In this document: positions 1-64,000 of the stretch, piece after piece | How the letters are laid out: the number at the start of each line of letters is the position of its first letter | How positions within the stretch are numbered: position 1 is the first letter of the stretch | NCBI RefSeq assembly: GCF_001445655.1 | Contig: NZ_LNBE01000004.1 | Location: forward strand, 2,863,218 to 2,927,217 | Direction: 5' to 3' | From: Streptomyces roseifaciens | GTDB lineage: Bacteria; Actinomycetota; Actinomycetes; Streptomycetales; Streptomycetaceae | DNA length: 64,000 bases | Program-made: the position numbers and the translations under genes | The notes under the pieces: model-generated | Databases searched by the model: none | What the model saw: the letters and a program-made list of their open reading frames with translations, nothing else | Told to the model about the DNA's origin: nothing

Positions 1-1836
1 CGCTTCATCGACTACCCCCGTCGGGGCAGACGCGGCGTGCGCCGCTGGCTGCCGTCGTGGCGGCTGACGGGAGGCACCCTCCTGCTCGGCCTGGGCGGTG
101 TGACCGGGCTGTTCGCGTGCGTCTACGCGAGTGTCGACATTCCCGACGAGAACGCCGCGGCCCGCCGGGAGGCCAACACCTACTACTGGTCGGACGGTTC
201 GCGGCTGGCGAGCATCGGCGAGGTCAACCGCACCATCGTCCGGCTGTCCGACGTACCGGAGTCCACGCAGAACGCGGTGATAGCCGCCGAGAACGAGAGC
301 TTCTACCGTGACCGCGGAGTGTCGTTCAAGGGCATCCTGCGGGCCTTCGCCAGCACGGCGGGGGGCGAGGAGACGCAGGGCGGCTCCACCATCACCCAGC
401 AGTACGTGAAGAACACCTACCTCTCGCAGGAGCAGACCGCCACCCGGAAGGTCAAGGAGTTCGTCATCTCGCTGAAGGTGGACCGGACGAAGAGCAAGCA
501 GGAGGTCCTGCAGGGCTACCTCAACACCAGCTGGTTCGGGCGCGGGGCGTACGGGATCGAGGCCGCCGCCCAGGCGTACTACGGCATCCCCGCGAAGAAG
601 CTCGACCCGAGCCAAGGCGCCATGCTCGCCGCCCTGTTGAAGGGGGCCGAGCTCTACGACCCCTCGGTGAGCCGGAGCAACCACGCCCGGGCGGAGGACC
701 GTTGGAAGTGGATCCTGGACCGGGAGGTGAAGACCGGCCGCATGTCCCGGGCGGAGCGCGACACTTACCGCACCTTCCCCGAACCCCGCAAACAGTCCGT
801 GTCCACCGGGCTCGGCGGCCAGGCCGGCTATCTGGTCGACGTCGCCAACAAGGACATCAGGCAGCGGGCCATGCTCACCGAGCAGGACCTGGCCCTCGGC
901 GGCTACCGGATCCACACCACCTTCGACAAGAGCCGCATGGAGCGGCTGAAGAAGGCCGTCGACGGCGTCCTCGCGAAGGACACCGATCCGCGGAAGCGGC
1001 CGGATTCCGACACGGACGTCCAGGCGGGGGCCGCCTCCGTACGGCCCTCGGACGGCGCCGTCCTCGCCCTCTACGGCGGGCCCGACGCCACGAAGCACTT
1101 CGCCAACAACGCCGACACCTCGGGCGTCCCGGCGGGCTCCGCCTTCAAGCCCTTCGTCCTCGCCGCCGCCCTGCAGGACGGCGTGGACCCCGGCAGCTAC
1201 TACGACGACAGCGGCAAGCTCCAGGAGGCCGGGGACTCCGGCCCCGACGAGAACCACCCCACCCTCCGCCAGGCCCTGACGAGCGGGGGCAACGCGACGT
1301 ACGTGCGCCTGGGGCAGGAGGTGGGCCTGAAGAAGGTGCGGGACACGGCCGTCCGGGCCGGCCTGCTCAAGAGCAGCATGGCCGAGCTGGAACAGGCCTT
1401 CCCCATCGGCACGTCCACGCCGAGTGCGATCCGCATGGCCGCGGCGTACGGCACCTTCGCCGAACGGGGCCTGCAGAACGACCCCTACTCCGTCACCAAG
1501 GTCGTCAAGGGCGGTGCGTCCGTGGGCGGCTTCGAGAGCCGGGCCAAGGCGCGGCGGGCCCTGGACAAGGACGTGGCCGACGAAGTGGCGCGCGCCCTCC
1601 GCGACCCCGGCGGGAGCTCCTGGTCGGCCGGGCGGACCGGCGACCAGGACCGCCTGAACTCGGCCTGGTTCACCGGCTGGTCCGGGAACCTCTCCACGGC
1701 CGTGACGGTGTTCCGCACGAAGCCCGAGGGCGGCCCGCTCCTGCCGATGCCGGACCTGGGCGGCGAGGAGGGTCAGCGGGGCAACGCCTTCCCGGCCCGC
1801 ATCTGGGCGGACTACATGGGCACGGCCCGCCCCTGA
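1..1836 (+). CDS. Class A penicillin-binding protein (GT51 + transpeptidase), 5' end outside window
   Basis: Bifunctional peptidoglycan synthase: a glycosyltransferase polymerises lipid II and a transpeptidase cross-links the stems on the outer membrane face. The reading frame is open to the left edge and the residues before the GTG at 37 (RFIDYPRRGRRG) resemble the basic juxtamembrane stretch of Streptomyces PBPs, so the true start lies upstream. One membrane segment follows at about residues 20-42. GT51 motifs are visible (ENESFYRDRG, GGSTITQQYVKN). The transpeptidase has its SxxK box (SAFK, about residue 380), but the other two boxes are atypical: SGGN where SxN is expected and RTGD where KTGT is expected. 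Glycosyltransferase identity is secure; transpeptidase activity is doubtful. Confidence 0.93.
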   Translation, partial: RFIDYPRRGRRGVRRWLPSWRLTGGTLLLGLGGVTGLFACVYASVDIPDENAAARREANTYYWSDGSRLASIGEVNRTIVRLSDVPESTQNAVIAAENESFYRDRGVSFKGILRAFASTAGGEETQGGSTITQQYVKNTYLSQEQTATRKVKEFVISLKVDRTKSKQEVLQGYLNTSWFGRGAYGIEAAAQAYYGIPAKKLDPSQGAMLAALLKGAELYDPSVSRSNHARAEDRWKWILDREVKTGRMSRAERDTYRTFPEPRKQSVSTGLGGQAGYLVDVANKDIRQRAMLTEQDLALGGYRIHTTFDKSRMERLKKAVDGVLAKDTDPRKRPDSDTDVQAGAASVRPSDGAVLALYGGPDATKHFANNADTSGVPAGSAFKPFVLAAALQDGVDPGSYYDDSGKLQEAGDSGPDENHPTLRQALTSGGNATYVRLGQEVGLKKVRDTAVRAGLLKSSMAELEQAFPIGTSTPSAIRMAAAYGTFAERGLQNDPYSVTKVVKGGASVGGFESRAKARRALDKDVADEVARALRDPGGSSWSAGRTGDQDRLNSAWFTGWSGNLSTAVTVFRTKPEGGPLLPMPDLGGEEGQRGNAFPARIWADYMGTARP

Positions 1837-1891
1837 GCGCGTGCGGCGGCGCCGGGGCGGGCCGGGCCCGGGCGCGGCTGCGGGGCGGGGC

Positions 1892-2374
1892 TCAGGTGCG
1901 GCCGCGCAGGGAGCGCAGGTGCTGGGCGACCGGGGCCAGGGAGGCGTAGAGGGCCTTGAGGTCCGCCTCGCCCAGCAGGTCGATGAAGTGCTCGCGCACG
2001 GAGGCCACGTGGTGCGGGGCGACCTGCCGCATCGTGTCCCAGCCGTGCTCCGTGAGGACGGCGTACAGGCCCCGGCGGTCCGACTCGCAGTTCTCGCGCC
2101 GGACCAGGCCCGCGTTCTCCATGCGGGTGATCTGGTGGGAGAGACGGCTCTTGGACTGCAGCGTGGCGGTGGCGAGGTCGCTCATCCGCATGCGGTGGTC
2201 CTCGGACTCCGAGAGGTTGACCAGGATCTCGTAGTCGTTGTTGGTGAGGCCGAACGGCTGCAGGTCCCGTTCGAGCTGGTGCATCAGCAGGCGGCTGACG
2301 TCCAGGTGGGCGCGCCAGGCGCGCTGTTCCTCTTCGCTGAGCCAGCGGGTGCCGTTCTCGGTGTCCATAGACAT
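1892..2374 (-). CDS. MarR-family transcriptional regulator
   Basis: A 160-residue winged-helix repressor-type protein that would bind DNA as a dimer. The MarR core is clear: the recognition-helix region reads MSDLATATLQSKSRLSHQITRME (given in part: LQSKSRLSHQITRME) and the wing contains the DxRG signature ESDRRGLYAVLTEHG. It converges on the penicillin-binding protein gene and lies upstream of, and in the same direction as, nothing else; the AIM24 operon ends 94 bp behind its start. Two ATG codons (2374 and 2368) are possible starts and neither has a good ribosome site. By remembered gene order it may correspond to the zinc-linked regulator AbsC of S. coelicolor, but that is not shown by the sequence. 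Its AT-rich upstream segment (about 2380-2410) probably holds the promoter. Confidence 0.9.
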   Translation of the reverse strand: MSMDTENGTRWLSEEEQRAWRAHLDVSRLLMHQLERDLQPFGLTNNDYEILVNLSESEDHRMRMSDLATATLQSKSRLSHQITRMENAGLVRRENCESDRRGLYAVLTEHGWDTMRQVAPHHVASVREHFIDLLGEADLKALYASLAPVAQHLRSLRGRT

Positions 2375-2418
2375 AGAGGAATTCTACCTAAGAAAGTTGA
2401 AAGATTAACCAGTTGTGG

Positions 2419-2458
2419 TGCGGAGCGTGAGGTCACACGTTCGACGTCACACTCCGCA
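2419..2458. terminator. Hairpin at end of AIM24 operon
   Basis: A 16-bp inverted repeat with 14 matches (arms 2419-2434 and 2443-2458, 8-nt loop) just past the last AIM24 stop codon and before the MarR start. It has no T tract. A terminator is likely; a regulator site for the MarR gene is possible. Confidence 0.5.
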
Positions 2459-2467
2459 GAGTACCGC

Positions 2468-3241
2468 TCACAGCCCGAAGCGGCGCTGGAGGTCTCCGAG
2501 CTGGCCCGGCATACGGGGCGTGGTTGGCTGATTCGACGGGCTTGCGTGAGGGACCCCCTCCTGCTGCGGCGTCTCACCGGTCGGGATCTCGGCCATCAGC
2601 TGCTCCGTGGACTGCAGCAGCACCGTACCGGCGCCCACGAACTCGAACTGGTGCTCCTCGCCCGAGGTGCCGCCGAGGCCCGTGAAGGCGCGCACGCCGC
2701 CGAGCACCCCCCGCAGGTACTGGTGGTCGTAGTGGTGGCAGGGGGAGGGGCAGTCGGCCCAGCCGACGAGGGCCTGGGGGTCCACCCGGACGGGTGGCTC
2801 CACGAAGACGACGGGGCCGTTGGAGGCCGCCACGAACTTGCCCGTGCCGATGAGCGTGAGGAATCCGGGGACGATCGACTGCTTGAGCGAGAGCGACGGC
2901 TGGAACGCGAGCAGATTGCCCGACCGCACCGTCAGATTGCCCTCCTCCAGGTCGTAGGAGTTGACGTCGAAGCTGCGGTCCGCGAGCAGCATCTTGCCCT
3001 TGCCCTCGGCGACCACCCAGTCCGCGGCGTGCAGCGGCGAGTGGAAGCTGTGGGCGATGAGACGGTCGAGGCGGCCGTGCCCGATGCCGTGGAAGTCGAT
3101 GTTCCCGTAGTAGGCGATCATCTTCCCCTTCTGCAGGAACCACTGCCCGTCGAGGTCCACGCTGAAGGCGTACGGGTTGACGTTGTCGTCGGCCGGCAGG
3201 GTGTGCGCGTCGAAGACGACCGGACCGTTGGCAGTGCTCAC
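2468..3241 (-). CDS. AIM24-family protein, third gene of a tandem trio
   Basis: A 257-residue protein of the AIM24 family, a beta-sheet fold related to the trp RNA-binding attenuation protein; its bacterial role is not established. The body carries the family's repeating pattern of short strands (for example NLLAFQPSLSL, GTGKFVAASNGPVVFV, GGTSGEEHQFEFVGAGTVLLQST). It is the longest of three adjacent paralogues and has an extra C-terminal tail of about 30 residues ending in a Gly/Pro/Gln-rich stretch. The GTG start at 3241 overlaps the stop of the gene before it by four bases, so the trio is almost certainly one translationally coupled operon. No signal peptide or membrane segment is seen. Confidence 0.88.
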   Translation of the reverse strand: MSTANGPVVFDAHTLPADDNVNPYAFSVDLDGQWFLQKGKMIAYYGNIDFHGIGHGRLDRLIAHSFHSPLHAADWVVAEGKGKMLLADRSFDVNSYDLEEGNLTVRSGNLLAFQPSLSLKQSIVPGFLTLIGTGKFVAASNGPVVFVEPPVRVDPQALVGWADCPSPCHHYDHQYLRGVLGGVRAFTGLGGTSGEEHQFEFVGAGTVLLQSTEQLMAEIPTGETPQQEGVPHASPSNQPTTPRMPGQLGDLQRRFGL

Positions 3242-3888
3242 AGCTTCTCCTCCGACGCCTGTACGTAGACCGTGCCCTCGCCGGACAGCTCCAGCTGGAA
3301 TGCCTCCCCGGAGCCGCGCCCCACCATCTCGCGCCAGCCGATGGCGGTGGAGAGCTTGCTGCGGACCTCGCCGCGGTGGGCGACGTAGGCCTGCGGGTCC
3401 ACGTGGACGGCCCGCTGGTGGCGGATCGGCAGCTCGATGACGCCGCCGTGGGCCATCACGGCGACCGCGCCGTGGCCCTTGAGGGTCGTGGTGAACAGGC
3501 CCTGGCCGGTGACCTGGCCGCGGACCATGCCCATGACGCCGCCCTGCGAGCCCATGAACATCGTGCCCTGCCGCAGGGTGCCGTCGAAGGCGAGCAGCCG
3601 GTCGGCCTCGACGTAGAGGGTCTCGCCCGACAGTTCGATCACCTGCACGTGGTGGCCGCCGTGGCCGAACATCACCGTGCCGCTGCCCTCCACGGTCATC
3701 AGCGGGGTGGCCTCGTTGGCGACGCGGCGGCCGATCATGCCCATCACGCCGCCCTGGCCGCCGGTGATGCTGGGGGTGAAGGAGACGTCGCCCTTGTAGG
3801 CGAGCATGGCGCCGCGCTGGCTGAAGAGGCGCTGGCCGGGGGCGATCTGCGCCTCGACCATGCGGGAGTTCAGGGTCCGGAACGGCAT
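3238..3888 (-). CDS. AIM24-family protein, second gene of the trio
   Basis: A 216-residue AIM24 paralogue. The frame is open much further upstream, but the ATG at 3888 is chosen because it overlaps the stop of the preceding AIM24 gene as ATGA and the family homology starts there ([18 protein letters not shown]). Recognisable family elements are [34 protein letters not shown], the AYVAHRGEV region and the C-terminal [20 protein letters not shown]. The segments QGGVMGM and GGQGGVMGM are Gly/Met-rich loops repeated within the protein. Function unknown; probably cytosolic and possibly forming a mixed assembly with its two neighbours. Confidence 0.88.
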
Positions 3889-4526
3889 CAGACGTCGCCT
3901 CCCACGGTGGTGCGCTCGCTCGGCTGCACGTAGACCAGGCCCTCGCCCTCGAAGCGGATCTGGAACGCCTCGCCGGAGCCCTCGCCGATGAACGTGCGGA
4001 AGTTGACGCCGGACTGGAAGTGCTGCTTGAGCTTGCCGGTGTGGGCGATGTACGCGCCCGGGTCGACCTGCAGGGGCGTGGACGGGGTCACGCGCAGCAC
4101 GACGGCCGTGCCGTCGGACATGATCGCCGCCTGTCCCGTGCCCTCGACGGTCGTGGTGAACAGGCCGTTGCCCTGGGAGGCGCCGCGCAGGCCGGTGAAG
4201 GTGGTGCCGGTGCGCAGGCCCGCGTCGGCCGCGAGGAGGTTGCTCGCCTCGACGTGGAGCGTCTCGCCGCGCAGGGAGACGAGGTTGATCTCGGTCGCCC
4301 GGTCGGCGAAATAGCAGGTGCCGTGTCCTTTCACCTCCATCACTTCCATCTGCTCGCCGGTGAGCCGGCGGGTGACCATGCCGCGCAGGCCGTCCCCGCC
4401 ACCGGTCATCTTCTTGAAGTTCATGTCGCCCTCGTACGCGATCATCGAGCCGTTCTTGGCCTTGACCGCGTCGCCCGCCAGGTCGACGGCGAGGACTTTG
4501 CTCCCCTGGAGCCGAAACTGTGCCAC
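3888..4526 (-). CDS. AIM24-family protein, first gene of the trio
   Basis: A 212-residue AIM24 paralogue that opens the three-gene operon. The start ATG at 4526 gives [27 protein letters not shown], and this is the first in-frame methionine preceding conserved family residues. The C-terminal [21 protein letters not shown] closely matches the equivalent part of the second gene ([17 protein letters not shown]), so the genes arose by tandem duplication. All three have diverged considerably elsewhere, which argues for distinct retained roles. The operon promoter should lie in 4527-4686, a gap shared with the divergent DUF3817 gene. Confidence 0.88.
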
Positions 4527-4686
4527 GGGACGACGCTAGCGGGCGGACTCGCCGGTCGACAGGGCCTTGGTCCCGGAATGACCCCGGATCCAGGCATCCG
4601 GGACGAGGCTGCAACAATGGACGAGCTTGTGAATGCCATCACAAGCTGTAGTCGTCCCGCCACTGTCCAGCCACTGACTCACGAAG

Positions 4687-5043
4687 GTGCGTACCCCCGT
4701 GGACATCAAGACCGCCTCCGCCCTGCGCCGGCTCCGCCTGGTCTCCGCTCCGGAGGCCGTTTCCTTCCTGCTGCTGCTCGTCTGCTCCGTGCTCAAGCGC
4801 ATGACGGACTTCAACGCCGTACCGGTGATGGGTGCCGTCCACGGCGTCCTCTTCATCATCTACGTGATCTTCTGGCTGGACGCCTGGAACAAGACCAAGT
4901 GGTCCCTGAAGACCGCCGCCCTCTACTTCGTCCTCTCCGTCCTGCCGACGGGCGGCTTCTTCGCCGACCGCATGCTGCGCCGCGAGGCCGAGGCGAGCCT
5001 GATCGCCGCCCGCGCCCGCAAGGAGGGCGTGGTCAACGCATGA
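4687..5043 (+). CDS. DUF3817 integral membrane protein
   Basis: A 118-residue protein of the DUF3817 family, small membrane proteins with about three helices and unknown function. Visible segments are [15 protein letters not shown] (about 24-38), the conserved [19 protein letters not shown] (about 49-67) and a third helix around [15 protein letters not shown] (about 78-92), followed by a charged C-terminal tail. The GTG at 4687 is used; a GTG four codons on (4699) is equally possible. Its stop overlaps the start of the thiamine-binding-family gene as ATGA, so the two are co-translated. A second DUF3817 gene lies 2.3 kb away at 6999. Confidence 0.88.
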
Positions 5044-5336
5044 TCGTCGCCTTCTCGGTGTCGCCGCTGGGCGTCGGCGAGGACGTCGGCGAGTACGTGG
5101 CGGACGCGGTGCGCGTGGTGCGCGAGTCGGGCCTGCCGAACCGTACGGACGCGATGTTCACGTCGGTCGAGGGCGAGTGGGACGAGGTCATGGACGTCGT
5201 CAAACGAGCCGTCGCAGCGGTCGAGGCCCGCGCGGGCCGGGTCTCCCTCGTCCTGAAGGCGGACATCCGCCCGGGCGTGACGAACGGCCTGACGTCGAAG
5301 GTGGAAACGGTCGAGCGGTACCTCTCCGAGGGCTGA
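5040..5336 (+). CDS. MTH1187 / thiamine-binding superfamily protein
   Basis: A 98-residue protein of the MTH1187/YkoF-like family (Pfam thiamine-binding), small ferredoxin-like proteins some of which bind thiamine. The sequence fits throughout: [20 protein letters not shown] at the N-terminus, [14 protein letters not shown] in the middle and [20 protein letters not shown] near the end. The start codon sits inside the stop of the DUF3817 gene, which implies translational coupling and suggests a joint role with that membrane protein. A thiamine-linked function is only a family-based guess. The transcript is closed by a very strong hairpin 15 bp downstream. Confidence 0.9.
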
Positions 5337-5350
5337 CCCCGGCTGACGGA

Positions 5351-5396
5351 AACGGCCCGGTCCGGGAGCGCACATGCGCTCCCGGACCGGGCCGTT
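5351..5396 (+). terminator. Strong hairpin terminator after thiamine-binding-family gene
   Basis: A perfect 21-bp inverted repeat (5351-5371 and 5376-5396) around a 4-nt loop, 15 bp past the stop codon. There is no T tract, as is usual in Streptomyces. Confidence 0.8.
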
Positions 5397-5414
5397 CGCC
5401 GTTGTGGGGGCGCG

Positions 5415-5577
5415 TCATCCGCCGGTGCCGGAGGCCGCGCCCGTCAGGGAGGCGAGGAGGGCCGCGCGGTTGGTGCCGAGGAGGCGGACGAGCGCGTGCG
5501 CGCCCCCCCCGTGCCGGGCCCGGCCCACAGGCCGCCTATCCCGCGCGCCGGGTAGACGACCGTCGCCTGCCACGGGG
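5415..5577 (-). pseudogene. Remnant of an ArsR-type (DUF5937-like) regulator
   Basis: Two minus-strand pieces in different frames read PPWQATVVYPARGIGGLWA and then ALVRLLGTNRAALLASL. Together they match my recollection of the middle of ArsR-type regulators that neighbour MFS exporters (a YPARG segment followed by the LLGxxRAALL helix before the HTH). The frame changes at a run of eight C residues at 5503-5510. The N-terminal part is absent, cut off at the junction with the adjacent MFS fragment, and the HTH after ASLTGAASGTGG is missing. The call rests on pattern memory, so the exact family is uncertain; that the piece is broken is clear. Confidence 0.55.
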
Positions 5578-5983
5578 GGTTCGATCGCCGGCGAGGTGCT
5601 GGCCGGGTCGCTGCTGGGCCCGCGGGACCGCGAACGCGTCACGCTGCCCGCGGCGTCCGTGCTCCTGTTGCCCTTCCTGCTCTACGCGGTGAGGCCCTCC
5701 CTCGGCTGGGCGCTGGGCGCTGGGCGCCGTGGCCCTGGCCGGTCTGGGCGCGGCGTACACGCTCGGACTCGACCAGTGGTTCGTCGCCGCGGTGCCCGAG
5801 GAGCTGCGCGGACGGGCGATGACCCTGCAGACGGCGGGGACGATGACCATCCAGGGGCTGGGCATGGCGCTGGCCGGGGCGGCGGCCGAGTACGCGCCCG
5901 TCCACTGGGTCGTGGTGGGCGCCGGGGCGATCGGCACCCTGGTGGTCGGGGGCGCCGTGCGGCTTGTCGTAGGCTCGGCGTGA
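5578..5983 (+). pseudogene. MFS transporter remnant, 5'-truncated and frameshifted
   Basis: The C-terminal part of a major facilitator superfamily transporter. In one frame it reads GGSIAGEVLAGSLLGPR and then LLLPFLLYAVRPSLGWALGA; in the next it continues AGLGAAYTLGLDQWFVAAV, PEELRGRAMTLQTAGTM and GAGAIGTLVVGGAVRLV. Three tandem copies of TGGGCGC at 5707-5727 cause the shift: deleting one 7-bp copy restores a continuous helix through the junction. Nothing upstream of 5578 looks like MFS, so roughly the N-terminal half is gone. With the adjacent regulator fragment this is a decayed divergent regulator/transporter pair with its centre deleted. Confidence 0.75.
5707..5727. repeat. Heptamer TGGGCGC x3 causing the MFS frameshift
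   Basis: Three perfect tandem copies of TGGGCGC. Two copies give an open MFS frame and three shift it by +1, so this looks like a replication-slippage duplication. Confidence 0.85.
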
Positions 5984-6014
5984 TCCACGGTCAAGATCTG
6001 CAGGGGGAGTTGCG

Positions 6015-6377
6015 ATGCTCGACGTGTTCACCGGCGGGACGAAGAAGTCCGGCGCCGACTTCGAGGTGGTGGTGCTGCGCGACACGCAGGCGGTCGCCGT
6101 GGCGATACGCGAGGCGCTGGCCGTGGCCGGCGCCGAGGAACGGCCCGGGCTGGAGCGGGCGGCCGCGCTGATCGCCGAGCACGCGGCCCGCCCGGAGCGC
6201 GAGGTGCGGGCCGAGTGGGTGCGCGGCATCCTCGCCGAGGCGGGTGTCGACGCGCGTAGCCAGGAGCTGCACGCGATCAAGGCGCTGCGCAAGGCCGAGC
6301 GGGGCCTGAGCCTGGCGACGGCGGTGCGGCTGGTGCGCGAGGCCGCGACGGTGCCGGCGGATCCGTCCGGGATCTGA
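6015..6377 (+). CDS. Small helical protein of unknown function
   Basis: A 120-residue protein I do not recognise. It opens MLDVFTGGTKKSGADFEVVVL, then appears almost wholly alpha-helical with many Ala, Arg and Glu residues (QAVAVAIREALAVAGAEE, LERAAALIAEHAARPERE, ELHAIKALRKAERGLS). There is no signal peptide, membrane segment or cysteine. The ATG at 6015 is preceded by AGGGGGAG, a good ribosome site. It stands alone between the decayed MFS locus and a MarR gene on the same strand 37 bp later, with which it may be co-transcribed. Strong third-position GC bias and the ribosome site support a real gene. Confidence 0.75.
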   Translation: MLDVFTGGTKKSGADFEVVVLRDTQAVAVAIREALAVAGAEERPGLERAAALIAEHAARPEREVRAEWVRGILAEAGVDARSQELHAIKALRKAERGLSLATAVRLVREAATVPADPSGI

Positions 6378-6414
6378 GATACGCCCGACCGGGATATGAC
6401 CGAACTGTAGGCTC

Positions 6415-6942
6415 GTGACCGTGCCCAAGCCGCTCAGCCTCCCCTTCGACCCCATCGCCCGAGCCGATGAGCTCTGGAAGCAGCGCTGGGGCTCCGTGCC
6501 GTCGATGGCCGCGATCACTTCGATCATGCGCGCCCATCAGATCCTGCTGGGCCAGGTCGACGCGGTCGTCAAACCGTACGGGCTGACGTTCGCGCGCTAC
6601 GAGGCGCTGGTGCTGCTCACGTTCAGCAAGGCCGGTGAGCTGCCGATGTCGAAGATCGGCGAGCGGCTGATGGTGCACCCCACGTCGGTCACCAACACCG
6701 TGGACCGGCTGGTCGCCTCCGGCCTCGTCGCCAAGCGCCCCAACCCCAAGGACGGGCGCGGCACGCTCGCGTCGATCACGGAGAAGGGCCGGGAGGCGGT
6801 GGACGGCGCCACGCGCGACCTGATGGCGATGGACTTCGGCCTCGGCGCCTACGGGGCGGACGAGTGCGGCGACATCTTCACGATGCTGCGGCCCCTGCGG
6901 GTGGCCGCGGGTGATTTCGCGGAGCCCGGCGAAGAGGAGTAG
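6415..6942 (+). CDS. MarR-family transcriptional regulator
   Basis: A 175-residue MarR protein with an N-terminal extension of about 35 residues before the dimerisation helix. The winged helix spans about residues 50-115: YGLTFARYEALVLLTFSKAG, MSKIGERLMVHPTSVTNTVD for the recognition region, and the wing KRPNPKDGRGTLASITEKG, where DGRG stands for the family's DxRG. The GTG at 6415 is used; a second GTG two codons on is possible. The gene precedes a DUF3817 gene (57 bp) and icmA on the same strand, so it may control this small cluster, but no ligand can be inferred. Confidence 0.9.
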   Translation: MTVPKPLSLPFDPIARADELWKQRWGSVPSMAAITSIMRAHQILLGQVDAVVKPYGLTFARYEALVLLTFSKAGELPMSKIGERLMVHPTSVTNTVDRLVASGLVAKRPNPKDGRGTLASITEKGREAVDGATRDLMAMDFGLGAYGADECGDIFTMLRPLRVAAGDFAEPGEEE

Positions 6943-6998
6943 CGCGGCCGGGCGGGGCGGCGAAGATCGCCCCGGAACGGGCGGTTACGCTCGTTGCC

Positions 6999-7328
6999 AT
7001 GAAGAAGAGCGTCCTGACCCGATACCGCGTGATGGCCTACGCCACCGCCGTGATGCTGCTGGTCCTCTGCGCCAGCATGGTCCTCAAGTACGGCTTCGAC
7101 ACAGGCGCGAACGCGACGCTGGTGATCTCCCAGATCCACGGCGTGCTCTTCATCGTCTACCTGATCTTCGCCTTCGACCTCGGCTCCAAGGCCCGCTGGA
7201 AGTTCGGCAAGCTGCTGTGGGTGCTGGTCTCCGGCACCATTCCGACGGCCGCGTTCTTCGTCGAGCGCAAGGTCGTCCGCGAGGTCGAGCCGCTGATCGC
7301 GGACGCCCCGGTCCGGGCCACCGCCTGA
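6999..7328 (+). CDS. DUF3817 integral membrane protein (second copy)
   Basis: A 109-residue DUF3817 protein and distant paralogue of the one at 4687. Three hydrophobic segments are seen: YATAVMLLVLCASMVLKYG, the conserved QIHGVLFIVYLIFAFDLGSK and LLWVLVSGTIPTAAFFVERK. The shared core HGVLFI(I/V)Y(V/L)IF marks the family. It follows a MarR gene and precedes icmA. The product should sit in the cytoplasmic membrane; no transport or enzyme function is known for the family. Confidence 0.88.
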   Translation: MKKSVLTRYRVMAYATAVMLLVLCASMVLKYGFDTGANATLVISQIHGVLFIVYLIFAFDLGSKARWKFGKLLWVLVSGTIPTAAFFVERKVVREVEPLIADAPVRATA

Positions 7329-7412
7329 CGGCACCGCCGCCCGTACCCTCCCCGTCGCCCCGCGACACCCCGCCCCGGACACCCCTTGTGTTCGGGGCGC
7401 TCTTGCGCGACG

Positions 7413-7436
7413 ATTTACTAGGACGTCCTAGTAAAT
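7413..7436. promoter_or_regulatory. Perfect 24-bp palindrome upstream of icmA
   Basis: A perfect 24-bp palindrome without spacer, core ACTAGGACGTCCTAGT, ending 60 bp before the icmA start in an AT-rich pocket. It has the form of a dimeric repressor site, TetR-like in appearance. It most likely overlaps or adjoins the icmA promoter. Confidence 0.75.
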
Positions 7437-7496
7437 TGCCCGCCGGGCCAGCGCCGGACCGGAGCGGGCAGGACGCGGAGAGGTGGACGAGAGCAC

Positions 7497-9197
7497 ATGG
7501 ATGCAGCAGCCATCGAGGCCGGTCGCGGCCGCTGGCAGGAGCGTTTCGACGCGGCCCGCAAGCGGGACGCCGACTTCACCACCCTCTCCGGTGACGAGGT
7601 CGCTCCCGTCTACGGCCCCCGCCCCGGCGATGCGTACGAGGGCTTCGAGCGCATCGGCTGGCCGGGGGAGTACCCCTTCACCCGCGGCCTGTACGCCACC
7701 GGCTACCGCGGCCGCACCTGGACCATCCGCCAGTTCGCCGGCTTCGGCAACGCCGAGCAGACCAACGAGCGCTACAAGATGATCCTCGCCAATGGCGGCG
7801 GCGGACTCTCGGTCGCGTTCGACATGCCCACCCTCATGGGCCGCGACTCCGACGACCCCCGCTCGCTCGGCGAGGTCGGCCACTGCGGCGTCGCCATCGA
7901 CTCCGCCGCCGACATGGAGGTCCTCTTCAAGGACATCCCCCTCGGCGACGTGACGACGTCCATGACCATCAGCGGGCCCGCCGTGCCCGTCTTCTGCATG
8001 TACCTCGTCGCCGCCGAGCGGCAGGGCGTCGACCCCGCCGTGCTCAACGGCACGCTCCAGACCGACATCTTCAAGGAGTACATCGCGCAGAAGGAGTGGC
8101 TCTTCCCGCCCGAGCCCCACCTGCGCCTGATCGGCGACCTGATGGAGCACTGCGCCCGCACCATCCCCGCCTACAAGCCCCTGTCCGTCTCCGGCTACCA
8201 CATCCGCGAGGCCGGGGCCACGGCCGCGCAGGAGCTCGCCTACACCCTCGCCGACGGCTTCGGGTACGTGGAGCTCGGCCTGAGCCGCGGGCTCGACGTC
8301 GACACCTTCGCACCCGGCCTCTCCTTCTTCTTCGACGCCCACGTCGACTTCTTCGAGGAGATCGCCAAGTTCCGCGCCGCCCGCCGCATCTGGGCCCGCT
8401 GGATGAAGGAGGTCTACGGCGCGAAGTCCGAGAAGGCGCAGTGGCTGCGCTTCCACACCCAGACCGCGGGCGTCTCCCTCACCGCGCAGCAGCCGTACAA
8501 CAACGTCGTGCGCACGGCCGTGGAGGCCCTCGCCGCGGTCCTGGGCGGCACCAACTCCCTGCACACCAACGCCCTCGACGAGACCCTCGCCCTCCCCAGC
8601 GAGCAGGCCGCCGAGATCGCCCTGCGCACCCAGCAGGTGCTCATGGAGGAGACCGGCGTCGCCAACGTCGCCGACCCGCTCGGCGGCTCCTGGTACGTCG
8701 AGCAGCTCACCGACCGGATCGAGGCCGACGCCGAGAAGATCTTCGAGCAGATCAAGGAGCGGGGCACCCGGGCCGTGCCGAACGGCGCGCACCCGATCGG
8801 GCCCGTCACCTCCGGCATCCTGCGCGGCATCGAGGACGGCTGGTTCACCGGCGAGATCGCCGAGAGCGCCTTCCGCTACCAGCAGTCCCTGGAGAAGGGC
8901 GACAAGCGGGTCGTCGGCGTCAACTGCCACCACGGCTCGGTGACGGGCGACCTGGAGATCCTGCGCGTCAGCCACGAGGTCGAGCGCGAGCAGGTGCGCG
9001 TCCTGGCCGGGCGCAAGGCCGCGCGGGACGACGCGCGGGTACGGGCGTCGCTGGACGCGATGCTGGCCGCGGCGCGGGGCGGCTCGAACATGATCGAGCC
9101 GATGCTGGAGGCGGTGCGGGCCGAGGCCACGCTCGGGGAGATCTGCGGGGTGCTGCGGGACGAGTGGGGGGTGTACGTCGAGCCGGCCGGGTTCTGA
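7497..9197 (+). CDS. icmA: Isobutyryl-CoA mutase large subunit
   Basis: A 566-residue adenosylcobalamin-dependent acyl-CoA mutase of the methylmalonyl-CoA mutase large-subunit family. It would interconvert isobutyryl-CoA and n-butyryl-CoA, linking valine breakdown with fatty-acid and polyketide precursors. The TIM-barrel substrate domain is complete (YATGYRGRTWTIRQFAGFGN, PYNNVVRTAVEALAAVLGGT near the C-terminal half). The protein stops after the barrel and lacks the C-terminal B12-binding domain with its DxHxxG motif, so it needs a separate small subunit (IcmB), which is not in this window. The length matches known IcmA. A perfect palindrome lies upstream and a repeated Streptomyces hairpin element follows the stop. 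Confidence 0.93.
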   Translation: MDAAAIEAGRGRWQERFDAARKRDADFTTLSGDEVAPVYGPRPGDAYEGFERIGWPGEYPFTRGLYATGYRGRTWTIRQFAGFGNAEQTNERYKMILANGGGGLSVAFDMPTLMGRDSDDPRSLGEVGHCGVAIDSAADMEVLFKDIPLGDVTTSMTISGPAVPVFCMYLVAAERQGVDPAVLNGTLQTDIFKEYIAQKEWLFPPEPHLRLIGDLMEHCARTIPAYKPLSVSGYHIREAGATAAQELAYTLADGFGYVELGLSRGLDVDTFAPGLSFFFDAHVDFFEEIAKFRAARRIWARWMKEVYGAKSEKAQWLRFHTQTAGVSLTAQQPYNNVVRTAVEALAAVLGGTNSLHTNALDETLALPSEQAAEIALRTQQVLMEETGVANVADPLGGSWYVEQLTDRIEADAEKIFEQIKERGTRAVPNGAHPIGPVTSGILRGIEDGWFTGEIAESAFRYQQSLEKGDKRVVGVNCHHGSVTGDLEILRVSHEVEREQVRVLAGRKAARDDARVRASLDAMLAAARGGSNMIEPMLEAVRAEATLGEICGVLRDEWGVYVEPAGF

Positions 9198-9198
9198 G

Positions 9199-9262
9199 TT
9201 CCCGGGGCTCCGCCCCGGACCCCGGTCATCGAACGCCGGGCAGGCTTGATTTTGCTGAGGCC
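9199..9262. repeat. Common Streptomyces intergenic hairpin element
   Basis: The hairpin CCGGGGCTCCGCCCCGG is followed by CGAACGCCGGGCAGG and a TTGATTTTG tail. I recognise this pattern from many Streptomyces intergenic regions. It lies between the convergent icmA and TetR genes and probably acts as a bidirectional terminator. Confidence 0.7.
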
Positions 9263-9314
9263 TCGGTAAAGCCGGGCCGGTCCGGCGGCATACGGGCGCC
9301 GCGCAGCAGCGCGG

Positions 9315-9932
9315 CTACGCCCGCAAGCCCCCGAGCAGGAGCACGGCGAAGCCGCGGGCCCATTCGGGGTCGACCCGCTCCGCGCTGACCAGTGTGCGGT
9401 GCACCACCGCGCCGGCGATCACGTCGAAGATCAGGTCGGCCGTGCGGGCCGCGGCCGACGGGTCTTCCTCGTAGGGGAGTTCCCCGCGCGCCTGGGCTCG
9501 CTCCCGCCCCAGGAGGACCAGGCGCTTCTGGCGGTCCACGATCGCGTCCCGGATGCGTTCGCGCAGAGCATCGTCCCGCGTGGACTCCGCGACCACGGCC
9601 ATCAGAGCCGTCTTCGTCTCCGGCCGTTCCAGCAGCGCCGCGAACCGCAGCACCACGCCCTCGATGTCGGCCTGCAGGCTGCCGAGGTCCGGCAGCTCCA
9701 GCTGCTCGTCGAAGAGTGCCGCGACCGCGTCCACGACGAGCTCGTTCTTGTTCGCCCAGCGCCGGTAGAGCGTGGTCTTCGCCACCCCCGCGCGGGCGGC
9801 CACGTCGCCCATCGTCAGCTTTCCCCAGCCCAGCTCGACCAGCGCGGCGCGCGTCGCCTCGAGGATCGCGCGGTCGGCCTCGGGGCTGCGCGGGCGCCCG
9901 GTGCGGCGCGCGGGGGAGGGGACGGGGCTCAT
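9315..9932 (-). CDS. TetR-family transcriptional regulator
   Basis: A 205-residue TetR repressor. The N-terminal HTH is clear at about residues 20-68 (RAILEATRAALVELGWGKLT, then GDVAARAGVAKTTLYRRWAN). The ligand-binding C-terminal domain fits the TetR_C family often seen in Streptomyces (ALLERPETKTALMAVVAEST, GAVVHRTLVSAERVD). It is divergent from the thioredoxin-TPR gene, and a perfect spaced palindrome in the gap (10000-10022) is its probable operator, so autoregulation is likely. The ATG at 9932 gives a short basic leader before the HTH, typical of the family. Confidence 0.92.
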   Translation of the reverse strand: MSPVPSPARRTGRPRSPEADRAILEATRAALVELGWGKLTMGDVAARAGVAKTTLYRRWANKNELVVDAVAALFDEQLELPDLGSLQADIEGVVLRFAALLERPETKTALMAVVAESTRDDALRERIRDAIVDRQKRLVLLGRERAQARGELPYEEDPSAAARTADLIFDVIAGAVVHRTLVSAERVDPEWARGFAVLLLGGLRA

Positions 9933-9999
9933 GGCACGGGACCCTACCGCCGAGTAGGCCCCGGGGCAGGGGGGCTTGCGGAGGGGGCGGGGGGTGCAG

Positions 10000-10022
10000 T
10001 TACGCTACGGCTCGTAGCGTAA
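10000..10022. promoter_or_regulatory. TetR-type operator between divergent genes
   Basis: A perfect inverted repeat, TTACGCTACG and CGTAGCGTAA separated by 3 nt, 67 bp upstream of the TetR start and 93 bp upstream of the thioredoxin gene. Its form and place fit an autoregulatory operator. Confidence 0.75.
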
Positions 10023-10115
10023 GAGCGACAACCACGGACGCCGGGTGGGGACCCGGTGTCGCACGCCGACCGCTATTTTTCCGGTTCACCGGGTCGAGGG
10101 GGGAGGATAGGGCCC

Positions 10116-11087
10116 ATGCAGCCACGGAACATGTCCATGAGTGGAGTGGTCGACCTCGCCGCGGTGAAGGCGGCCGGGGAAGCCAAGCAGAAGGCGGAGC
10201 AGGCGCGCGCCGAGGCCGCCCGCAAGGGCACGCCGCCCGCCGCCGCGGGCCGCCTCGTCTTCGACGTCGACGAGGCGGGCTTCGAGGCCCAGGTCCTGCA
10301 GCGCTCCGCCGAGGTGCCCGTCGTCATCGACTTCTGGGCCGACTGGTGCGAGCCGTGCAAGCAGCTCGGCCCGCTGCTGGAGCGGCTGGCGGCCGAGTAC
10401 GCGGGCCGTTTCGTCCTGGCCAAGGTCGACGTCGAGGCCAATCAGCTGCTGTTCCAGCAGTTCGGCGTGCAGTCGATCCCCGCGGTCTTCGCGGTGGTGG
10501 CCGGCCAGGCCCTGCCGCTGTTCCAGGGCGCCGCGCCCGAGGCGCAGATCCGCCAGGTGCTCGACCAGCTCGTGCAGGTGTCCGAGCAGCGCTTCGGCAT
10601 CGTGGGCGCGCCGGTCGCCGCGGATGCGGCGGAGGAGGCCGGGGCCGCGGAGCCCGAGGCGCCTGCCGGTCCGTACGACGGCGTGCTGAGCCTCGCCCAC
10701 CAGGCGCTGGACGCGGGTGACCTGGGCGGTGCCGTCCGGGCTTACGAGAACGTGCTGGCCGAGGACCCGGCCAACCCCGAGGCGAAGCTGGGCCTCGCGC
10801 AGGCCGAGCTGCTCCAGCGCGTCCAGGGCGTGGACCCGCAGGCGGTCCGCAAGGCCGCCGCGGACCGGCCCGGCGATGTGCAGGCGCAGATCGCCGCGGC
10901 CGATCTCGACCTGGTCGGCGGCCATGTCGAGGACGCTTTCGGCCGTCTGATCGATGCGGTCAAGCGCACCGCGGGCGAGGACCGCAATGCGGCGCGCGTA
11001 CGGCTGCTGGAGCTCTTCGAGGTGATCGGGTCGGACGACCCGCGGGTGAGTGCCGCGCGGACCGCGCTCTCTCGCGCGCTGTTCTGA
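10116..11087 (+). CDS. Thioredoxin-TPR protein (CnoX/YbbN-like co-chaperone)
   Basis: A 323-residue fusion of a thioredoxin domain and a tetratricopeptide region, like CnoX/YbbN, which protects aggregation-prone proteins and hands them to chaperones. The thioredoxin domain (about 45-160) has the active-site motif WCEPCK at residues 77-82 with both cysteines (78 and 81), so it may be redox-active, unlike E. coli CnoX. The cis-proline segment QSIPAVFAV is present. An acidic Ala/Glu linker leads to TPR-like helices (about 190-320, for example ALDAGDLGGAVRAYENVLAE, NPEAKLGLAQAELL). The frame is open further upstream, but the ATG at 10116 follows GGGGGAGGATAG and homology begins soon after. Cytosolic. 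Confidence 0.9.
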   Translation: MQPRNMSMSGVVDLAAVKAAGEAKQKAEQARAEAARKGTPPAAAGRLVFDVDEAGFEAQVLQRSAEVPVVIDFWADWCEPCKQLGPLLERLAAEYAGRFVLAKVDVEANQLLFQQFGVQSIPAVFAVVAGQALPLFQGAAPEAQIRQVLDQLVQVSEQRFGIVGAPVAADAAEEAGAAEPEAPAGPYDGVLSLAHQALDAGDLGGAVRAYENVLAEDPANPEAKLGLAQAELLQRVQGVDPQAVRKAAADRPGDVQAQIAAADLDLVGGHVEDAFGRLIDAVKRTAGEDRNAARVRLLELFEVIGSDDPRVSAARTALSRALF

Positions 11088-11110
11088 CACAAACGAAACA
11101 GCGGCATCGC

Positions 11111-11129
11111 TTTACCAAAACTTGGTAAA
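11111..11129. repeat. Inverted repeat TTTACCAA/TTGGTAAA
   Basis: Perfect 8-bp arms around a 3-nt loop, 24 bp after the thioredoxin-TPR stop. It is AT-rich for this genome. It may be a regulator site or an accessory transcript-end hairpin just ahead of the main terminator. Confidence 0.5.
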
Positions 11130-11140
11130 CGGGGCCGCCG

Positions 11141-11153
11141 TTACTGCGAGTAA
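11141..11153. promoter_or_regulatory. TTACT-N3-AGTAA palindrome
   Basis: TTACTGCGAGTAA has 5-bp arms with a 3-nt core. A sister site with the same arms (TTACTCGCTAGTAA) lies 129 bp downstream, and both precede the DUF6230 gene. The pair suggests a shared regulator; the protein is unknown. Confidence 0.4.
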
Positions 11154-11158
11154 GAAAA

Positions 11159-11182
11159 GCCCGGGCTTTCGCCCGGGTTTTT
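11159..11182 (+). terminator. Intrinsic terminator after thioredoxin-TPR gene
   Basis: GCCCGGGC, a TTTC loop and GCCCGGG are followed by five T residues and preceded by AAAA. This is a textbook intrinsic terminator, 72 bp after the stop codon. Confidence 0.85.
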
Positions 11183-11642
11183 CTGTTACCTCCACTTCTC
11201 TCCGGGCACGGTGCGGCGACGTCCGCGCACCCGTAGATGCACACCGGACGCCCCGCGGTTATCGGCTCGTTACTCGCTAGTAATGAACCTCTTGTGCGGC
11301 AGCCGTGAATGCACCACGATCGGCCAAGCTCGGTCCATTCCTCCAACCCGGCAGCCGGCCGGCGTCGGGGGAGCGGGTCCCCACCGGGCGGACCGGCCCC
11401 GCGCGGGCCGGTTCAGGGACAGGGGGGTCCCTGCCGCACAACGGCAGGGCCTGTCCCCGCGGTTGCGCGAAGGCGTGGCCAAGTGGTTGTCGCTCGGGGG
11501 TGATCGCCGGTGTTCCCGGAGGCGTTTCGCGTCGCCGGACGGCGGCGCTCCTTCCCGAGGACGTAGCACGTCTCCCATCCCCGGGCACGGCTCGCGACGC
11601 GAGGCCCGCGCCGGAGATGTACGTCCGAGAAGGAGGCAAGTC
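11183..11642. other. 460-bp leader region upstream of DUF6230 gene
   Basis: No credible gene is seen here. It holds the second TTACT/AGTAA palindrome (11270-11283), an AT-richer stretch around 11265-11330 that may be the promoter, and the strong ribosome site AAGGAGG just before the ATG at 11643. Short reading frames in this stretch lack codon bias and ribosome sites. Confidence 0.55.
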
Positions 11643-12284
11643 ATGGAGTCCCAGACTCGTGGTGGGACCAGATGGCGGCGGTTCGCCGTCGTCATGGTGC
11701 CCAGCGTCGCGGCGACGGCCGCGATCGGAGTCGCCATAGCGCAGGGCGCGCTGGCGGCGTCGTTCAGTGTTTCGGGCCAGCAGTTCCAGGTGACCGCCGG
11801 GAAGCTGCACGGCAAGGGGTTCGTCCAGTACGGCGCCATGGACCAGACGAAGGCGGGCAGCAAGCCCGTCGCGGTGGTCGGCATCGAGACGGCGGAGATC
11901 AACAACCTTTGCCAGGCGGTCACCATCCCCATCCCCGGCATCGGCAAAGAGGTGTCGATGAAGCTGGAGGCCGGGGGCGACAAGCAGGTCACGGCGTCGA
12001 AGCTCTACATCGACGCCGAGGACATGAAGGCCAACGCCACGTTCAAGAACGTCGACATCGGCGTGTCCGTGGACAACACGACCAAGGGGCCGGGCCCTGC
12101 GGGCGCGGGCAAGAACGGCGAGGGTGCGCACGTGCCCGGCTCGTTCGCCCAGCAGGCGGACGAGGTCTGGTTCGACAGCGTCGACCAGAAGGCCTGGGCG
12201 ACCTCGGCGGGCACGTTCACGCTCCCCGGTCTGCACATGGGCATCAGCTGGGGCAAGTCCGAGTGCAAGGTGCCCAAGGCTTGA
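11643..12284 (+). CDS. DUF6230 secreted/membrane-anchored protein
   Basis: A 213-residue protein of the DUF6230 family, actinomycete envelope proteins of unknown function. A basic N-terminus (TRGGTRWRRFAVVMVPSVAA) leads into one hydrophobic segment at about residues 13-36 that could be a signal peptide or an anchor (GVAIAQGALAASFSVSGQQF). The rest is beta-rich with two cysteines (one in INNLCQAVTIPIPG, one in SECKVPKA), which may form a disulfide outside the cell. The ATG at 11643 follows AAGGAGG. It is the first gene of a three-gene module with DUF6114 and a third exported protein. Their C-terminal parts look similar in strand pattern, which suggests they share a fold. Confidence 0.85.
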   Translation: MESQTRGGTRWRRFAVVMVPSVAATAAIGVAIAQGALAASFSVSGQQFQVTAGKLHGKGFVQYGAMDQTKAGSKPVAVVGIETAEINNLCQAVTIPIPGIGKEVSMKLEAGGDKQVTASKLYIDAEDMKANATFKNVDIGVSVDNTTKGPGPAGAGKNGEGAHVPGSFAQQADEVWFDSVDQKAWATSAGTFTLPGLHMGISWGKSECKVPKA

Positions 12285-12385
12285 CACGCTGAACGGACGG
12301 GTGCGGGACGGGAAAGCGCGCTTCCGCACCCGTACCGCGTCCGCTTCGTACCGAAGAAGATGCCCGTCCCTAGGAGCTGTACGAC

Positions 12386-12871
12386 ATGAGCGTCGACACG
12401 CGACCCCAGCAGGTCGGTTCATTCGGCCGCGCCCGCCGTTCGTTCCGGGAGTGGCGGTGGCAACGCCCGTTCTGGGGCGGGTTGTGGACCCTGCTGTCCG
12501 GGATCCCGATCATGTACATCCCTTACCAGACCATGACGTTGGGCGATCTGCACATCCGCATGGCCACCACGGCGGGCGCCGGGTCGCTGATCATAGGGGT
12601 CCTGCTGGTCGTGCTCGGCCTGACGCTCTGGTTCCAGCAGCAGTCCCGGATCTTCGCCGGAGTCGCGGCCATCCTGCTCGCGCTGGTCTCCCTGGTCGTC
12701 TCCAACTTCGGCGCGTTCCTTATCGGTTTCCTGCTCGCCCTCGTCGGCGGCGCCCTCGGTGTCTCCTGGGCGCCCGGCAGGCCCGCCAGGCCCGCCACCA
12801 GCGCCGTCGCGGAGCCGGCGGCCGCCATATCGCTCAGCAAGGAGCGGGACGGAGGTCACGGTGCCGAGTGA
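12386..12871 (+). CDS. DUF6114 multi-span membrane protein
   Basis: A 161-residue membrane protein of the DUF6114 family. After a basic cytoplasmic start (FGRARRSFREWRWQRPFWGG) there are three to four hydrophobic helices: FWGGLWTLLSGIPIMYIPY, AGAGSLIIGVLLVVLGLTLW, IFAGVAAILLALVSLVVSNF and GAFLIGFLLALVGGALGVSW. A short polar Ala-rich tail ends the protein. It lies 101 bp after the DUF6230 gene, and its end overlaps the start of the next gene by 11 bp, so the three form one unit. No enzymatic motif is visible; a scaffold or secretion role for the two flanking exported proteins is a guess. Confidence 0.85.
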   Translation: MSVDTRPQQVGSFGRARRSFREWRWQRPFWGGLWTLLSGIPIMYIPYQTMTLGDLHIRMATTAGAGSLIIGVLLVVLGLTLWFQQQSRIFAGVAAILLALVSLVVSNFGAFLIGFLLALVGGALGVSWAPGRPARPATSAVAEPAAAISLSKERDGGHGAE

Positions 12872-14153
12872 GGGGCCGCGCCACGCCGCGCCCAGAAAGC
12901 CGCTGCTCGCCCGGCTGCACATGCCGGCGGGCAAAGCCGTCGCCCTCGCGGCCATGCCGAGTGCCGTCCTCATGGGCATGGGGCTGACCCCCACGCTGGC
13001 GTCCGCCAAGCCCGCGCCGAAGAAGCTGTTCGACGGAGCGTGCGCCACGGCTCCGGACACGGCGGCCGAGGGGGAGACCCCGGACGCCGGCGAGTCGGGC
13101 GCACCGAGCGGCAAGCCCAGCGGCAAGCCGAGCGCCGGCCCCGGCGCCGGCCCGAGTGCCGCGCCCGGTGCGGGGGCGTCGTCCGCGCCCGCCGAGGGCC
13201 GGAAGAAGCCGGAGAGCCCGGAGAAGCCGGCGGCTCCCGGGAAGGGCACGTCCGCCAAGCCCGGCGCGCCCTCCGGCTCGCCGTCCCCGGCGGCCCCGAA
13301 ACCGTCCTCTTCCCCGTCCCCCTCCTCTTCGCCCTCCGCCGCGAAGCCCGCCAACCCCCTCGACCCGCTGGGCCTCGGCGACAAGCTCCGCGACATCCTG
13401 ACCGGCGGTGGGAAGGCGGGCGAGAAGGCGGGCGAGAAGCCGGCCCCGCCGCCGTCCCCCGGCCCGGCGTCCTCGGCCCCCGCGCCCAAGCCCTCGGCGC
13501 AGCCCGACAGGGCCCGGAAGGACCCCACGGAGAAGCCCGGGGAGCAGGACAAGGGCAAGGGCGAGGAGAAGGGCGGCCCCTCCGCCGGTCCGTCCGGGTC
13601 CCCCGCTCCGGCCCCGTCCGGCTCGACTTCCCCCTCGGCCGCCCCGGAGACGGGCGACGGCGAGCTGCCGCCCTGCCCCAAGGGCACGGTCGTGGACGAG
13701 AACGAGCACCACGCGTTCCCCAACCAGCCCTGGTACCTGGAGGCGAGCAAGCTCACCCTCACCGGGCTGACGTACGAGGGCGTCAAGAAGATCACCATGG
13801 TGAACGGGCAGCAGAAGGACGTCCTCAAGTTCACCGCCGACTCGCTGGCGATCAAGGACCTGCACCAGATCGTCAACAGCCGGGGCAAGCAGTACCACGT
13901 GGCCGGCATGGGCACGGAGTCCACCATCACCGGCGGCAAGGTGACCATGTACACCGAGGAGCTGAAGGGCAGCCTCCTCGGGATCATCCCGGCGACGCAC
14001 TCGCCGAGCGTTCCGCCGCCGCTGATACCCGGGCTGAAGCTGCCGATCCCGGTCTTCTACACCAACGTCAAGATCCGCCAGGGCGGGCAGTTCGGCGGCA
14101 CGCTGCACATCCCGAACCTGCACCAGTACATGACCGACGGAACGTATCCGTAG
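12861..14153 (+). CDS. Exported protein with Pro/Ala/Ser/Lys-rich linker, DUF6230-like C-domain
   Basis: A 430-residue protein I cannot assign to a named enzyme. The GTG at 12861 overlaps the DUF6114 gene and gives a basic leader and a signal-like hydrophobic segment (VALAAMPSAVLMGMGLTPTL, about 27-46) ending in ASAKPAPK. About 200 residues of Pro, Ala, Ser, Lys and Gly follow, a flexible wall-spanning or extended linker with one Cys near its start (DGACATAP). The C-terminal 155 residues (from about GELPPCPKGTVVDENEHHAF) form a compact beta-rich domain, with WYLEASKLTLTGLTYEGVKK resembling the DUF6230 pattern. With its two upstream partners it probably forms an envelope complex of unknown purpose. 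Confidence 0.82.
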   Translation: MPSEGPRHAAPRKPLLARLHMPAGKAVALAAMPSAVLMGMGLTPTLASAKPAPKKLFDGACATAPDTAAEGETPDAGESGAPSGKPSGKPSAGPGAGPSAAPGAGASSAPAEGRKKPESPEKPAAPGKGTSAKPGAPSGSPSPAAPKPSSSPSPSSSPSAAKPANPLDPLGLGDKLRDILTGGGKAGEKAGEKPAPPPSPGPASSAPAPKPSAQPDRARKDPTEKPGEQDKGKGEEKGGPSAGPSGSPAPAPSGSTSPSAAPETGDGELPPCPKGTVVDENEHHAFPNQPWYLEASKLTLTGLTYEGVKKITMVNGQQKDVLKFTADSLAIKDLHQIVNSRGKQYHVAGMGTESTITGGKVTMYTEELKGSLLGIIPATHSPSVPPPLIPGLKLPIPVFYTNVKIRQGGQFGGTLHIPNLHQYMTDGTYP

Positions 14154-14170
14154 AGCACTGCGCAGCCGGA

Positions 14171-14218
14171 ACGGCCGTGGCCGCCGTCCCCTCGCGAGGG
14201 GACGGCGGCCACGGCCGT
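14171..14218. terminator. Perfect 48-bp palindrome between convergent genes
   Basis: A 24-bp perfect inverted repeat without spacer (14171-14194 / 14195-14218) between the DUF6230-module end and the pyk stop. It fits a bidirectional terminator and could also extrude as a cruciform. Confidence 0.8.
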
Positions 14219-14233
14219 GAGCAGGGGTGGAAC

Positions 14234-15661
14234 CTAGCGGCTCTCGCCGCCGAGGTGGTGCACCCGCACCATGTTCGTGGTGCCGGGGACGCCGGGCGGG
14301 GAGCCCGCCGTGATGATCATGGTGTCGCCGTCGTTGTAGCGCTTGAGCTTCAGCAGCTCGGCGTCGACGAGGTCGACCATGGCGTCGGTGTTCTCCACGT
14401 GCGGGACGACGAAGGTCTCGACGCCCCAGCTCAGCGTGAGCTGGTTGCAGGTGGAGGCCTCCGTGGTGAAGGCCAGGATCGGCTGGGCCGCGCGGTAGCG
14501 GGACAGGCGGCGGGCGGTGTCACCGGACTTGGTGAAGGCGACCAGCGACTTGGCGCCGAGGAAGTCGGCGATCTCGCAGGCCGCGCGGGCGACCGAGCCG
14601 CCCTGGGTGCGCGGCTTCTTGCCCGGGACCAGCGGCTGCAGGCCCTTGGAGAGGAGCTCCTCCTCGGCCGCCTCGACGATGCGCGACATCGTCTTGACGG
14701 TCTCGATCGGGTACGCGCCCACGCTGGACTCGGCGGAGAGCATGACCGCGTCGGCGCCGTCGAGGATGGCGTTGGCGACGTCGGAGGCCTCGGCGCGGGT
14801 CGGCCGCGAGTTGGTGATCATCGACTCCATCATCTGGGTCGCGACGATCACCGGCTTGGCGTTGCGGCGGCACATCTCGATGAGGCGCTTCTGCACCATC
14901 GGGACCTTCTCCAGCGGGTACTCCACCGCGAGGTCGCCACGGGCCACCATCACGCCGTCGAACGCCATGACGACGTCCTGCATGTTGGCGACGGCCTGCG
15001 GCTTCTCGACCTTGGCGATGACCGGGACCCGGCGGCCGACCTCGTCCATGACGCGGTGGACGTCGAGGACGTCCTTGGCGTCGCGGACGAAGGACAGCGC
15101 GACCATGTCGCAGCCCATGGCGAGGGCGAACTTCAGGTCCTCGACGTCCTTCTCGGACAGCGCCGGGACGTTCACCGCCGCACCGGGCAGGTTGATGCCC
15201 TTGTGGTCGGAGATGACGCCGCCCTCGATCACGATGGTCCGCACGCGCGGGCCCTCGACCTCGGTGACCCGCAGCTCGACGTTGCCGTCGTTGATGAGGA
15301 TCTGGTCGCCCTTGGAGACGTCGCCCGGCAGGCCCTTGTAGGTCGTGCCGCAGATGGTGCGGTCGCCCGGGACGTCCTCGGTCGTGATGATGAACTCGTC
15401 GCCGCGCACCAGCTCCACCGGGCCGTCCGCGAAGGTCTCCAGGCGGATCTTCGGGCCCTGGAGGTCGGCGAGGACGCCGACCGCGCGGCCGGTCTCCTGC
15501 GTGGCCTTACGGAGGCGGTGGTACCGCTCCTCGTGCTCCGCGTGGGTCCCGTGGCTCATGTTGAAGCGGGCCACGTTCATGCCGGCCTCGATCAGCGTCT
15601 TCAGCTGGTCGAAGGAGTCGACGGCGGGGCCCAGGGTGCAGACGATTTTGGAACGGCGCAT
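14234..15661 (-). CDS. pyk: Pyruvate kinase
   Basis: A 475-residue pyruvate kinase, which converts phosphoenolpyruvate and ADP to pyruvate and ATP. Diagnostic segments are the N-terminal KIVCTLGPAVDSFDQLKTLI and NVARFNMSHG, the catalytic-lysine segment PVIAKVEKPQAVANMQDVV, the metal/substrate region GVMVARGDLAVEYPLEKVPM and the MESMITNSRPTRAEASDVAN motif. The length is normal for bacterial type II enzymes. The start ATG at 15661 places MRRSKIVCTLG exactly where the family begins. ackA lies 72 bp upstream on the same strand, so pta, ackA and pyk probably form one transcription unit, with pfkA divergent. Confidence 0.97.
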   Translation of the reverse strand: MRRSKIVCTLGPAVDSFDQLKTLIEAGMNVARFNMSHGTHAEHEERYHRLRKATQETGRAVGVLADLQGPKIRLETFADGPVELVRGDEFIITTEDVPGDRTICGTTYKGLPGDVSKGDQILINDGNVELRVTEVEGPRVRTIVIEGGVISDHKGINLPGAAVNVPALSEKDVEDLKFALAMGCDMVALSFVRDAKDVLDVHRVMDEVGRRVPVIAKVEKPQAVANMQDVVMAFDGVMVARGDLAVEYPLEKVPMVQKRLIEMCRRNAKPVIVATQMMESMITNSRPTRAEASDVANAILDGADAVMLSAESSVGAYPIETVKTMSRIVEAAEEELLSKGLQPLVPGKKPRTQGGSVARAACEIADFLGAKSLVAFTKSGDTARRLSRYRAAQPILAFTTEASTCNQLTLSWGVETFVVPHVENTDAMVDLVDAELLKLKRYNDGDTMIITAGSPPGVPGTTNMVRVHHLGGESR

Positions 15662-15733
15662 GGGGCTGATCCTATCGGTTTGTTTCGGAGCGGAATATTC
15701 GAGCTGTGGGAACGACCGAGTGCCGGCCGTCGA

Positions 15734-16945
15734 TCAAGCGCTGACCAGGTCGTACGTCTGGGTGGCGATCTCCAGCTCCTCGTCGGTGGGCACGACCGCG
15801 ACGGCGACGCGGGCGCCGTCGGGGGAGATCAGGCGCGGCTCGCCGGACCGGACGGCGTTGCGGCCGGCGTCCACGGCCAGGCCCAGCCCCTCCAGGCCGG
15901 CCACGGCGGCCTCGCGCACGGGCGCCGCGTTCTCGCCGACGCCGGCGGTGAAGGCCACGGCGTCGACCTTGCCCAGGACCGCGTAGTAGGCGCCGATGTA
16001 CTTCTTGAGCCGGTGCACGTAGATGTCGAAGGCGAGCGCCGCCCGCTCGTCGCCCTCGTCGATGCGGCGGCGGATCTCGCGCATGTCGTTGTCGCCGCAC
16101 AGGCCGATCAGGCCGCTCTTCTTGTTGAGCAGCGCGTCGATCTCGTCGGTGGACATCCCGGCGTTGCGGGACAGGTGCAGGATGACCGCCGGGTCCAGGT
16201 CGCCCGAACGGGTGCCCATGACCAGGCCCTCCAGCGGGGTCAGGCCCATGGAGGTGTCGACGCACCGGCCGCCCTCGACCGCCGAGGCCGAGGCGCCGTT
16301 GCCCAGGTGCAGGACGATGACGTTGACCTCGGAGGGGTCCTTGCCCAGCAGCTTCGCGGTCTCGCGCGAGACGTAGGCGTGCGAGGTGCCGTGGAAGCCG
16401 TAGCGGCGCACCATGTGGGCGTCGGCCGTGGCCACGTCGATGGCGTAGCGGGCGGCGGCCTCCGGCATCGTCGTGTGGAAGGCGGTGTCGAAGACGGCGA
16501 CCTGCGGCAGGTCGGGGCGCAGCGCCTGCGCCGTGCGGATGCCCGTGACGTTGGCCGGGTTGTGCAGCGGGGCGACCGGCACGAGCCGCTCGATCTCCGC
16601 CAGCACCTCGTCGGTGATCACGGTGGGGGCGGTGAACTTCTGGCCGCCGTGCACCACCCGGTGGCCGATCGCGGCGAGCTCCGGCGAGTCCAGGCCCAGC
16701 CCGTCCGCGGCCAGCTCCGCGGCGACCGCCTGCAGCGCGGCCTCGTGGTCGGCGATCGGCGCCTCCTGCTCGCGCTTGGCGCCGCCCGTGGCGAGCGGGG
16801 TGTGCGCGAGGCGGGAGGTCTCCTCGCCGATGCGCTCGACCAGGCCCACGGCCAGCCGGGCGCCGTCGGCCATGTCGAGCAGCTGGTACTTGACCGAGGA
16901 GGAGCCGGAGTTGAGGACGAGGACTCGGGTGGGGTTGGCAGTCAT
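15734..16945 (-). CDS. ackA: Acetate kinase
   Basis: A 403-residue acetate kinase, interconverting acetyl phosphate plus ADP with acetate plus ATP. The ASKHA-fold signature NSGSSSVKYQLLDM opens the protein (about residues 11-24), followed by GHRVVHGGQKFTAPTVI, the catalytic segment FDTAFHTTMPEAAARYAID, YGFHGTSHAYVSRE, and the nucleotide-binding LGNGASASAVEGGRCVDTSM. TAGVGENAAPVRE sits near the C-terminus as expected. It lies 100 bp downstream of pta, and a hairpin in that gap may tune expression of the second gene. The two enzymes together form the acetate overflow route. Confidence 0.97.
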   Translation of the reverse strand: MTANPTRVLVLNSGSSSVKYQLLDMADGARLAVGLVERIGEETSRLAHTPLATGGAKREQEAPIADHEAALQAVAAELAADGLGLDSPELAAIGHRVVHGGQKFTAPTVITDEVLAEIERLVPVAPLHNPANVTGIRTAQALRPDLPQVAVFDTAFHTTMPEAAARYAIDVATADAHMVRRYGFHGTSHAYVSRETAKLLGKDPSEVNVIVLHLGNGASASAVEGGRCVDTSMGLTPLEGLVMGTRSGDLDPAVILHLSRNAGMSTDEIDALLNKKSGLIGLCGDNDMREIRRRIDEGDERAALAFDIYVHRLKKYIGAYYAVLGKVDAVAFTAGVGENAAPVREAAVAGLEGLGLAVDAGRNAVRSGEPRLISPDGARVAVAVVPTDEELEIATQTYDLVSA

Positions 16946-17003
16946 GAACGCTTTCCGGGTTGTGGGGGTCTCGGGGGCTGGGTCTTCGACGTCGGTGGGG
17001 GAT

Positions 17004-17036
17004 GCCGTACGGGACCGGGCGGCGGTCCCGTACGGC
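17004..17036 (-). other. Intercistronic hairpin between pta and ackA
   Basis: Perfect 13-bp arms (GCCGTACGGGACC and its complement) around a 7-nt loop in the 100-bp gap of the pta-ackA unit. It could be an RNA-stabilising or attenuating hairpin; there is no T tract. Confidence 0.55.
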
Positions 17037-17045
17037 CTACGGGCG

Positions 17046-19154
17046 TCAGACGGCGGGCGCGTCCGGCGCGGTTCCGTTCCCGGCCTCGCCCTGGGCCTGG
17101 ATCGCGGAGATCGCGACCGTGGTCACGATGTCCTGCACCAGCGCGCCGCGGGAGAGGTCGTTGACGGGCTTGCGCAGGCCCTGCAGGACCGGGCCGACGG
17201 CCACGGCGCCGGCCGAGCGCTGGACGGCCTTGTAGGTGTTGTTGCCGGTGTTGAGGTCGGGGAAGATCAGCACGGTGGCCTTGCCCGCGACCTCCGAGCC
17301 GGGGAGCTTGGTCCTGGCGACCGCGGCGTCCACGGCGGCGTCGTACTGGATCGGGCCCTCGACCTTGAGGTCCGGGCGGCGCTCGCGGACGATCTCGGTG
17401 GCCTTGCGCACCTTGTCGACGTCCGCGCCGGAGCCGGAGGTGCCGGTGGAGTACGACAGCATCGCGATCCGCGGCTCGACGCCGAACTGGGCGGCGGTCG
17501 CCGCGGACTGGATGGCGATGTCCGCGAGCTGCTCGGCGTTCGGGTCGGGGTTGACCGCGCAGTCGCCGTAGACCAGCACCCGGTCGGCCAGGCACATGAA
17601 GAAGACCGAGGAGACGATCTGCGCGCCCGGCGCGGTCTTGATGATCTCGAAGGCCGGGCGGATGGTGGCGGCGGTGGAGTGCACCGCGCCGGAGACCATG
17701 CCGTCGGCCAGGCCCTCCTGGACCATCAGGGTGCCGAAGTAGGAGACGTCGGTGACCACGTCGTGCGCGAGCTCGACGGTCATGCCCTTGTGGGCGCGGG
17801 CCTTGGCGTAGATCTCGGCGAAGCGCTCGCGCAGCGGGGAGGTCTGCGGGTCGATGATCTGCGCCGAGGCCAGGTCGATGCCCAGCTCGCCCGCGCGCTT
17901 GCGGATCGCGCCCTCCTCGCCCAGGAGCGTGAGGTCGCAGATGTCGCGGCGCAGCACCACGTCCGCGGCGCGCAGCACGCGCTCCTCCGTGCCCTCGGGC
18001 AGGACGATGCGGCGGCGGGCCGAGCGGGAGCGCTCGATCAGCTCGTGCTCGAACATCATCGGGGTGACGCGGCTGGAGCGGGCCACGGCGATGCGGTTCG
18101 TCAGCTCCGCGGTGCCCACGTGCCGCTCGAACAGGCCGAGGGCCGTCTCCGCCTTGCGCGGCGAGAACGCGTCGAGCTTGCCCTCGATCGCGAACAGCTC
18201 GGCCGCGGTCGGGAAGGAGCCGCCCGGCACCGAGACGACCGGGGTGCCCGGGGCCAGCCGGTCGGCGAGCGCCAGGATGTCCGGGCCCGGCTTCTCGTCC
18301 AGGGTCAGCAGCACGCCGGCTATCGGCGGGGCGCCGGCGCTGTGCGCGGCGAGGGCGCCGACGATCAGGTCCACCCGGTCGCCGGGGGTCACGACCAGGC
18401 AGCCCTCGGTCAGGGCGGGCAGGAAGACCGGCAGCATGGCGCCGCCGAAGACGAAGTCCTTGGCGTCGCGGGCCAGGCCCGCGTCGTCGCCGAGCAGCAC
18501 CTCGGCGTTCAGCTTGCGGACTATCTGCGCCACGGTCGGCGCGGAGAGCCCGGCCTCCTCGGGGAGGGCGTAGCAGGGGACGGGCAGGCTCGCCGACAGG
18601 CGCTCGGCGACGGCCTCGCGGTCGGCCGGGGCGACCCGGTTGACGACCAGGGCGACGACGTCGCAGCCCAGGGCCTCGTAGGCGCGGTAGGCGTTGCGCG
18701 CCTCGGCCCGCACGGACTCGGCCGTCTGGTCCTGGCCGCCGACGACCGTGATCACCGAGGCGCCGAACTCGTTGGCGAGGCGGGCGTTGAGGGCGAGCTC
18801 GTCGGGGAGCGTGGAGCCGACGTAGTCGGTGCCGAGCACCAGCACGTACTCGTAGTCGCGGGCGACCGCGTGGAAGCGCTCGACCAGCCGCGAGACGAGC
18901 TCGTCCGTGCCGCGCTCGGCCTGCAGCGCGGAGGCCTCCGCGTAGCTCATGCCGTGGCCGGACTCCGCGGACTGCCCCAGCCGGTAGCGGGACCGCAGCA
19001 GGTCGAAGAGGCGGTCCGGCCCGTCGCCGTGGACGAGCGGGCGGAAGACGCCCACCCGGTCCACCTGACGGGTGAGGAGCTCCATGACTCCCAGCTCGAT
19101 GACCTGGCGCCCGTCGCCCCGGTCGGTCCCGGTCACGTACACGCTGCGCGTCAC
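17046..19154 (-). CDS. pta: Phosphate acetyltransferase, long form
   Basis: A 702-residue phosphate acetyltransferase, which forms acetyl phosphate from acetyl-CoA and phosphate. It is the long three-domain form: an N-terminal BioD/CobB-like P-loop-fold domain (SVYVTGTDRGDGRQVIELGV, about 1-200), a central DRTGG domain (about 215-330), and the C-terminal catalytic PTA domain from about residue 370 (RRRIVLPEGTEERVLRAADV, GLADGMVSGAVHSTAATIRP, AMLSYSTGTSGSGADVDKVR). The N-terminal domain usually mediates regulation and oligomer assembly. The gene heads the pta-ackA(-pyk) unit and diverges from pfkA across a 295-bp gap. Confidence 0.96.
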   Translation of the reverse strand: MTRSVYVTGTDRGDGRQVIELGVMELLTRQVDRVGVFRPLVHGDGPDRLFDLLRSRYRLGQSAESGHGMSYAEASALQAERGTDELVSRLVERFHAVARDYEYVLVLGTDYVGSTLPDELALNARLANEFGASVITVVGGQDQTAESVRAEARNAYRAYEALGCDVVALVVNRVAPADREAVAERLSASLPVPCYALPEEAGLSAPTVAQIVRKLNAEVLLGDDAGLARDAKDFVFGGAMLPVFLPALTEGCLVVTPGDRVDLIVGALAAHSAGAPPIAGVLLTLDEKPGPDILALADRLAPGTPVVSVPGGSFPTAAELFAIEGKLDAFSPRKAETALGLFERHVGTAELTNRIAVARSSRVTPMMFEHELIERSRSARRRIVLPEGTEERVLRAADVVLRRDICDLTLLGEEGAIRKRAGELGIDLASAQIIDPQTSPLRERFAEIYAKARAHKGMTVELAHDVVTDVSYFGTLMVQEGLADGMVSGAVHSTAATIRPAFEIIKTAPGAQIVSSVFFMCLADRVLVYGDCAVNPDPNAEQLADIAIQSAATAAQFGVEPRIAMLSYSTGTSGSGADVDKVRKATEIVRERRPDLKVEGPIQYDAAVDAAVARTKLPGSEVAGKATVLIFPDLNTGNNTYKAVQRSAGAVAVGPVLQGLRKPVNDLSRGALVQDIVTTVAISAIQAQGEAGNGTAPDAPAV

Positions 19155-19178
19155 GCGTGCTCTCCTTGCTCCATCGCC

Positions 19179-19219
19179 GTGTTCTTCGGTGTTCTTCGGT
19201 GTTTCTTCGCCGTGTGCTT
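19179..19219. repeat. Short direct repeats upstream of pta
   Basis: GTGTTCTTCG is present twice in tandem (19179-19198), followed by two degenerate copies up to about 19219. It lies in the pta leader or promoter region, next to an A/T-rich run (TTTAAAAAATA). It could be a regulator-binding array or simple slippage. Confidence 0.5.
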
Positions 19220-19398
19220 CGGCTTTAAAAAATACCCGTTATGGTGGGCTTGACCTCTTGACAATACCTGCGCCCCTGGCTAAGGCGCGCGTCAGCAAGG
19301 CGTCCGGGCCCGCAGGGGCGGAGGTCAGGGCCGGCGCGGCCCCGGGGTGCGCCGGTACCCATCGGACCGTGAAACAATCGGCCCGGCTCACATGTACC

Positions 19399-19420
19399 AT
19401 CCCCTTACCTTCGGTAGGGG
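19399..19420 (+). promoter_or_regulatory. Hairpin in the pfkA leader
   Basis: CCCCTTACC and GGTAGGGG pair with one bulged base around a TTC loop, 30 bp upstream of the pfkA ATG. It may lie in the 5' untranslated region; no riboswitch class is recognised. Confidence 0.4.
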
Positions 19421-19449
19421 GGACCCCAGAGCAGGAGACACAGCACGCG

Positions 19450-20475
19450 ATGCGCATCGGAGTTCTCACCGCAGGCGGCGACTGCCCCGGCCTGAACGCT
19501 GTCATCCGCTCGGTGGTGCACCGCGCGGTCGCCGGCCACGGTGACGAGGTCATCGGCTTCGAGGACGGCTTCAAGGGCCTGCTCGACGGCCGGCACCGCA
19601 AGCTCGACCTGGAAGCGGTCAGCGGCATCCTCGCCCGCGGCGGCACCATCCTCGGCTCCTCCCGCCTGGAGCGGGCCCGGCTGCGCGAGGCCTGCGAGAG
19701 CTCCAAGGAGCTCGCCCGCGAGTACGGCATCGACGTGCTCATCCCGATCGGCGGCGAGGGCACGCTGACCGCGGCCCGGATGCTGTCGGACGCGGGCCTG
19801 CCCGTCGTCGGCGTCCCCAAGACCATCGACAACGACATCTCCTCCACGGACCGCACCTTCGGCTTCGACACCGCCGTCGGCGTGGCCACCGAGGCGATCG
19901 ACCGCCTCAAGACCACCGCCGAGTCCCACCAGCGGGTGATGGTCGTCGAGGTCATGGGCCGGCACGCGGGCTGGATCGCCCTGGAGTCCGGCATGGCCGG
20001 CGGCGCCCACGGCATCTGCCTCCCCGAGCGGGCCTTCGCGGTCGACGACCTCGTGAAGATGGTCGAGGAGCGCTTCGCCCGGGGCAAGAAGTTCGCCGTC
20101 ATCTGTGTCGCCGAGGGCGCGCACCCCGCCGAGGGCTCGATGGAGTACGCGAAGGGCGCCATAGACCAGTTCGGCCACGAGCGCTTCGCCGGCATCGGCA
20201 CCAAGCTCGCCGCCGAGCTGGAGAAGCGCCTGGGCAAGGAGGCCCGCCCGGTCATCCTCGGCCACGTCCAGCGCGGCGGCACCCCCACCGCGTACGACCG
20301 CGTCCTCGCCACCCGCTTCGGCTGGCACGCCGTCGAGGCCGCCCACCGCGGCGACTTCGGCAAGATGACGGCCCTGAAGGGCACCGACATCAGGATGGTG
20401 CCGATCGCCGACGCCGTCACCGAGCTCAAGCGCGTGCCGGAGAGCCGGATGGACGAGGCGGAGTCGGTCTTCTAG
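19450..20475 (+). CDS. pfkA: 6-phosphofructokinase (Gly104/Lys124 actinomycete type)
   Basis: A 341-residue phosphofructokinase forming fructose 1,6-bisphosphate. The N-terminal GVLTAGGDCPGLNAVIRSVV and catalytic PKTIDNDISSTDRTFGFDTA are diagnostic. The donor-site signature is GGEGT at residues 101-105 with Lys124 in GVPKTIDND. In this subgroup Gly104 goes with ATP use and Asp104 (GGEDT) with pyrophosphate, so this enzyme should be ATP-dependent while keeping the PPi-type lysine. The ATG at 19450 is followed directly by conserved residues; the frame upstream of it is not homologous. The gene diverges from pta and ends in a strong terminator. Confidence 0.96.
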   Translation: MRIGVLTAGGDCPGLNAVIRSVVHRAVAGHGDEVIGFEDGFKGLLDGRHRKLDLEAVSGILARGGTILGSSRLERARLREACESSKELAREYGIDVLIPIGGEGTLTAARMLSDAGLPVVGVPKTIDNDISSTDRTFGFDTAVGVATEAIDRLKTTAESHQRVMVVEVMGRHAGWIALESGMAGGAHGICLPERAFAVDDLVKMVEERFARGKKFAVICVAEGAHPAEGSMEYAKGAIDQFGHERFAGIGTKLAAELEKRLGKEARPVILGHVQRGGTPTAYDRVLATRFGWHAVEAAHRGDFGKMTALKGTDIRMVPIADAVTELKRVPESRMDEAESVF

Positions 20476-20507
20476 GCCTTCCGTCCCCTCGACTCCTACG
20501 AGGCTTC

Positions 20508-20555
20508 AGCCACGAGGCCCTCGCCGACCAGGTCGGCGAGGGCCTCGTGGCTTTT
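20508..20555 (+). terminator. Strong intrinsic terminator after pfkA
   Basis: Perfect 22-bp arms (20508-20529 / 20531-20552) on a minimal loop, followed by TTT. It lies 32 bp past the pfkA stop. Confidence 0.88.
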
Positions 20556-20580
20556 CGGCTTTCGGCTTTCGGCTTTCGGC
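20553..20580. repeat. Heptamer TTTCGGC x4
   Basis: Four perfect tandem copies of TTTCGGC directly after the pfkA terminator stem. They extend its T-rich tail with spaced T triplets. Slippage repeat; function unknown. Confidence 0.85.
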
Positions 20581-20715
20581 TTGTTGGCTTTTGGTGAGGC
20601 ATGCCACGCTTTGGCTGTTGTGCCGGAAATCTTCCGGCTGTGCGTGCTGCCTGCGCAAAGTTCTCCCGTGGTGGCCGGGGTGCACGCCGCCCCTTTCCGG
20701 AAGGCCCCTTTATTA

Positions 20716-20738
20716 ATACAGCCTCATATTGGCTGTAT
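20716..20738. promoter_or_regulatory. ATACAGCC/GGCTGTAT inverted repeat upstream of melC
   Basis: Perfect 8-bp arms with a 7-nt AT-rich spacer, about 130 bp before melC1, in the only AT-rich part of the 394-bp gap. It is a candidate operator or promoter-overlapping site for the melanin operon. The rest of the gap holds the pfkA terminator and no gene. Confidence 0.5.
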
Positions 20739-20869
20739 CTCGCCACATGTCCGGCTCTTCCCGAAGATCTGTTACGTTCATGATCATCTACGCCGGTCGG
20801 GGGGTCGGGGGAGCTCGACGAGCTGGACCCCCTGGTCGGAAGGAACGTTTCTTCTGAAGGGGGACCCGG

Positions 20870-21235
20870 GTGTCCGACCTCACCCGCCGCCGCATGCTCG
20901 GCCGTACCGCCGCAGCTGCCGCCGGAATCGTGCTCGCCGGACCGGCCGCGCAGGCCTTCGCCGCCGAGAGCGGGCACGACCACCACGGCAACGGCTCCGG
21001 CCACCGGCCGTTCGACGAGATCTACGAGGGCCGCCGCATCGAGGGCCGGCTCACCTCCGGCAGCGGCGGCCACCACGACTTCGGCATCGCCGTCTTCGTC
21101 GACGGCCGTCCGCTGCACATCATGCCGCGCGGCAACGGCTGGATCAGCGTCATGAACCACTACGAGGTCTTCGCGTCGCCGTACGAGGTGACCCGCGCCG
21201 CCGTGCGGGCGCTGCGCGGCGTCAACCTCGTCTGA
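20870..21235 (+). CDS. melC1: Tyrosinase copper chaperone MelC1 (Tat substrate)
   Basis: A 121-residue tyrosinase cofactor. MelC1 binds apo-tyrosinase, delivers copper and carries it out through the Tat pathway. The Tat signal is clear: twin arginines in TRRRMLGRTAAAAAG, then a hydrophobic stretch and an AQAFAAES cleavage region at about residue 30. The mature part starts with a His-rich copper-binding segment (GHDHHGNGSGH) and contains HYEVFASPYEVTRAAV, which holds the family's conserved tyrosine inserted into the tyrosinase active site. The GTG at 20870 follows GGGGGAC. melC2 follows 40 bp downstream. Confidence 0.95.
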   Translation: MSDLTRRRMLGRTAAAAAGIVLAGPAAQAFAAESGHDHHGNGSGHRPFDEIYEGRRIEGRLTSGSGGHHDFGIAVFVDGRPLHIMPRGNGWISVMNHYEVFASPYEVTRAAVRALRGVNLV

Positions 21236-21275
21236 GCCACCACCTGATCCCGTTTCCGTAAAGGGCCACATTCTC

Positions 21276-22136
21276 ATGGCAGTTCGCAAGAACCAGGCAA
21301 AGCTCACCAAGGCCGAGCGGCGCGACTTCGTGGAGGCGCTGCTGGAGCTCAAGCGCCGCGGCGGCTACGACAAGTACGTCGAGATGCACGACCGCTTCGT
21401 GATGAGCGACCTGGACGACCAGGAGCGCACCGGCCACGTCTCGCCGTCGTTCCTGCCCTGGCACCGGCAGTTCCTGCTCGACTTCGAGCGGGACCTGCAG
21501 TCCGTCAACCCGGCCGTCACGCTCCCGTACTGGGACTTCACGGTCAACCGCTCGCTGTCCGACCCGGTCTTCGCCCCCGACTTCCTCGGCGGCAACGGGC
21601 GCGAGCGCGACGCCCAGGTCATGGACGGCCCGTTCGCCTACGGCGGCGGCCGCTGGCCGATCTACTTCAAGGCCGACGAACGCCCCTTCCTGATGCGGGA
21701 GATGGGGCGGAGCAAGAGCACGCCGCAGCTGCCCACGGCCGCCACGGTCGAGGCCGCGCTGGCCGCCCCGTACTACGACGAGGCGCCCTGGAACTCCACC
21801 TCCAAGGCCGGCTTCCGCAACCTCGTCGAGGGCTGGGCGAACGGCAACACCGGCCCGCACAACACCGTGCACCGCTGGGTCGGCGGCCACATGAACACCG
21901 GCATGTCGCCCAACGACCCGGTGTTCTGGCTGCTGCACTGCTTCATCGACAAGCTGTGGTCCGACTGGCAGCGCCGGCACCCGAAGGCGCCCGCCTACCT
22001 GCCGGTCGAGCCGGTCAAGGACATCGTCGCCCTCGACGAGCCCATGAAGCCGTGGAGCGAGAAGGGGCAGCGGGTCACCCCCGCCGACATGATCGACCAC
22101 AGGAAGTTCTACGCGTACGACACCGACGCCGCGTAA
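21276..22136 (+). CDS. melC2: Tyrosinase MelC2
   Basis: A 286-residue type 3 copper monooxygenase that hydroxylates monophenols and oxidises diphenols to quinones, giving melanin. CuA ligands are His38, His54 and His63 (EMHDRF, TGHVSPSF, PWHRQF), at exactly the positions known for Streptomyces tyrosinase. CuB ligands are in GPHNTVHRWVGGH and FWLLHCFIDKLW. It has no signal peptide of its own; MelC1 supplies export. It is about a dozen residues longer than the classical enzyme owing to the C-terminal tail. Its mRNA runs towards the convergent MarR gene at 22220. Confidence 0.97.
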   Translation: MAVRKNQAKLTKAERRDFVEALLELKRRGGYDKYVEMHDRFVMSDLDDQERTGHVSPSFLPWHRQFLLDFERDLQSVNPAVTLPYWDFTVNRSLSDPVFAPDFLGGNGRERDAQVMDGPFAYGGGRWPIYFKADERPFLMREMGRSKSTPQLPTAATVEAALAAPYYDEAPWNSTSKAGFRNLVEGWANGNTGPHNTVHRWVGGHMNTGMSPNDPVFWLLHCFIDKLWSDWQRRHPKAPAYLPVEPVKDIVALDEPMKPWSEKGQRVTPADMIDHRKFYAYDTDAA

Positions 22137-22219
22137 GCGGCGGCGGGGGCGCGGGGGGAACGGGGGAGCGGGGGAGTGGGGGAGCGGGGGCGGGCCGGGC
22201 ATCCGGTCCGCCCCCGCTG

Positions 22220-22642
22220 CTATCCCGCGTCCCGCAGCTTCCGCAGGATCCGCTCCAGGGCGCGCCGGTCCGCCGCCGATAGGCGGCCGCTGACGTGCGT
22301 GCGCAGGTGCGCGAGGTGCTGCTGCAGCGCGCGGTCCAGGGCCTGCTCGCCCGCCTCCGTCAGCACCGCGAGCGCGGCCCGCCGGTCGTCCGGGTCCGGC
22401 TCCCGGCGGATCAGCCCCGCCTCCTCCATCCGGTCCGCGAGCCGCGTGAAGCCGCCGGAGCTGAAGGCGACCGCGGTCGCCAGGTCGCTCATCCGCAGGG
22501 CGTGCCCGGGCGTGCGGCCCAGCCGCAGCAGCACCTCGAACCAGGTGTCCGGGACCCCGAGGTCCTCGTGGACCAGTGGCTTCAGGCGGCTGAACGCCTC
22601 CACGAACAGTCCGTACAGCGTCACGTCGTCGTCATGCAGCAT
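22220..22642 (-). CDS. MarR-family transcriptional regulator
   Basis: A 140-residue MarR protein. The recognition region reads MSDLATAVAFSSGGFTRLAD and the wing has REPDPDDRRAALAVLTEAG, with DDRR in the DxRG position. The open frame extends far upstream, but the ATG at 22642 follows GGAGGAG by a few bases and begins the dimerisation helix. It diverges from an operon of a secreted allene-oxide-cyclase-like protein and a Rossmann reductase, with a 39-bp near-palindrome between them. It therefore probably represses both that operon and itself, with a phenolic ligand as a reasonable guess given the nearby tyrosinase. Confidence 0.9.
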   Translation of the reverse strand: MLHDDDVTLYGLFVEAFSRLKPLVHEDLGVPDTWFEVLLRLGRTPGHALRMSDLATAVAFSSGGFTRLADRMEEAGLIRREPDPDDRRAALAVLTEAGEQALDRALQQHLAHLRTHVSGRLSAADRRALERILRKLRDAG

Positions 22643-22705
22643 GTGCTCCTCCACCTCACCAGGGTCCCAGACAATCGCCCCCACCTGCAGAACCTTCCCT
22701 TGCAG

Positions 22706-22744
22706 TATCTGCCGCAACAGACATATTGTCTGCTGCGGCAGATA
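22706..22744. promoter_or_regulatory. 39-bp MarR-type operator
   Basis: 19-bp arms with two mismatches around one central base; the matched core is TATCTGCCGCA with CAGACA inside. It is centred in the divergent gap, 64 bp from the MarR start and 40 bp from the start of the secreted-protein gene. Strong candidate operator for the MarR protein at 22220. Confidence 0.78.
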
Positions 22745-22783
22745 TTTCTGCCACCACGGATCGCAACAGGCTGGAGTACGTCC

Positions 22784-23293
22784 ATGCGCAAGCGCACCCT
22801 TCCCGCCCTGGGCCTCACCGTCGCCGCGGCCGGTGTCGTCGGCGCCGCCCTCGCCATGAGCCCCGCCACGGCGGGTGCCGCCACCGCCTCCCCGGCCGGC
22901 CCGCGCTCGGTCACCATCGAGGCCGTCGAGAAGGGCACCTCGGTCAACTTCGTCGACGTCGCCCCGTCCGACTCCGCCCTCGGCGACCAGCTGATCGGCA
23001 CCGGCGACCTCGTCGGCGCCGACGGCCGCAGGATCGGCACCAGCAGCTTCCAGGGCATCTCCACCGACGCCAAGCCGCGCACCGCCGAGATGCTGACCTT
23101 CGTCTACGACCTCGGCGACGGCAACAGGATCACCACGTCGGGCGCCGCCCGGCTGAACGCCCAGGGCCCGGTCTTCGACGAGCAGTTCGCCATCACCGGC
23201 GGCACCGGCAAGTACAAGAACGCCCGCGGCCAGGTGCGCGTCCTGCAGGAGACCGTGGAGCGGGCGAAGGTCACCTTCGACATCCAGCTCTGA
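22784..23293 (+). CDS. Secreted allene-oxide-cyclase-barrel-like protein
   Basis: A 169-residue exported protein. The signal peptide is plain (MRKRTLPALGLTVAAAGVVG, cleavage near ATAGAATA at about residue 30). The mature region matches the allene oxide cyclase/dirigent-like barrel often found in Streptomyces: LIGTGDLVGADGRRIGTSSF, MLTFVYDLGDGNRITTSG, and the family-typical FAITGGTGKYKNARGQVRVL. Plant relatives steer cyclisation or radical coupling, while bacterial members are mostly uncharacterised. It heads a two-gene operon under a probable MarR operator. Extracellular action on an oxidised phenol is an inference from the tyrosinase next door. Confidence 0.85.
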   Translation: MRKRTLPALGLTVAAAGVVGAALAMSPATAGAATASPAGPRSVTIEAVEKGTSVNFVDVAPSDSALGDQLIGTGDLVGADGRRIGTSSFQGISTDAKPRTAEMLTFVYDLGDGNRITTSGAARLNAQGPVFDEQFAITGGTGKYKNARGQVRVLQETVERAKVTFDIQL

Positions 23294-23388
23294 CCGCGTC
23301 CCGGCCGTGACGTGCGGGCCCTCGTGCCCACCCCGGCCGTGACCGCCACGCCCGCCCCGTCGCCCCCGCACTTCTGGGAGAACCCCGC

Positions 23389-24006
23389 ATGAACACCCCC
23401 GTCAAGATCACCGTCCTCGGCGCCACCGGCATGGCCGGCAGCCGCATCGTCGACGAGGCGCTCACCCGCGGCCACGCCGTCACCGCCGTCGCCCGCCGCC
23501 ACGACGAGCAGGCCCCGGCCCGCGACGGCCTGCAGCGCGTGACCGCCGACGTGACCGACCCCGTCCTGCCGCTCGAGGCCGCGGACGTCGTCGTCAGCGC
23601 GCTGCCCGCCCGCGTCGCCCTGCCGCTGCTGCCCGAGCTGACCGTCCGCGCGGCCGGCCGCCGCCTGCTCTTCGTCGGCGGCGCCGGCAGCCTGCGCCTG
23701 CCGTCCGGCGAGCGCGTCATCGACCAGCCCGGCTTCCGCGAGGAGTGGAAGCCCGAGGCGTCCGCGCACGTCGAGCTGCTGGACGCGCTGCGCGCCCTGC
23801 CGCAGGACGTCGACTGGACCTTCCTCAGCCCCTCCGCCCTCTTCCTGCCCGGCGAGCGCACGGGCACCTTCCGCCTCGGCGGCGACGACCTGCTGGCCGA
23901 CGCCGACGGCACGTCGCGCATCTCCGCCGAGGACTACGCGGTCGCGCTGCTGGACGAACTCGAGACGCCGCGGCACCGCCGTCAGCGCTTCACCGTCGGC
24001 TACTGA
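23389..24006 (+). CDS. NAD(P)-binding Rossmann reductase (NmrA/SDR-like)
   Basis: A 205-residue atypical short-chain reductase. The nucleotide-binding motif GATGMAGSRIVDEA sits at about residues 10-23, and the fold continues with VVVSALPARVALPLLPEL, RLLFVGGAGSLRLPSGE and FLSPSALFLPGERTGTFRLG. It lacks a YxxxK pair at the usual SDR place, as in NmrA/BVR-B-like members, so it may reduce flavins or quinones or act as a sensor. The ATG at 23389 follows GGGAGAACCCC. It is co-directional with the secreted barrel-protein gene 95 bp upstream. Confidence 0.88.
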   Translation: MNTPVKITVLGATGMAGSRIVDEALTRGHAVTAVARRHDEQAPARDGLQRVTADVTDPVLPLEAADVVVSALPARVALPLLPELTVRAAGRRLLFVGGAGSLRLPSGERVIDQPGFREEWKPEASAHVELLDALRALPQDVDWTFLSPSALFLPGERTGTFRLGGDDLLADADGTSRISAEDYAVALLDELETPRHRRQRFTVGY

Positions 24007-24029
24007 GCACCGCCGCCCGGCGAGCGGGT

Positions 24030-24055
24030 GCGAGGCCCCGGAGGGGAGGCCTCGC
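24030..24055 (+). terminator. Hairpin after the reductase gene
   Basis: GCGAGGCC and GGCCTCGC around a 10-nt loop, 24 bp after the stop codon. Probable terminator. Confidence 0.6.
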
Positions 24056-24142
24056 CCCTCTCGTCACGTGCTGAAGCACGGCACCGTCCGGTGGGCGCAC
24101 TTCGCCGAGCATCCAGCCCCGCGAGCGTATCGGCGGGGCAGT

Positions 24143-24398
24143 GGGGTGCGGGGGTGGGCTGGGTTCCGTGGTTCGTGTGCGGGTTAGAACAGGCTGGCAG
24201 CGGGGGGAGGGGTGGGGGGCTCGGGTCCGGCTGCTTGGCTGTGCGGCCGGTGGGAGGCTGGCCGCCGTACTCCTGCCGTCGCGGATGCGGGTGCGTGAGG
24301 AGACCGGTCTGTCCGGTTGTGGCTGAGGGGGAGCTGGCTGCTGCCGCGATGTGGCTGGGCCCGTCGTGGGCGCTTCGCTCGGCGCGCCGCCGTTGTGG
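24143..24398 (+). repeat. Left arm of a 256-bp inverted repeat
   Basis: This arm aligns without gaps to the reverse complement of 24867-25122. I count about 23 mismatches in 256 bp (about 91% identity). The outermost 66 bp are identical and mismatches collect toward the inner end. The arm includes GGGTTAGAACAGGCTGG. No transposase or integrase is nearby and no target duplication was found. Small frames inside show no ribosome site. Confidence 0.9.
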
Positions 24399-24460
24399 TT
24401 GCTCGTCCGGCTGCGGGATGCATGTGGGTGCGGATTTCACCCAGTGTGGGCGTGGGGCGG

Positions 24461-24871
24461 CGGATAAGTGGCCCGGGATGGCGGCCGAGCACCTCAGCAG
24501 CCCCCTGAGTGTGCTCCTGTCACAGACGAGCCCACTCAGGGACGGCCTGCCGCCCGCTGCGGCGGATAAGCGGGCCGAGTTGCAGACTGCAGGCCACCTT
24601 CAGTCCCGCTGGGCCTCCCCTGTCACAGGAGCTTCCACCCAGGGGCGGTTAACTGCCCGCCGCGGCGGATAAGCGGGCCGAGCTGCAGGCTGCAGGTCAC
24701 CTTCAGCCTCACCGGGCCTCTCCTGTCACAGGAACTCGCATCCAGGGGCAGCCTGCCGCCCGCGGCGGCGGATAGGTGGGCCCGGTCGTCAGTTGCAAGC
24801 CACCCGCAGCCTCACCACACGCCCTCTGTCACAGGAACCCCTACTCAGGGGCAGTCGCCCGCCCGGCCACG
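24461..24871 (+). repeat. Four tandem 103-bp repeats between the inverted arms
   Basis: Repeat starts at CGGATA: 24461, 24563, 24666 and 24769 (spacing 102, 103, 103). Each unit keeps CGGATAAG (CGGATAGG in the last), a central TGTCACAG inside a small palindrome (TCCTGTCACAGGA in the third), a CAGGG motif and, in most, CTGCCGCCCG at the end. Units 1 and 2 can form longer hairpins around TGTCACAG (CCCTGAGTG with CACTCAGGG in unit 1; CTGGG with CCCAG in unit 2). No coding signal is seen. The 24399-24460 spacer holds nothing recognisable. Confidence 0.88.
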
Positions 24872-25122
24872 ACGGTGGCGAGCTGAGCGAAGCGCCCATG
24901 ACGGCAGGAACCACATCGCGGCAGCTGCCAGCTCCCCCTCAGCCACAGACGGGCAGACCGGTCTCCTCACGCAGCCGCATCCGCGACGGCAGGAGTACGG
25001 CGGCCAACCTCCCACCCACCGCACAGCCAACACACCGAACCCGAGCCCCCCACCTCTCCCCCCGCTGCCAGCCTGTTCTAACCCGCACACGAACCACGGA
25101 ACCCAGCCCACCCCCGCACCCC
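24867..25122 (-). repeat. Right arm of the 256-bp inverted repeat
   Basis: Reverse complement of 24143-24398 at about 91% identity. It starts where the fourth tandem repeat ends and stops 11 bp before the stop codon of the DUF397 gene. A 13-bp palindrome (CCTGAGGCTCAGG, 25125-25137) covers the junction with that gene. Confidence 0.9.
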
Positions 25123-25132
25123 GCCCTGAGGC

Positions 25133-25354
25133 TCAGGTTCGGAAATGGCCGTCGCACACCGCGGTCGCGAACAAGGACCACGCTTCCGGCGCAAAGGTCA
25201 GCGCCGGGCCGCCGGGTATCTTCGAGTCCCGTACAGGAACGATGCCGTGGGCGGCGGCGAGGGTGGGGGCCCATTCGACGCAGTTGCCGCCGTCACCGTT
25301 GCTGTAGCTGGACTTCAGCCACTCCGTTCGGGAGAGGTTGAGGGGAGCGCTCAC
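25133..25354 (-). CDS. DUF397 protein (WhiJ-locus type)
   Basis: A 73-residue DUF397 protein. These small acidic proteins are paired with XRE/DUF5753 regulators in Streptomyces, as in the whiJ locus, and are thought to modulate the partner. Family motifs are clear: WLKSSYSNGDGGNCVEWAPT and IVPVRDSKIPGGPALTFAPE, ending in WSLFATAVCDG. The GTG start at 25354 lies within the stop of the upstream regulator (GTGA), so the two are translationally coupled. The gene ends at the border of the large inverted repeat. Confidence 0.93.
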   Translation of the reverse strand: MSAPLNLSRTEWLKSSYSNGDGGNCVEWAPTLAAAHGIVPVRDSKIPGGPALTFAPEAWSLFATAVCDGHFRT

Positions 25355-26178
25355 GAGGGTGCCTCCGTTACGGCTCGGATGAAGGCCGCCGACTTGCTTG
25401 GCGACAAGGCATAGGCCCTCAGCAGATCGTAGGACCGGCGGCGAGCGCTGACAGTCTCCGGATCTTCGATCAGCGAGCCGGTGGCGATGCTCTCCACGTA
25501 GGCGACGTTCGTGTCGTCGTCCAGTGTCATCAGCGTCAGGGCGCCGCTCATCAGGGCATGTTCCCCATGTTCGAACGGCAGAACCTGAACAGTCGTCGTC
25601 GCGGTGTCCACGAGCTCGACCAGGCTGACCAATTGGGCCCGCATGACGGCCGGGCCCCCGACGGGACGTCGGATCACCGCCTCGTCCAAGATGATGGACA
25701 GATCAGGCGGCGCCTCCGCCGTCAGCAGCACCTGACGGCTCAGCCGGGCCGCCACCATCTCCTCGATCGCGTCCGGCGAAGCTTTCGGATTGCTGACGCG
25801 GAAGAGAGCCCGTGCGTAGCCCTCCGTCTGGACGAGGCCCGGCACGACGTGGGCGGCGTACTCGTCGATCACCCGAGCCTGGGCTTGCAGCTCCATGAAT
25901 CTGCGGTACTTGTCCGGATGGACCTCATGCCGCGCGATCGCGTAGAGCCTCGCGAAGTGCTCGCCCGTGCCGAACACCTCGTCCAGCCGCGCAGGCAGGT
26001 CAGGCGGCGGCACGTGCTCGGCCGTCTCGATACGCGCCAGGTGGCTGCGGCTGTACCGGACGACCTCGGCGAGTTTCTCCAGCGTCATGCCCGCCGCCTC
26101 CCGCCGGTGTCTGAGGTCGGCGCCGAAGAGGTGGCGGGCGGACCGGTCCGGTGTCAGCTTCCGCGGTGTGCGCGCCAT
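25351..26178 (-). CDS. XRE-family regulator with DUF5753 domain (WhiJ-like)
   Basis: A 275-residue regulator. An XRE helix-turn-helix (about residues 15-75: FGADLRHRREAAGMTLEKLA, VVRYSRSHLARIETAEHVPP) is followed by the DUF5753 domain (about 95-270: MELQAQARVIDEYAAHVVPG, LVQTEGYARALFRVSNPKA, DLSIILDEAVIRRPVGGPAV, DTNVAYVESIATGSLIEDPE). Such proteins act in development and antibiotic control together with DUF397 partners. The longer open frame upstream is ignored because the ATG at 26178 follows AAAGGAGT. The usual third member, an anti-sigma-like ATPase, is absent; two small ORFs diverge instead. Confidence 0.93.
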   Translation of the reverse strand: MARTPRKLTPDRSARHLFGADLRHRREAAGMTLEKLAEVVRYSRSHLARIETAEHVPPPDLPARLDEVFGTGEHFARLYAIARHEVHPDKYRRFMELQAQARVIDEYAAHVVPGLVQTEGYARALFRVSNPKASPDAIEEMVAARLSRQVLLTAEAPPDLSIILDEAVIRRPVGGPAVMRAQLVSLVELVDTATTTVQVLPFEHGEHALMSGALTLMTLDDDTNVAYVESIATGSLIEDPETVSARRRSYDLLRAYALSPSKSAAFIRAVTEAPS

Positions 26179-26287
26179 CCCGGTAACTCCTTTTCTCGGG
26201 TACCCGGTTGGGAATTGAAACTCTGGCCGAGCGTACGTACGGCCCGCGACGCTGGAACCGCAGACAACGAGCACCCCCCACCAAGGG

Positions 26288-26512
26288 GTGAATGTGACGG
26301 AGGCAAGTCGCGTGGGTGGACAGCAGCAGCTAGAGCACGGTTTCGCGCCGGAAGAGGGCACGGGCCGGCGGCCCCTTGACCTCTCGAAGTGGTGTCTGCG
26401 GTGCGCCGAGCTCCGCGTGCGTTTTCACGGGGCCGCATGCCTGGGCCGCACCGTGGAGGCCGAGGCGCTGAACGCCGAGTTCGTCCGGCATCAGCGGCTG
26501 GTGCACTCGTGA
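26288..26512 (+). CDS. Small Cys-containing protein divergent from WhiJ-like regulator
   Basis: A 74-residue putative protein. The second half is distinctive (LSKWCLRCAELRVRFHGAA, then CLGRTVEAEALNAEFVRHQR), with a CxxC and a third cysteine that could bind a metal or form a disulfide. I do not recognise the family with confidence. The GTG at 26288 (shown as M) has a weak ribosome site; a later GTG (26311) is an alternative. Its stop overlaps the GTG of the next ORF by four bases, the coupling typical of real operons, and it diverges from the XRE/DUF5753 gene. Length and third-position GC favour a real gene. Confidence 0.5.
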   Translation: MNVTEASRVGGQQQLEHGFAPEEGTGRRPLDLSKWCLRCAELRVRFHGAACLGRTVEAEALNAEFVRHQRLVHS

Positions 26513-26754
26513 CCCGGACGGCGGTCGGGCGTCTCGTGCTCCGCCGCTGCGCCCACCCCGTGGGATGGTCCCGCGCGCTCGGGTTCGAGCGGTGCGCCCT
26601 GTGCGGTGCCGAGCGCCATGCGGGCTACGCGGCGCTGAGGATGCCGATGCCCGACAGCGCCCCCGCACCGGCGTGGGGATGCCCCAGCCCCGGCGCTCCG
26701 GGGCAGCGGCCACCCGGGAGTGCGCACGCGAAGACCCCGCCGTCTGTCCGCTGA
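26509..26754 (+). CDS. Small protein with CxxC finger, DUF6255-like
   Basis: An 81-residue putative protein starting at the GTG that overlaps the previous stop. The N-terminal half (LRRCAHPVGWSRALGFERCALCGAER in outline: CAHPVGW, ERCALCGAERHAGYAAL) has the Cys-His-...-Cys-x2-Cys layout of a mini zinc ribbon. It resembles what I remember of the DUF6255 'natural product biosynthesis' family. The C-terminal 35 residues are Pro-rich and disordered and may be read-through into noncoding sequence. With the previous ORF it forms a small pair next to the WhiJ-like module. Confidence 0.45.
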   Translation: MTRTAVGRLVLRRCAHPVGWSRALGFERCALCGAERHAGYAALRMPMPDSAPAPAWGCPSPGAPGQRPPGSAHAKTPPSVR

Positions 26755-26780
26755 CGGCGGGGCGCCCCCGCTTGCGGGAC

Positions 26781-26813
26781 CGGCCCTGGATGTCCCCCGT
26801 GAACCCAGGGCCG
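26781..26813 (+). terminator. Hairpin after the small ORF pair
   Basis: CGGCCCTGG and CCAGGGCCG (9 bp) around a 15-nt loop, 27 bp past the second small ORF. Probable terminator. Confidence 0.5.
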
Positions 26814-26974
26814 CGACCCGCTTCCCCCCGACGGGGCCCTGTCCCGAAACAGCTGTGGGGACCGGCCGCGCCTTGACTGCGGACAAGGGGAACGGTACTA
26901 ACGGGGCCATCCATCGGCTACTCGCCAAACGCGGCACCTGTCCCGGATACGCGGACACCCGAGGGAAGCCCCTG

Positions 26975-27973
26975 ATGACTGAACCAGGCGTGGGGCCCGA
27001 GGCCCCCGGCAACATGCGCACGCTCGTCCTCAGTAATGATCTCGACGAGACCAGGGAGATCATCAGCTCTGCCTACAGTCCTTATCAACTCAGCGTGCTC
27101 GGCGACCCGAAGGACTTCTCCGCGTGGTACGCGGAGGGCGGCTTCCCGGGCATCACGGTGTCGGGCCTGCAGTACGGCGCCGAGACGCTCGTCGCGCCCC
27201 AGCCCCTCGACTCGTACCTGCTGGTCTGCCAGCTGGTACGCGGCCGGGTGCGGGTGTCGTCGCCGGGACGGGAGGAGCGGGTCGTCGGGCCCGGGCAGAC
27301 GTACGTGCTCGACCCGTACCGCTCCTTCCAGGTGCACTGGGCGCCCGGTGCGCGGATGACGACCGTCCGGCTCGACCGGGAGATGGTGGAGCGGGCGGCG
27401 GCCGACGCGCTCGGCATCGACGGTTCCGTACGGGCCCGCTTCTCGCTCAACGGCACCACCTCGGCGGCGGCGGCCAGGAGCTGGGCGGGGATCTCGGCGG
27501 CCGTGCACCGGGAGGTGCTCGGCGAGGGCGTGGCCCGCAGCAGCCCGCTCGTGGCCGGGCACCTGACGCAGTCGACGGCCGCGATCCTCATGCAGACGCA
27601 CGAGCTGATCACGCAGGGCGTGGACGCGCAGCGCCCGGGCGAGGTCGCGCACCCGGCCGTGCGGCGGGCGATGGCGCTGGCCGAGGAGCGCGCCGACCAG
27701 CCGCTCACGCTGGCCGATCTCGCGGCGGCGGCGCGGGTGAGCCCGCGCGCCCTGCAGGAGGCGTTCCGCCGGCACGTCGACTCCACGCCGCTGGGGTACC
27801 TGCGCGAGGTCCGGCTGGGCCGGGCCCACCAGGAGCTGGTGGCGGCGCGGGGCGACGGCGACGTCACCGTGGCCGAAGTGGCATACCGTTGGGGTTTCAA
27901 CAACCTCGGCCGCTTCGCCGCGTACTACCAGCAGCGGTACGGGCGCCCGCCCTCCCGCACCCTGCGCGCGTAG
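26975..27973 (+). CDS. AraC-family transcriptional regulator
   Basis: A 332-residue AraC activator. The N-terminal part (about 40-190) is an AraC-binding-like cupin domain (SYLLVCQLVRGRVRVSSPGR, VVGPGQTYVLDPYRSFQVHW). The C-terminal double HTH spans about 225-330: LTLADLAAAARVSPRALQEA, FRRHVDSTPLGYLREVRLGR, then VAEVAYRWGFNNLGRFAAYY and the terminal RYGRPPSRTLR. The frame is open upstream, but the ATG at 26975 is the likely start; its ribosome site is weak (GAGGGAAG). It precedes the ABC export genes by 270 bp, and control of them is possible but not shown. Confidence 0.92.
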   Translation: MTEPGVGPEAPGNMRTLVLSNDLDETREIISSAYSPYQLSVLGDPKDFSAWYAEGGFPGITVSGLQYGAETLVAPQPLDSYLLVCQLVRGRVRVSSPGREERVVGPGQTYVLDPYRSFQVHWAPGARMTTVRLDREMVERAAADALGIDGSVRARFSLNGTTSAAAARSWAGISAAVHREVLGEGVARSSPLVAGHLTQSTAAILMQTHELITQGVDAQRPGEVAHPAVRRAMALAEERADQPLTLADLAAAARVSPRALQEAFRRHVDSTPLGYLREVRLGRAHQELVAARGDGDVTVAEVAYRWGFNNLGRFAAYYQQRYGRPPSRTLRA

Positions 27974-28240
27974 CCGCGCCGCAGAGTCCGCCACGGGCCC
28001 CTGTGCGCCCCGATCCCCAGGGGCCCCGTGCGTCCTGAGGATGACGCCGTCCGTCTGGGGGACTACGCCCGGACCCTCCCGTCGACCTTTTGGGCGTACG
28101 GCTTTCCGGCCGTACGGCTGACGCCCCGCGCGGGCCGCGCCCCGAGAATTGGAGGAGTTGATTCCGGCCATGGTGTCCCCGGGAATTCCCGGCGCGGACC
28201 CATGACCGGACCCCCTTCCCCTATCTCCCGGAGGAGACCC

Positions 28241-29029
<789 letters not shown>

Positions 29030-29173
29030 GGGACGGCCCCGCCGCCTCCCGCACCCGACGGCCCCGCACGGGCCCCTCCGCACTGCACGCTTCTGCGCCG
29101 CTCCCCGCGCCGTCCGCCCGGCCTCCGCCGGGCACCCCGCCCGCGGGCGAGGGCTCCTCCCCCAGGACAGACC

Positions 29174-31705
29174 ATGTTCCGTACCGCCCTGCGCAACCTC
29201 CTCGCGCACAAAGCCAGGCTGATGATGACCGCCCTCGCGGTCCTCCTCGGCACGGCCTTCGTCTCCGGCACCCTGATATTCAGCGACTCCGTCGGTGCCG
29301 CCTTCCGCAACAAGATGACCAAGAGCCTCGACGACGTCGCGGTCTCCGTCACCACCGGCCACTCCAACATCGCCATGAAGGGCGTCCAGGCGCTCGACGA
29401 CCGCACCGTCGCCACCGTCCGGGCCCTGCCGGGCGTGGCGTCCGTACGCCCGTCCGTCAGCGGCGTCGCCATGGTCGCCGACCGGCAGAACAACCCCGCC
29501 GGCAGCGAGTGGGGCAGCTCCGGCGCCAACTACGTCCCGGGCAAGGACGGCAAGGACAGCCGCTACCCGATCGTCAAGGGCCGCGGGCCCGCCGCCGAGG
29601 GCGAGATCGTCCTCGACGCGAAGACCGCCGCCAAGACGGGTACGAAGATCGGCGGCACCGTCCGGCTGGCCATCGACGGCCCGGTGATGACCAAGAAGCT
29701 CGTCGGCATCGCCGAGACCGACGACCCGCGGGTGAGCGCCGGCGGCAGCCTCGCCCTGTTCGACACCGCGACCGCGCAGAAGCTCTTCGGCAAGCCCGGC
29801 GAGTTCAGCGAGCTCGTCGTCTCCGCGAAGCCCGGCACCGACCAGCAGAAGCTGACCGCCGAGGTCCGCAAGGTGCTGCCGGACGCCTTCAACGCGCAGA
29901 GCGGGAAGCAGCTGGCCGCCGAGCAGTCGAAGGCGATCGACAAGGAGACCAGCTCGATCCGCAACACCTTCCTGGCGTTCGCGGGCATCGCCCTCTTCGT
30001 CGGCATTTTCATCATTGCCAACACCTTCACCATGCTCATCGCCCAGCGCAGCCGGGAGATCGCACTGCTGCGCGCGGTGGGCGCCTCGCGCCGCCAGGTG
30101 GTGCGCTCGGTGCTGATCGAGGCGGGGCTGCTGGGCCTGGTCGCCTCCGCCGCGGGCTTCGTCCTCGGCCTGGGCGTCGCCACCGGTCTGCGCTCGGTGC
30201 TGAACTCGGCCGGCGCGAGCCTGCCGGACGGCCCGCTGGTCATCGAGCCGGCCTCCGTACTGCTCGCCCTCGGCATCGGCGTCGTGGTGACCGTGCTCGC
30301 CGCCTGGCTGCCCTCCCGCAAGGCCGCGAAGATCGCCCCCGTCGAGGCGCTGTCCACCGCGGAGCAGCCGCCGGCCGTCAAGAGCCTCGTCGTCCGCAAC
30401 GGCATCGGCGCCGTGCTCACCGGCCTGGGCGTCGCGATCATGCTGTACGTCACCACCCTCAAGGACAGCGACGGCCTGCAGATCGCGATGGCGGGCGCGG
30501 CCCTGACCATGGCGGGCGTCATCGTGCTGGCCCCGCTGCTCTCCCGCCCGATCGTGCACCTCTTCGCCCGGGCCACGGGCCGGTTCACCGGCATCAGCGG
30601 CAAGCTCGCCAAGGAGAACGCGCTGCGCAACCCGCGCCGCACCGCCGCCACCGCCTCGGCGCTGATGATCGGCCTCTCCCTGATCACCGGCCTGACCGTG
30701 GTCGCGGTCTCGTCCAACCAGGGCATGGCGAAGATGGGGCAGCAGGACCTGACGGCCGACTACAAGGTCACCTCGGCCAACTTCGGCGGCCTGTCCACGG
30801 ACATCGCCAAGACCCTCGCCAAGGAGCCCGGCGTGGCCGCCGCGGTCCCGATGCGCTCGGTCGGCTTCCAGTCGGACGACGATCCGGCACTGGTCCACGC
30901 CACGGACCCGTCGGCGATCGGCAAGGTGTCCTACGGGCGCTTCATCAGCGGCTCGGCCACCGACATCCGCGACGGCACGGTCGCCGTCTCCGACGAGTAC
31001 GCGAAGAAGCGCGGCCTGAAGGTCGGGTCCGCCCTGCCGATGACCTTCTACGACGGCAAGAAGGCCGCCCCGAAGGTCGCCGCGATCTACGCCAAGAACG
31101 ACGTCTACTCCTCCGTCCTGGCCACCTTCTCCCTCGTGGACCCGCACCTGGACAAGGTGCGCGACGACGAGGTGCTCGTGAAGGCGGCCCGGGGCGAGGC
31201 GGCCGAGCTCCGCGCCAAGATCAAGGAGACCCTGGGCGGCAACCCGCTCATCAAGGTGCAGTCGCCGGAGGACCTGCGCCGCGCCGAGGCGGGGGACATC
31301 GACGACATCCTCTACCTGATGTACGGGCTGCTGGGCATGGCGGTCGTCATCGCGGTCGTCGGCGTCGTCAACACCCTCGCCATGTCGGTCTTCGAGCGGA
31401 CCCGGGAGATCGGGATGCTGCGCGCGATCGGCCTGGCCCGGCGCGAGGTCAAGCAGATGGTCCGGCTGGAGTCCGTGATGATCGCGATGTTCGGCGCGGT
31501 GCTGGGCGTCGGGGTCGGCATCTTCCTCGCCTGGTCCGGCGGCCACCTGGTCCGCTCGTCCTTCCCGCAGTACGAGATGGTCGTGCCGTGGGCGCGGATC
31601 GCGGTGTTCCTGCTCATCGCGCTCGCCGTGGGCGTACTGGCCGCGGTCTGGCCGGCCCGCAGGGCGGCGAAGCTGAACATGCTGGAGTCGATCGGGGCGC
31701 AGTAG
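29174..31705 (+). CDS. ABC transporter permease, duplicated FtsX/MacB type
   Basis: An 843-residue permease with two MacB-periplasmic plus FtsX modules. TM1 (about 18-38) is followed by an extracellular domain, then FtsX helices around residues 265-390 (FLAFAGIALFVGIFIIANTF, VLLALGIGVVVTVLAAWLPS). A central helix near 415 and a second TM at about 490 lead to another extracellular domain and the last FtsX block (GLLGMAVVIAVVGVVNTLAM, then AVFLLIALAVGVLAAVWPAR). Both blocks carry the coupling-helix pattern (REIALLRAVGASRRQV, REIGMLRAIGLARREV). Such systems export lipids, peptides or drugs or release envelope lipids; the substrate is unknown. It forms an operon with the ATPase gene. Confidence 0.94.
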   Translation: MFRTALRNLLAHKARLMMTALAVLLGTAFVSGTLIFSDSVGAAFRNKMTKSLDDVAVSVTTGHSNIAMKGVQALDDRTVATVRALPGVASVRPSVSGVAMVADRQNNPAGSEWGSSGANYVPGKDGKDSRYPIVKGRGPAAEGEIVLDAKTAAKTGTKIGGTVRLAIDGPVMTKKLVGIAETDDPRVSAGGSLALFDTATAQKLFGKPGEFSELVVSAKPGTDQQKLTAEVRKVLPDAFNAQSGKQLAAEQSKAIDKETSSIRNTFLAFAGIALFVGIFIIANTFTMLIAQRSREIALLRAVGASRRQVVRSVLIEAGLLGLVASAAGFVLGLGVATGLRSVLNSAGASLPDGPLVIEPASVLLALGIGVVVTVLAAWLPSRKAAKIAPVEALSTAEQPPAVKSLVVRNGIGAVLTGLGVAIMLYVTTLKDSDGLQIAMAGAALTMAGVIVLAPLLSRPIVHLFARATGRFTGISGKLAKENALRNPRRTAATASALMIGLSLITGLTVVAVSSNQGMAKMGQQDLTADYKVTSANFGGLSTDIAKTLAKEPGVAAAVPMRSVGFQSDDDPALVHATDPSAIGKVSYGRFISGSATDIRDGTVAVSDEYAKKRGLKVGSALPMTFYDGKKAAPKVAAIYAKNDVYSSVLATFSLVDPHLDKVRDDEVLVKAARGEAAELRAKIKETLGGNPLIKVQSPEDLRRAEAGDIDDILYLMYGLLGMAVVIAVVGVVNTLAMSVFERTREIGMLRAIGLARREVKQMVRLESVMIAMFGAVLGVGVGIFLAWSGGHLVRSSFPQYEMVVPWARIAVFLLIALAVGVLAAVWPARRAAKLNMLESIGAQ

Positions 31706-31776
31706 CCTCCGGAGGCCACCACCGCCCCGCCCCACTCACCTCCAGGTAAGTGCCCACCTTTTTGTGCGTACTTGGC

Positions 31777-31816
31777 GTGGCGCGCCCCATCGGGAAATCT
31801 GATGGAGGCGCGCCAC
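31777..31816. promoter_or_regulatory. Long inverted repeat upstream of imine-reductase-like gene
   Basis: GTGGCGCGCC plus CCATC pairs with GATGG and GGCGCGCCAC (15 bp in all, one bulged A) around a 9-nt loop, 37 bp before the ATG. An AT-richer segment with the imperfect palindrome AGGTAAGTGCCCACCT lies just upstream (31744-31759). Either could be a regulator site; the long repeat could also end the ABC transcript. Confidence 0.5.
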
Positions 31817-31853
31817 AGCCGTTTCCGCACCGCACACCTGGAGCTCTCCGCAC

Positions 31854-32789
31854 ATGAGCAACACCTCTGCCCCTGCCTCTGCCCCTGCCACTGCGCCTGC
31901 CCTTGCCTCCGCCCCCGCTTCCGCCACCCCCGTCACCGTTCTCGGTCTGGGCGCCATGGGACAGGCCCTGGCCACCGCCTTCCTCACGGCGGGTCACCCC
32001 GTCACCGTCTGGAACCGAACCCCGGACAAGGCCGACCCGCTCCTGGCCCTGGGCGCCGTCCGGGCCGGCGACGTCACGGCCGCGGTCACCGCGAGCCCGC
32101 TGGTGATCGCCTGCATCCTGGACTACGCCTCGGTGTACGAGACGCTGGCCCCGGCCACCGGGGCGCTCGCGGGCCGCACCCTGGTCAACCTCACCACCGG
32201 CACCCCCGCCGAGGCCCGCGAGGCGGCGGAGTGGGCCGCCTCGCACGCGTTCGCGTACCTCGACGGCGGGATCATGGCCGTGCCGCCGGGCATCGGCACG
32301 GAGCAGGCGTTCGTCCTCTACAGCGGCGAGCGGGAGGTCTTCGACGCCCACCGCGGGGCGCTGGAGCGCCTGGGCGCCGCGCACTTCGCGGGCGCCGACC
32401 CGGGCCTGGCCGCCCTGCTGGACATCGCCCTGCTCAGCGGGATGTACGGGCTGTTCTCGGGCGTCTTCCACGCCCTGGCGCTGGCGGATTCGGCGAACGT
32501 GCCGGCGGACGAGTTCGTACCGCTGCTGAGCTCGTGGATCGGCGGCATGGCGACGGCCGTTCCGCACATGGCGCACCAGGTCGAGACGGGCGACTACGCC
32601 GACGGCGTCGTGTCGAACATCGGCATGCAGGCCGCGGCCTTCGGCAATCTGCTGCGGGCGTCCGAGGAGCAGGGCGTCCGGCCCGACCTGTTCACGGCCC
32701 TCCACTCCCTGATGCAGGAGCGCGTGGCCGGCGGGCACGGCGCGGAGGACCTGACGGGCGTCGTGGAGCTGCTCAGGAACCGTGCCTGA
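31854..32789 (+). CDS. NAD(P)-dependent oxidoreductase, imine-reductase-like
   Basis: A 311-residue member of the beta-hydroxyacid dehydrogenase/imine reductase superfamily. A low-complexity Ala/Pro/Ser leader of about 25 residues precedes the Rossmann motif VLGLGAMGQALATAFLTAGH and the cofactor-phosphate loop WNRTPDKAD, an arginine pattern that favours NADPH. The segment LLDIALLSGMYGLFSGVFHA resembles the aspartate-bearing helix of imine reductases rather than the lysine of hydroxyisobutyrate dehydrogenases. The leader could be shortened by an internal start, since homology begins near TPVTVLG. The gene stands alone. Substrate unknown. Confidence 0.88.
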   Translation: MSNTSAPASAPATAPALASAPASATPVTVLGLGAMGQALATAFLTAGHPVTVWNRTPDKADPLLALGAVRAGDVTAAVTASPLVIACILDYASVYETLAPATGALAGRTLVNLTTGTPAEAREAAEWAASHAFAYLDGGIMAVPPGIGTEQAFVLYSGEREVFDAHRGALERLGAAHFAGADPGLAALLDIALLSGMYGLFSGVFHALALADSANVPADEFVPLLSSWIGGMATAVPHMAHQVETGDYADGVVSNIGMQAAAFGNLLRASEEQGVRPDLFTALHSLMQERVAGGHGAEDLTGVVELLRNRA

Positions 32790-32806
32790 CGCAGGACGGA
32801 TGCGGG

Positions 32807-33643
32807 TCAGCCCTTGACGGCGCCGCCGAGGGCGAAGCCGCCGCCGAGGCGGCGCGAGATCAGGGCGTAGAGCAGGATCACCGGCGTCGAATACAGGATC
32901 GAGAACGCCGCCAGCTGCCCGTACGCGACCTGCCCGAAGTTCCCGAAGAAGGTGAAGATGCTGACGGACGCCGGGAGTTGGCCGGGGGAGAGCAGCAGCA
33001 TGAAGGGCACGAAGAAGTTGCCCCACATCATGATGAAGCTGTAGATCGTCACGACGCCCACGCCCGGGCCCATCAGCGGCAGGACCACCCGCACCAGCGC
33101 CTGCAGCCGGCTCGCCCCGTCCGTCCAGGCCGCCTCCTCCAGGACGGCCGGCACGCCGTCCATGAAGTTCTTCATCAGCCAGATGGCGAAGGGCAGTTGG
33201 GCGGTGGTCATGAAGAGGGCCGTGCCGGTGAGCGTGTCGATCAGGTCGACCCGTACGAAGAGGCCGTAGACCGGGACCATGATCGCTGTGATCGGCAGAC
33301 AGGTCGTGAAGAGCACGCCCAGCAGGTACGGGCGGGTCAGCCGGGAGCGGTAGCGGGAGAGCGGGTAGGCGGCGAGGGTCGCGCACACGACTGTCACGGC
33401 GGTCGCGCCCCCGCACAGCAGCAGGCTGTTGAGCACGGGCGTGAAGGTGATCTCGTCCGTGAGGACGGCGGAGAAGTTCTCCGCGGTCGGATGGTCCGGA
33501 GCCCGTACGGTCAGCCCCGCCTCGGCGTCGACGGAGGCGAGCAACAGCCAGACGAGCGGCACGGAGAACGCCGCGACCACGACGAGCAGCGCCGCGTCGG
33601 CGGCCAGGCGCTGACGGGTGCGCCGGGCGGGGAGCGGGCGCAT
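32807..33643 (-). CDS. Carbohydrate ABC transporter permease (MalG type)
   Basis: A 278-residue inner permease of the CUT1 sugar family. Six helices are visible, beginning ADAALLVVVAAFSVPLVWLL, and the EAA loop reads EAAWTDGASRLQALVRVVLP, which docks with the ATPase. As usual for this class no ATPase gene is nearby; a shared MsiK-type ATPase elsewhere is expected. In typical operons it directly follows the MalF-like permease, but here the two are separated by 1.5 kb holding a lectin-like gene and an opposing lipoprotein gene. It therefore needs its own promoter or read-through via the lectin gene, which is on the same strand. Confidence 0.93.
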   Translation of the reverse strand: MRPLPARRTRQRLAADAALLVVVAAFSVPLVWLLLASVDAEAGLTVRAPDHPTAENFSAVLTDEITFTPVLNSLLLCGGATAVTVVCATLAAYPLSRYRSRLTRPYLLGVLFTTCLPITAIMVPVYGLFVRVDLIDTLTGTALFMTTAQLPFAIWLMKNFMDGVPAVLEEAAWTDGASRLQALVRVVLPLMGPGVGVVTIYSFIMMWGNFFVPFMLLLSPGQLPASVSIFTFFGNFGQVAYGQLAAFSILYSTPVILLYALISRRLGGGFALGGAVKG

Positions 33644-33709
33644 GGCACCTCCGGGCGGGGCGGGGGAGTGCGGGCCTCTCAGGTCCTGAATTCCCTGCGG
33701 CCCCGCCGC

Positions 33710-34156
33710 CTAGGCATCCGGCGCCGGCTCCAGCTGCCACCACTGGCCCGGGCTGTCCGTGTCCTCGCCCTGCTGGACGTTGGCGCCGTGCTCCGTGGAC
33801 GCGTCGGCGACCTCCAGGAGCAGGCCGCTGATGTGGGCGACGAGGGTGACGGTGCCGGGGGCGTCGAGGTGCTGTTCGATGAGCCACTCCTGGGCGCCGT
33901 AGTTGTTGGCCTTCCACTGCTGGACGTTGGCGCCGTTCTCCACGCTCGCGTTCGCGACGTCGAGCCGCTTGCCGCTGGCGGCGTTCACGAAGTGGTGCAG
34001 GCCGCTGCCCTCGTGGACGGGGCTCACGTGCCACAGCTGCGCGGCGCTGCCGTCCTCCCGGCCCTGCCGGACGTTGGCGCCGCTGCCCTTGCGGCCGCCC
34101 TCGACCTCCAGCAGCAGACCGCTGCCGGTGTTGCGTACGCGGAACGTGCCTTCCAT
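33710..34156 (-). CDS. Ricin-type beta-trefoil lectin domain protein
   Basis: A 148-residue protein made up of one RICIN-type beta-trefoil. Three internal repeats share the pattern L-L-E/D-V...GANVQQ/GANVRQ: LLLEVEGGRKGSGANVRQGR, RLDVANASVENGANVQQWKA and LLLEVADASTEHGANVQQGE, with W residues at the ends (AQLWHVSP, QEWLIEQH, QWWQLEPA). It has no signal peptide and no catalytic partner domain, so it may act inside the cell or leave by another route. It lies 66 bp upstream of the MalG-like gene on the same strand, inside the split sugar-transport operon. Confidence 0.88.
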   Translation of the reverse strand: MEGTFRVRNTGSGLLLEVEGGRKGSGANVRQGREDGSAAQLWHVSPVHEGSGLHHFVNAASGKRLDVANASVENGANVQQWKANNYGAQEWLIEQHLDAPGTVTLVAHISGLLLEVADASTEHGANVQQGEDTDSPGQWWQLEPAPDA

Positions 34157-34297
34157 GACTCCAGCCGTTGTCGATCAAGTGTTCGAGATCTGATCGTAAT
34201 GCGTGCCGGGCGTCCGGCGGCGGGAAAGATATTGAACTTTTTACCTGCGCATGACTATATGTGGGGTCGCTTCCGATCCAGTTCAGGGGAACCATTC

Positions 34298-35068
34298 ATG
34301 CGCCGCTCCACCGTCCGCCGTACTGCTCTCGCCGCCTCCGCCATGTCGCTGGCCCTGCTCGTGAGCGCCTGCGGTTCGGACAAGTCCGAGGGGAAGAAGG
34401 ACGAGCCCAAGGGCAAGGCGTCCGCCAGCGCCCCCGCCGCAGGCAAGGCCGCCTCGGCGGAGGAGCTGGGCAAGCTCGTCCTGGCCGAGAGCGACGTCCC
34501 GGGCCACAAGGTCACCGAGGCCACCGCGGCCGACCTCGCCACGGCCAAGAGCGTCACCAGCGACAAGGCCGAGTGCAAGCCGCTGGTCGACGCGATGAGC
34601 CTGCGTTCCGGCGGTGCGCCCGCCGCGCTCGTCATCCGCAAGGTCATCGCGATGCCGAAGTCCCCCGCCCCGGACGCCGCCCCCGAGGACAAGATGAAGG
34701 CCGGCCTCAGCGCCCTGGGCGGCACGATCACGTCCGACACGCTGGGCGCGTACGGCGACGCCAAGGCGGCCGGTGACGTCATCGCGGCGCTGAAGAAGTC
34801 CGGTGCGGACTGCGCCGGCGGCTTCAACCTCGTCGCCGGTGCCGACAAGACGAAGTTCACGAAGGTCGCGCCCGCCGACTTCGCCGCGGGTGGCGACGAG
34901 GCGGTCTCCTTCACGCTCAACCTGGACGCGGAGGGCACGACCGGTACGACCCACCTGATCGCGGTCCGCAAGGGCAACACGGTCGCCACCTTCTACGCCC
35001 TGAGCCTCGCCGGCCAGGCCGAGCAGCCGAAGGCGGTCGTCGAGGCCCAGGTGAAGAAGCTCGGCTGA
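34298..35068 (+). CDS. Secreted lipoprotein of unknown function
   Basis: A 256-residue lipoprotein. The leader MRRSTVRRTALAASAMSLAL ends in the lipobox LVSAC, so Cys25 would be lipidated. A Lys/Ala/Ser linker follows to about residue 55, then a folded domain with two further cysteines (DKAECKPLVDAMSL, SGADCAGGFNLVAG). The pattern 'ESDVPGHKVTEATAADL' is common in Streptomyces lipoproteins near sensor systems, but no function is known. The ATG at 34298 follows AGGGGA. It is transcribed against the sugar transporter genes on both sides. AT-rich sequence at 34190-34290 probably holds its promoter. Confidence 0.9.
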   Translation: MRRSTVRRTALAASAMSLALLVSACGSDKSEGKKDEPKGKASASAPAAGKAASAEELGKLVLAESDVPGHKVTEATAADLATAKSVTSDKAECKPLVDAMSLRSGGAPAALVIRKVIAMPKSPAPDAAPEDKMKAGLSALGGTITSDTLGAYGDAKAAGDVIAALKKSGADCAGGFNLVAGADKTKFTKVAPADFAAGGDEAVSFTLNLDAEGTTGTTHLIAVRKGNTVATFYALSLAGQAEQPKAVVEAQVKKLG

Positions 35069-35138
35069 GCCGGGTCCCGATGACGGAGATGCGGGAGGGG
35101 GCGGAGACCCCGGAGGGCACACGGAGCCCTTCGTGGCT

Positions 35139-36113
35139 TCAGATCTCCTCCCGCATCAGCCGTAGGTACACCACCGAGAACAGCGCCCCCACCAGCAGCA
35201 GGAGCAGCGCCACCGCCGTCCCGTAGCCGATCAGCGACTTCAGGAACGCCTGGTCGTACATGAAGACCGGGAGCGTCTGACTCCTGTTGCCCGGGCCGCC
35301 GCGCGTCATGGCCCAGATCAGGCCGAAGACGGACAGCGTCTGGAGGGTGTTGAGCATGAGGTTGGTGGCGATGGAGCGGCGGATCATCGGCAGCGTGACG
35401 TGCCACAGGCGCCGCGGGCCACTCGCGCCGTCGACCTCCGCCGCCTCGGTGATCTCCTGCGGGATCTCCGCGAGCGCCGCGGAGTAGACCAGCATGGAGA
35501 AGGCCGTGCCGCGCCACACGTTGGCGAAGGAGACGGCCAGGATCGGCAGGGTGAACAGCCAGTTCTGCGGGGGCAGGTGGAGCTGCTCCAGGACGGCGTT
35601 GAGCGTGCCCCGCCGGTTGAAGAACGTGTAGAGCAGGAAGCCGGCCACGATCTCCGGCAGCACCCACGCGGCGATCACGACCGCGCCCGTGAGCGTCCGT
35701 ACGGGACGGGAGGCGCGCCGCATGAGGCCCGCGAGGGCGAGGCCCAGGCTGTTCTGGCCGACGATCGAGGACAGCACGGTGAAGACGAGCGTCAGCACCA
35801 CCGCGTGGCGGAAGCCCTCGTCGGCGAAGGCCCGGCGGAAGTTGGCGAAGCCGACGAACGAGGCGGAGGCCTGACCGGTCAGCTGCGTGTCGGTGAAGGC
35901 GATGGCCACGCAGTAGGCGACGGGCCCGGCGAGGAAGAGCAGCAGGAGGACGCTGGCGGGGGCGATCGGAAGCCAGCGCAGCGCCCGCCGTGCCCGCGGC
36001 CTGCCTTCGTCCCGGCGTCGCGCCCCGTTCCGGCCCCGCGCCCCGCCCCGGCCCCGCGCGGCGGGCACCTTGGTCGCATCCCCCGCCGCAGGCGTCCCGG
36101 CCGTCCCGCTCAC
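35139..36113 (-). CDS. Carbohydrate ABC transporter permease (MalF type)
   Basis: A 324-residue CUT1 permease. The GTG at 36113 overlaps the stop of the binding-protein gene (GTGA); the first about 45 residues are basic and Ala/Gly-rich, then LPIAPASVLLLLFLAGPVAY starts the first helix. The EAA loop is EAAEVDGASGPRRLWHVTLP, followed by IRRSIATNLMLNTLQTLSVF. Six helices fit the family. It pairs with the MalG-type permease at 32807 despite the insertion between them. The mRNA ends convergently with the lipoprotein gene, and the sequence just past the lipoprotein stop can pair with the permease 3' end (11-bp arms at 35088 and 35147). Confidence 0.93.
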   Translation of the reverse strand: MSGTAGTPAAGDATKVPAARGRGGARGRNGARRRDEGRPRARRALRWLPIAPASVLLLLFLAGPVAYCVAIAFTDTQLTGQASASFVGFANFRRAFADEGFRHAVVLTLVFTVLSSIVGQNSLGLALAGLMRRASRPVRTLTGAVVIAAWVLPEIVAGFLLYTFFNRRGTLNAVLEQLHLPPQNWLFTLPILAVSFANVWRGTAFSMLVYSAALAEIPQEITEAAEVDGASGPRRLWHVTLPMIRRSIATNLMLNTLQTLSVFGLIWAMTRGGPGNRSQTLPVFMYDQAFLKSLIGYGTAVALLLLLVGALFSVVYLRLMREEI

Positions 36114-37480
36114 CGCGCCCGTTCCCGCGCCGTCACTCCCGCCGCACCGGCGATCGACTTCAGCTCCTCGTCGTAGCGCCCGGCGGCCCGCTGCACGGAG
36201 GCGTCGCCCGTCGTCACCGCTTCCATCGCGTCCCGGATGGCGCTGGAGACCTGCGGGTAGACCGGCAGCGCGGGCCTGTAGTGGGTGAACTTCACCAGTG
36301 CCGTGAAGAAGTCGACTCCGGGCATCGACGTCAAGTACTTGCGGGAGGCCGCCACGTCGTCCCGTACGGCGATCTGCGCGTCGCGCACCGTCCACTCGGT
36401 GGCGTTGTCCGTCGTCTGCAGGGTCTCGATCACCTGCCAGGCCAGGTCCGCCTTGCCGGACTTGGCGCTGACCGACCACGTCCAGCCGCCCGACAGGCTG
36501 ACCGCCCCGGGCGCCGCCCCGTTCTGCGTGGGGAAGGGCGCCCGGCCCATCACCGAGGTCCACTCGGGCCAGGGCCTGGAGCCGCCGGGCTGCCAGTACT
36601 TGCCGAGCCAGGAGCCGTCGAGGGCGATCGCGAGCTTGCCGGAGGGCAGCCATTCGGTGGCGACGCGGTTGTCGACGTTGGGGTCGAGCGCGTCGGCGGG
36701 GTCCGGGCCGAGCTTGTCGGCGAAGACGGTCCGCACGAACTCCAGCGCATCACGGAACCCGCGGCTCCCGGAGACCCACTTGCGCACCGCCGGGTCGTAC
36801 AGCGGGTCCTTGCCCGTCCCGTACAGGAGCATCTCGAAGCCCTGCATGGTGGCGGCCTCGCCCGGCGCCTTGCCCGTGTACACGTTGAGCGGAGTGACCC
36901 CGGGGACCTTCTCCTTGACCCTGCGGGCCGCGTCCAGCACGTCCTTCCAGGTGCGCGGGTGCCAGTCGGCGGGCAGCCCCGCCCGCGCGAAGACCTCCTT
37001 GTTGAACCACAGGCCGCGGGTCTCGGTGCCGTCCGGCACCCCGTACGTCTTCCCGTCCTCGCCCTTCACCGCCGCCTTCGCGGCCGGGGCGAACCGGCTC
37101 CAGTCCTTCCAGCCGGCCAGCTTGTCGTCCAGCGGGCGCAGGTAGCCCGCCTTGATGTCGGAGTTGATGAGGAAGGTGTCCTCGCGGACGATGTCCGGCG
37201 CGGTCTTCGGCGACCGCATCATCTGCTGCAGCTTGGCGTAGTAGTCGGCCTGGGAGGCCTGTACGGGCACCAGCTGGAGCTTCTTGCCGTCGTGCGCGCG
37301 CTCGAACTGTCTCTTGATCCCGGCCAGGTAGTCGTCCATGATCCGGGTCTTGTTGTCGGTGGTGCGCTGGTAGGCGATCTTCACGGTGTCCGGATCGCCG
37401 CCGGAACCCCCGCCGCACGCGGTGAGGGAGGCCGCGGCGAGGGCCGCGACGGAGAGCAGCACGGGAGCGGTGGGGCGCAC
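36110..37480 (-). CDS. Sugar ABC transporter substrate-binding lipoprotein
   Basis: A 456-residue family 1 extracellular solute-binding protein that captures a sugar or oligosaccharide for the two permeases. The signal peptide MRPTAPVLLSVAALAAASLT ends in the lipobox LTAC, giving lipidated Cys22. The body has the typical order DTVKIAYQRTTDNKTRIMDD, DIVREDTFLINSDIKAGYLR, GVPDGTETRGLWFNKEVFAR and ALDGSWLGKYW. It opens the transporter operon. An adjacent LacI-type regulator, common in such clusters, is missing. The 200-bp gap upstream holds a GGGGAC hexamer array and no gene. Confidence 0.94.
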   Translation of the reverse strand: MRPTAPVLLSVAALAAASLTACGGGSGGDPDTVKIAYQRTTDNKTRIMDDYLAGIKRQFERAHDGKKLQLVPVQASQADYYAKLQQMMRSPKTAPDIVREDTFLINSDIKAGYLRPLDDKLAGWKDWSRFAPAAKAAVKGEDGKTYGVPDGTETRGLWFNKEVFARAGLPADWHPRTWKDVLDAARRVKEKVPGVTPLNVYTGKAPGEAATMQGFEMLLYGTGKDPLYDPAVRKWVSGSRGFRDALEFVRTVFADKLGPDPADALDPNVDNRVATEWLPSGKLAIALDGSWLGKYWQPGGSRPWPEWTSVMGRAPFPTQNGAAPGAVSLSGGWTWSVSAKSGKADLAWQVIETLQTTDNATEWTVRDAQIAVRDDVAASRKYLTSMPGVDFFTALVKFTHYRPALPVYPQVSSAIRDAMEAVTTGDASVQRAAGRYDEELKSIAGAAGVTARERAR

Positions 37481-37608
37481 GGGCGACCTCCTGGGGGCAG
37501 GCCTCGGCGCCCGGGACGGGGCCTCGGCGGGCTGCGCCTTCCTGAGTTCGTACGTTCCCGCTCGGTGCCGCCTGCACGCGTCGTGGTGGCGTCTGCTCGT
37601 GTCACCCC

Positions 37609-37676
<68 letters not shown>

Positions 37677-37680
37677 CGGG

Positions 37681-38382
37681 TCAGGGCCGGCTCTGCCAGT
37701 GGTAGCGCAGTTCGGGGCGGCCGATCTGGCCGTAGCGGGGCGTACGGGCCGCCCGGCCCGCCGCCACGAGGTGTTCGAGGTAACGGCGTGCGGTGATCCG
37801 GGAGATGCCCACGGCCGTCGCCGCCGTCCCCGAGGACAGGCCGGCGTCCCCCGCGGACCGCAGCGCGTCGGTGATCGACCGGAGGGTGGCGGGGCTCAGC
37901 CCCTTGGGCAGCGCGGCGGGCTGGGGGGCGCGCAGTGCGGCGAACGCGCGGTCCACCTCCTCCTGCCCGCTGGCCTCGCCCGCGACCGAACGGAACTCGG
38001 CGTAGCGCGCGAGCCGGTCCCGGAGGGTGGCGAAGGTGAACGGCTTCAGGACGTACTGCACGACGCCGAGGGAGACCCCTTCGCGGACGACCGTCAGATC
38101 GCGCGCCGACGTGACGGCGATGACGTCGGCGGTATGCCCGGCGGTGCGCAGCGAACGCAGCAGCTGAAGGCCGTGCCCGTCGGGGAGGAAGAGGTCGAGC
38201 AGCAGCAGGTCGACGGGCGTCCGCTTGAGGAAGTGCGAGGCGTCGCCCAGGGAGTGCGCGATCCCGGCCACCGTGAAGCCGGGCACGCGGCCCACGTAGA
38301 GGGCGTGGGCGTCGGCGGCCACGGGGTCGTCCTCGACGACGAGGACACGGATGGGCCGGGGGGCGGCGGCGGGTCTGCTCAT
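37681..38382 (-). CDS. Response regulator, CitB/DcuR family
   Basis: A 233-residue response regulator. The receiver domain (about 10-130) has the acidic pair in VLVVEDDPVAADAHALYVGR and the phospho-acceptor Asp63 in LLLLDLFLPDGHG, and ends with VLKPFTFATLRDRL including the conserved Lys. The C-terminal part (about 170-230, SSGTAATAVGISRITARRYL, AGRAARTPRYGQIGRPELRY) is the HTH of CitB/DcuR-type proteins. It overlaps the kinase gene by four bases and probably activates the divergent dicarboxylate symporter gene. Confidence 0.94.
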   Translation of the reverse strand: MSRPAAAPRPIRVLVVEDDPVAADAHALYVGRVPGFTVAGIAHSLGDASHFLKRTPVDLLLLDLFLPDGHGLQLLRSLRTAGHTADVIAVTSARDLTVVREGVSLGVVQYVLKPFTFATLRDRLARYAEFRSVAGEASGQEEVDRAFAALRAPQPAALPKGLSPATLRSITDALRSAGDAGLSSGTAATAVGISRITARRYLEHLVAAGRAARTPRYGQIGRPELRYHWQSRP

Positions 38383-40103
38383 GAGGGCACTCCGGTCCGT
38401 GGGGCGGGCGTTGCGGGCACTGCGGGCGTCGGGGGCGACGAGGGCGTGGCGGGCGCCGCGGACGTCTCCGCGGGGCGGGCGGCGTGCAGGGGGAGCCGGA
38501 CGGTGAACTCCGCGCCGCCGCCCGGTGCGCCGGTGACGGAGACCGTACCCCCGTTGCGGCGCACGGCCTGCCGGACGAGCGCGAGGCCGAGGCCGCGGCC
38601 GTGCGGCGCGCTGCCGGGCGACTTGGTCGACCAGCCGCGCCGGAACACCTCCTCCATCGCCTCGGGCGCCACTCCCGCCCCGGTGTCCCCGACGCGCAGC
38701 AGCAGGTCGCCGGCGTCGGCGCGCAGGGTGACGGTGACCTGCGCGTGCCGGACCTCCGCCACGCTGCGGTTGGCCTCCTCGGCGGCGGCGTCCACCGCGT
38801 TGTCGACCAGATTGCCCAGGACGGTGACGAGGTCGCGGGCCGGCAGGTGGTCCGGCAGCAGGCCGTCGTCGACGTGCGTGTCGGGGGCGAGGACGAGCTC
38901 CACGCCGCGCTCGTTGGCCTGCGCGGCCTTGCCGAGCAGCAGGGCCGCGAGGACGGGCTCCGCGACGGCGCCGACCACCTCGTCGGTGAGGGCCTGGGCG
39001 AGCTCCAGCTCCGCGGTGACGAACTCGACGGCCTCGTCCGCGCGCCCCAGCTCGATCAGCGAGACCACCGCGTGCAGCCGGTTCGCCGCCTCGTGCGCCT
39101 GGGAGCGCAGGGCCTCCGCGAAGCCGCGCACGGAGTCCAGCTCGCCGGAGAGCGCCTGGAGTTCGGTGTGGTCGCGCAGGGTCACCACGGTGCCGTGGCG
39201 CTCGCCCCCGGAGACCGGCGAGGTGTTGAGGACGACGATGCGGTCGGCGGTCGCGTGGACCTCGTCGACGCGCGGCTCGGCCGCCAGCAGGGCGTCCGTG
39301 AGGGCGGGCGGCAGGCCGAGGGCGTCGACCCGGCGGCCGATCACCTCCCCGGTGAGGCCGAGGAGTTCACGCCCGCCGTCGTTGATGAGGGCGATGCGGT
39401 GCTGCCCGTCGAGCATCAGCAGCCCCTCGCGCACCGCGTGGAGCGTGGCCTCGTGGTAGTCGTGCATCCGGCTCAGCTCGGTGGCGTTCATGCCGTGGGT
39501 GTGACGGCGCAGCCGGGCGTTGAGCAGGTACGTCCCCGCGCCGCCCAGGGCCAGCGCGCCGAGGGCCACGCCGAGCAGGGCCAGCAGCTGGCGCCGTATC
39601 TCGGCGCTGATCGCGTCGACGGTGATGCCCGCGCTCACGAGCCCGGTGACCCGGTCGCCGTCCATGACGGGCACGACCACGCGGACCGACGGCCCGAGCG
39701 TGCCCGTGTACGTCTCCGAGAAGGTCCTGCCCTGCAGGGCCGGACCGGTGTGGCCCAGGAAGCGCTCGCCGATGCGCTCCGGGTCCGGGTGGGTCCAGCG
39801 GATGCCGTCCGGGCTCATGATCGTCACGAAGTCGACGCCGGTGTCGGTGCGCACGCGGTCGGCGTACGCCTGGAGAACGAAGGGCGGGTCGGCCGAGCGC
39901 ACCGCGTCCCGCACCGACGCGGAGGCGGCCACGGCGACCGCCGCCGCCGTCACCTCGCGGCGCGCCGCCTCCTCGGCCTGGCCGCGGTCCGCGACGTACG
40001 CGAAGGCCGCGCAGCCGGCCACCACGAAGGCGACCAGCACGATCTGCATCGCGAAGAGCTGGCCGGCCAGGCTGCGGGGGCGGCGGATGCGGGGTCTGCG
40101 CAT
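38379..40103 (-). CDS. Sensor histidine kinase, CitA/DcuS family
   Basis: A 574-residue kinase. TM1 (about 14-36, LAGQLFAMQIVLVAFVVAGC) and TM2 (about 175-200, LLALLGVALGALALGGAGTY) flank an extracytoplasmic CitA-type sensor domain with VDFVTIMSPDGIRWTHPDPE and GTLGPSVRVVVPVMDG, typical of C4-dicarboxylate or citrate sensing. A PAS domain (about 225-310) follows. The phospho-acceptor helix is of the SpoOB type (RSQAHEAANRLHAVVSLIEL), and the ATPase boxes read NLVDNAVDAA, VGDTGAGV and GRGLGLALV. A Pro/Ala/Thr-rich tail ends the protein. The long upstream frame is ignored because MRRPRIRRPRSLAG starts the TM1 leader. Confidence 0.94.
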   Translation of the reverse strand: MRRPRIRRPRSLAGQLFAMQIVLVAFVVAGCAAFAYVADRGQAEEAARREVTAAAVAVAASASVRDAVRSADPPFVLQAYADRVRTDTGVDFVTIMSPDGIRWTHPDPERIGERFLGHTGPALQGRTFSETYTGTLGPSVRVVVPVMDGDRVTGLVSAGITVDAISAEIRRQLLALLGVALGALALGGAGTYLLNARLRRHTHGMNATELSRMHDYHEATLHAVREGLLMLDGQHRIALINDGGRELLGLTGEVIGRRVDALGLPPALTDALLAAEPRVDEVHATADRIVVLNTSPVSGGERHGTVVTLRDHTELQALSGELDSVRGFAEALRSQAHEAANRLHAVVSLIELGRADEAVEFVTAELELAQALTDEVVGAVAEPVLAALLLGKAAQANERGVELVLAPDTHVDDGLLPDHLPARDLVTVLGNLVDNAVDAAAEEANRSVAEVRHAQVTVTLRADAGDLLLRVGDTGAGVAPEAMEEVFRRGWSTKSPGSAPHGRGLGLALVRQAVRRNGGTVSVTGAPGGGAEFTVRLPLHAARPAETSAAPATPSSPPTPAVPATPAPRTGVPS

Positions 40104-40328
40104 GGCGGACAGTGTGCACCGGCCCGCGCCCGTGAACGTAATGCACATAAGGGTGACCACGGTCACAGAGGCGTGCATAGTCACCGGAGCCCCACTCGTC
40201 GGGAGAGCGGGGCGCCCCCAGACTGTTGCTCTGCACCCGCCCGCATCCGCTCGCTCGCACTCGCTCGCGTCCGCTTGCCCGCCGGGACCGATGCAGTGCG
40301 CCCAGAGCCGCGACGACGAGGAGACCCC

Positions 40329-41729
40329 GTGACGGCACAGGCAGCACCACCGGCCGTCCAGCCGCCCCGGCGGCCGGACCGGACCCACTACCTCTACCTG
40401 GCCGTGATCGCGGCCGTGCTCGCCGGCATCGCCGTCGGCTTCGCGGCGCCGGGCGTCGCGGTCGAGCTCAAGCCGCTCGGCACCGGCTTCGTGAACCTGA
40501 TCAAGATGATGATCTCGCCGGTCATCTTCTGCACGATCGTGCTGGGCATCGGCTCCGTGCGGAAGGCCGCGAAGGTCGGCGCGGTCGGCGGCCTCGCCCT
40601 CGGCTACTTCATGGTCATGTCCACCGTCGCGCTGGCCATCGGCCTCGTGGTGGGCAACCTCCTGGAGCCCGGCAGCGGGCTGCACCTGACGGACGCGGTG
40701 CGCCACGCGGGCGAGGCGCAGGCCAAGGGCGGGAGCGAGTCCACGACGCAGTTCCTGCTGGGCATCATCCCGACCACCATGGTCTCCGCCTTCACCGGCG
40801 GCCAGGTGCTGCAGACCCTGCTCGTCGCGCTCCTCGCGGGCTTCGCCCTGCAGGCCATGGGCACGGCGGGCGAGCCCGTCCTGCGCGGCATCGGACACAT
40901 CCAGAAGCTGGTCTTCCGTATCCTCGCCATGATCATGTGGGCGGCCCCGGTGGGCGCCTTCGGCGCCATCGCGGCGGTCGTCGGCGCGACGGGCACCGAC
41001 GCCCTGAAGTCCCTCGCCGTCATCATGATCGGCTTCTACGTCACGTGCGTGCTGTTCGTGATCGTCGTGCTCGGCACCCTGCTGCGGCTGGTGGCCGGGG
41101 TCAACATCTTCACGCTGCTGAAGTACCTGGGCCGCGAGTTCCTGCTGATCCTGTCGACGTCGTCGTCGGAATCCGCCCTGCCGCGCCTGATCGCCAAGAT
41201 GGAACACCTGGGCGTGAGCAAGCCCGTCGTCGGCATCACCGTGCCCACCGGCTACTCCTTCAACCTCGACGGCACGGCCATCTACCTGACGATGTCGTCG
41301 CTGTTCATCGCGGAGGCCATGGGCGAACCGCTGGCGCTGGGCCAGCAGATCTCGCTGCTCCTGTTCATGATCGTCGCGTCCAAGGGCGCGGCCGGCGTCA
41401 CCGGCGCGGGCCTCGCCACGCTCGCGGGCGGCCTCCAGTCCCACCGCCCCGAACTCGTCGACGGCGTCGGCCTGATCGTCGGCATCGACCGCTTCATGAG
41501 CGAAGCGCGGGCACTGACGAACTTCGCGGGCAACGCGGTGGCGACGGTCCTCGTCGGCACGTGGACCAAGGAGATCGACAAGGAGCGGGTGGGCGAAGTG
41601 CTCGCCGGGCGGATGCCGTTCGACGAGACGACGCTGAGCGGCGACGGGCACGGGCACGGGGGCGGGGACGGCCATGAAGGCGGGGGAGCCCTGCCGGAGC
41701 CGAAGGAGCCGGCGGGTGTGCCGGCCTGA
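40329..41729 (+). CDS. dctA: Cation:dicarboxylate symporter (DctA family)
   Basis: A 466-residue DAACS-family symporter, importing C4-dicarboxylates such as succinate, fumarate and malate with sodium or protons. The GTG at 40329 follows GACGAGGAG. Helix 1 is LYLAVIAAVLAGIAVGFAAP. The family motifs are present: FVNLIKMMISPVIFCTIVLG, the serine-rich STSSSESALPRLIAKMEHLG hairpin, GYSFNLDGTAIYLTMSSLFI, and SKGAAGVTGAGLATLAGGLQ. The His/Gly-rich tail (GDGHGHGGGDGHEGGG) could bind metals. It is divergent from the CitA/CitB-type pair, the usual arrangement for inducible dicarboxylate uptake. Confidence 0.95.
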   Translation: MTAQAAPPAVQPPRRPDRTHYLYLAVIAAVLAGIAVGFAAPGVAVELKPLGTGFVNLIKMMISPVIFCTIVLGIGSVRKAAKVGAVGGLALGYFMVMSTVALAIGLVVGNLLEPGSGLHLTDAVRHAGEAQAKGGSESTTQFLLGIIPTTMVSAFTGGQVLQTLLVALLAGFALQAMGTAGEPVLRGIGHIQKLVFRILAMIMWAAPVGAFGAIAAVVGATGTDALKSLAVIMIGFYVTCVLFVIVVLGTLLRLVAGVNIFTLLKYLGREFLLILSTSSSESALPRLIAKMEHLGVSKPVVGITVPTGYSFNLDGTAIYLTMSSLFIAEAMGEPLALGQQISLLLFMIVASKGAAGVTGAGLATLAGGLQSHRPELVDGVGLIVGIDRFMSEARALTNFAGNAVATVLVGTWTKEIDKERVGEVLAGRMPFDETTLSGDGHGHGGGDGHEGGGALPEPKEPAGVPA

Positions 41730-41765
41730 GGCCGGCTGTCAGACCCTTCTGCCAGGCTGCGGGGC

Positions 41766-42263
41766 ATGGAAACGACTCCGCAGCTGCCGCGGTCGCCGCA
41801 GCCGCCTCAACTGCCCCACCTGCAGCTGACGATCGACTGCGCCGACCCCAAGCGGATGGTGGCCTTCTGGACGGAGGCGCTGGGGTACGTCCCCGAGCCC
41901 CCGCCGGAAGGCCACGCCACGTGGCGGGACTACTGGTCGGCCACGGGCGTGCCGGAAGCGGAACTGGCGGACGGCGCCGGGGAGACCCCGGAGTCGATCG
42001 TCGACCCCGCGGGGCGCGGACCGCGGGTGTGGTTCCAGCAGGTCCCCGAGCCGAAGACCACCAAGAACCGCGTCCACCTCGACCTCAAGGTGGGCGGCGG
42101 CCGTGGGGTCCCGCTGGCGACCCGTACGGTACGGGTCACCGTGGCGGTCGACCGGCTGACAGCGGCAGGGGCGACGGTGATCCGCGTGATGGACGAGCCG
42201 GGCATGGACTACTACGGCGTCGTACTCCAGGACCCGGAGGGCAACGAATTCTGCGTGGCGTGA
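41766..42263 (+). CDS. VOC-family (glyoxalase-like) protein
   Basis: A 165-residue protein of the vicinal-oxygen-chelate superfamily with two beta-alpha-beta-beta-beta modules. LQLTIDCADPKRMVAFWTEA begins the first and NRVHLDLKVG the second, ending in VLQDPEGNEFCVA, the family's typical close. It is of the glyoxalase_6 subtype common in Streptomyces. Metal-site residues (His or Glu at strand starts) are present in part, so function, whether resistance, dioxygenase-like or binding only, is unclear. The stop codon lies inside the left arm of a strong terminator hairpin. Confidence 0.9.
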   Translation: METTPQLPRSPQPPQLPHLQLTIDCADPKRMVAFWTEALGYVPEPPPEGHATWRDYWSATGVPEAELADGAGETPESIVDPAGRGPRVWFQQVPEPKTTKNRVHLDLKVGGGRGVPLATRTVRVTVAVDRLTAAGATVIRVMDEPGMDYYGVVLQDPEGNEFCVA

Positions 42264-42301
42264 ACGGGGGCGGGCGACGGCTGTCGCCCGCCCCCGTTCA
42301 C
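42260..42301 (+). terminator. Terminator hairpin overlapping the VOC stop codon
   Basis: Perfect 19-bp arms (42260-42278 / 42283-42301) on a GGCT loop; the stop codon at 42261-42263 lies in the stem. Confidence 0.82.
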
Positions 42302-42452
42302 GAACCGAAGCCCCACCTGTCCCTTCCCCGGGCGGCGCTCAGAGCGTTCAGGGGGCGTGTGGGTGTGCAGGGCATGTCCCGCGCTGGACGTGGGTTCGTC
42401 TGCGGCGGACGCTGCCGTTCGCATGCGCGGCTCTCGTGTGCCAGGGGGATAT

Positions 42453-44447
42453 GTGTACAGCGTTCTCTACGGCAGTTCCCGTATCACTCTCACCTCCGGC
42501 AGCGGTACCCGGCTCGAGCGTTCGGAGTTGCTTCTCCGCGACCCCGGTCCACGCCGTCGGCCGTCCGCTGCCGCACCCCTTCTCCTCGGGCGGGAGGAGG
42601 AGCTGGCCGCCGCCCGGACGGAATGTCTCGCCGGGCGGCCGGTGGAGTTCCATGCTCCCTGCGGGTTCGGAAAGACCAGCCTCCTCCTGGCCATTGCCGG
42701 GGGCGGCGGGAGGCGCAGCGCGTTCGCGCGCGTGGCCGGGAATCCGCTGGAGGACGTACTCCAACTGCTCATGGACGACTTGTACCTGTCCGTGGAGCGG
42801 GAACGGGTGAAGTACCCCCGGACGGTCTGCGAGCGGCTCGTCAATCACCTCCGGCCGCTGATCGTGCTGGACGAGGTGCCGCCCGGCTCGCGGATCCCGC
42901 GGCAGTTGTCGGCCGCCCTGCCCGACTGCGTGCTGGTGGTGGGCGCGGAGCGCCCCGTGCTGGGCGGGCCGGGGACGTCCCGGCTCCTGGCGGGGCTGCC
43001 GCCGGACGCCGCGCTCGACCTGTTCGCCCGCTCGCTGGGCCGCCCGGTACAGGACGCGGAACTGCCCGTCGTCCGGCGGTTGCTGGAAGCCGTACGGTTC
43101 CGGCCGCTGCACATCCGGCAGGCCGCGGCGCTGGTGCGGGCCGGGCACCCGGCCGAGACGCTGGCCCGCACGGCCGCGCGGGATCCGCGGGAGCTGGACC
43201 GGCTGAGTGCGGGTTCTCTGTCCGGGCCCGAGCGGACGGCCCTGGTGGCCTTGGCGCTCGTGGCCGGAACCCTGGTGCCGGGGAACTGGGTGTCGGCCGT
43301 CGGCGACATCACGTACGCGCTGCAGTCCCTGATCTCCCTGCACGAGCGCGGGCTCGTCGAGCGGCCGGAGGAGGACCGGTTCGGGCTGCCGGTGTGCCTG
43401 AAGGAGAGCCTGCGGGGGCTGTCGCTCGGTGCGATCTCGTTGAGTACGGGCGTCAACGGGCTCGCCGACTGGCTGGACGGCGCGCTGCGCGGCGACGTGC
43501 ACAGCCTCACGGATGCACTCCAAGGCGTGGAGGGCATCGTCGGCCTGCTCGGCGTCGCGGCCGAGCAGGGGGAGTGGCGGGGCGTGATCCGGCTGGCGAA
43601 GATCGCCGAAGCCGCGCTGTTCGCCGGCCTTCGGTGGCAGCAGTGGAAGGAGGTCCTGGAGAAGGGCGCGGAGGCGGCCAGGAGGATCGGCGACCGGGCG
43701 TCGGAGGCGCTGTTCTCCCACCAGCTGGGCACCGTGGCCTACGTCGAGGACCGCGCCGCGGACGCCCAGGCCCATTTGCGTCACGCGCTGCGGCTGCGGG
43801 AGGAACTGGGCGATACCTCAGGCGCGGGCCTGACCAGGGCGAACCTGGAGTACATGGCGCCGTCCGGGACCCTCCCGGGCGACGGCCGTGGCGGTGGCGG
43901 GGCCGGGCGCGACTGGGTCCGGCGGGCGGCGCCGTGGTGCGCAGGGCTGCTGGTCGCCGTCGTGGCCGTCGCTGCCGTGCGGGCAGTGGTTCCCGATGGC
44001 ACTCCGGGCCCGGCCCCGAGCCCCTCGGCTTCCGGCGTCAGCAGCAGCCCGGCCACCGCCGGGCCGACGGACCCCGGCCCTACCGACGAGGCGAGCAGCA
44101 CGCGCGACGGCACCAGCTCCGGTCCCGGCCCGAGCCCGGCCCGTACGACGAGTTCCCCGTCCAGCCCCGGTCCCAGTCCCAGCCCCAGTCCGACCCGTAC
44201 GAGCCCTTCCCCCAGCCCGAGCCCCAGCCGTACGACGGCGAGCCCCTCCCCGAGCCCCAGCCGTACGACAAGGAGTCCGTCCCCGAGCCCCAGCCGTACG
44301 ACGAGGAGTCCGTCCCCCAGTCCCAGCCCCAGCCGTACGAGCCCTTCCCCCAGCCCCAGTCCCAGCCCGAGCCGTACGACGCCGAGTCCGTCCCCCAGCC
44401 CCAGCAGCAAGAGCCCCAGCCATGACGACGGCGAGCGCTTGACGTAG
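42453..44447 (+). CDS. Membrane-anchored P-loop (STAND-like) protein with Ser/Pro-rich tail
   Basis: A 664-residue protein. After a short N-terminal segment (VLYGSSRITLTSGSGTRLER) comes a nucleotide-binding domain with Walker A APCGFGKTS (about 67-75), Walker B-like RPLIVLDEVPPGS, and a winged-helix/ARC-like part with LISLHERGLVERPEEDRFGL. A TPR-like stretch (about 365-470, GEWRGVIRLAKIAEAALFAG) follows. One helix (about 494-514, WCAGLLVAVVAVAAVRAVV) precedes about 150 residues of SPSPSPSRTT repeats. The GTG at 42453 has AGGGGGA just upstream; an ATG at 42423 would add ten residues. The layout suggests a cytosolic signalling ATPase tethered to a wall-directed tail. Function unknown. Confidence 0.85.
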   Translation: MYSVLYGSSRITLTSGSGTRLERSELLLRDPGPRRRPSAAAPLLLGREEELAAARTECLAGRPVEFHAPCGFGKTSLLLAIAGGGGRRSAFARVAGNPLEDVLQLLMDDLYLSVERERVKYPRTVCERLVNHLRPLIVLDEVPPGSRIPRQLSAALPDCVLVVGAERPVLGGPGTSRLLAGLPPDAALDLFARSLGRPVQDAELPVVRRLLEAVRFRPLHIRQAAALVRAGHPAETLARTAARDPRELDRLSAGSLSGPERTALVALALVAGTLVPGNWVSAVGDITYALQSLISLHERGLVERPEEDRFGLPVCLKESLRGLSLGAISLSTGVNGLADWLDGALRGDVHSLTDALQGVEGIVGLLGVAAEQGEWRGVIRLAKIAEAALFAGLRWQQWKEVLEKGAEAARRIGDRASEALFSHQLGTVAYVEDRAADAQAHLRHALRLREELGDTSGAGLTRANLEYMAPSGTLPGDGRGGGGAGRDWVRRAAPWCAGLLVAVVAVAAVRAVVPDGTPGPAPSPSASGVSSSPATAGPTDPGPTDEASSTRDGTSSGPGPSPARTTSSPSSPGPSPSPSPTRTSPSPSPSPSRTTASPSPSPSRTTRSPSPSPSRTTRSPSPSPSPSRTSPSPSPSPSPSRTTPSPSPSPSSKSPSHDDGERLT

Positions 44448-44483
44448 CCCCTGTCCCCCCGCTGCTGTCCCCCGCCCCGGTCC

Positions 44484-45083
44484 CTAAGCCGGCACCAGCC
44501 CCGCCACCAGCTCGGTCGCCTCCCTCGCCGGCACCCCCGCTGCCGTGAGCGCCGTCACCGCCGCCGAGCGGCCCGCTTCCGCCGGGCTCAGGACGCCGTC
44601 GTTGACCGCCTGGAGCAGGCCGAAGAGGATCTGCTCGCGGACGTAGGCCAGGGCGATGGCCGGCAGCGGGGAGGTGAAGCGGCCCTCGTCCAGGCCGCGT
44701 TGGAGCATCGCCGCGCACTCGCGGCGCACCGGCTCCAGGCGGCGGTGGATGCCTTCGACGGTGACGCTGCGCTGGGCCATGGAGATCAGCAGGCGGTAGC
44801 CGTCGGCGATCTCCCAGGCGGCGAGCATGGAGCGGGCCAGGGCCTGGGCGGGGTCGTCGACGTCGCGCAGGGCCTCCGCCTGGGCGATCTCGACCGAGTT
44901 CGCGGCGTCGTCGACGAGGGCGCTCATCAGCGCCTCGCGGCTGGGGAAGTGGCCGTAGACCGTGCGCCGGACGACACCTGCCGCCCGTGCGATCTGGTCC
45001 ATGCTCGCGTCCGGGTCGCGCAGCAGCTCCGCGAGCGCGATGTCCATGATGCGGCGGCGATTGGCGTCCGCTCTGCCGGCCAT
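44484..45083 (-). CDS. TetR-family transcriptional regulator
   Basis: A 199-residue TetR repressor. The HTH (about 8-55) reads RRRIMDIALAELLRDPDASM and IARAAGVVRRTVYGHFPSRE. The C-terminal domain carries helices typical of exporter regulators. The ATG at 45083 is used because the HTH follows at once; a longer frame upstream has no homology. It diverges from an MFS exporter across 199 bp that holds palindromes starting TTGCACA, so it very probably represses that exporter and itself. The ligand is likely a drug-like molecule carried by the pump. Confidence 0.92.
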   Translation of the reverse strand: MAGRADANRRRIMDIALAELLRDPDASMDQIARAAGVVRRTVYGHFPSREALMSALVDDAANSVEIAQAEALRDVDDPAQALARSMLAAWEIADGYRLLISMAQRSVTVEGIHRRLEPVRRECAAMLQRGLDEGRFTSPLPAIALAYVREQILFGLLQAVNDGVLSPAEAGRSAAVTALTAAGVPAREATELVAGLVPA

Positions 45084-45216
45084 TGGTCTCTTCTCTGTCC
45101 GTGGAGTCCCGTGGAGTCTCTGCATCGAGTCTCTGCCGAGGAGGGGGGCTTCGGGCGCAGCCTCCGTGGCCGACATCCTGCACCTCATTTTGCACCGGGC
45201 GTCGCCGTCCCGTAAT

Positions 45217-45252
45217 TTGCACACTGCTGTGTAATTGCACAACCGTGTGCAA
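45217..45252. promoter_or_regulatory. Paired TTGCACA-type operators of the TetR/MFS divergon
   Basis: A perfect site TTGCACA-N4-TGTGCAA at 45235-45252 and a degenerate one (TTGCACAC-TGCT-GTGTAA, 45217-45234) directly abut, 31 bp before the MFS start. This is a typical TetR operator arrangement with two dimers. Confidence 0.75.
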
Positions 45253-45282
45253 GATAGTGCGCAAGACAGGAAGGGGTGACCG

Positions 45283-46965
45283 ATGGGCCTCGCGATGTCG
45301 ACACCGGTCGACGAGATGGACGGTCCGTACAAGAGGCGATGGGCCGCGCTGGGCGTGCTCTGCATCAGCCTGCTGATCATCGTCATGGCCAACACGTCCC
45401 TGACGGTCGCCGCCCCCGACATGGTCCAGGACCTCGGCCTGGGCAGCTCCGACCTGCAGTGGGTCATCGACGGCTACACCGTCCCGTACGCCGCGCTGAT
45501 GCTGATCCTCGGCGCCGTCGGCGACAAGTACAGCCGCCGCGGAGCGCTCGTTCTCGGCCTTCTCGTCTTCGGCGCGGCCTCCGTCGCCGGATCGATGGTC
45601 GACAGCTCGGCCGGGGTCATCGCGTCGCGCGCCGTCATGGGCGTCGGCGCGGCCATGATCATGCCGGCCACGCTGTCCCTGCTCGCCGCGACCTTCCCGC
45701 GCGAGGAGCGCGCCAAGGCCATCACCATCTGGACGGCCACCGCCGGTCTGGCCATCGCCGTCGGCCCGCTCGTGGCCGGTGCGCTGCTGGAGGACCACGG
45801 CTGGGCCTCCACCTTCCTCATCAACGTGCCGATCGCCTTCCTCGGCATCATCGGCGCGCTGGCGCTCGTCCCGCCCTCCAGGGCGACGGGTCCCGGCAAG
45901 GAGGCGGCCAGGATCGACTACATCGGCGGCCTGCTGTCCGTCGTGTGGGTCGGCTCGCTCATCTACATGATCATCGAGGGCCCGCACTTCGGCTGGGGCG
46001 CCAAGGCGATCGCCGCCGCGGTCATCGCGGGCGTCGGCCTGGTCCTCTTCGTCCTCTGGGAGCTGCGCCACCCGCACCCGGTCCTGGACGTCCGCCGCTT
46101 CGCCCAGCGCGCGTTCGCCGGGTCGACCATGGCCGTCGCGCTGTTCTTCCTCGCCGTCTTCGGTGCGTTCTACTACCTCACCCAGCACCTGCAGTTCGTC
46201 CTCGGCTACTCGCCGCTGGACACCGGCGTGCGGATGCTGCCGCTGGCCGGCGCGGTGTTCGTGGGCGGTGCGCTGACCGCGGTCCTCACCCCCAAGGTGG
46301 GCATGAAGGTCACCGTGGCGTGCGGCATGACCGTCGGCACGGTCGCCATCGCGCTGCTCGCCCGCGTCGACGAGTCCTCCACGTACGACGACTTCGTCCT
46401 GCCGCTGATCATCCTGGGCCTGGCCATCGGCCTGTCCCTGTCGCCGTGCACCAACGCCATCATGGGCTCCTTCCCGGAGGACCAGCTGGGCGTCGGCGGC
46501 GCCGTCAACAGCACCTCGATCGAGATGGGCGGCTCCCTGGGCATCGCCATCCTCGGCACCGTGCTCGCCAAGACCTACTCCTCCAACCTCGGTGACGCCG
46601 CCGCGAAGGCGGCCGAGGCCGGCGGCCCCAGGCTGCCGGAGAAGGCGCTCGCCGTCGCGCAGGACTCGGTGGGCGCGGGCCTGGCCGTGGCCAAGGAGGT
46701 CGGCAAGCAGGTCGCGGCCGGCGCGGCGCCGAAGGTCGGCCCGGAGAAGGCCGCCGCCCTCGGGGCGCAGCAGGCGCAGACCGTGGTCGAGGCCGTGCAC
46801 AAGTCGTTCGCGGACGCCGTCGCCCACACCAGCGTCGTCGGCGCGGTCGTCCTCGGCGTGGGCACGGTGCTGGTCGCCTTCCTGCTGCCGGGCCGTGAGA
46901 AGAGCAAGCCGGAGGCCGCGGCGGCGGCCGGCGCCGAGGCCGAGAAGGAGACGGCCGCGGCCTGA
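45283..46965 (+). CDS. MFS drug exporter, DHA2 (14-TM) type
   Basis: A 560-residue proton-linked exporter of the DHA2 family. Fourteen hydrophobic segments are visible, starting GVLCISLLIIVMANTSLTVA. Motif C-like GLAIAVGPLVAGALLEDHGW, motif A-like LGAVGDKYSRRGALVLG and the DHA2-typical LQWVIDGYTVPYAALMLILG are present. The last 110 residues hold an Ala/Lys/Val-rich loop before the final helix (VGAVVLGVGTVLVAFLLPGR) and an acidic Ala-rich tail. The ATG at 45283 follows GGAAGGGG; an ATG at 45295 is possible. It is divergent from its probable TetR repressor. Confidence 0.94.
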   Translation: MGLAMSTPVDEMDGPYKRRWAALGVLCISLLIIVMANTSLTVAAPDMVQDLGLGSSDLQWVIDGYTVPYAALMLILGAVGDKYSRRGALVLGLLVFGAASVAGSMVDSSAGVIASRAVMGVGAAMIMPATLSLLAATFPREERAKAITIWTATAGLAIAVGPLVAGALLEDHGWASTFLINVPIAFLGIIGALALVPPSRATGPGKEAARIDYIGGLLSVVWVGSLIYMIIEGPHFGWGAKAIAAAVIAGVGLVLFVLWELRHPHPVLDVRRFAQRAFAGSTMAVALFFLAVFGAFYYLTQHLQFVLGYSPLDTGVRMLPLAGAVFVGGALTAVLTPKVGMKVTVACGMTVGTVAIALLARVDESSTYDDFVLPLIILGLAIGLSLSPCTNAIMGSFPEDQLGVGGAVNSTSIEMGGSLGIAILGTVLAKTYSSNLGDAAAKAAEAGGPRLPEKALAVAQDSVGAGLAVAKEVGKQVAAGAAPKVGPEKAAALGAQQAQTVVEAVHKSFADAVAHTSVVGAVVLGVGTVLVAFLLPGREKSKPEAAAAAGAEAEKETAAA

Positions 46966-46984
46966 AGCCGCCAGACCTCCGTAT

Positions 46985-47016
46985 GGAGCCCCGGACCCCT
47001 GTGGGTCCGGGGCTCC
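46985..47016. terminator. Bidirectional hairpin between MFS and glgB
   Basis: Perfect 14-bp arms (GGAGCCCCGGACCC and its complement) on a CTGT loop between the two convergent stop codons. Confidence 0.82.
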
Positions 47017-47037
47017 GTCATGCCGCCGGGGCCGTCC

Positions 47038-49467
47038 TCACACCGCCCGCCACCACACCGTCGCCAGCGGCGGCAGCGTCACCGTGATGCTCGCCGGGCG
47101 GCCGTGGTGGCGGGTGGCCTCCGTCTTGACCGGGTCGGGGGTGGTGACGCCGCTGCCGCCGTAGCGGCCGGCGTCCGTGTTGAGGATCTCCTGCCACGCC
47201 GTGAACCGGCCGGGCACGCCCAGGGCGTAGCCGTGCCGCACCACGGGGGAGAAGTTGCTGACGGCCAGCAGGGGCGCGCCCTGGGCGTCGAAGCGCAGGA
47301 AGGCGAAGACGTTGTCCTCCGCCGCGTCGCCCACCACCCACTCGAAGCCCTCGGGGACGGTGTCCCGCTGCCACAGGGCGGGCGTGGCCAGGTAGGCGGA
47401 GTTCAGGTCGCGGACCAGGTCCCGTACGCCCCGGTGGTCCGCCTCGGCGGAGTAGGACGGGTCGAGCAGCCACCAGTCGGGGCCGTGGGCCTCGGACCAC
47501 TCGGCCCCCTGCGCGAACTCCTGGCCCATGAAGAGCAGCTGCTTGCCCGGGTGCGCCCACATGAAGCCGAGGTAGGCCCGGTGGTTCGCGCGCTGCTGCC
47601 ACCAGTCGCCCGGCATCTTCGACACCAGGGCGCGCTTGCCGTGGACGACCTCGTCGTGCGAGATCGGCAGCACGTAGTTCTCGCTGTACGCGTAGATCAT
47701 CGAGAACGTCATCTCGCCGTGGTGGTACTTGCGGTGCACCGGCTCCTTCGAGACGTAGACGAGGGAGTCGTGCATCCAGCCCATGTTCCACTTCAGGCCG
47801 AAGCCGAGGCCGCCGAAGCCGCCCGCCCCGATGTGGTGCGTGGCGCGGGTGACGCCGTCCCAGGCCGTGGACTCCTCGGCGACGGTGACGACGCCGGGGC
47901 AGCGGCGGTAGACGGTCGCGTTCATCTCCTGCAGGAACGCCACCGCGTCCAGGTTCTCCCGGCCGCCGTGGACGTTCGGCGTCCACTGGCCGGCTTCGCG
48001 GGAGTAGTCGAGGTAGAGCATGGAGGCGACGGCGTCCACCCGGAGCCCGTCGATGTGGAACTCCTCGCACCAGTAGACGGCGTTGGCCACGAGGAAGTTG
48101 CGCACCTCCGTACGGCCGTAGTCGAACTCCAGCGTGCCCCAGTCGGGGTGCGCGGCGCGCAGCGGGTCCGCGGGCTCGTACAGCGGCCGCCCGTCGAACT
48201 CGGCCAGCGCCCACTCGTCGCGCGGGAAGTGCGCAGGCACCCAGTCCATGAGCACCCCGATGCCGGCCGCGTGCAGCGCGTCCACCAGGTGCTTGAAGTC
48301 GTCCGGGGTGCCCAGGCGGGCGGTGGGGGCGTAGAAGCCGGTGATCTGGTAGCCCCAGGAGCCGCCGAAGGGGTGCTCGGCGATCGGCATCAGCTCCACG
48401 TGCGTGAACCCGAGGTCCTTGACGTACGCGGGCAGCTGCTCGGCCAGCTGCCGGTACGTCAGGCCGGGGCGCCAGGAGGGCAGGTGCACCTCGTAGACCG
48501 AGAAGGGGTGCTCGTGGACGGGCTTCTCCGTGCGGGCCGCCATCCACTCCGCGTCCTGCCAGGTGTGGTGCGAGGCGTGCACGACCGACGCGTTCGCCGG
48601 CGGGGCCTCCGTGCGGCGCGCCATGGGGTCCGCGCGCATGGTGTGCGAGCCGTCCGGGCACGTGATCTCGAACTTGTACAGCGCCCCCTCGCCGATGTCC
48701 GGCAGGAACAGCTCCCACACCCCGGACGCGCCCAGCGACCGCATGGGGTGGCCCGTGCCGTCCCAGTAGTTGAAGTCGCCGACGACCCGTACGCCCAGGG
48801 CGTTCGGCGCCCACACCGTGAACCGGGTCCCCGCCACCTCCTCGTGCACCATCGGCGTCGCGCCCAGCGCCTGCCACAGCTGCTCGTGGCGGCCCTCGTG
48901 GATCAGGTGCAGGTCGAGGTCGCCGAGCGCGGGCAGGAAGCGGTACGGGTCGCGGACCTCCAGCTCCGTGTCCTCGTAGCCCACCAGCAGGCGGTAGTCG
49001 GGGAGCTCGCTGAGGGGCAGCACCGCCGCGAAGAGGCCGTCCCCCTCGTCGTACAGCTCCACCCGCAGGCCCTTCGCGCTGACCGCCACGGAGCGTGCGA
49101 AGGGGCGCAGGGTGCGGAACGCCACGCCGCCGGGCACCGGGTGCGCTCCCAGCAGGCCGTGCGGGTCGTGGTGCGCGCCGTGCAGCAGCCGGTCGCGGTC
49201 CTCCGTGCCCAGCGGCTCGGCGGGCCGCACCCCGCGCCGCGCCGGGGGCGTGCGCTTCGGGCCCCGTGCCGCTGCGGGCTTGCGCGGCGCGTCCTCCTTG
49301 CGCGGCGCGTCCTCCGCTCCGGGCAGCAGGCCGGGCACCGGTTCGGGCTCCCGCTCCGCCTTCGCGCCCCGCCCCGGCAGGAACGTGGCCGGGACCCCTC
49401 GCGCGGCACCGGGATCTCCGGGTCCGGGCTCGTGGGGCGAACGACGGGACGGCGGTCGAGCGGTCAC
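47038..49467 (-). CDS. glgB: 1,4-alpha-glucan branching enzyme
   Basis: An 809-residue GH13 branching enzyme, adding alpha-1,6 branches to the glucan made by GlgE. An Arg/Pro/Ala-rich leader of about 80 residues precedes the N-terminal beta domains ([40 protein letters not shown]). The catalytic barrel has [14 protein letters not shown], the nucleophile Asp in [20 protein letters not shown], the acid Glu in [13 protein letters not shown], and the stabilising Asp in [12 protein letters not shown]. The GTG at 49467 is chosen for its GAGGAG ribosome site. It is the last gene of the glgE-treS-mak-glgB set, 97 bp after mak. Confidence 0.96.
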
Positions 49468-49564
49468 GGTGCGGTCCTCCTCGGAGCCTCCCGGCCGGCG
49501 GCGCCGGGAGCGGAATCGGTGGTACGGGAACGGCGGGAACAGCGGGGACGGCGGGAAAGGGGAG

Positions 49565-51184
49565 TCACGGGGTCTGCTCCCTCTCCGGACGGGACGGGCG
49601 CCCGCCCGGCGGGCCGGCCGCACCGGGCGGCTCCGCCGCGCCCCCCGCCGGCTCCGCCAGCCGGCGGATGGCCGCCATCGGGACCGGGAGCCAGTCCGGG
49701 CGGTGCCGGGCCTCGTAGAGGACTTCGTAGACGGCCTTGTCCGTCTCGTGGGCGCGCAGCAGCTGCGGGTCCTCGCGCGGATCGCCGTGCACCGAGCCGT
49801 AGCCCTCGCAGAACGCGGCGCGGGCGCGCTCGGACCAGCTGGTGCCGCTCGCCCGGCCGACCGCCGCCGCGTAGTCGAAGGAGCGCAGCATGCCGGCGAC
49901 GTCGCGGGCGGTCGGCTGCGGCCGGGAGCGTTCGGCCAGGGGCCGGGCCGGCTCGCCCTCGAAGTCGATCAGGGCCCAGCGCCCGTCCTCGGCGGTGCGC
50001 AGCGCCTGTCCGAGGTGGAGGTCGCCGTGGATGCGCTGGGCGCGCCACGTGCGCCCGGCGCGGCCGAGGGCGGCCAGGTCGTCGTAGGCGCTCCGCAGGG
50101 CGGCCCGGAACGGGCGCAGCGCCGGGACGGCGTCGGCGGCGGCGTCCAGGCGGCGGGTCATGGCGGCGGCGAGGTGCTCGAGCTGGGGGCGGCGCAGCAC
50201 CACCGTGGGCAGCGCCTCGGCGAGCGCGCCGTGCACTTCGGCGGTGGCGTGGCCGAGCGCGCGGGCGGAGGCGGTGAAGTCGGCGCGGACGGCGAGGGCG
50301 CTGAGGGCCAGCTGCCAGCCGTCGGCGGAGCCGGGCAGGTAGGGCTGGAGCACGCCGAGCGTCATGGGTTCGGTGCCCGCGCCGGGCACGACGGCCTCGA
50401 ACCAGGCGGCGGGGGCGGGCACCCGGGCGCAGCCGGTGCCGGCGAGGGCGCGGGGGAGTTCGAGGTCGGGGTTGGTGCCGGGGCAGACGCGGCGGAAGAG
50501 CTTGAGGATATACGTTTCGCCGTAGACGACCGAGGAGTTGGACTGTTCGGCGCCGATGAGGCGGGGGGCGAGCCCGGCGCCGATCACGACGCCCTCCTCG
50601 CGGCTGAAGCGCAGCGGTCCGAGCCGGCCGGGCAGCCGCAGCCGCTCCAGCAGGAGGCTGGCCAGCCGGGGGTCGGTCAGGCCCTCGTAGACGGCGCGGC
50701 CGTGCAGCGGGCCGCCGACGGGGCGGCCGATGAGCGCGGGCGCCAGGTGCGGCGGCAGGACGTCGTGGACGCCGAGCAGGAGCTGGTAGCAGTCGTCGGT
50801 GCCGGCGTGGACGGCGGGGGCGGCGTTGGCCGGGGCGTCCGCGGGCCGGCCGCCGGCGGGGGCGCCGGGCTGCTGGGCGCGGACGAGCAGGTGGAGCAGG
50901 CCGGGGACGGTGGCGCCGGTGTGGTGGGGCAGCAGCTCGGTGGCGGCGACGAGCGTGAAGCCGGTGATGGGACGGCCCTTGCCCGCGAACCACCGCTGAC
51001 GCGGCAGCCACTCGGAGAGCAGCGGCACCAGCGAGCCCAGCAGCCCCGCATCGGCGGCCTCCTGGCCCGGTGCGTGGGCCGCGGGAGCGGCGCGGACCGA
51101 GGACAGCAGCGGACCGGGGGCGCCCCCCTTCCGTCCGGTGTCCCGGCGTCCGGTGCCCCGGCGGGACGGTGCAGCGTCCGACAT
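49565..51184 (-). CDS. mak: Maltokinase (Pep2)
   Basis: A 539-residue maltokinase that phosphorylates maltose to maltose-1-phosphate, the GlgE substrate. The protein-kinase-like fold has an N-terminal cap ([20 protein letters not shown]), the catalytic segment [20 protein letters not shown] and the metal Asp in [37 protein letters not shown] carries the ATP-binding lysine. A disordered Arg/Gly/Ala leader of about 45 residues precedes it. The ATG at 51184 follows GGAAAGGA. It lies 322 bp downstream of treS, an unusually long gap for this operon. Confidence 0.95.
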
Positions 51185-51506
51185 GGCGTCGCGTCCTTTC
51201 CCCGGGGCACGGCATATGGGGCAAAGTGTCCCGGATCGCGGTCCCGGATTGCGGCATTGACCGGTGCGCGGTGCTGGGGTCCCCCGCCGGAGGCGGGGGG
51301 TGTCGGGCGAGGATCGTCCGTTCGGTCGGCGCCTGCGGCCCCTGGTGCGGGCGTGCGGCGGCCGGGCAGCGGCCCCGCGGCGGTCCCGAAGCGGAAGCGA
51401 TCCGTTCGGCCCGGCCCGTGCGTAGTAGTGAGGGTGCCCAGGGTTCGCGGGGGAAAACCGCCCGTGCGCGACGGGCCGGCGGGCGCCGGCGCGCACGGGA
51501 GCGCCC
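51185..51506 (-). other. 322-bp gap between treS and mak
   Basis: No gene is seen here. It holds a perfect GC hairpin at 51281-51299 (CCCCCGCC-GGA-GGCGGGGG), a common Streptomyces type that may partly end the treS transcript. A separate promoter for mak-glgB could lie in the rest, but no clear -10/-35 pair stands out. Confidence 0.55.
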
Positions 51507-53236
<1,730 letters not shown>

Positions 53237-53240
<4 letters not shown>

Positions 53241-55234
53241 GGTGTGGGTGACCCTCCGATCGGTGAGGACGGTCGCAGCGAGAACACGTGCGCGGGCGCG
53301 ATGGAACGGCCCGGCTCGAGGCGCACATAGTTGTCCCTGCCCCAGTGATAGGTCTCTCCGGTGAGCTCGTCGCGCACCGGGACGGACTCGTGCCACGCGA
53401 GGCCGAGTTCCGGCATGTCCAACGAGACCGTGGCCTCCTGGGTGTGGTGGGGGTCGAGGTTGACGACCGTGAGTACGCACGAGCCGCCCGCCCGCTTGGA
53501 ATAGGCGATGACGGCGTCGTTGTCGGCGTAATGGAAACGCAAGTTGCGCAGTCGCTGCAGGGCGGGATGGCGCCGGCGCAGCCGGTTCAGCAGGGTGATC
53601 AGCGGGGCCAGGCTGCGGCCCTCGCGTTCGGCCGCGTCCCAGTCGCGCGGGCGCAGCTGGTATTTCTCCGAGTCCAGGTATTCCTCGCTCCCGGGGTGCA
53701 CCGGAGCGTTCTCGCACAGCTCGTATCCGGCGTACATGCCCCAGGTCGGCGAGAGCGTCGCGGCGAGCACGGCGCGCGCCTCGAAGGCGGCCCGGCCGCC
53801 GTTCTGCAGATAGGCGTGCAGGATGTCGGGGGTGTTCACGAAGAGGTTGGGCCGCATCGACGCGGACGCCTCCCCGGAGAGCTCGGTGAGATAGTCCGTG
53901 AGCTCCTGCTTGGTGTTGCGCCAGGTGAAATAGGTGTAGGACTGCTGGAAGCCGATCGCGCCGAGCGTGCGCATCATCGCGGGCCGGGTGAAGGCCTCGG
54001 CGAGGAAGACGACGTCCGGGTCGGTGCGGCCGATCTCGGCGATCACCTTCTCCCAGAACGCCACCGGCTTGGTGTGCGGATTGTCGACGCGGAAGATCCG
54101 TACGCCGTGCCCCATCCAGAACCGCAGCACCCGCAGGCTCTCGCGGACCAGCCCGTCGAAGTCCTCGTCGAAGGCCAGGGGATAGATGTCCTGGTACTTC
54201 TTGGGCGGGTTCTCGGCGTAGGCGATGGTGCCGTCGGCGCGGTGGTGGAACCACTCGGGGTGCTTGGCGACCCAGGGGTGGTCCGGGGAGCACTGCAGGG
54301 CGAAGTCGAGGGCGACCTCCATGCGCAGCTCGCGGGCGCGCGCGACGAAGTGGTCGAAGTCCTCGAAGGTGCCGAGGTCGGGGTGGAGGGCGTCGTGACC
54401 GCCCTCGGCCGAGCCGATCGCCCAGGGGCTGCCGACGTCGTACGGGCCCGCGGTGAGCGCGTTGTTGGGGCCCTTGCGGTAGGCGGTGCCGATGGGGTGC
54501 ACCGGCGGCAGGTAGACGACGTCGAAGCCCATCGCGGCGATGGCCGGCAGCCGCCGTGCCGCCGTGCGGAGCGTACCGCTGCGGGCGGGCCGGCGCCCTT
54601 CCGCGGGCGTCGCCCCCTCCGAGCGCGGGAACATCTCGTACCAGGAGCCGAACAGGGCCCGTTCGCGTTCCACCAGCACCGGCACGGGGCGGCTGGTGGA
54701 GACCAGCTCGCGCAGCGGGTGCTCGGCCAGCGCCGCCGTGACGGGCGGCGCGAGGGCGGCGGCGAGCCGTGCGGTGGGCGGGCGGCCCGGGTCGCGCAGC
54801 GCGTCGACCGCGGCCAGCACCGCCTCGCGGCCCTCCTTCTTCGGCACCCCGGCGGCGGCGCGCTCGTAGATCAGCGCCCCTTCCTCCAGGACGAGTTGGA
54901 CGTCCATCCCGGCCGGGATCTTCACCGAGGCCCGGTGCCGCCAGGTCGCCACCGGATCGCTCCAGGCCTCCACCGCGTACGTCCAGCGGCCCTCCGAGCC
55001 GGGGGTGACGTCCGCGCCCCAGCGGTCGGAGCCGGGCGCGAGTTCGCGCATGGGGGTCCAGGGGCCGCTGCGGCCCGCCGGGTCGCGCAGCACCACGTTG
55101 GCGCCGAGCGCGTCGTGGCCCTCGCGGAAGACGGTGGCGGTGACCTGGAAGGTCTCGCCGACGACCGCCTTGACCGGCCGGCGGCCGCAGTCCACGAGCG
55201 GCCCGAGGTCCAGGACGGGGATACGACCGATCAT
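53237..55234 (-). CDS. glgE: Alpha-1,4-glucan:maltose-1-phosphate maltosyltransferase
   Basis: A 665-residue GH13_3 enzyme that extends alpha-1,4-glucan with maltosyl units from maltose-1-phosphate. Counting from the ATG at 55234, the catalytic residues fall at Asp384 ([10 protein letters not shown]), Glu413 (FLAEAFTRP) and Asp470 (NTPDILHAY), each exactly ten positions before Asp394, Glu423 and Asp480 of the S. coelicolor enzyme. The N-terminal beta domain starts [20 protein letters not shown]. It is the first gene of the operon with treS overlapping. A 727-bp gap shared with glgP lies upstream. Confidence 0.97.
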
Positions 55235-55961
55235 GGGATCACCTGGGAGTTCGACGGAATCGGAGGGGCGGTGCGGGTGGGGCGAAACATCGGGTCTGGC
55301 GAGTTCTGCTCTTTCTATCTGCTCCGCCGGCGGTCGGCCGGGTGCGGGCATGACTGCTCCTGACCGCGTTCACTCGGGTGGGTGCGGAAGACGTGCGGAG
55401 GGGCGTGGGACGCGTACACGAGGCGGCGGCGGACTGCGACTCCCTGCATACCGCTTGAGCTTTCCCACCGGTCCCGGCCGGGCATGCCCGCACCGTGGGA
55501 CCTACCGGTGCGTAGTTCCCGTGGCACCCGGTGGGGAGGATGGTCGGCACGCCGTCACCCGTACGAAGTCTCCCCGTTGGGCCGATCGTGTGCAATGCGC
55601 GAAAACCGGGTAACCGGCGGCCAGACGGGGGAATGGCGCTCCGCTCCGGTCGTCGAAGGCCGTAGCGGTAACCGGCCGCCGCCGTTCCCGCTGTACGCGC
55701 GGCGTATTTACGCCTCGTACAGGTGCATCAGCCGCGGGGACGACGCGTGCGGTCCGCTTCTCCGTACCGTCCACCATACGGACGCCGTTCCCGGCCATGC
55801 ACCCGTCCGCCGGGCGTACCGGGCGTACCGGGCGCACCGGGCGGCAGCCGGGGCTCCGGCAACCGCCCCAGGGGGCGCACTTCCCGCCTGCACCTGCCAG
55901 GAGCAGGCAGTTGCCGCGAAGCGCCACGAAGCCCCCGGGCGTCCCCGCTACCGTCGTGGGG
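55235..55961. other. 727-bp divergent gap between glgE and glgP
   Basis: No credible gene: frames here lack ribosome sites and homology. It must hold the promoters of the glgE operon and glgP. A GGTAACCGGC-containing motif occurs twice (about 55609-55622 and 55667-55680), and GCACCG/CGGTGC arms flank 9 bp near 55488-55509. These could be sites for a regulator of glycogen or trehalose metabolism, but no known class is recognised. Confidence 0.5.
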
Positions 55962-58589
55962 GTGAAGGCCATTCGTCGATTCAGTGTGCGCCCCGTTCTG
56001 CCGGAGCCCCTACGACCGCTCAGTGAGCTGGCGCGCAATCTGCGCTGGTCCTGGCACCCCGAGACCCGTGAGCTCTTCCAGGCCGTCGACCCCGAGGGCT
56101 GGCGGGCCGCCGCCGGCGACCCGCTGCGGCTGCTGGGCTCGGTCCCCGCGGCGCGGCTCGCGGCCCTCGCGGACGACCGCCGCTTCCGCCGCCGGCTCGC
56201 CGCCGCAGCCGACGACCTGCAGGACTACCTCACCGGCCGGCGCTGGTACCAGGAGCAGCCCGAGGGGCTGCCCGCCGCCATCGCCTACTTCTCGCCCGAA
56301 TTCGGCATCACCGCCGCCCTCCCGCAGTACAGCGGCGGGCTCGGCATCCTCGCCGGCGACCACCTGAAGTCCGCCAGCGACCTCGGCGTCCCCCTCATCG
56401 GCGTCGGACTGCTCTACCGGCACGGCTACTTCCGCCAGTCCCTCTCCCGCGAGGGCTGGCAGCAGGAGCACTACCCCCTGCTCGACCCCAACGAGCTCCC
56501 GCTCACCATGCTGCGCGAGCCCGACGGCAACCCCAGCCGCATCGCCCTCGCCCTCCCCGGCGGCCGCTCCCTGCGCGCCTACATCTGGCAGGCCCGGGTC
56601 GGCCGGGTGCCGCTGCTGCTCCTCGACTCCGACGTCGAGGAGAACGGCCCCGGCGAGCGCGAGGTCACCGACCGGCTCTACGGCGGGGGCGGCGAGCACC
56701 GGCTGCTGCAGGAGATGCTCCTGGGCATCGGCGGCGTCCGCGCCGTGCGCACCTACTGCCGCCTGACCGGCCACCCCGAACCCGAGGTCTTCCACACCAA
56801 CGAGGGCCACGCCGGCTTCCTCGGCCTGGAGCGCATCCGCGAACTGGTCGACGACGGGCTGGACTTCGACGCCGCCCTGGAGCGCGCCCGCGCCGGAGCC
56901 GTCTTCACCACCCACACCCCCGTGCCCGCCGGCATCGACCGCTTCGACCGCGAGCTGGTCGCCCGCCACTTCGGCGCCGCCGGCGAACTGCCCGGCATCG
57001 ACGTCGAACGCGTCCTCGAACTGGGCCTGGAGACCTACCCCGGCGGCGAGCCCAACCTCTTCAACATGGCCGTCATGGGGCTGCGGCTCGCACAGCGCGC
57101 CAACGGCGTCTCCACCCTCCACGGGCAGGTCAGCCGGCAGATGTTCGCCGGCCTGTGGCCGGGCTTCGACGCCGAGGAAGTGCCCATCGACTCCGTCACC
57201 AACGGCGTCCACGCCCCCACCTGGGTCGCTCCCGAGGTGATGCGCCTGGGCGCCCGCCGGGTCGGCGCCGGCCGCGCCGAGGACGCCCTGGCCGTCGGCG
57301 GCGCCCAGCGCTGGGACGCCGTCGCCGACATCCCCGACGCCGACATCTGGGAGCTGCGCCGCACCCTGCGCGAACAGCTCGTCGAGGAGGTGCGCGAGAG
57401 GCTGCGCGCCGCCTGGCGCGAGCGCGGCGCCGGCACCGCCGAGCTCGGCTGGATCGACGGCGTGCTCGACCCCGGCGTCCTCACCATCGGCTTCGCCCGC
57501 CGCGTGCCCTCCTACAAGCGCCTCACCCTCATGCTCCGCGACCGCGACCGCCTCATGGACCTCCTCCTGCACCCCGAGCGGCCCGTGCAGATCGTCGTCG
57601 CCGGCAAGGCCCACCCCGCCGACGACAGCGGCAAGCGCCTCGTGCAGGAGCTCGTGCGCTTCGCCGACGACCCGCGCGTGCGCCGCCGCCTGGTCTTCCT
57701 GCCCGACTACGGCATGGCCATGGCCCAGCGGCTCTACCCCGGCTGCGACGTCTGGCTCAACAACCCGCTGCGCCCCCTGGAGGCCTGTGGCACCTCGGGG
57801 ATGAAGGCCGCCCTCAACGGCTGTCTCAACCTCTCGGTGCTCGACGGCTGGTGGGACGAGTGGTACGAGCCCGACTTCGGCTGGGCGATCCCCACCGCCG
57901 ACGGCGCGGCCATGGACGACAACCGCCGTGACGACCTGGAGGCGGCCGCCCTCTACGACCTGCTGGAGCGGCGCGTGGCCCCGCGCTTCTACGACCGGAC
58001 GCAGGGCGGGCTCCCCGGCCGCTGGATCGAGATGGTGCGCCGCACGCTGACCACGCTCGGCCCGAAGGTCCTCGCCGGGCGCATGGTGCGCGAGTACGTG
58101 GAGCGGCTCTACGCCCCCGCCGCCGAGGCCCAGCGTGCCCTCACCCCCGCCGCGGCGAGCGAGCTGGCCGCCTGGAAGGCCCGGGTGCGGGCCGGGTGGC
58201 CGGGCGTGGCCGTCGACCACGTGGAGGCCGTCGCCGACACCGCCCTCAACGGCACCGCGACCCTGGGCTCGACGGTCTCCCTGCGGGTGAGCGTCACGCT
58301 CGGCTCGCTGGACCCGGCGGACGTGGAGGTGCAGGCCGTGGCCGGGCGGGTCGACCCCACCGACCGGCTGAGCCAGACCGCCACGTTCCCCCTCAAGCCG
58401 GCCGGCGGCCCCGCCCTGGACGGCCGCCGCCTGTACGAGGGACCGCTCACCCTCGACCGCACGGGCCCCTTCGGCTACACCGTCCGCATCCTGCCCTCGC
58501 ACCGGCTGCTGTCCAGCGGCGCGGAGATGGGCCTGGTGACGCTGCCGTCGGAGGCGACGGGCGAGGCGGCGGGGGTGCTGTTGCGCTGA
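55962..58589 (+). CDS. glgP: Alpha-glucan phosphorylase (short-type, GlgP)
   Basis: An 875-residue glycogen phosphorylase of the alpha-glucan-phosphorylase type with a DUF3417 N-terminal domain (PLSELARNLRWSWHPETREL). It releases glucose-1-phosphate from the glucan made by GlgE and GlgB. Conserved segments include YFSPEFGITAALPQYSGGLG, VTNGVHAPTWVAPEVMRLG, the arginine segment GFARRVPSYKRLTLM and the PLP-lysine motif ACGTSGMKAALNG. The GTG at 55962 is the first plausible start; its ribosome site is weak. A C-terminal beta domain of about 130 residues follows the catalytic core. It diverges from glgE, so synthesis and breakdown share one control region. Confidence 0.96.
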   Translation: MKAIRRFSVRPVLPEPLRPLSELARNLRWSWHPETRELFQAVDPEGWRAAAGDPLRLLGSVPAARLAALADDRRFRRRLAAAADDLQDYLTGRRWYQEQPEGLPAAIAYFSPEFGITAALPQYSGGLGILAGDHLKSASDLGVPLIGVGLLYRHGYFRQSLSREGWQQEHYPLLDPNELPLTMLREPDGNPSRIALALPGGRSLRAYIWQARVGRVPLLLLDSDVEENGPGEREVTDRLYGGGGEHRLLQEMLLGIGGVRAVRTYCRLTGHPEPEVFHTNEGHAGFLGLERIRELVDDGLDFDAALERARAGAVFTTHTPVPAGIDRFDRELVARHFGAAGELPGIDVERVLELGLETYPGGEPNLFNMAVMGLRLAQRANGVSTLHGQVSRQMFAGLWPGFDAEEVPIDSVTNGVHAPTWVAPEVMRLGARRVGAGRAEDALAVGGAQRWDAVADIPDADIWELRRTLREQLVEEVRERLRAAWRERGAGTAELGWIDGVLDPGVLTIGFARRVPSYKRLTLMLRDRDRLMDLLLHPERPVQIVVAGKAHPADDSGKRLVQELVRFADDPRVRRRLVFLPDYGMAMAQRLYPGCDVWLNNPLRPLEACGTSGMKAALNGCLNLSVLDGWWDEWYEPDFGWAIPTADGAAMDDNRRDDLEAAALYDLLERRVAPRFYDRTQGGLPGRWIEMVRRTLTTLGPKVLAGRMVREYVERLYAPAAEAQRALTPAAASELAAWKARVRAGWPGVAVDHVEAVADTALNGTATLGSTVSLRVSVTLGSLDPADVEVQAVAGRVDPTDRLSQTATFPLKPAGGPALDGRRLYEGPLTLDRTGPFGYTVRILPSHRLLSSGAEMGLVTLPSEATGEAAGVLLR

Positions 58590-58618
58590 CGCGCGGTCGC
58601 CCCGTGCGTACATGCGTA

Positions 58619-58660
58619 GGGCGCCGTCCGGGGGAGTCATGCTCACCCCGGACGGCGCCC
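58619..58660. terminator. Bidirectional hairpin after glgP
   Basis: Perfect 15-bp arms (GGGCGCCGTCCGGGG and its complement) around a 12-nt loop, between the convergent glgP and M4 protease genes. Confidence 0.82.
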
Positions 58661-58700
58661 GGTTCAAGGGGTTCGCCGCTGTCTCGCGGTTCGTGCGTGG

Positions 58701-58737
58701 CTGGTCGCGCAGTTCCCCGCGCCCCTCACGGGGCGCA
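58701..58737. repeat. Common Streptomyces 'GCGCAGTTCCCCGCGCCCCT' element
   Basis: The sequence GCGCAGTTCCCCGCGCCCCT, with CTGGT before it and CACGGGGCGC after it, is a motif I recognise from many Streptomyces intergenic regions. It pairs internally (GGGGCGC with GCGCCCC). Confidence 0.65.
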
Positions 58738-58745
58738 TGGAGAAC

Positions 58746-61040
58746 TCAGAAGCTCAGCTTCCAGCTGTTGACCGTGCCGCTGTCCGCCGAGTACACGTCC
58801 TGCACCTGCAACTTCCACGTGCCGGTGGCGGAGACGCCCGAGGCGTCGACCGTGTAGCTGGCCTTCACGTCCTCCGCGGAGTCCCAGGCGTCCGAGTCCT
58901 TCAGCCGCCACGTCTTGCCGTCCGGCGCGACCAGGTCGATCCGCAGGTCGCCGCGGTAGGTGTGGGTGATGTTCACGTCCACCTTGAGGGCGGAGGAGCC
59001 GTTGCCGCTGCGGGTCACGACGACCGGCGAGGTCACGGCGCCGCCCGCGTCCGGGATCGCGACGGGGGTGTTGTTCTCGAAGACGCTGCCGCCGCCCGTG
59101 GTGTTCACGGTCCACTTGAAGGACGCGCTCGAGGACTTGCCGGCCGAGTCCTTGACCGTGACGGTCACGTTGCCGGTGCCGGTGGCGGTCGGCGTGCCGG
59201 AGATCAGACCGGTGGAGGCGTTGATCGACAGGCCCGCGGGCAGGCCGGTGGCCGAGTAGCTCAGGGCACCGGAGTTGCTGCTGGTGGCCTTGATCTGCAG
59301 GGAGACGGCGGTGTTCACGATGCTCGTCTGGTCACCGGGCGCGGTGATGCTGACCCCGGTCCCGGGGGTGGCCCGGCTGCCGACGTTGACGGCCGCCCAG
59401 GCGTTGGCCACGTTGTTGTACGTCTCGCTGCCCACGCCGAAGAGCTCACCGGCGGCCCACAGCGTCGCGTCGCGCGCACCGGCGTAGTTGGTGTTCGACT
59501 GCATGCGCCCGGTCAGCGCCTTGAACCAGATCTTCGCGGCGTTGTCCCGGCCGATGCCGGTCACGGGCAGGTTGTCGGAGGTCGGCGAGTCGTAGGAGAC
59601 GCCGTTGATCACCTTCGCGCCGCTGCCCTCGGAGGCGAGGTAGAACCAGTGGTTGGCGGGGCCCGACGAGTAGTGCACGTCGATGCCGCCGATGCCCGAG
59701 TACCAGGCGTCCTTGGAGCGGGTGTCCTTGCTGGGCTTGTCCATGTAGCGCAGCGGGGAGCCGTTGCCGTTGATGTCGATCTTCTCGCCGACGAGGTAGT
59801 CGCCGACGTCGTTGGGGTTGTTCGCCCAGAACTCCACGGCGGCGGCGAAGATGTCGGAGGTGGCCTCGTTGAGGCCGCCGGACTCGCCCGCGTAGGTGAG
59901 GTTGGCGGTCGCCGAGGTGACGCCGTGCGTCATCTCGTGCGCGGCCACGTCGATCGAGGTCAGCGGCTTGGCGTTGCCGGAGCCGTCGCCGTACGTCATG
60001 CAGAAGCAGTCGTCCGACCAGAAGGCGTTGACGTAGTTGTTGCCGTAGTGCACCCGGCTGTACGCGCCCACGCCGTCACCGCGGATGCCGCTGCGCCCGT
60101 GCACGTTCTTGTAGTAGTCCCACGTCAGCTGGGCGCCGTAGTGCGCGTCCACGCCGGCGGTGGCCGCGTCGCTGGTGGTGCCGTTGCCCCAGACGTCGTC
60201 GGCGTCGGTGAAGAGGGTGCCGGTGCCGGAGGAGCCGCGGTTGAGGTTGTAGGTCTTGTGGCCGCCGCGCGAGGCGTCGTTGAGCTGGTAGGAGCCGCCC
60301 GACTGCGAGGTGCCGATGGTCACCTGACCGCTGTACTTGCTGTTGCCGGTGCCCTGCTTGACACCCTGGAACTCGAAGAGCTTCTCGCCCGTCCGCGCGT
60401 CGGTGATGACGTGCAGCTCGTTGGGCGTGCCGTCCTCCTGGAGGCCGCCGACGACGGTCTCGTAGGCGAGGACCGGCTTGCCGCTCGCGGCCCAGATCAC
60501 CTTGCGGGGCGCCCGGTCGGCCTTGCCGGCCTTCGAGCCCTGCGCGCCCGCGGCCTTCACGGCCTCCTTCTCGGCGGCGGCCGCCGAGAAGGACGGGGTG
60601 GTCGTCGCGATCGTCATCCGGGCCTTGGTCGCCTTGGCGACGCTCTTGACGCCGCCGCCCTTGGTGGCGTCCACGACGAGGTCGCCGCCGAGCACCGGCA
60701 GGCCCTCGTACGTCCGCTCGTAGCGGGTGTGGGTCGTGCCGTTGACGTCCTTGACGACGTCCTTGACGACCAGCTTCTCCTTGGCGCCGAGGCCCAGGGT
60801 CCGCGCGGTCTCCGCCTTGGTCGCGTCGGCCTGGCGGATCAGCTCGGCGCGCTGCGAGGGAGTGAGCTTCACGGGCATGGCGCCCGGGTCGGCCTTGGCG
60901 ACGACCTTGCGCGGTGCGCTGCCCGCTCCGTCGTCGGTGCGGGCGGCCGCGGTCCCGGTCTGGGTGCCGACGGCGAGCATCGCCGAGACGGCGACCAGCG
61001 CGCCGGCGGCGACGGCTCTCTTCTGGGGGGTGGGTCTCAC
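58746..61040 (-). CDS. Secreted M4 (thermolysin-family) metalloprotease with P domain
   Basis: A 764-residue zinc protease. A signal peptide (about 1-33, ending GTAAART) precedes an FTP/PepSY propeptide that keeps it inactive (about 45-215). The catalytic domain (about 220-520) has HEMTH in IDVAAHEMTHGVTS and the third zinc ligand in GGLNEATSDIFAAA; the substrate and metal residues are typical of thermolysins. A C-terminal HHYSSGP-like motif (GIDVHYSSGPANHWFYL) carries the catalytic His. A putative Ig-like domain (about 530-620, GLPAGLSINASTGLISGTPT) and a proprotein-convertase P domain (about 640-764, THTYRGDLRIDLVAPDGKTW) follow. Complete and intact; secreted by the Sec route. Confidence 0.95.
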   Translation of the reverse strand: MRPTPQKRAVAAGALVAVSAMLAVGTQTGTAAARTDDGAGSAPRKVVAKADPGAMPVKLTPSQRAELIRQADATKAETARTLGLGAKEKLVVKDVVKDVNGTTHTRYERTYEGLPVLGGDLVVDATKGGGVKSVAKATKARMTIATTTPSFSAAAAEKEAVKAAGAQGSKAGKADRAPRKVIWAASGKPVLAYETVVGGLQEDGTPNELHVITDARTGEKLFEFQGVKQGTGNSKYSGQVTIGTSQSGGSYQLNDASRGGHKTYNLNRGSSGTGTLFTDADDVWGNGTTSDAATAGVDAHYGAQLTWDYYKNVHGRSGIRGDGVGAYSRVHYGNNYVNAFWSDDCFCMTYGDGSGNAKPLTSIDVAAHEMTHGVTSATANLTYAGESGGLNEATSDIFAAAVEFWANNPNDVGDYLVGEKIDINGNGSPLRYMDKPSKDTRSKDAWYSGIGGIDVHYSSGPANHWFYLASEGSGAKVINGVSYDSPTSDNLPVTGIGRDNAAKIWFKALTGRMQSNTNYAGARDATLWAAGELFGVGSETYNNVANAWAAVNVGSRATPGTGVSITAPGDQTSIVNTAVSLQIKATSSNSGALSYSATGLPAGLSINASTGLISGTPTATGTGNVTVTVKDSAGKSSSASFKWTVNTTGGGSVFENNTPVAIPDAGGAVTSPVVVTRSGNGSSALKVDVNITHTYRGDLRIDLVAPDGKTWRLKDSDAWDSAEDVKASYTVDASGVSATGTWKLQVQDVYSADSGTVNSWKLSF

Positions 61041-61563
61041 GCTGACTCCTTCTGCGAGGGCAGATCAGGCAGAACAGAACAGGTGGAGCTGGGGCCGATG
61101 GATCCCGTCCGATGGGTCCGGTCCGATGAATCCGGCGGGTGCGGTGAAACGTCGTGGAGCGCTGCGCTTCCCCGTGTGCGGTGGCCGCCGGGTGCTGCCG
61201 GTCGGTGCCGCGGGACGGGGGTGGGAGGCGTGGGGCCTCGGGGGACAGCAGGCGATGCAACGTGCCGGTGGAGCGGGGCCGACGCCCGGTGGCCGTGCCG
61301 TGGGGAGCCGCGCGTCAGTGGAGGGAAGAGTGCCATCGCAGGCATGTACGTGTCAGGAGTCCGGAGGCAAGTTGGCCGGAATCCGTCCGTTGACGAAAGA
61401 ACGAGGTCCGCATAGCGGTGCGGGGCGGTGCCTGTCGCGGCCGCCACGCGTCCGGGCCGGTCGTAAATGGCTGGCGCGCGTCGTGACGCGGCGGGATCCT
61501 CCGGAGTGTCCCGGCCGGTGCGAGCCCCTGTGATCGCGCTCCGGCCCGCCCGGAAGGGGAGCC
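61041..61563. other. 523-bp gap upstream of the M4 protease and carboxylesterase
   Basis: No gene is seen. It contains three tandem 14-bp repeats (61095-61136; CCGATGGATCCCGT, CCGATGGGTCCGGT, CCGATGAATCCGGC) near the M4 start, and should hold the promoters of both divergent genes. The longer frames here have neither homology nor ribosome sites. Confidence 0.55.
61095..61136. repeat. Three tandem 14-bp repeats upstream of the M4 protease
   Basis: Units CCGATGGATCCCGT, CCGATGGGTCCGGT and CCGATGAATCCGGC, two to four changes apart, 55 bp upstream of the M4 start. They may be a regulator-binding array. Confidence 0.6.
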
Positions 61564-63114
61564 ATGACGACCGCCGACGCGTCCGAGCAGCCCGAGCCGT
61601 CCGGGCCCCGGCCCGAAGTCCGTACCGTGGCCGGAGCGGTGCGCGGTACCCGGGAGGCGGGTGCGGCGGTCTTCCGCGGCATTCCGTTCGCCGAGCCGCC
61701 CGTGGGCCCGCTGCGCTTCGCCGCGCCGCGGCCGGTCCGGCGGTGGGACGGGGTGCGGGACGCCGTGTCGTACGGACCGCCGCCACCGCAAGGCGGCCAT
61801 TTCGGCATGGACGCGCTGGCGCAGGACGCGGTGGGCGGCGACTGGCTGACGGTCAACATCTGGTCCCCCGAGCCCGGCCCGGGCACAGGGCTCCCGGTGA
61901 TGGTGTGGATCCACGGCGGGGCCTACACCATCGGCATGTCCGGCCTCCCCGAGTACGACGGCGGCCGCCTGGCGCGGGACGGCGGCGTCGTCGTGGTGAC
62001 GTTCAACTACCGCGTGGGTCCCGAGGGCTTCGGGCAGTTCGAGGGGGCGCCCGCCAACCGGGGCCTGCTCGACCAGATCGCCGCCCTGGAGTGGGTGCGT
62101 GACAACATCGCGGCCTTCGGCGGCGACCCGGACCGCGTCACGGTCTTCGGCCAGTCGGCGGGCGGGGGATCGGTCGCCGCGCTGCTGGCGATGCCACGTG
62201 CGGCCGGGCTCTTCCGCCGGGCCGTCGCGCAGAGCGCGCAGGGCACGTTCTTCTCGCCGGAGCTGGCCGCCGACATCGCCGGTGCCTGCGCGGCCGGGCT
62301 GGGGCTGAGGCCCACGGCGGCCGACCTGGCCACGGTGGCCCCGGCGCGGCTGTCCGCCGCCGGCGATGCGGTCGGCGCCGAGGCGGCCCGGTGGGCGGAC
62401 CGCTGGGGGCGGGTCGCGCACAGGCCGATCCTGTTCTCGCCGGTCGTCGACGGCGATGCCCTGCCGGTCACTCCGTGGCAGGCCCTGGCCGACGGCGCAG
62501 GCCGGGACGTCGGCCTCCTCGTCGGCCACACCCGGGACGAGCAGCGGCTGTTCACCGCGCTCGACGGACTGCTCGGCCAGGTGACGCAGGAGCAGGCGAC
62601 CGCCGCCCTGGACGCCTTCGCCCCGGGCCCGGACGGTGCGCGCCGCTACCGCGAGGGTCTTCCTGCCGCGAGCCCGGAGGAGCTGTACGAACTGGTCCAG
62701 TCCGACTGGCTGTTCCGCATGCCTAGCCTCCACCTCGCCCAGGCGCAGACCGCCGCGGGCGGCCGGGCCCACGTCTACGAGCTGACCTGGCCCGCCCCGG
62801 GCATGGGCGGTGCCTTCGGCGCCTGCCACGGCCTCGACGTGCCGCTCGTCTTCGGCAACCTGGACCGCGGACAGCCGGCCGTGCTGATCGGCGAGGGCCC
62901 GCCCCCGGAGGCGGAGGCGCTGTCCGCCCGCATGCGCGCCGCATGGACGGCGTTCGCCGCCCACGGCGACCCCGGCTGGCCCGCGTACGACGCCGGACAG
63001 CGCCTCGTGCAGCTCTTCGGCACCGCACCGGCCGTCACCGCCTACCCGGAGGAGACTTCCCGCCTGGTCTGGCAGGACCACGCCTTTCCCGTGCTGCCGC
63101 TGACCGGCGGGTAG
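61564..63114 (+). CDS. Type B carboxylesterase / lipase
   Basis: A 516-residue alpha/beta-hydrolase of the type B carboxylesterase family. VRGTREAGAAVFRGIPFAEP is the typical N-terminus, the oxyanion-hole motif is VMVWIHGGAYTIGMSG, and the nucleophile serine lies in TVFGQSAGGGSVAALLAMPR. The catalytic His is probably in FGACHGLDVPLVFG, and an acidic residue in the middle (GHTRDEQRLF) completes the triad. There is no signal peptide, so it should act in the cytosol. The ATG at 61564 follows GGAAGGGGAGCC. Esters of unknown identity are the substrates. Confidence 0.93.
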   Translation: MTTADASEQPEPSGPRPEVRTVAGAVRGTREAGAAVFRGIPFAEPPVGPLRFAAPRPVRRWDGVRDAVSYGPPPPQGGHFGMDALAQDAVGGDWLTVNIWSPEPGPGTGLPVMVWIHGGAYTIGMSGLPEYDGGRLARDGGVVVVTFNYRVGPEGFGQFEGAPANRGLLDQIAALEWVRDNIAAFGGDPDRVTVFGQSAGGGSVAALLAMPRAAGLFRRAVAQSAQGTFFSPELAADIAGACAAGLGLRPTAADLATVAPARLSAAGDAVGAEAARWADRWGRVAHRPILFSPVVDGDALPVTPWQALADGAGRDVGLLVGHTRDEQRLFTALDGLLGQVTQEQATAALDAFAPGPDGARRYREGLPAASPEELYELVQSDWLFRMPSLHLAQAQTAAGGRAHVYELTWPAPGMGGAFGACHGLDVPLVFGNLDRGQPAVLIGEGPPPEAEALSARMRAAWTAFAAHGDPGWPAYDAGQRLVQLFGTAPAVTAYPEETSRLVWQDHAFPVLPLTGG

Positions 63115-63128
63115 CGCAGGCCCGGCCC

Positions 63129-63148
63129 GGGCCGCCCCCGGGCGGCCC
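63129..63148. terminator. Bidirectional hairpin between carboxylesterase and ABC exporter
   Basis: GGGCCGCC and GGCGGCCC on a CCCG loop, between two convergent stop codons 36 bp apart. Confidence 0.65.
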
Positions 63149-63150
63149 CG

Positions 63151-64000
63151 TCAGGCCAGGCTGTCCCGCCAGGCCCGGTGCAGGTCCGCGAAGCGGCCCG
63201 TGCCCCCGGTCAGTTCGGCCGGGGAGCCGTCCTCCACGACGCGGCCGTCGGCCATCACCAGGACGCGGTCCGCGATCTCGACCGTCGACAGCCGGTGCGC
63301 GATGACCACCGCCGTACGGCCGCGCAGCACCGTGGTCATCGCACGCTGCACCGCCTGCTCGCCCGGGATGTCCAGCGAGGACGTGGCCTCGTCCAGGATG
63401 AGTACCGCCGGGTCGGCGAGCAGGGCCCGCGCGAAGGCCACCAGCTGGCGCTGTCCGGCGGAGATCCGGCCGCCGCGCTTGCGCACGTCGGTGTCGTAGC
63501 CGTCCGGCAGGGCCGTGATGAAGTCGTGGGCGCCGATCGCCTTCGCGGCCTGCTCGATCTCCTCCCGGCCGGCCCCGGGGCGGCCGATGGCGATGTTCTC
63601 CGCGACGGTGCCGGAGAACAGGAAGGCCTCCTGCGTCACCATCACCACACCGCGCCGCAGCTCCGGCACGGCGAGCGTGTCCAGCGGCACCCCGTCGAGG
63701 AGCACCCGGCCCTCGGTGGGGTCGTAGAAGCGGGCCAGGAGCTTGGCGAGGGTGGACTTGCCGGCCCCCGTCGAGCCGACCACCGCGACCGTCTGCCCGG
63801 CGTGCAGCGTCAGGTCGAAGCGGGGCAGCACCTCGCCGCCCGTGCGGTAGGCGAAGCGCACCCCCTCGAAGACGACCTCGCGGCCGGGCAGCCCCGCCCG
63901 CCGCTCCGGCAGCGCGCGCGGCTCGGCGGGCTCGGGCACGCCGGGCCGCTGGGCGAGCAGGCCCGCGATCTTCTCCAGCGAGGCCGCGGCCGACTGGTAG
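63151..64000 (-). CDS. ABC exporter, ATPase half (5' part outside window)
   Basis: The 3' part of an ABC transporter of the MsbA/LmrA half-transporter type; the frame stays open to the window edge, where [20 protein letters not shown] reads like the end of the membrane domain. The nucleotide-binding domain has Walker [11 protein letters not shown], the Q-loop in [20 protein letters not shown], the signature [18 protein letters not shown] (ISAGQ in place of LSGGQ, as is common in this subfamily), Walker [14 protein letters not shown] and the His switch in [18 protein letters not shown] second half-transporter gene is expected beyond the edge. Confidence 0.93.

Follow-up and report, generated by a model that had tools for sequence, protein, structure and literature searches.

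REP and BIME repeats are moved by Y1 transposases and form inverted pairs of tens of bases that often lie at gene ends. Rolling-circle plasmids have a single-stranded form, generally described as the rep-sense strand. For pIJ101-related plasmids, the single-strand origin (sso), also named sti, is described as lying downstream of spdA2, whose 135-residue product is encoded between rep and the sso (PMC4170104), and as measuring 0.2 kb (PMC9761944); the original sti papers (Deng 1988, Zaman 1993, Suzuki 2004) are taken as cited in these two articles. Integrative rolling-circle elements (AICEs) are represented by pSAM2, whose NUDIX protein Pif is reported to act in conjugal immunity (PMC3218068). 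According to its abstract, BrickBuilt of Porphyromonas gingivalis is an intergenic MITE whose inverted ends enclose tandem repeats; it is present in many copies and has a narrow host range (PMC4596501).

Here we analyse an element of Streptomyces roseifaciens that lies in a 64,000-nucleotide stretch of DNA, referred to below as the window. Two of its features go beyond a first, sequence-only reading of this DNA, namely the homology of its arms to plasmid single-strand origins and the existence of a family of copies at other loci.

Results

Anatomy of the window element

The sequence-only reading had described two inverted arms facing each other across four units of about 103 bp, and the repeat search, TRF and a DNA search of the own genome all recovered this structure (Table 1). 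The repeat search places the arms at 24143-24414 and 24851-25122 (272 nt, 89% complementary, 436 nt between them), and the own-genome search pairs them over 256 bp at 91%. Their outer identical run, read from the sequence, measures 67 bp (24143-24209) and not the 66 given before. TRF reports an array at 24531-24865 with a period of 103, 3.3 copies and a score of 318; the units themselves occupy 24457-24558, 24559-24661, 24662-24764 and 24765-24867, with a first spacing of 102, and identity to the reference unit is 80% in one further unit and 68% in another. A small palindrome had been claimed for each unit. This holds for CTGTCACAG, which is present in all four window units, but TGTCACAG was found among the aligned units only in the window copy and in a S. 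hiroshimensis copy (L117), the family consensus at that position being CGCCTCA; it is thus not a family trait, and unit spacing also varies across the family. The TCCGTGG-type outer extension, in turn, is common to many element copies.

Table 1. Features of the element and its neighbouring genes (window positions)
Feature	Position	Strand	Basis or remark
Whole element: inverted sso-like arms flanking four tandem units	24143..25122	.	repeat search, own-genome search, arm profile
Left outer extension (TTCCGTGGTTCG..GGGTTAG), beyond the part covered by the arm profile	24143..24187	+	
Left arm, match to the entire sso/sti-like profile (model 1-218)	24188..24406	+	profile and direct plasmid alignment
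Stem-loop of left arm core (helix 2, consensus structure)	24267..24304	+	by-hand coordinates, alignment A2; one strongly covarying pair, modest support
Four tandem units, 102-103 bp, homologous to units in other element copies	24457..24867	+	
Right arm, inverted, sso/sti-like profile match (model 1-214)	24863..25077	-	
Stem-loop of right arm core	24961..24998	-	by-hand coordinates, alignment A2
Right outer extension, identical to the left one	25078..25122	-	
DUF397 (BldB-family) gene	25133..25354	-	stop codon 10 bp from element
XRE regulator with DUF5753 (WhiJ-type)	25351..26181	-	start codon assumed; longest ORF from 26361
NAD(P)-binding protein gene, left neighbour	23389..24006	+	

Two other origins for such a structure had been raised with the first reading. 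An assembly artefact is very unlikely because independent assemblies of other species contain the same architecture at other sites. Fragments of a gene duplicated in inverse orientation are contradicted by the indels that separate the left arm from 34 aligned homologues, since 94 of 101 internal ones (shared indels being counted more than once) are not multiples of three, and the element arms are non-coding.

A stem-loop in the arm core is kept in an alignment of 35 arms. At one of its pairs, 96.7% of cells are paired and 11 of the 35 sequences switch from C-G to G-C. The alignment energy is -9.1, compared with a shuffled mean of -6.8 (sd 2.9), and the fold z-scores are -0.99 and -0.47. Because folding energies do not exceed those of shuffled sequences, support for an arm structure is modest. 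The 103-bp units have no conserved structure when alignment folding is compared with column shuffles, and an Rfam search of positions 23000-27000 returned a single match (E 0.68) that lies outside the element.

Arms resemble plasmid single-strand origins

A blastn search with the right arm against 72,556 plasmid records matched 66 of them at 82 places, and 64 of the matched records are from Streptomyces. The matches include classical rolling-circle plasmids, with E-values of 4e-17 for pSN22, 1e-11 for pJV1, 1e-10 for both pSNA1 and pSVH1, and 8e-7 for pIJ101. Local alignments of the arm with plasmids scored 86-126, compared with shuffled maxima of 39-49 (100 shuffles each); the homology is thereby seen in direct comparison, without a trained profile. 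In pIJ101, the arm as extended (7456-7693) lies between a gene at 6966-7208, which we take to be korB, and a 135-aa ORF at 7970-8377, whose length agrees with that published for spdA2. On the grounds of sequence homology and this position, we equate the arm with the sso interval of rolling-circle plasmids, and its homology to the plasmid sso appears near certain.

The arm is antisense to rep in all six plasmids with a Rep match, one match being short, among seven plasmids compared. The window element lies in the chromosome with no rep gene beside its arms, and the mapped plasmids (L062-L064, L066-L070, L091-L093) contain no inverted arm pair as close as that of the window. A replication origin would fit the arm better than a clt transfer site, because the arm also occurs on plasmids of another transfer type, one of them with a MobF gene. 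A search with the whole element against 50,697 phage records gave no matches, and a phage origin was rejected on that basis.

Beyond the window element, many Streptomyces plasmids with no annotation at that place probably have a single-strand origin where the arm matches. For example, the large plasmid NZ_CP107946.1 contains the arm together with a MobF relaxase gene. Another plasmid, of 5.2 kb and listed under Pseudomonas (L173, NZ_CP061946.1), combines a Rep gene with the sso interval and an nshR/tsnR methyltransferase gene, and looks like a pIJ101-derived Streptomyces vector or contamination.

A family of dispersed copies

In the own genome (G000), a DNA search that scored the best 40 of 140 candidates gave at least 24 matches, which were grouped by hand into at least nine sites, all on contig C4; copy numbers are thus lower bounds. 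Arm pairs are present at four of these sites (the window, L026, L027 and L025, the last with a partial second arm), and the other five (L028-L032) hold units or remnants only. C4, which represents 3.64 of 8.64 Mb, accommodates all nine sites, while 8 of the 25 XRE-DUF5753 genes reside on other contigs.

A covariance model of the arm core, for which the best twelve matches per genome were considered, matches 44 of 295 Streptomyces genomes at E <= 1e-4; among the matches listed, G000 and S. klenkii (G060) are the only genomes with inverted pairs within 2 kb. The pattern of the outer arm end was found in 15 stretches of four named genomes, those of S. klenkii, 'Streptosporangium' nondiastaticum (so titled), S. 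roseoverticillatus and S. hiroshimensis, and we take the Streptomyces among them to belong to the verticillate group. Inverted pairs were also located in G060, G311 and G313. Orientation is constant, with a plus-strand arm on the left and a minus-strand arm on the right in all 16 pairs, two of which (L025 and L120) are partial or collapsed. Between one and five related tandem units lie inside 15 of the 16 pairs and are missing from the collapsed L120.

Local profiles were used to map 24 sites in five genomes (nine in G000, six in G060, seven in G311 and one each in G312 and G313). Those of G000 come from the DNA search, which includes units and remnants, whereas those of G060 and G311 come from arm matches alone (all nine and all 15, respectively). 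Weaker arm matches in G312 (C1, C11) and G313 (C6) and DNA matches in G312 (C18, C19), G313 (C4) and G060 (C3:441405) lie outside this set. The last of these, a short match to the outer arm end at G060:C3:441405-441465, is a few bases from a DUF397 match (441469-441621) and probably represents a further decayed copy. The element shares with MITEs or non-autonomous transposons its terminal inverted repeats and the dispersal of its copies. These copies are best described as a new family of chromosomal, plasmid-derived, non-autonomous and non-coding dispersed repeats whose inverted pairs are so far confined to a few related Streptomyces.

Association with WhiJ-type loci

An XRE-DUF5753 and/or DUF397 gene of the WhiJ/BldB type lies within about 1.5 kb of 20 of the 24 mapped sites. 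The exceptions are L025, L121, L128 and L030 (weak XRE match only, E 6e-4), and the first three of these adjoin a KorA/TraR-like GntR gene, which is the plasmid neighbour of the sso. In the own genome, seven of nine sites are no more than 2.5 kb from an XRE-DUF5753 gene although such surroundings make up only 2.5% of C4 (binomial P 2e-10), and three are no more than 1 kb away (P 1e-4); sites that share a similar block, as L027 and L028 do, are not independent in this test. None of 17 single-arm loci from other Streptomyces has an XRE/DUF397 neighbour in the fetched stretch, and a KorA/TraR-like GntR gene is on the strand of the arm in six of them and on the other strand in one.

Copies lie along the outer borders of these regulator loci. 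At six loci the element starts within about 50 bases of the end of DUF397, and at L126 and L133 it follows a short ORF in the usual place of DUF397. One of these two short ORFs, examined as L116:1615-1806, had no Pfam match. Elsewhere, divergent ORFs upstream of the XRE gene separate it from the element. These ORFs may be abaA-like, since abaA-like genes are described beside whiJ and bldB paralogues (PMC10294661); one that was compared with Pfam gave no match. The unit array is found in both orientations relative to DUF397. At L027, in the same genome as the window, a NUDIX hydrolase gene (4349-4864, minus strand) stands between both arms. At L031, two 180-bp direct repeats (2682-2860 and 3243-3421) flank a decayed element copy and appear to be copies of the short, profile-negative ORF that lies behind the XRE gene in the usual place of DUF397; L126, the counterpart of L031, has one such 180-bp stretch and a full element.

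Presence and absence at corresponding loci

The presence of the element differs between corresponding loci of related species. Surrounding stretches of the counterparts of the window's DUF397 gene in G311, G060 and G313 contain no arm or unit, and the left NAD(P)-binding gene has homologous stretches in G060 and G313 that likewise have no arm or unit nearby. In G060, however, the left gene and DUF397 stand 3.9 kb apart with other sequence between them, in G313 one block is inverted relative to the other, and in G311 the left gene is absent from the fetched stretch; with flanks interrupted or rearranged in this way, these are not clean empty sites. Dispersed copies, as a mobile element would predict, were found in four species, but clean empty sites were not.

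The closest whole relative of the window element is a S. hiroshimensis copy (L130), which is collinear with it in blocks of 490 and 393 bp (83% and 86% identity) and follows the DUF397 gene at another XRE locus. Some copies keep their position in two species, as L130 has the gene order of L125. A likely counterpart of the L125/L130 locus in the own genome (L164) has no element; its DUF397 gene is followed directly by the flank that in L125 is found 2.54 kb further on, so that the missing 2.54 kb comprises the element (1.27 kb) plus one gene.

A tree of 38 XRE proteins, 20 of them with an element, requires nine label changes, eight of which are forced by well supported branches, a count inflated because the element-free XREs come from G000 only. 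The label is somewhat clustered, as few changes being needed in 7 of 500 shuffles. The observed pattern of presence and absence would also result from differential loss or gene conversion.

Several marks of known transposition systems were sought. Across 13 pairs, the longest word shared by the flanks of an element averaged 6.6 bp, compared with 6.3 bp for mismatched flanks, and a transposon that leaves target-site duplications was rejected because none were found. A Y1 transposase (TnpA-REP) is absent in G000, G060 and G313, with one partial match in G311, and was rejected as the driver. RepSA was found in G000 and G060 only, and in S. klenkii its gene is 4.3 kb from a single arm. No autonomous relative sharing the ends was seen among the 24 mapped sites, whose neighbours are partly annotated.

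Discussion

Among the four explanations proposed at the outset, the evidence most favours a non-autonomous mobile element whose ends are conserved: copies are dispersed, different DUF397 loci are occupied in different species and the ends are shared with plasmids, although no target-site duplication was found. Mobility appears likely from these comparisons, and the element is probably plasmid-derived and mobile and not a structured RNA. In its specific form, the reading we favour by a modest balance is that the feature is one copy of a dispersed non-autonomous mobile element whose ends are two minus-strand origins. Our confidence in it is weakened, and that in a relic origin strengthened, because the counterpart sites are not clean and the tree samples element-free XREs from one genome.

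The main competing reading holds that AICEs or plasmids once inserted near regulator genes and left the arms behind as relics, which then spread by segmental duplication and gene conversion of WhiJ/DUF397 clusters with no mobility of their own. We regard this as a serious possibility, though the less probable one. AICEs often carry NUDIX genes, and those of Frankia are described with XRE and GntR genes (PMC3218068); the NUDIX gene between the L027 arms fits an AICE ancestry for that reason. The three sites that adjoin KorA/TraR-like GntR genes, the RepSA gene near a single arm in S. klenkii, and the similar blocks of DUF397, XRE, divergent gene and element at L027, L028, L123 and L131 are also consistent with relics. 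Relics alone would, however, leave unexplained why inverted pair and unit array are so uniform when the mapped plasmids offer no comparably close pair. The scatter of element-bearing XREs over the tree (with element-free XREs from G000 only) and the element-free counterparts of the window's DUF397 gene speak for movement as well.

It is also conceivable, but improbable, that the element persists owing to a cis-acting role at the neighbouring WhiJ-type locus, whether by ending transcription from both sides, as an insulator or as an array of binding sites. The sequence-only reading had suggested a decoy array for the adjacent XRE/DUF397 regulator. The association of the element with such genes proved much stronger than the sequence alone could reveal, given 20 of 24 sites and several elements directly behind the DUF397 stop codon, and other reports lend the idea some plausibility, as bidirectional transcript ends are described for 10 of 24 XRE-DUF397 pairs of S. 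clavuligerus (PMC8269248) and the paralogue WhiJ9 is described as binding direct repeats CGXXCTCAAC (PMC10294661). Yet 18 of the 25 XRE-DUF5753 genes of the own genome (26 matches, two of which are one gene) are more than 2.5 kb from any known copy, and the array occurs in both orientations relative to DUF397. The decoy itself gained no positive evidence from a narrow test, a scan of the 330-bp regions upstream of 20 element-bearing XRE genes for two motifs: CTCARC or TGTCACA (either strand) lies, as a raw count, upstream of eight, once each and never repeated. A promoter and terminator scan was uninformative, with two terminator-like sites found where 0.5 were expected and only one of them inside the element. 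Highly improbable, finally, is mutual pairing of the arms to form a large hairpin, a cruciform site or a structured RNA. The window copy taken singly invites this idea, since its arms are 89-91% complementary with 67 identical outer bases, and since they are closer to each other (87% in the partner-arm measure) than either is to the arms of L027 (mean 75%), the sole other own-genome pair in that comparison. Over 13 pairs, however, partner arms average 80.3% identity and arms of different elements in the same genome 82.5%. Partners that are no closer than non-partners imply that pairing between arms is not conserved over the family, and the conservation of each arm as a module counts against all three of these structures. 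The arm comparison thus largely refutes this group of readings, including the cruciform-type site and the large structured RNA first entertained; the latter also has no Rfam family, unstructured units and no folding support over shuffles.

How might a mobile element bounded by two minus-strand origins work? Copies would move between loci of the WhiJ/DUF397 type, possibly via a single-stranded intermediate and with enzymes supplied in trans. If the plasmid single strand is indeed the rep-sense one, the constant arm orientation would give every paired element an active origin at the 3' terminus of each strand. Host enzymes could then prime whichever strand became single-stranded and synthesize inward until the double strand is complete, as the anatomy suggests, and the unit array may be the part that is recognized. 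The full proposal, in which convergent minus-strand origins allow host priming of each strand, the element settles at the 3' ends of DUF397 genes and it thereby helps WhiJ-type loci to spread, is tentative and on the whole doubtful. The use of plasmid minus-strand origins as paired ends of a chromosomal repeat was not found described in the literature searched (titles and abstract beginnings of open-licence articles). Such an arrangement would make it possible to test a single-strand origin in a setting other than a replicon, and might account physically for the spread and rearrangement of XRE/DUF397 loci in Streptomyces.

Relation to known systems

Both REP/BIME repeats and the element form inverted pairs, but the arms of the element are about 220 bases long and its own genome has no Y1 transposase domain. 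BrickBuilt shares the plan of tandem repeats between inverted ends, and differs in its 23-bp units and small inverted ends; its abstract connects it neither with plasmid origins nor with any family of regulators (PMC4596501). AICEs such as pSAM2 are resembled in the rolling-circle kinship of the arm and, at some sites, in neighbours of the KorSA/GntR, XRE and NUDIX kinds (PMC3218068), whereas no integrase, Rep or transfer gene was seen in the element. The closest likeness in sequence is to the sti/sso of pIJ101-related plasmids, with which the arm agrees over about 0.2 kb that includes a conserved core. In the rolling-circle plasmids examined, this interval lies beside korA/traR and antisense to rep; in the window, by contrast, it stands in the chromosome, away from any adjacent rep or tra gene, as an inverted pair around an array of units.
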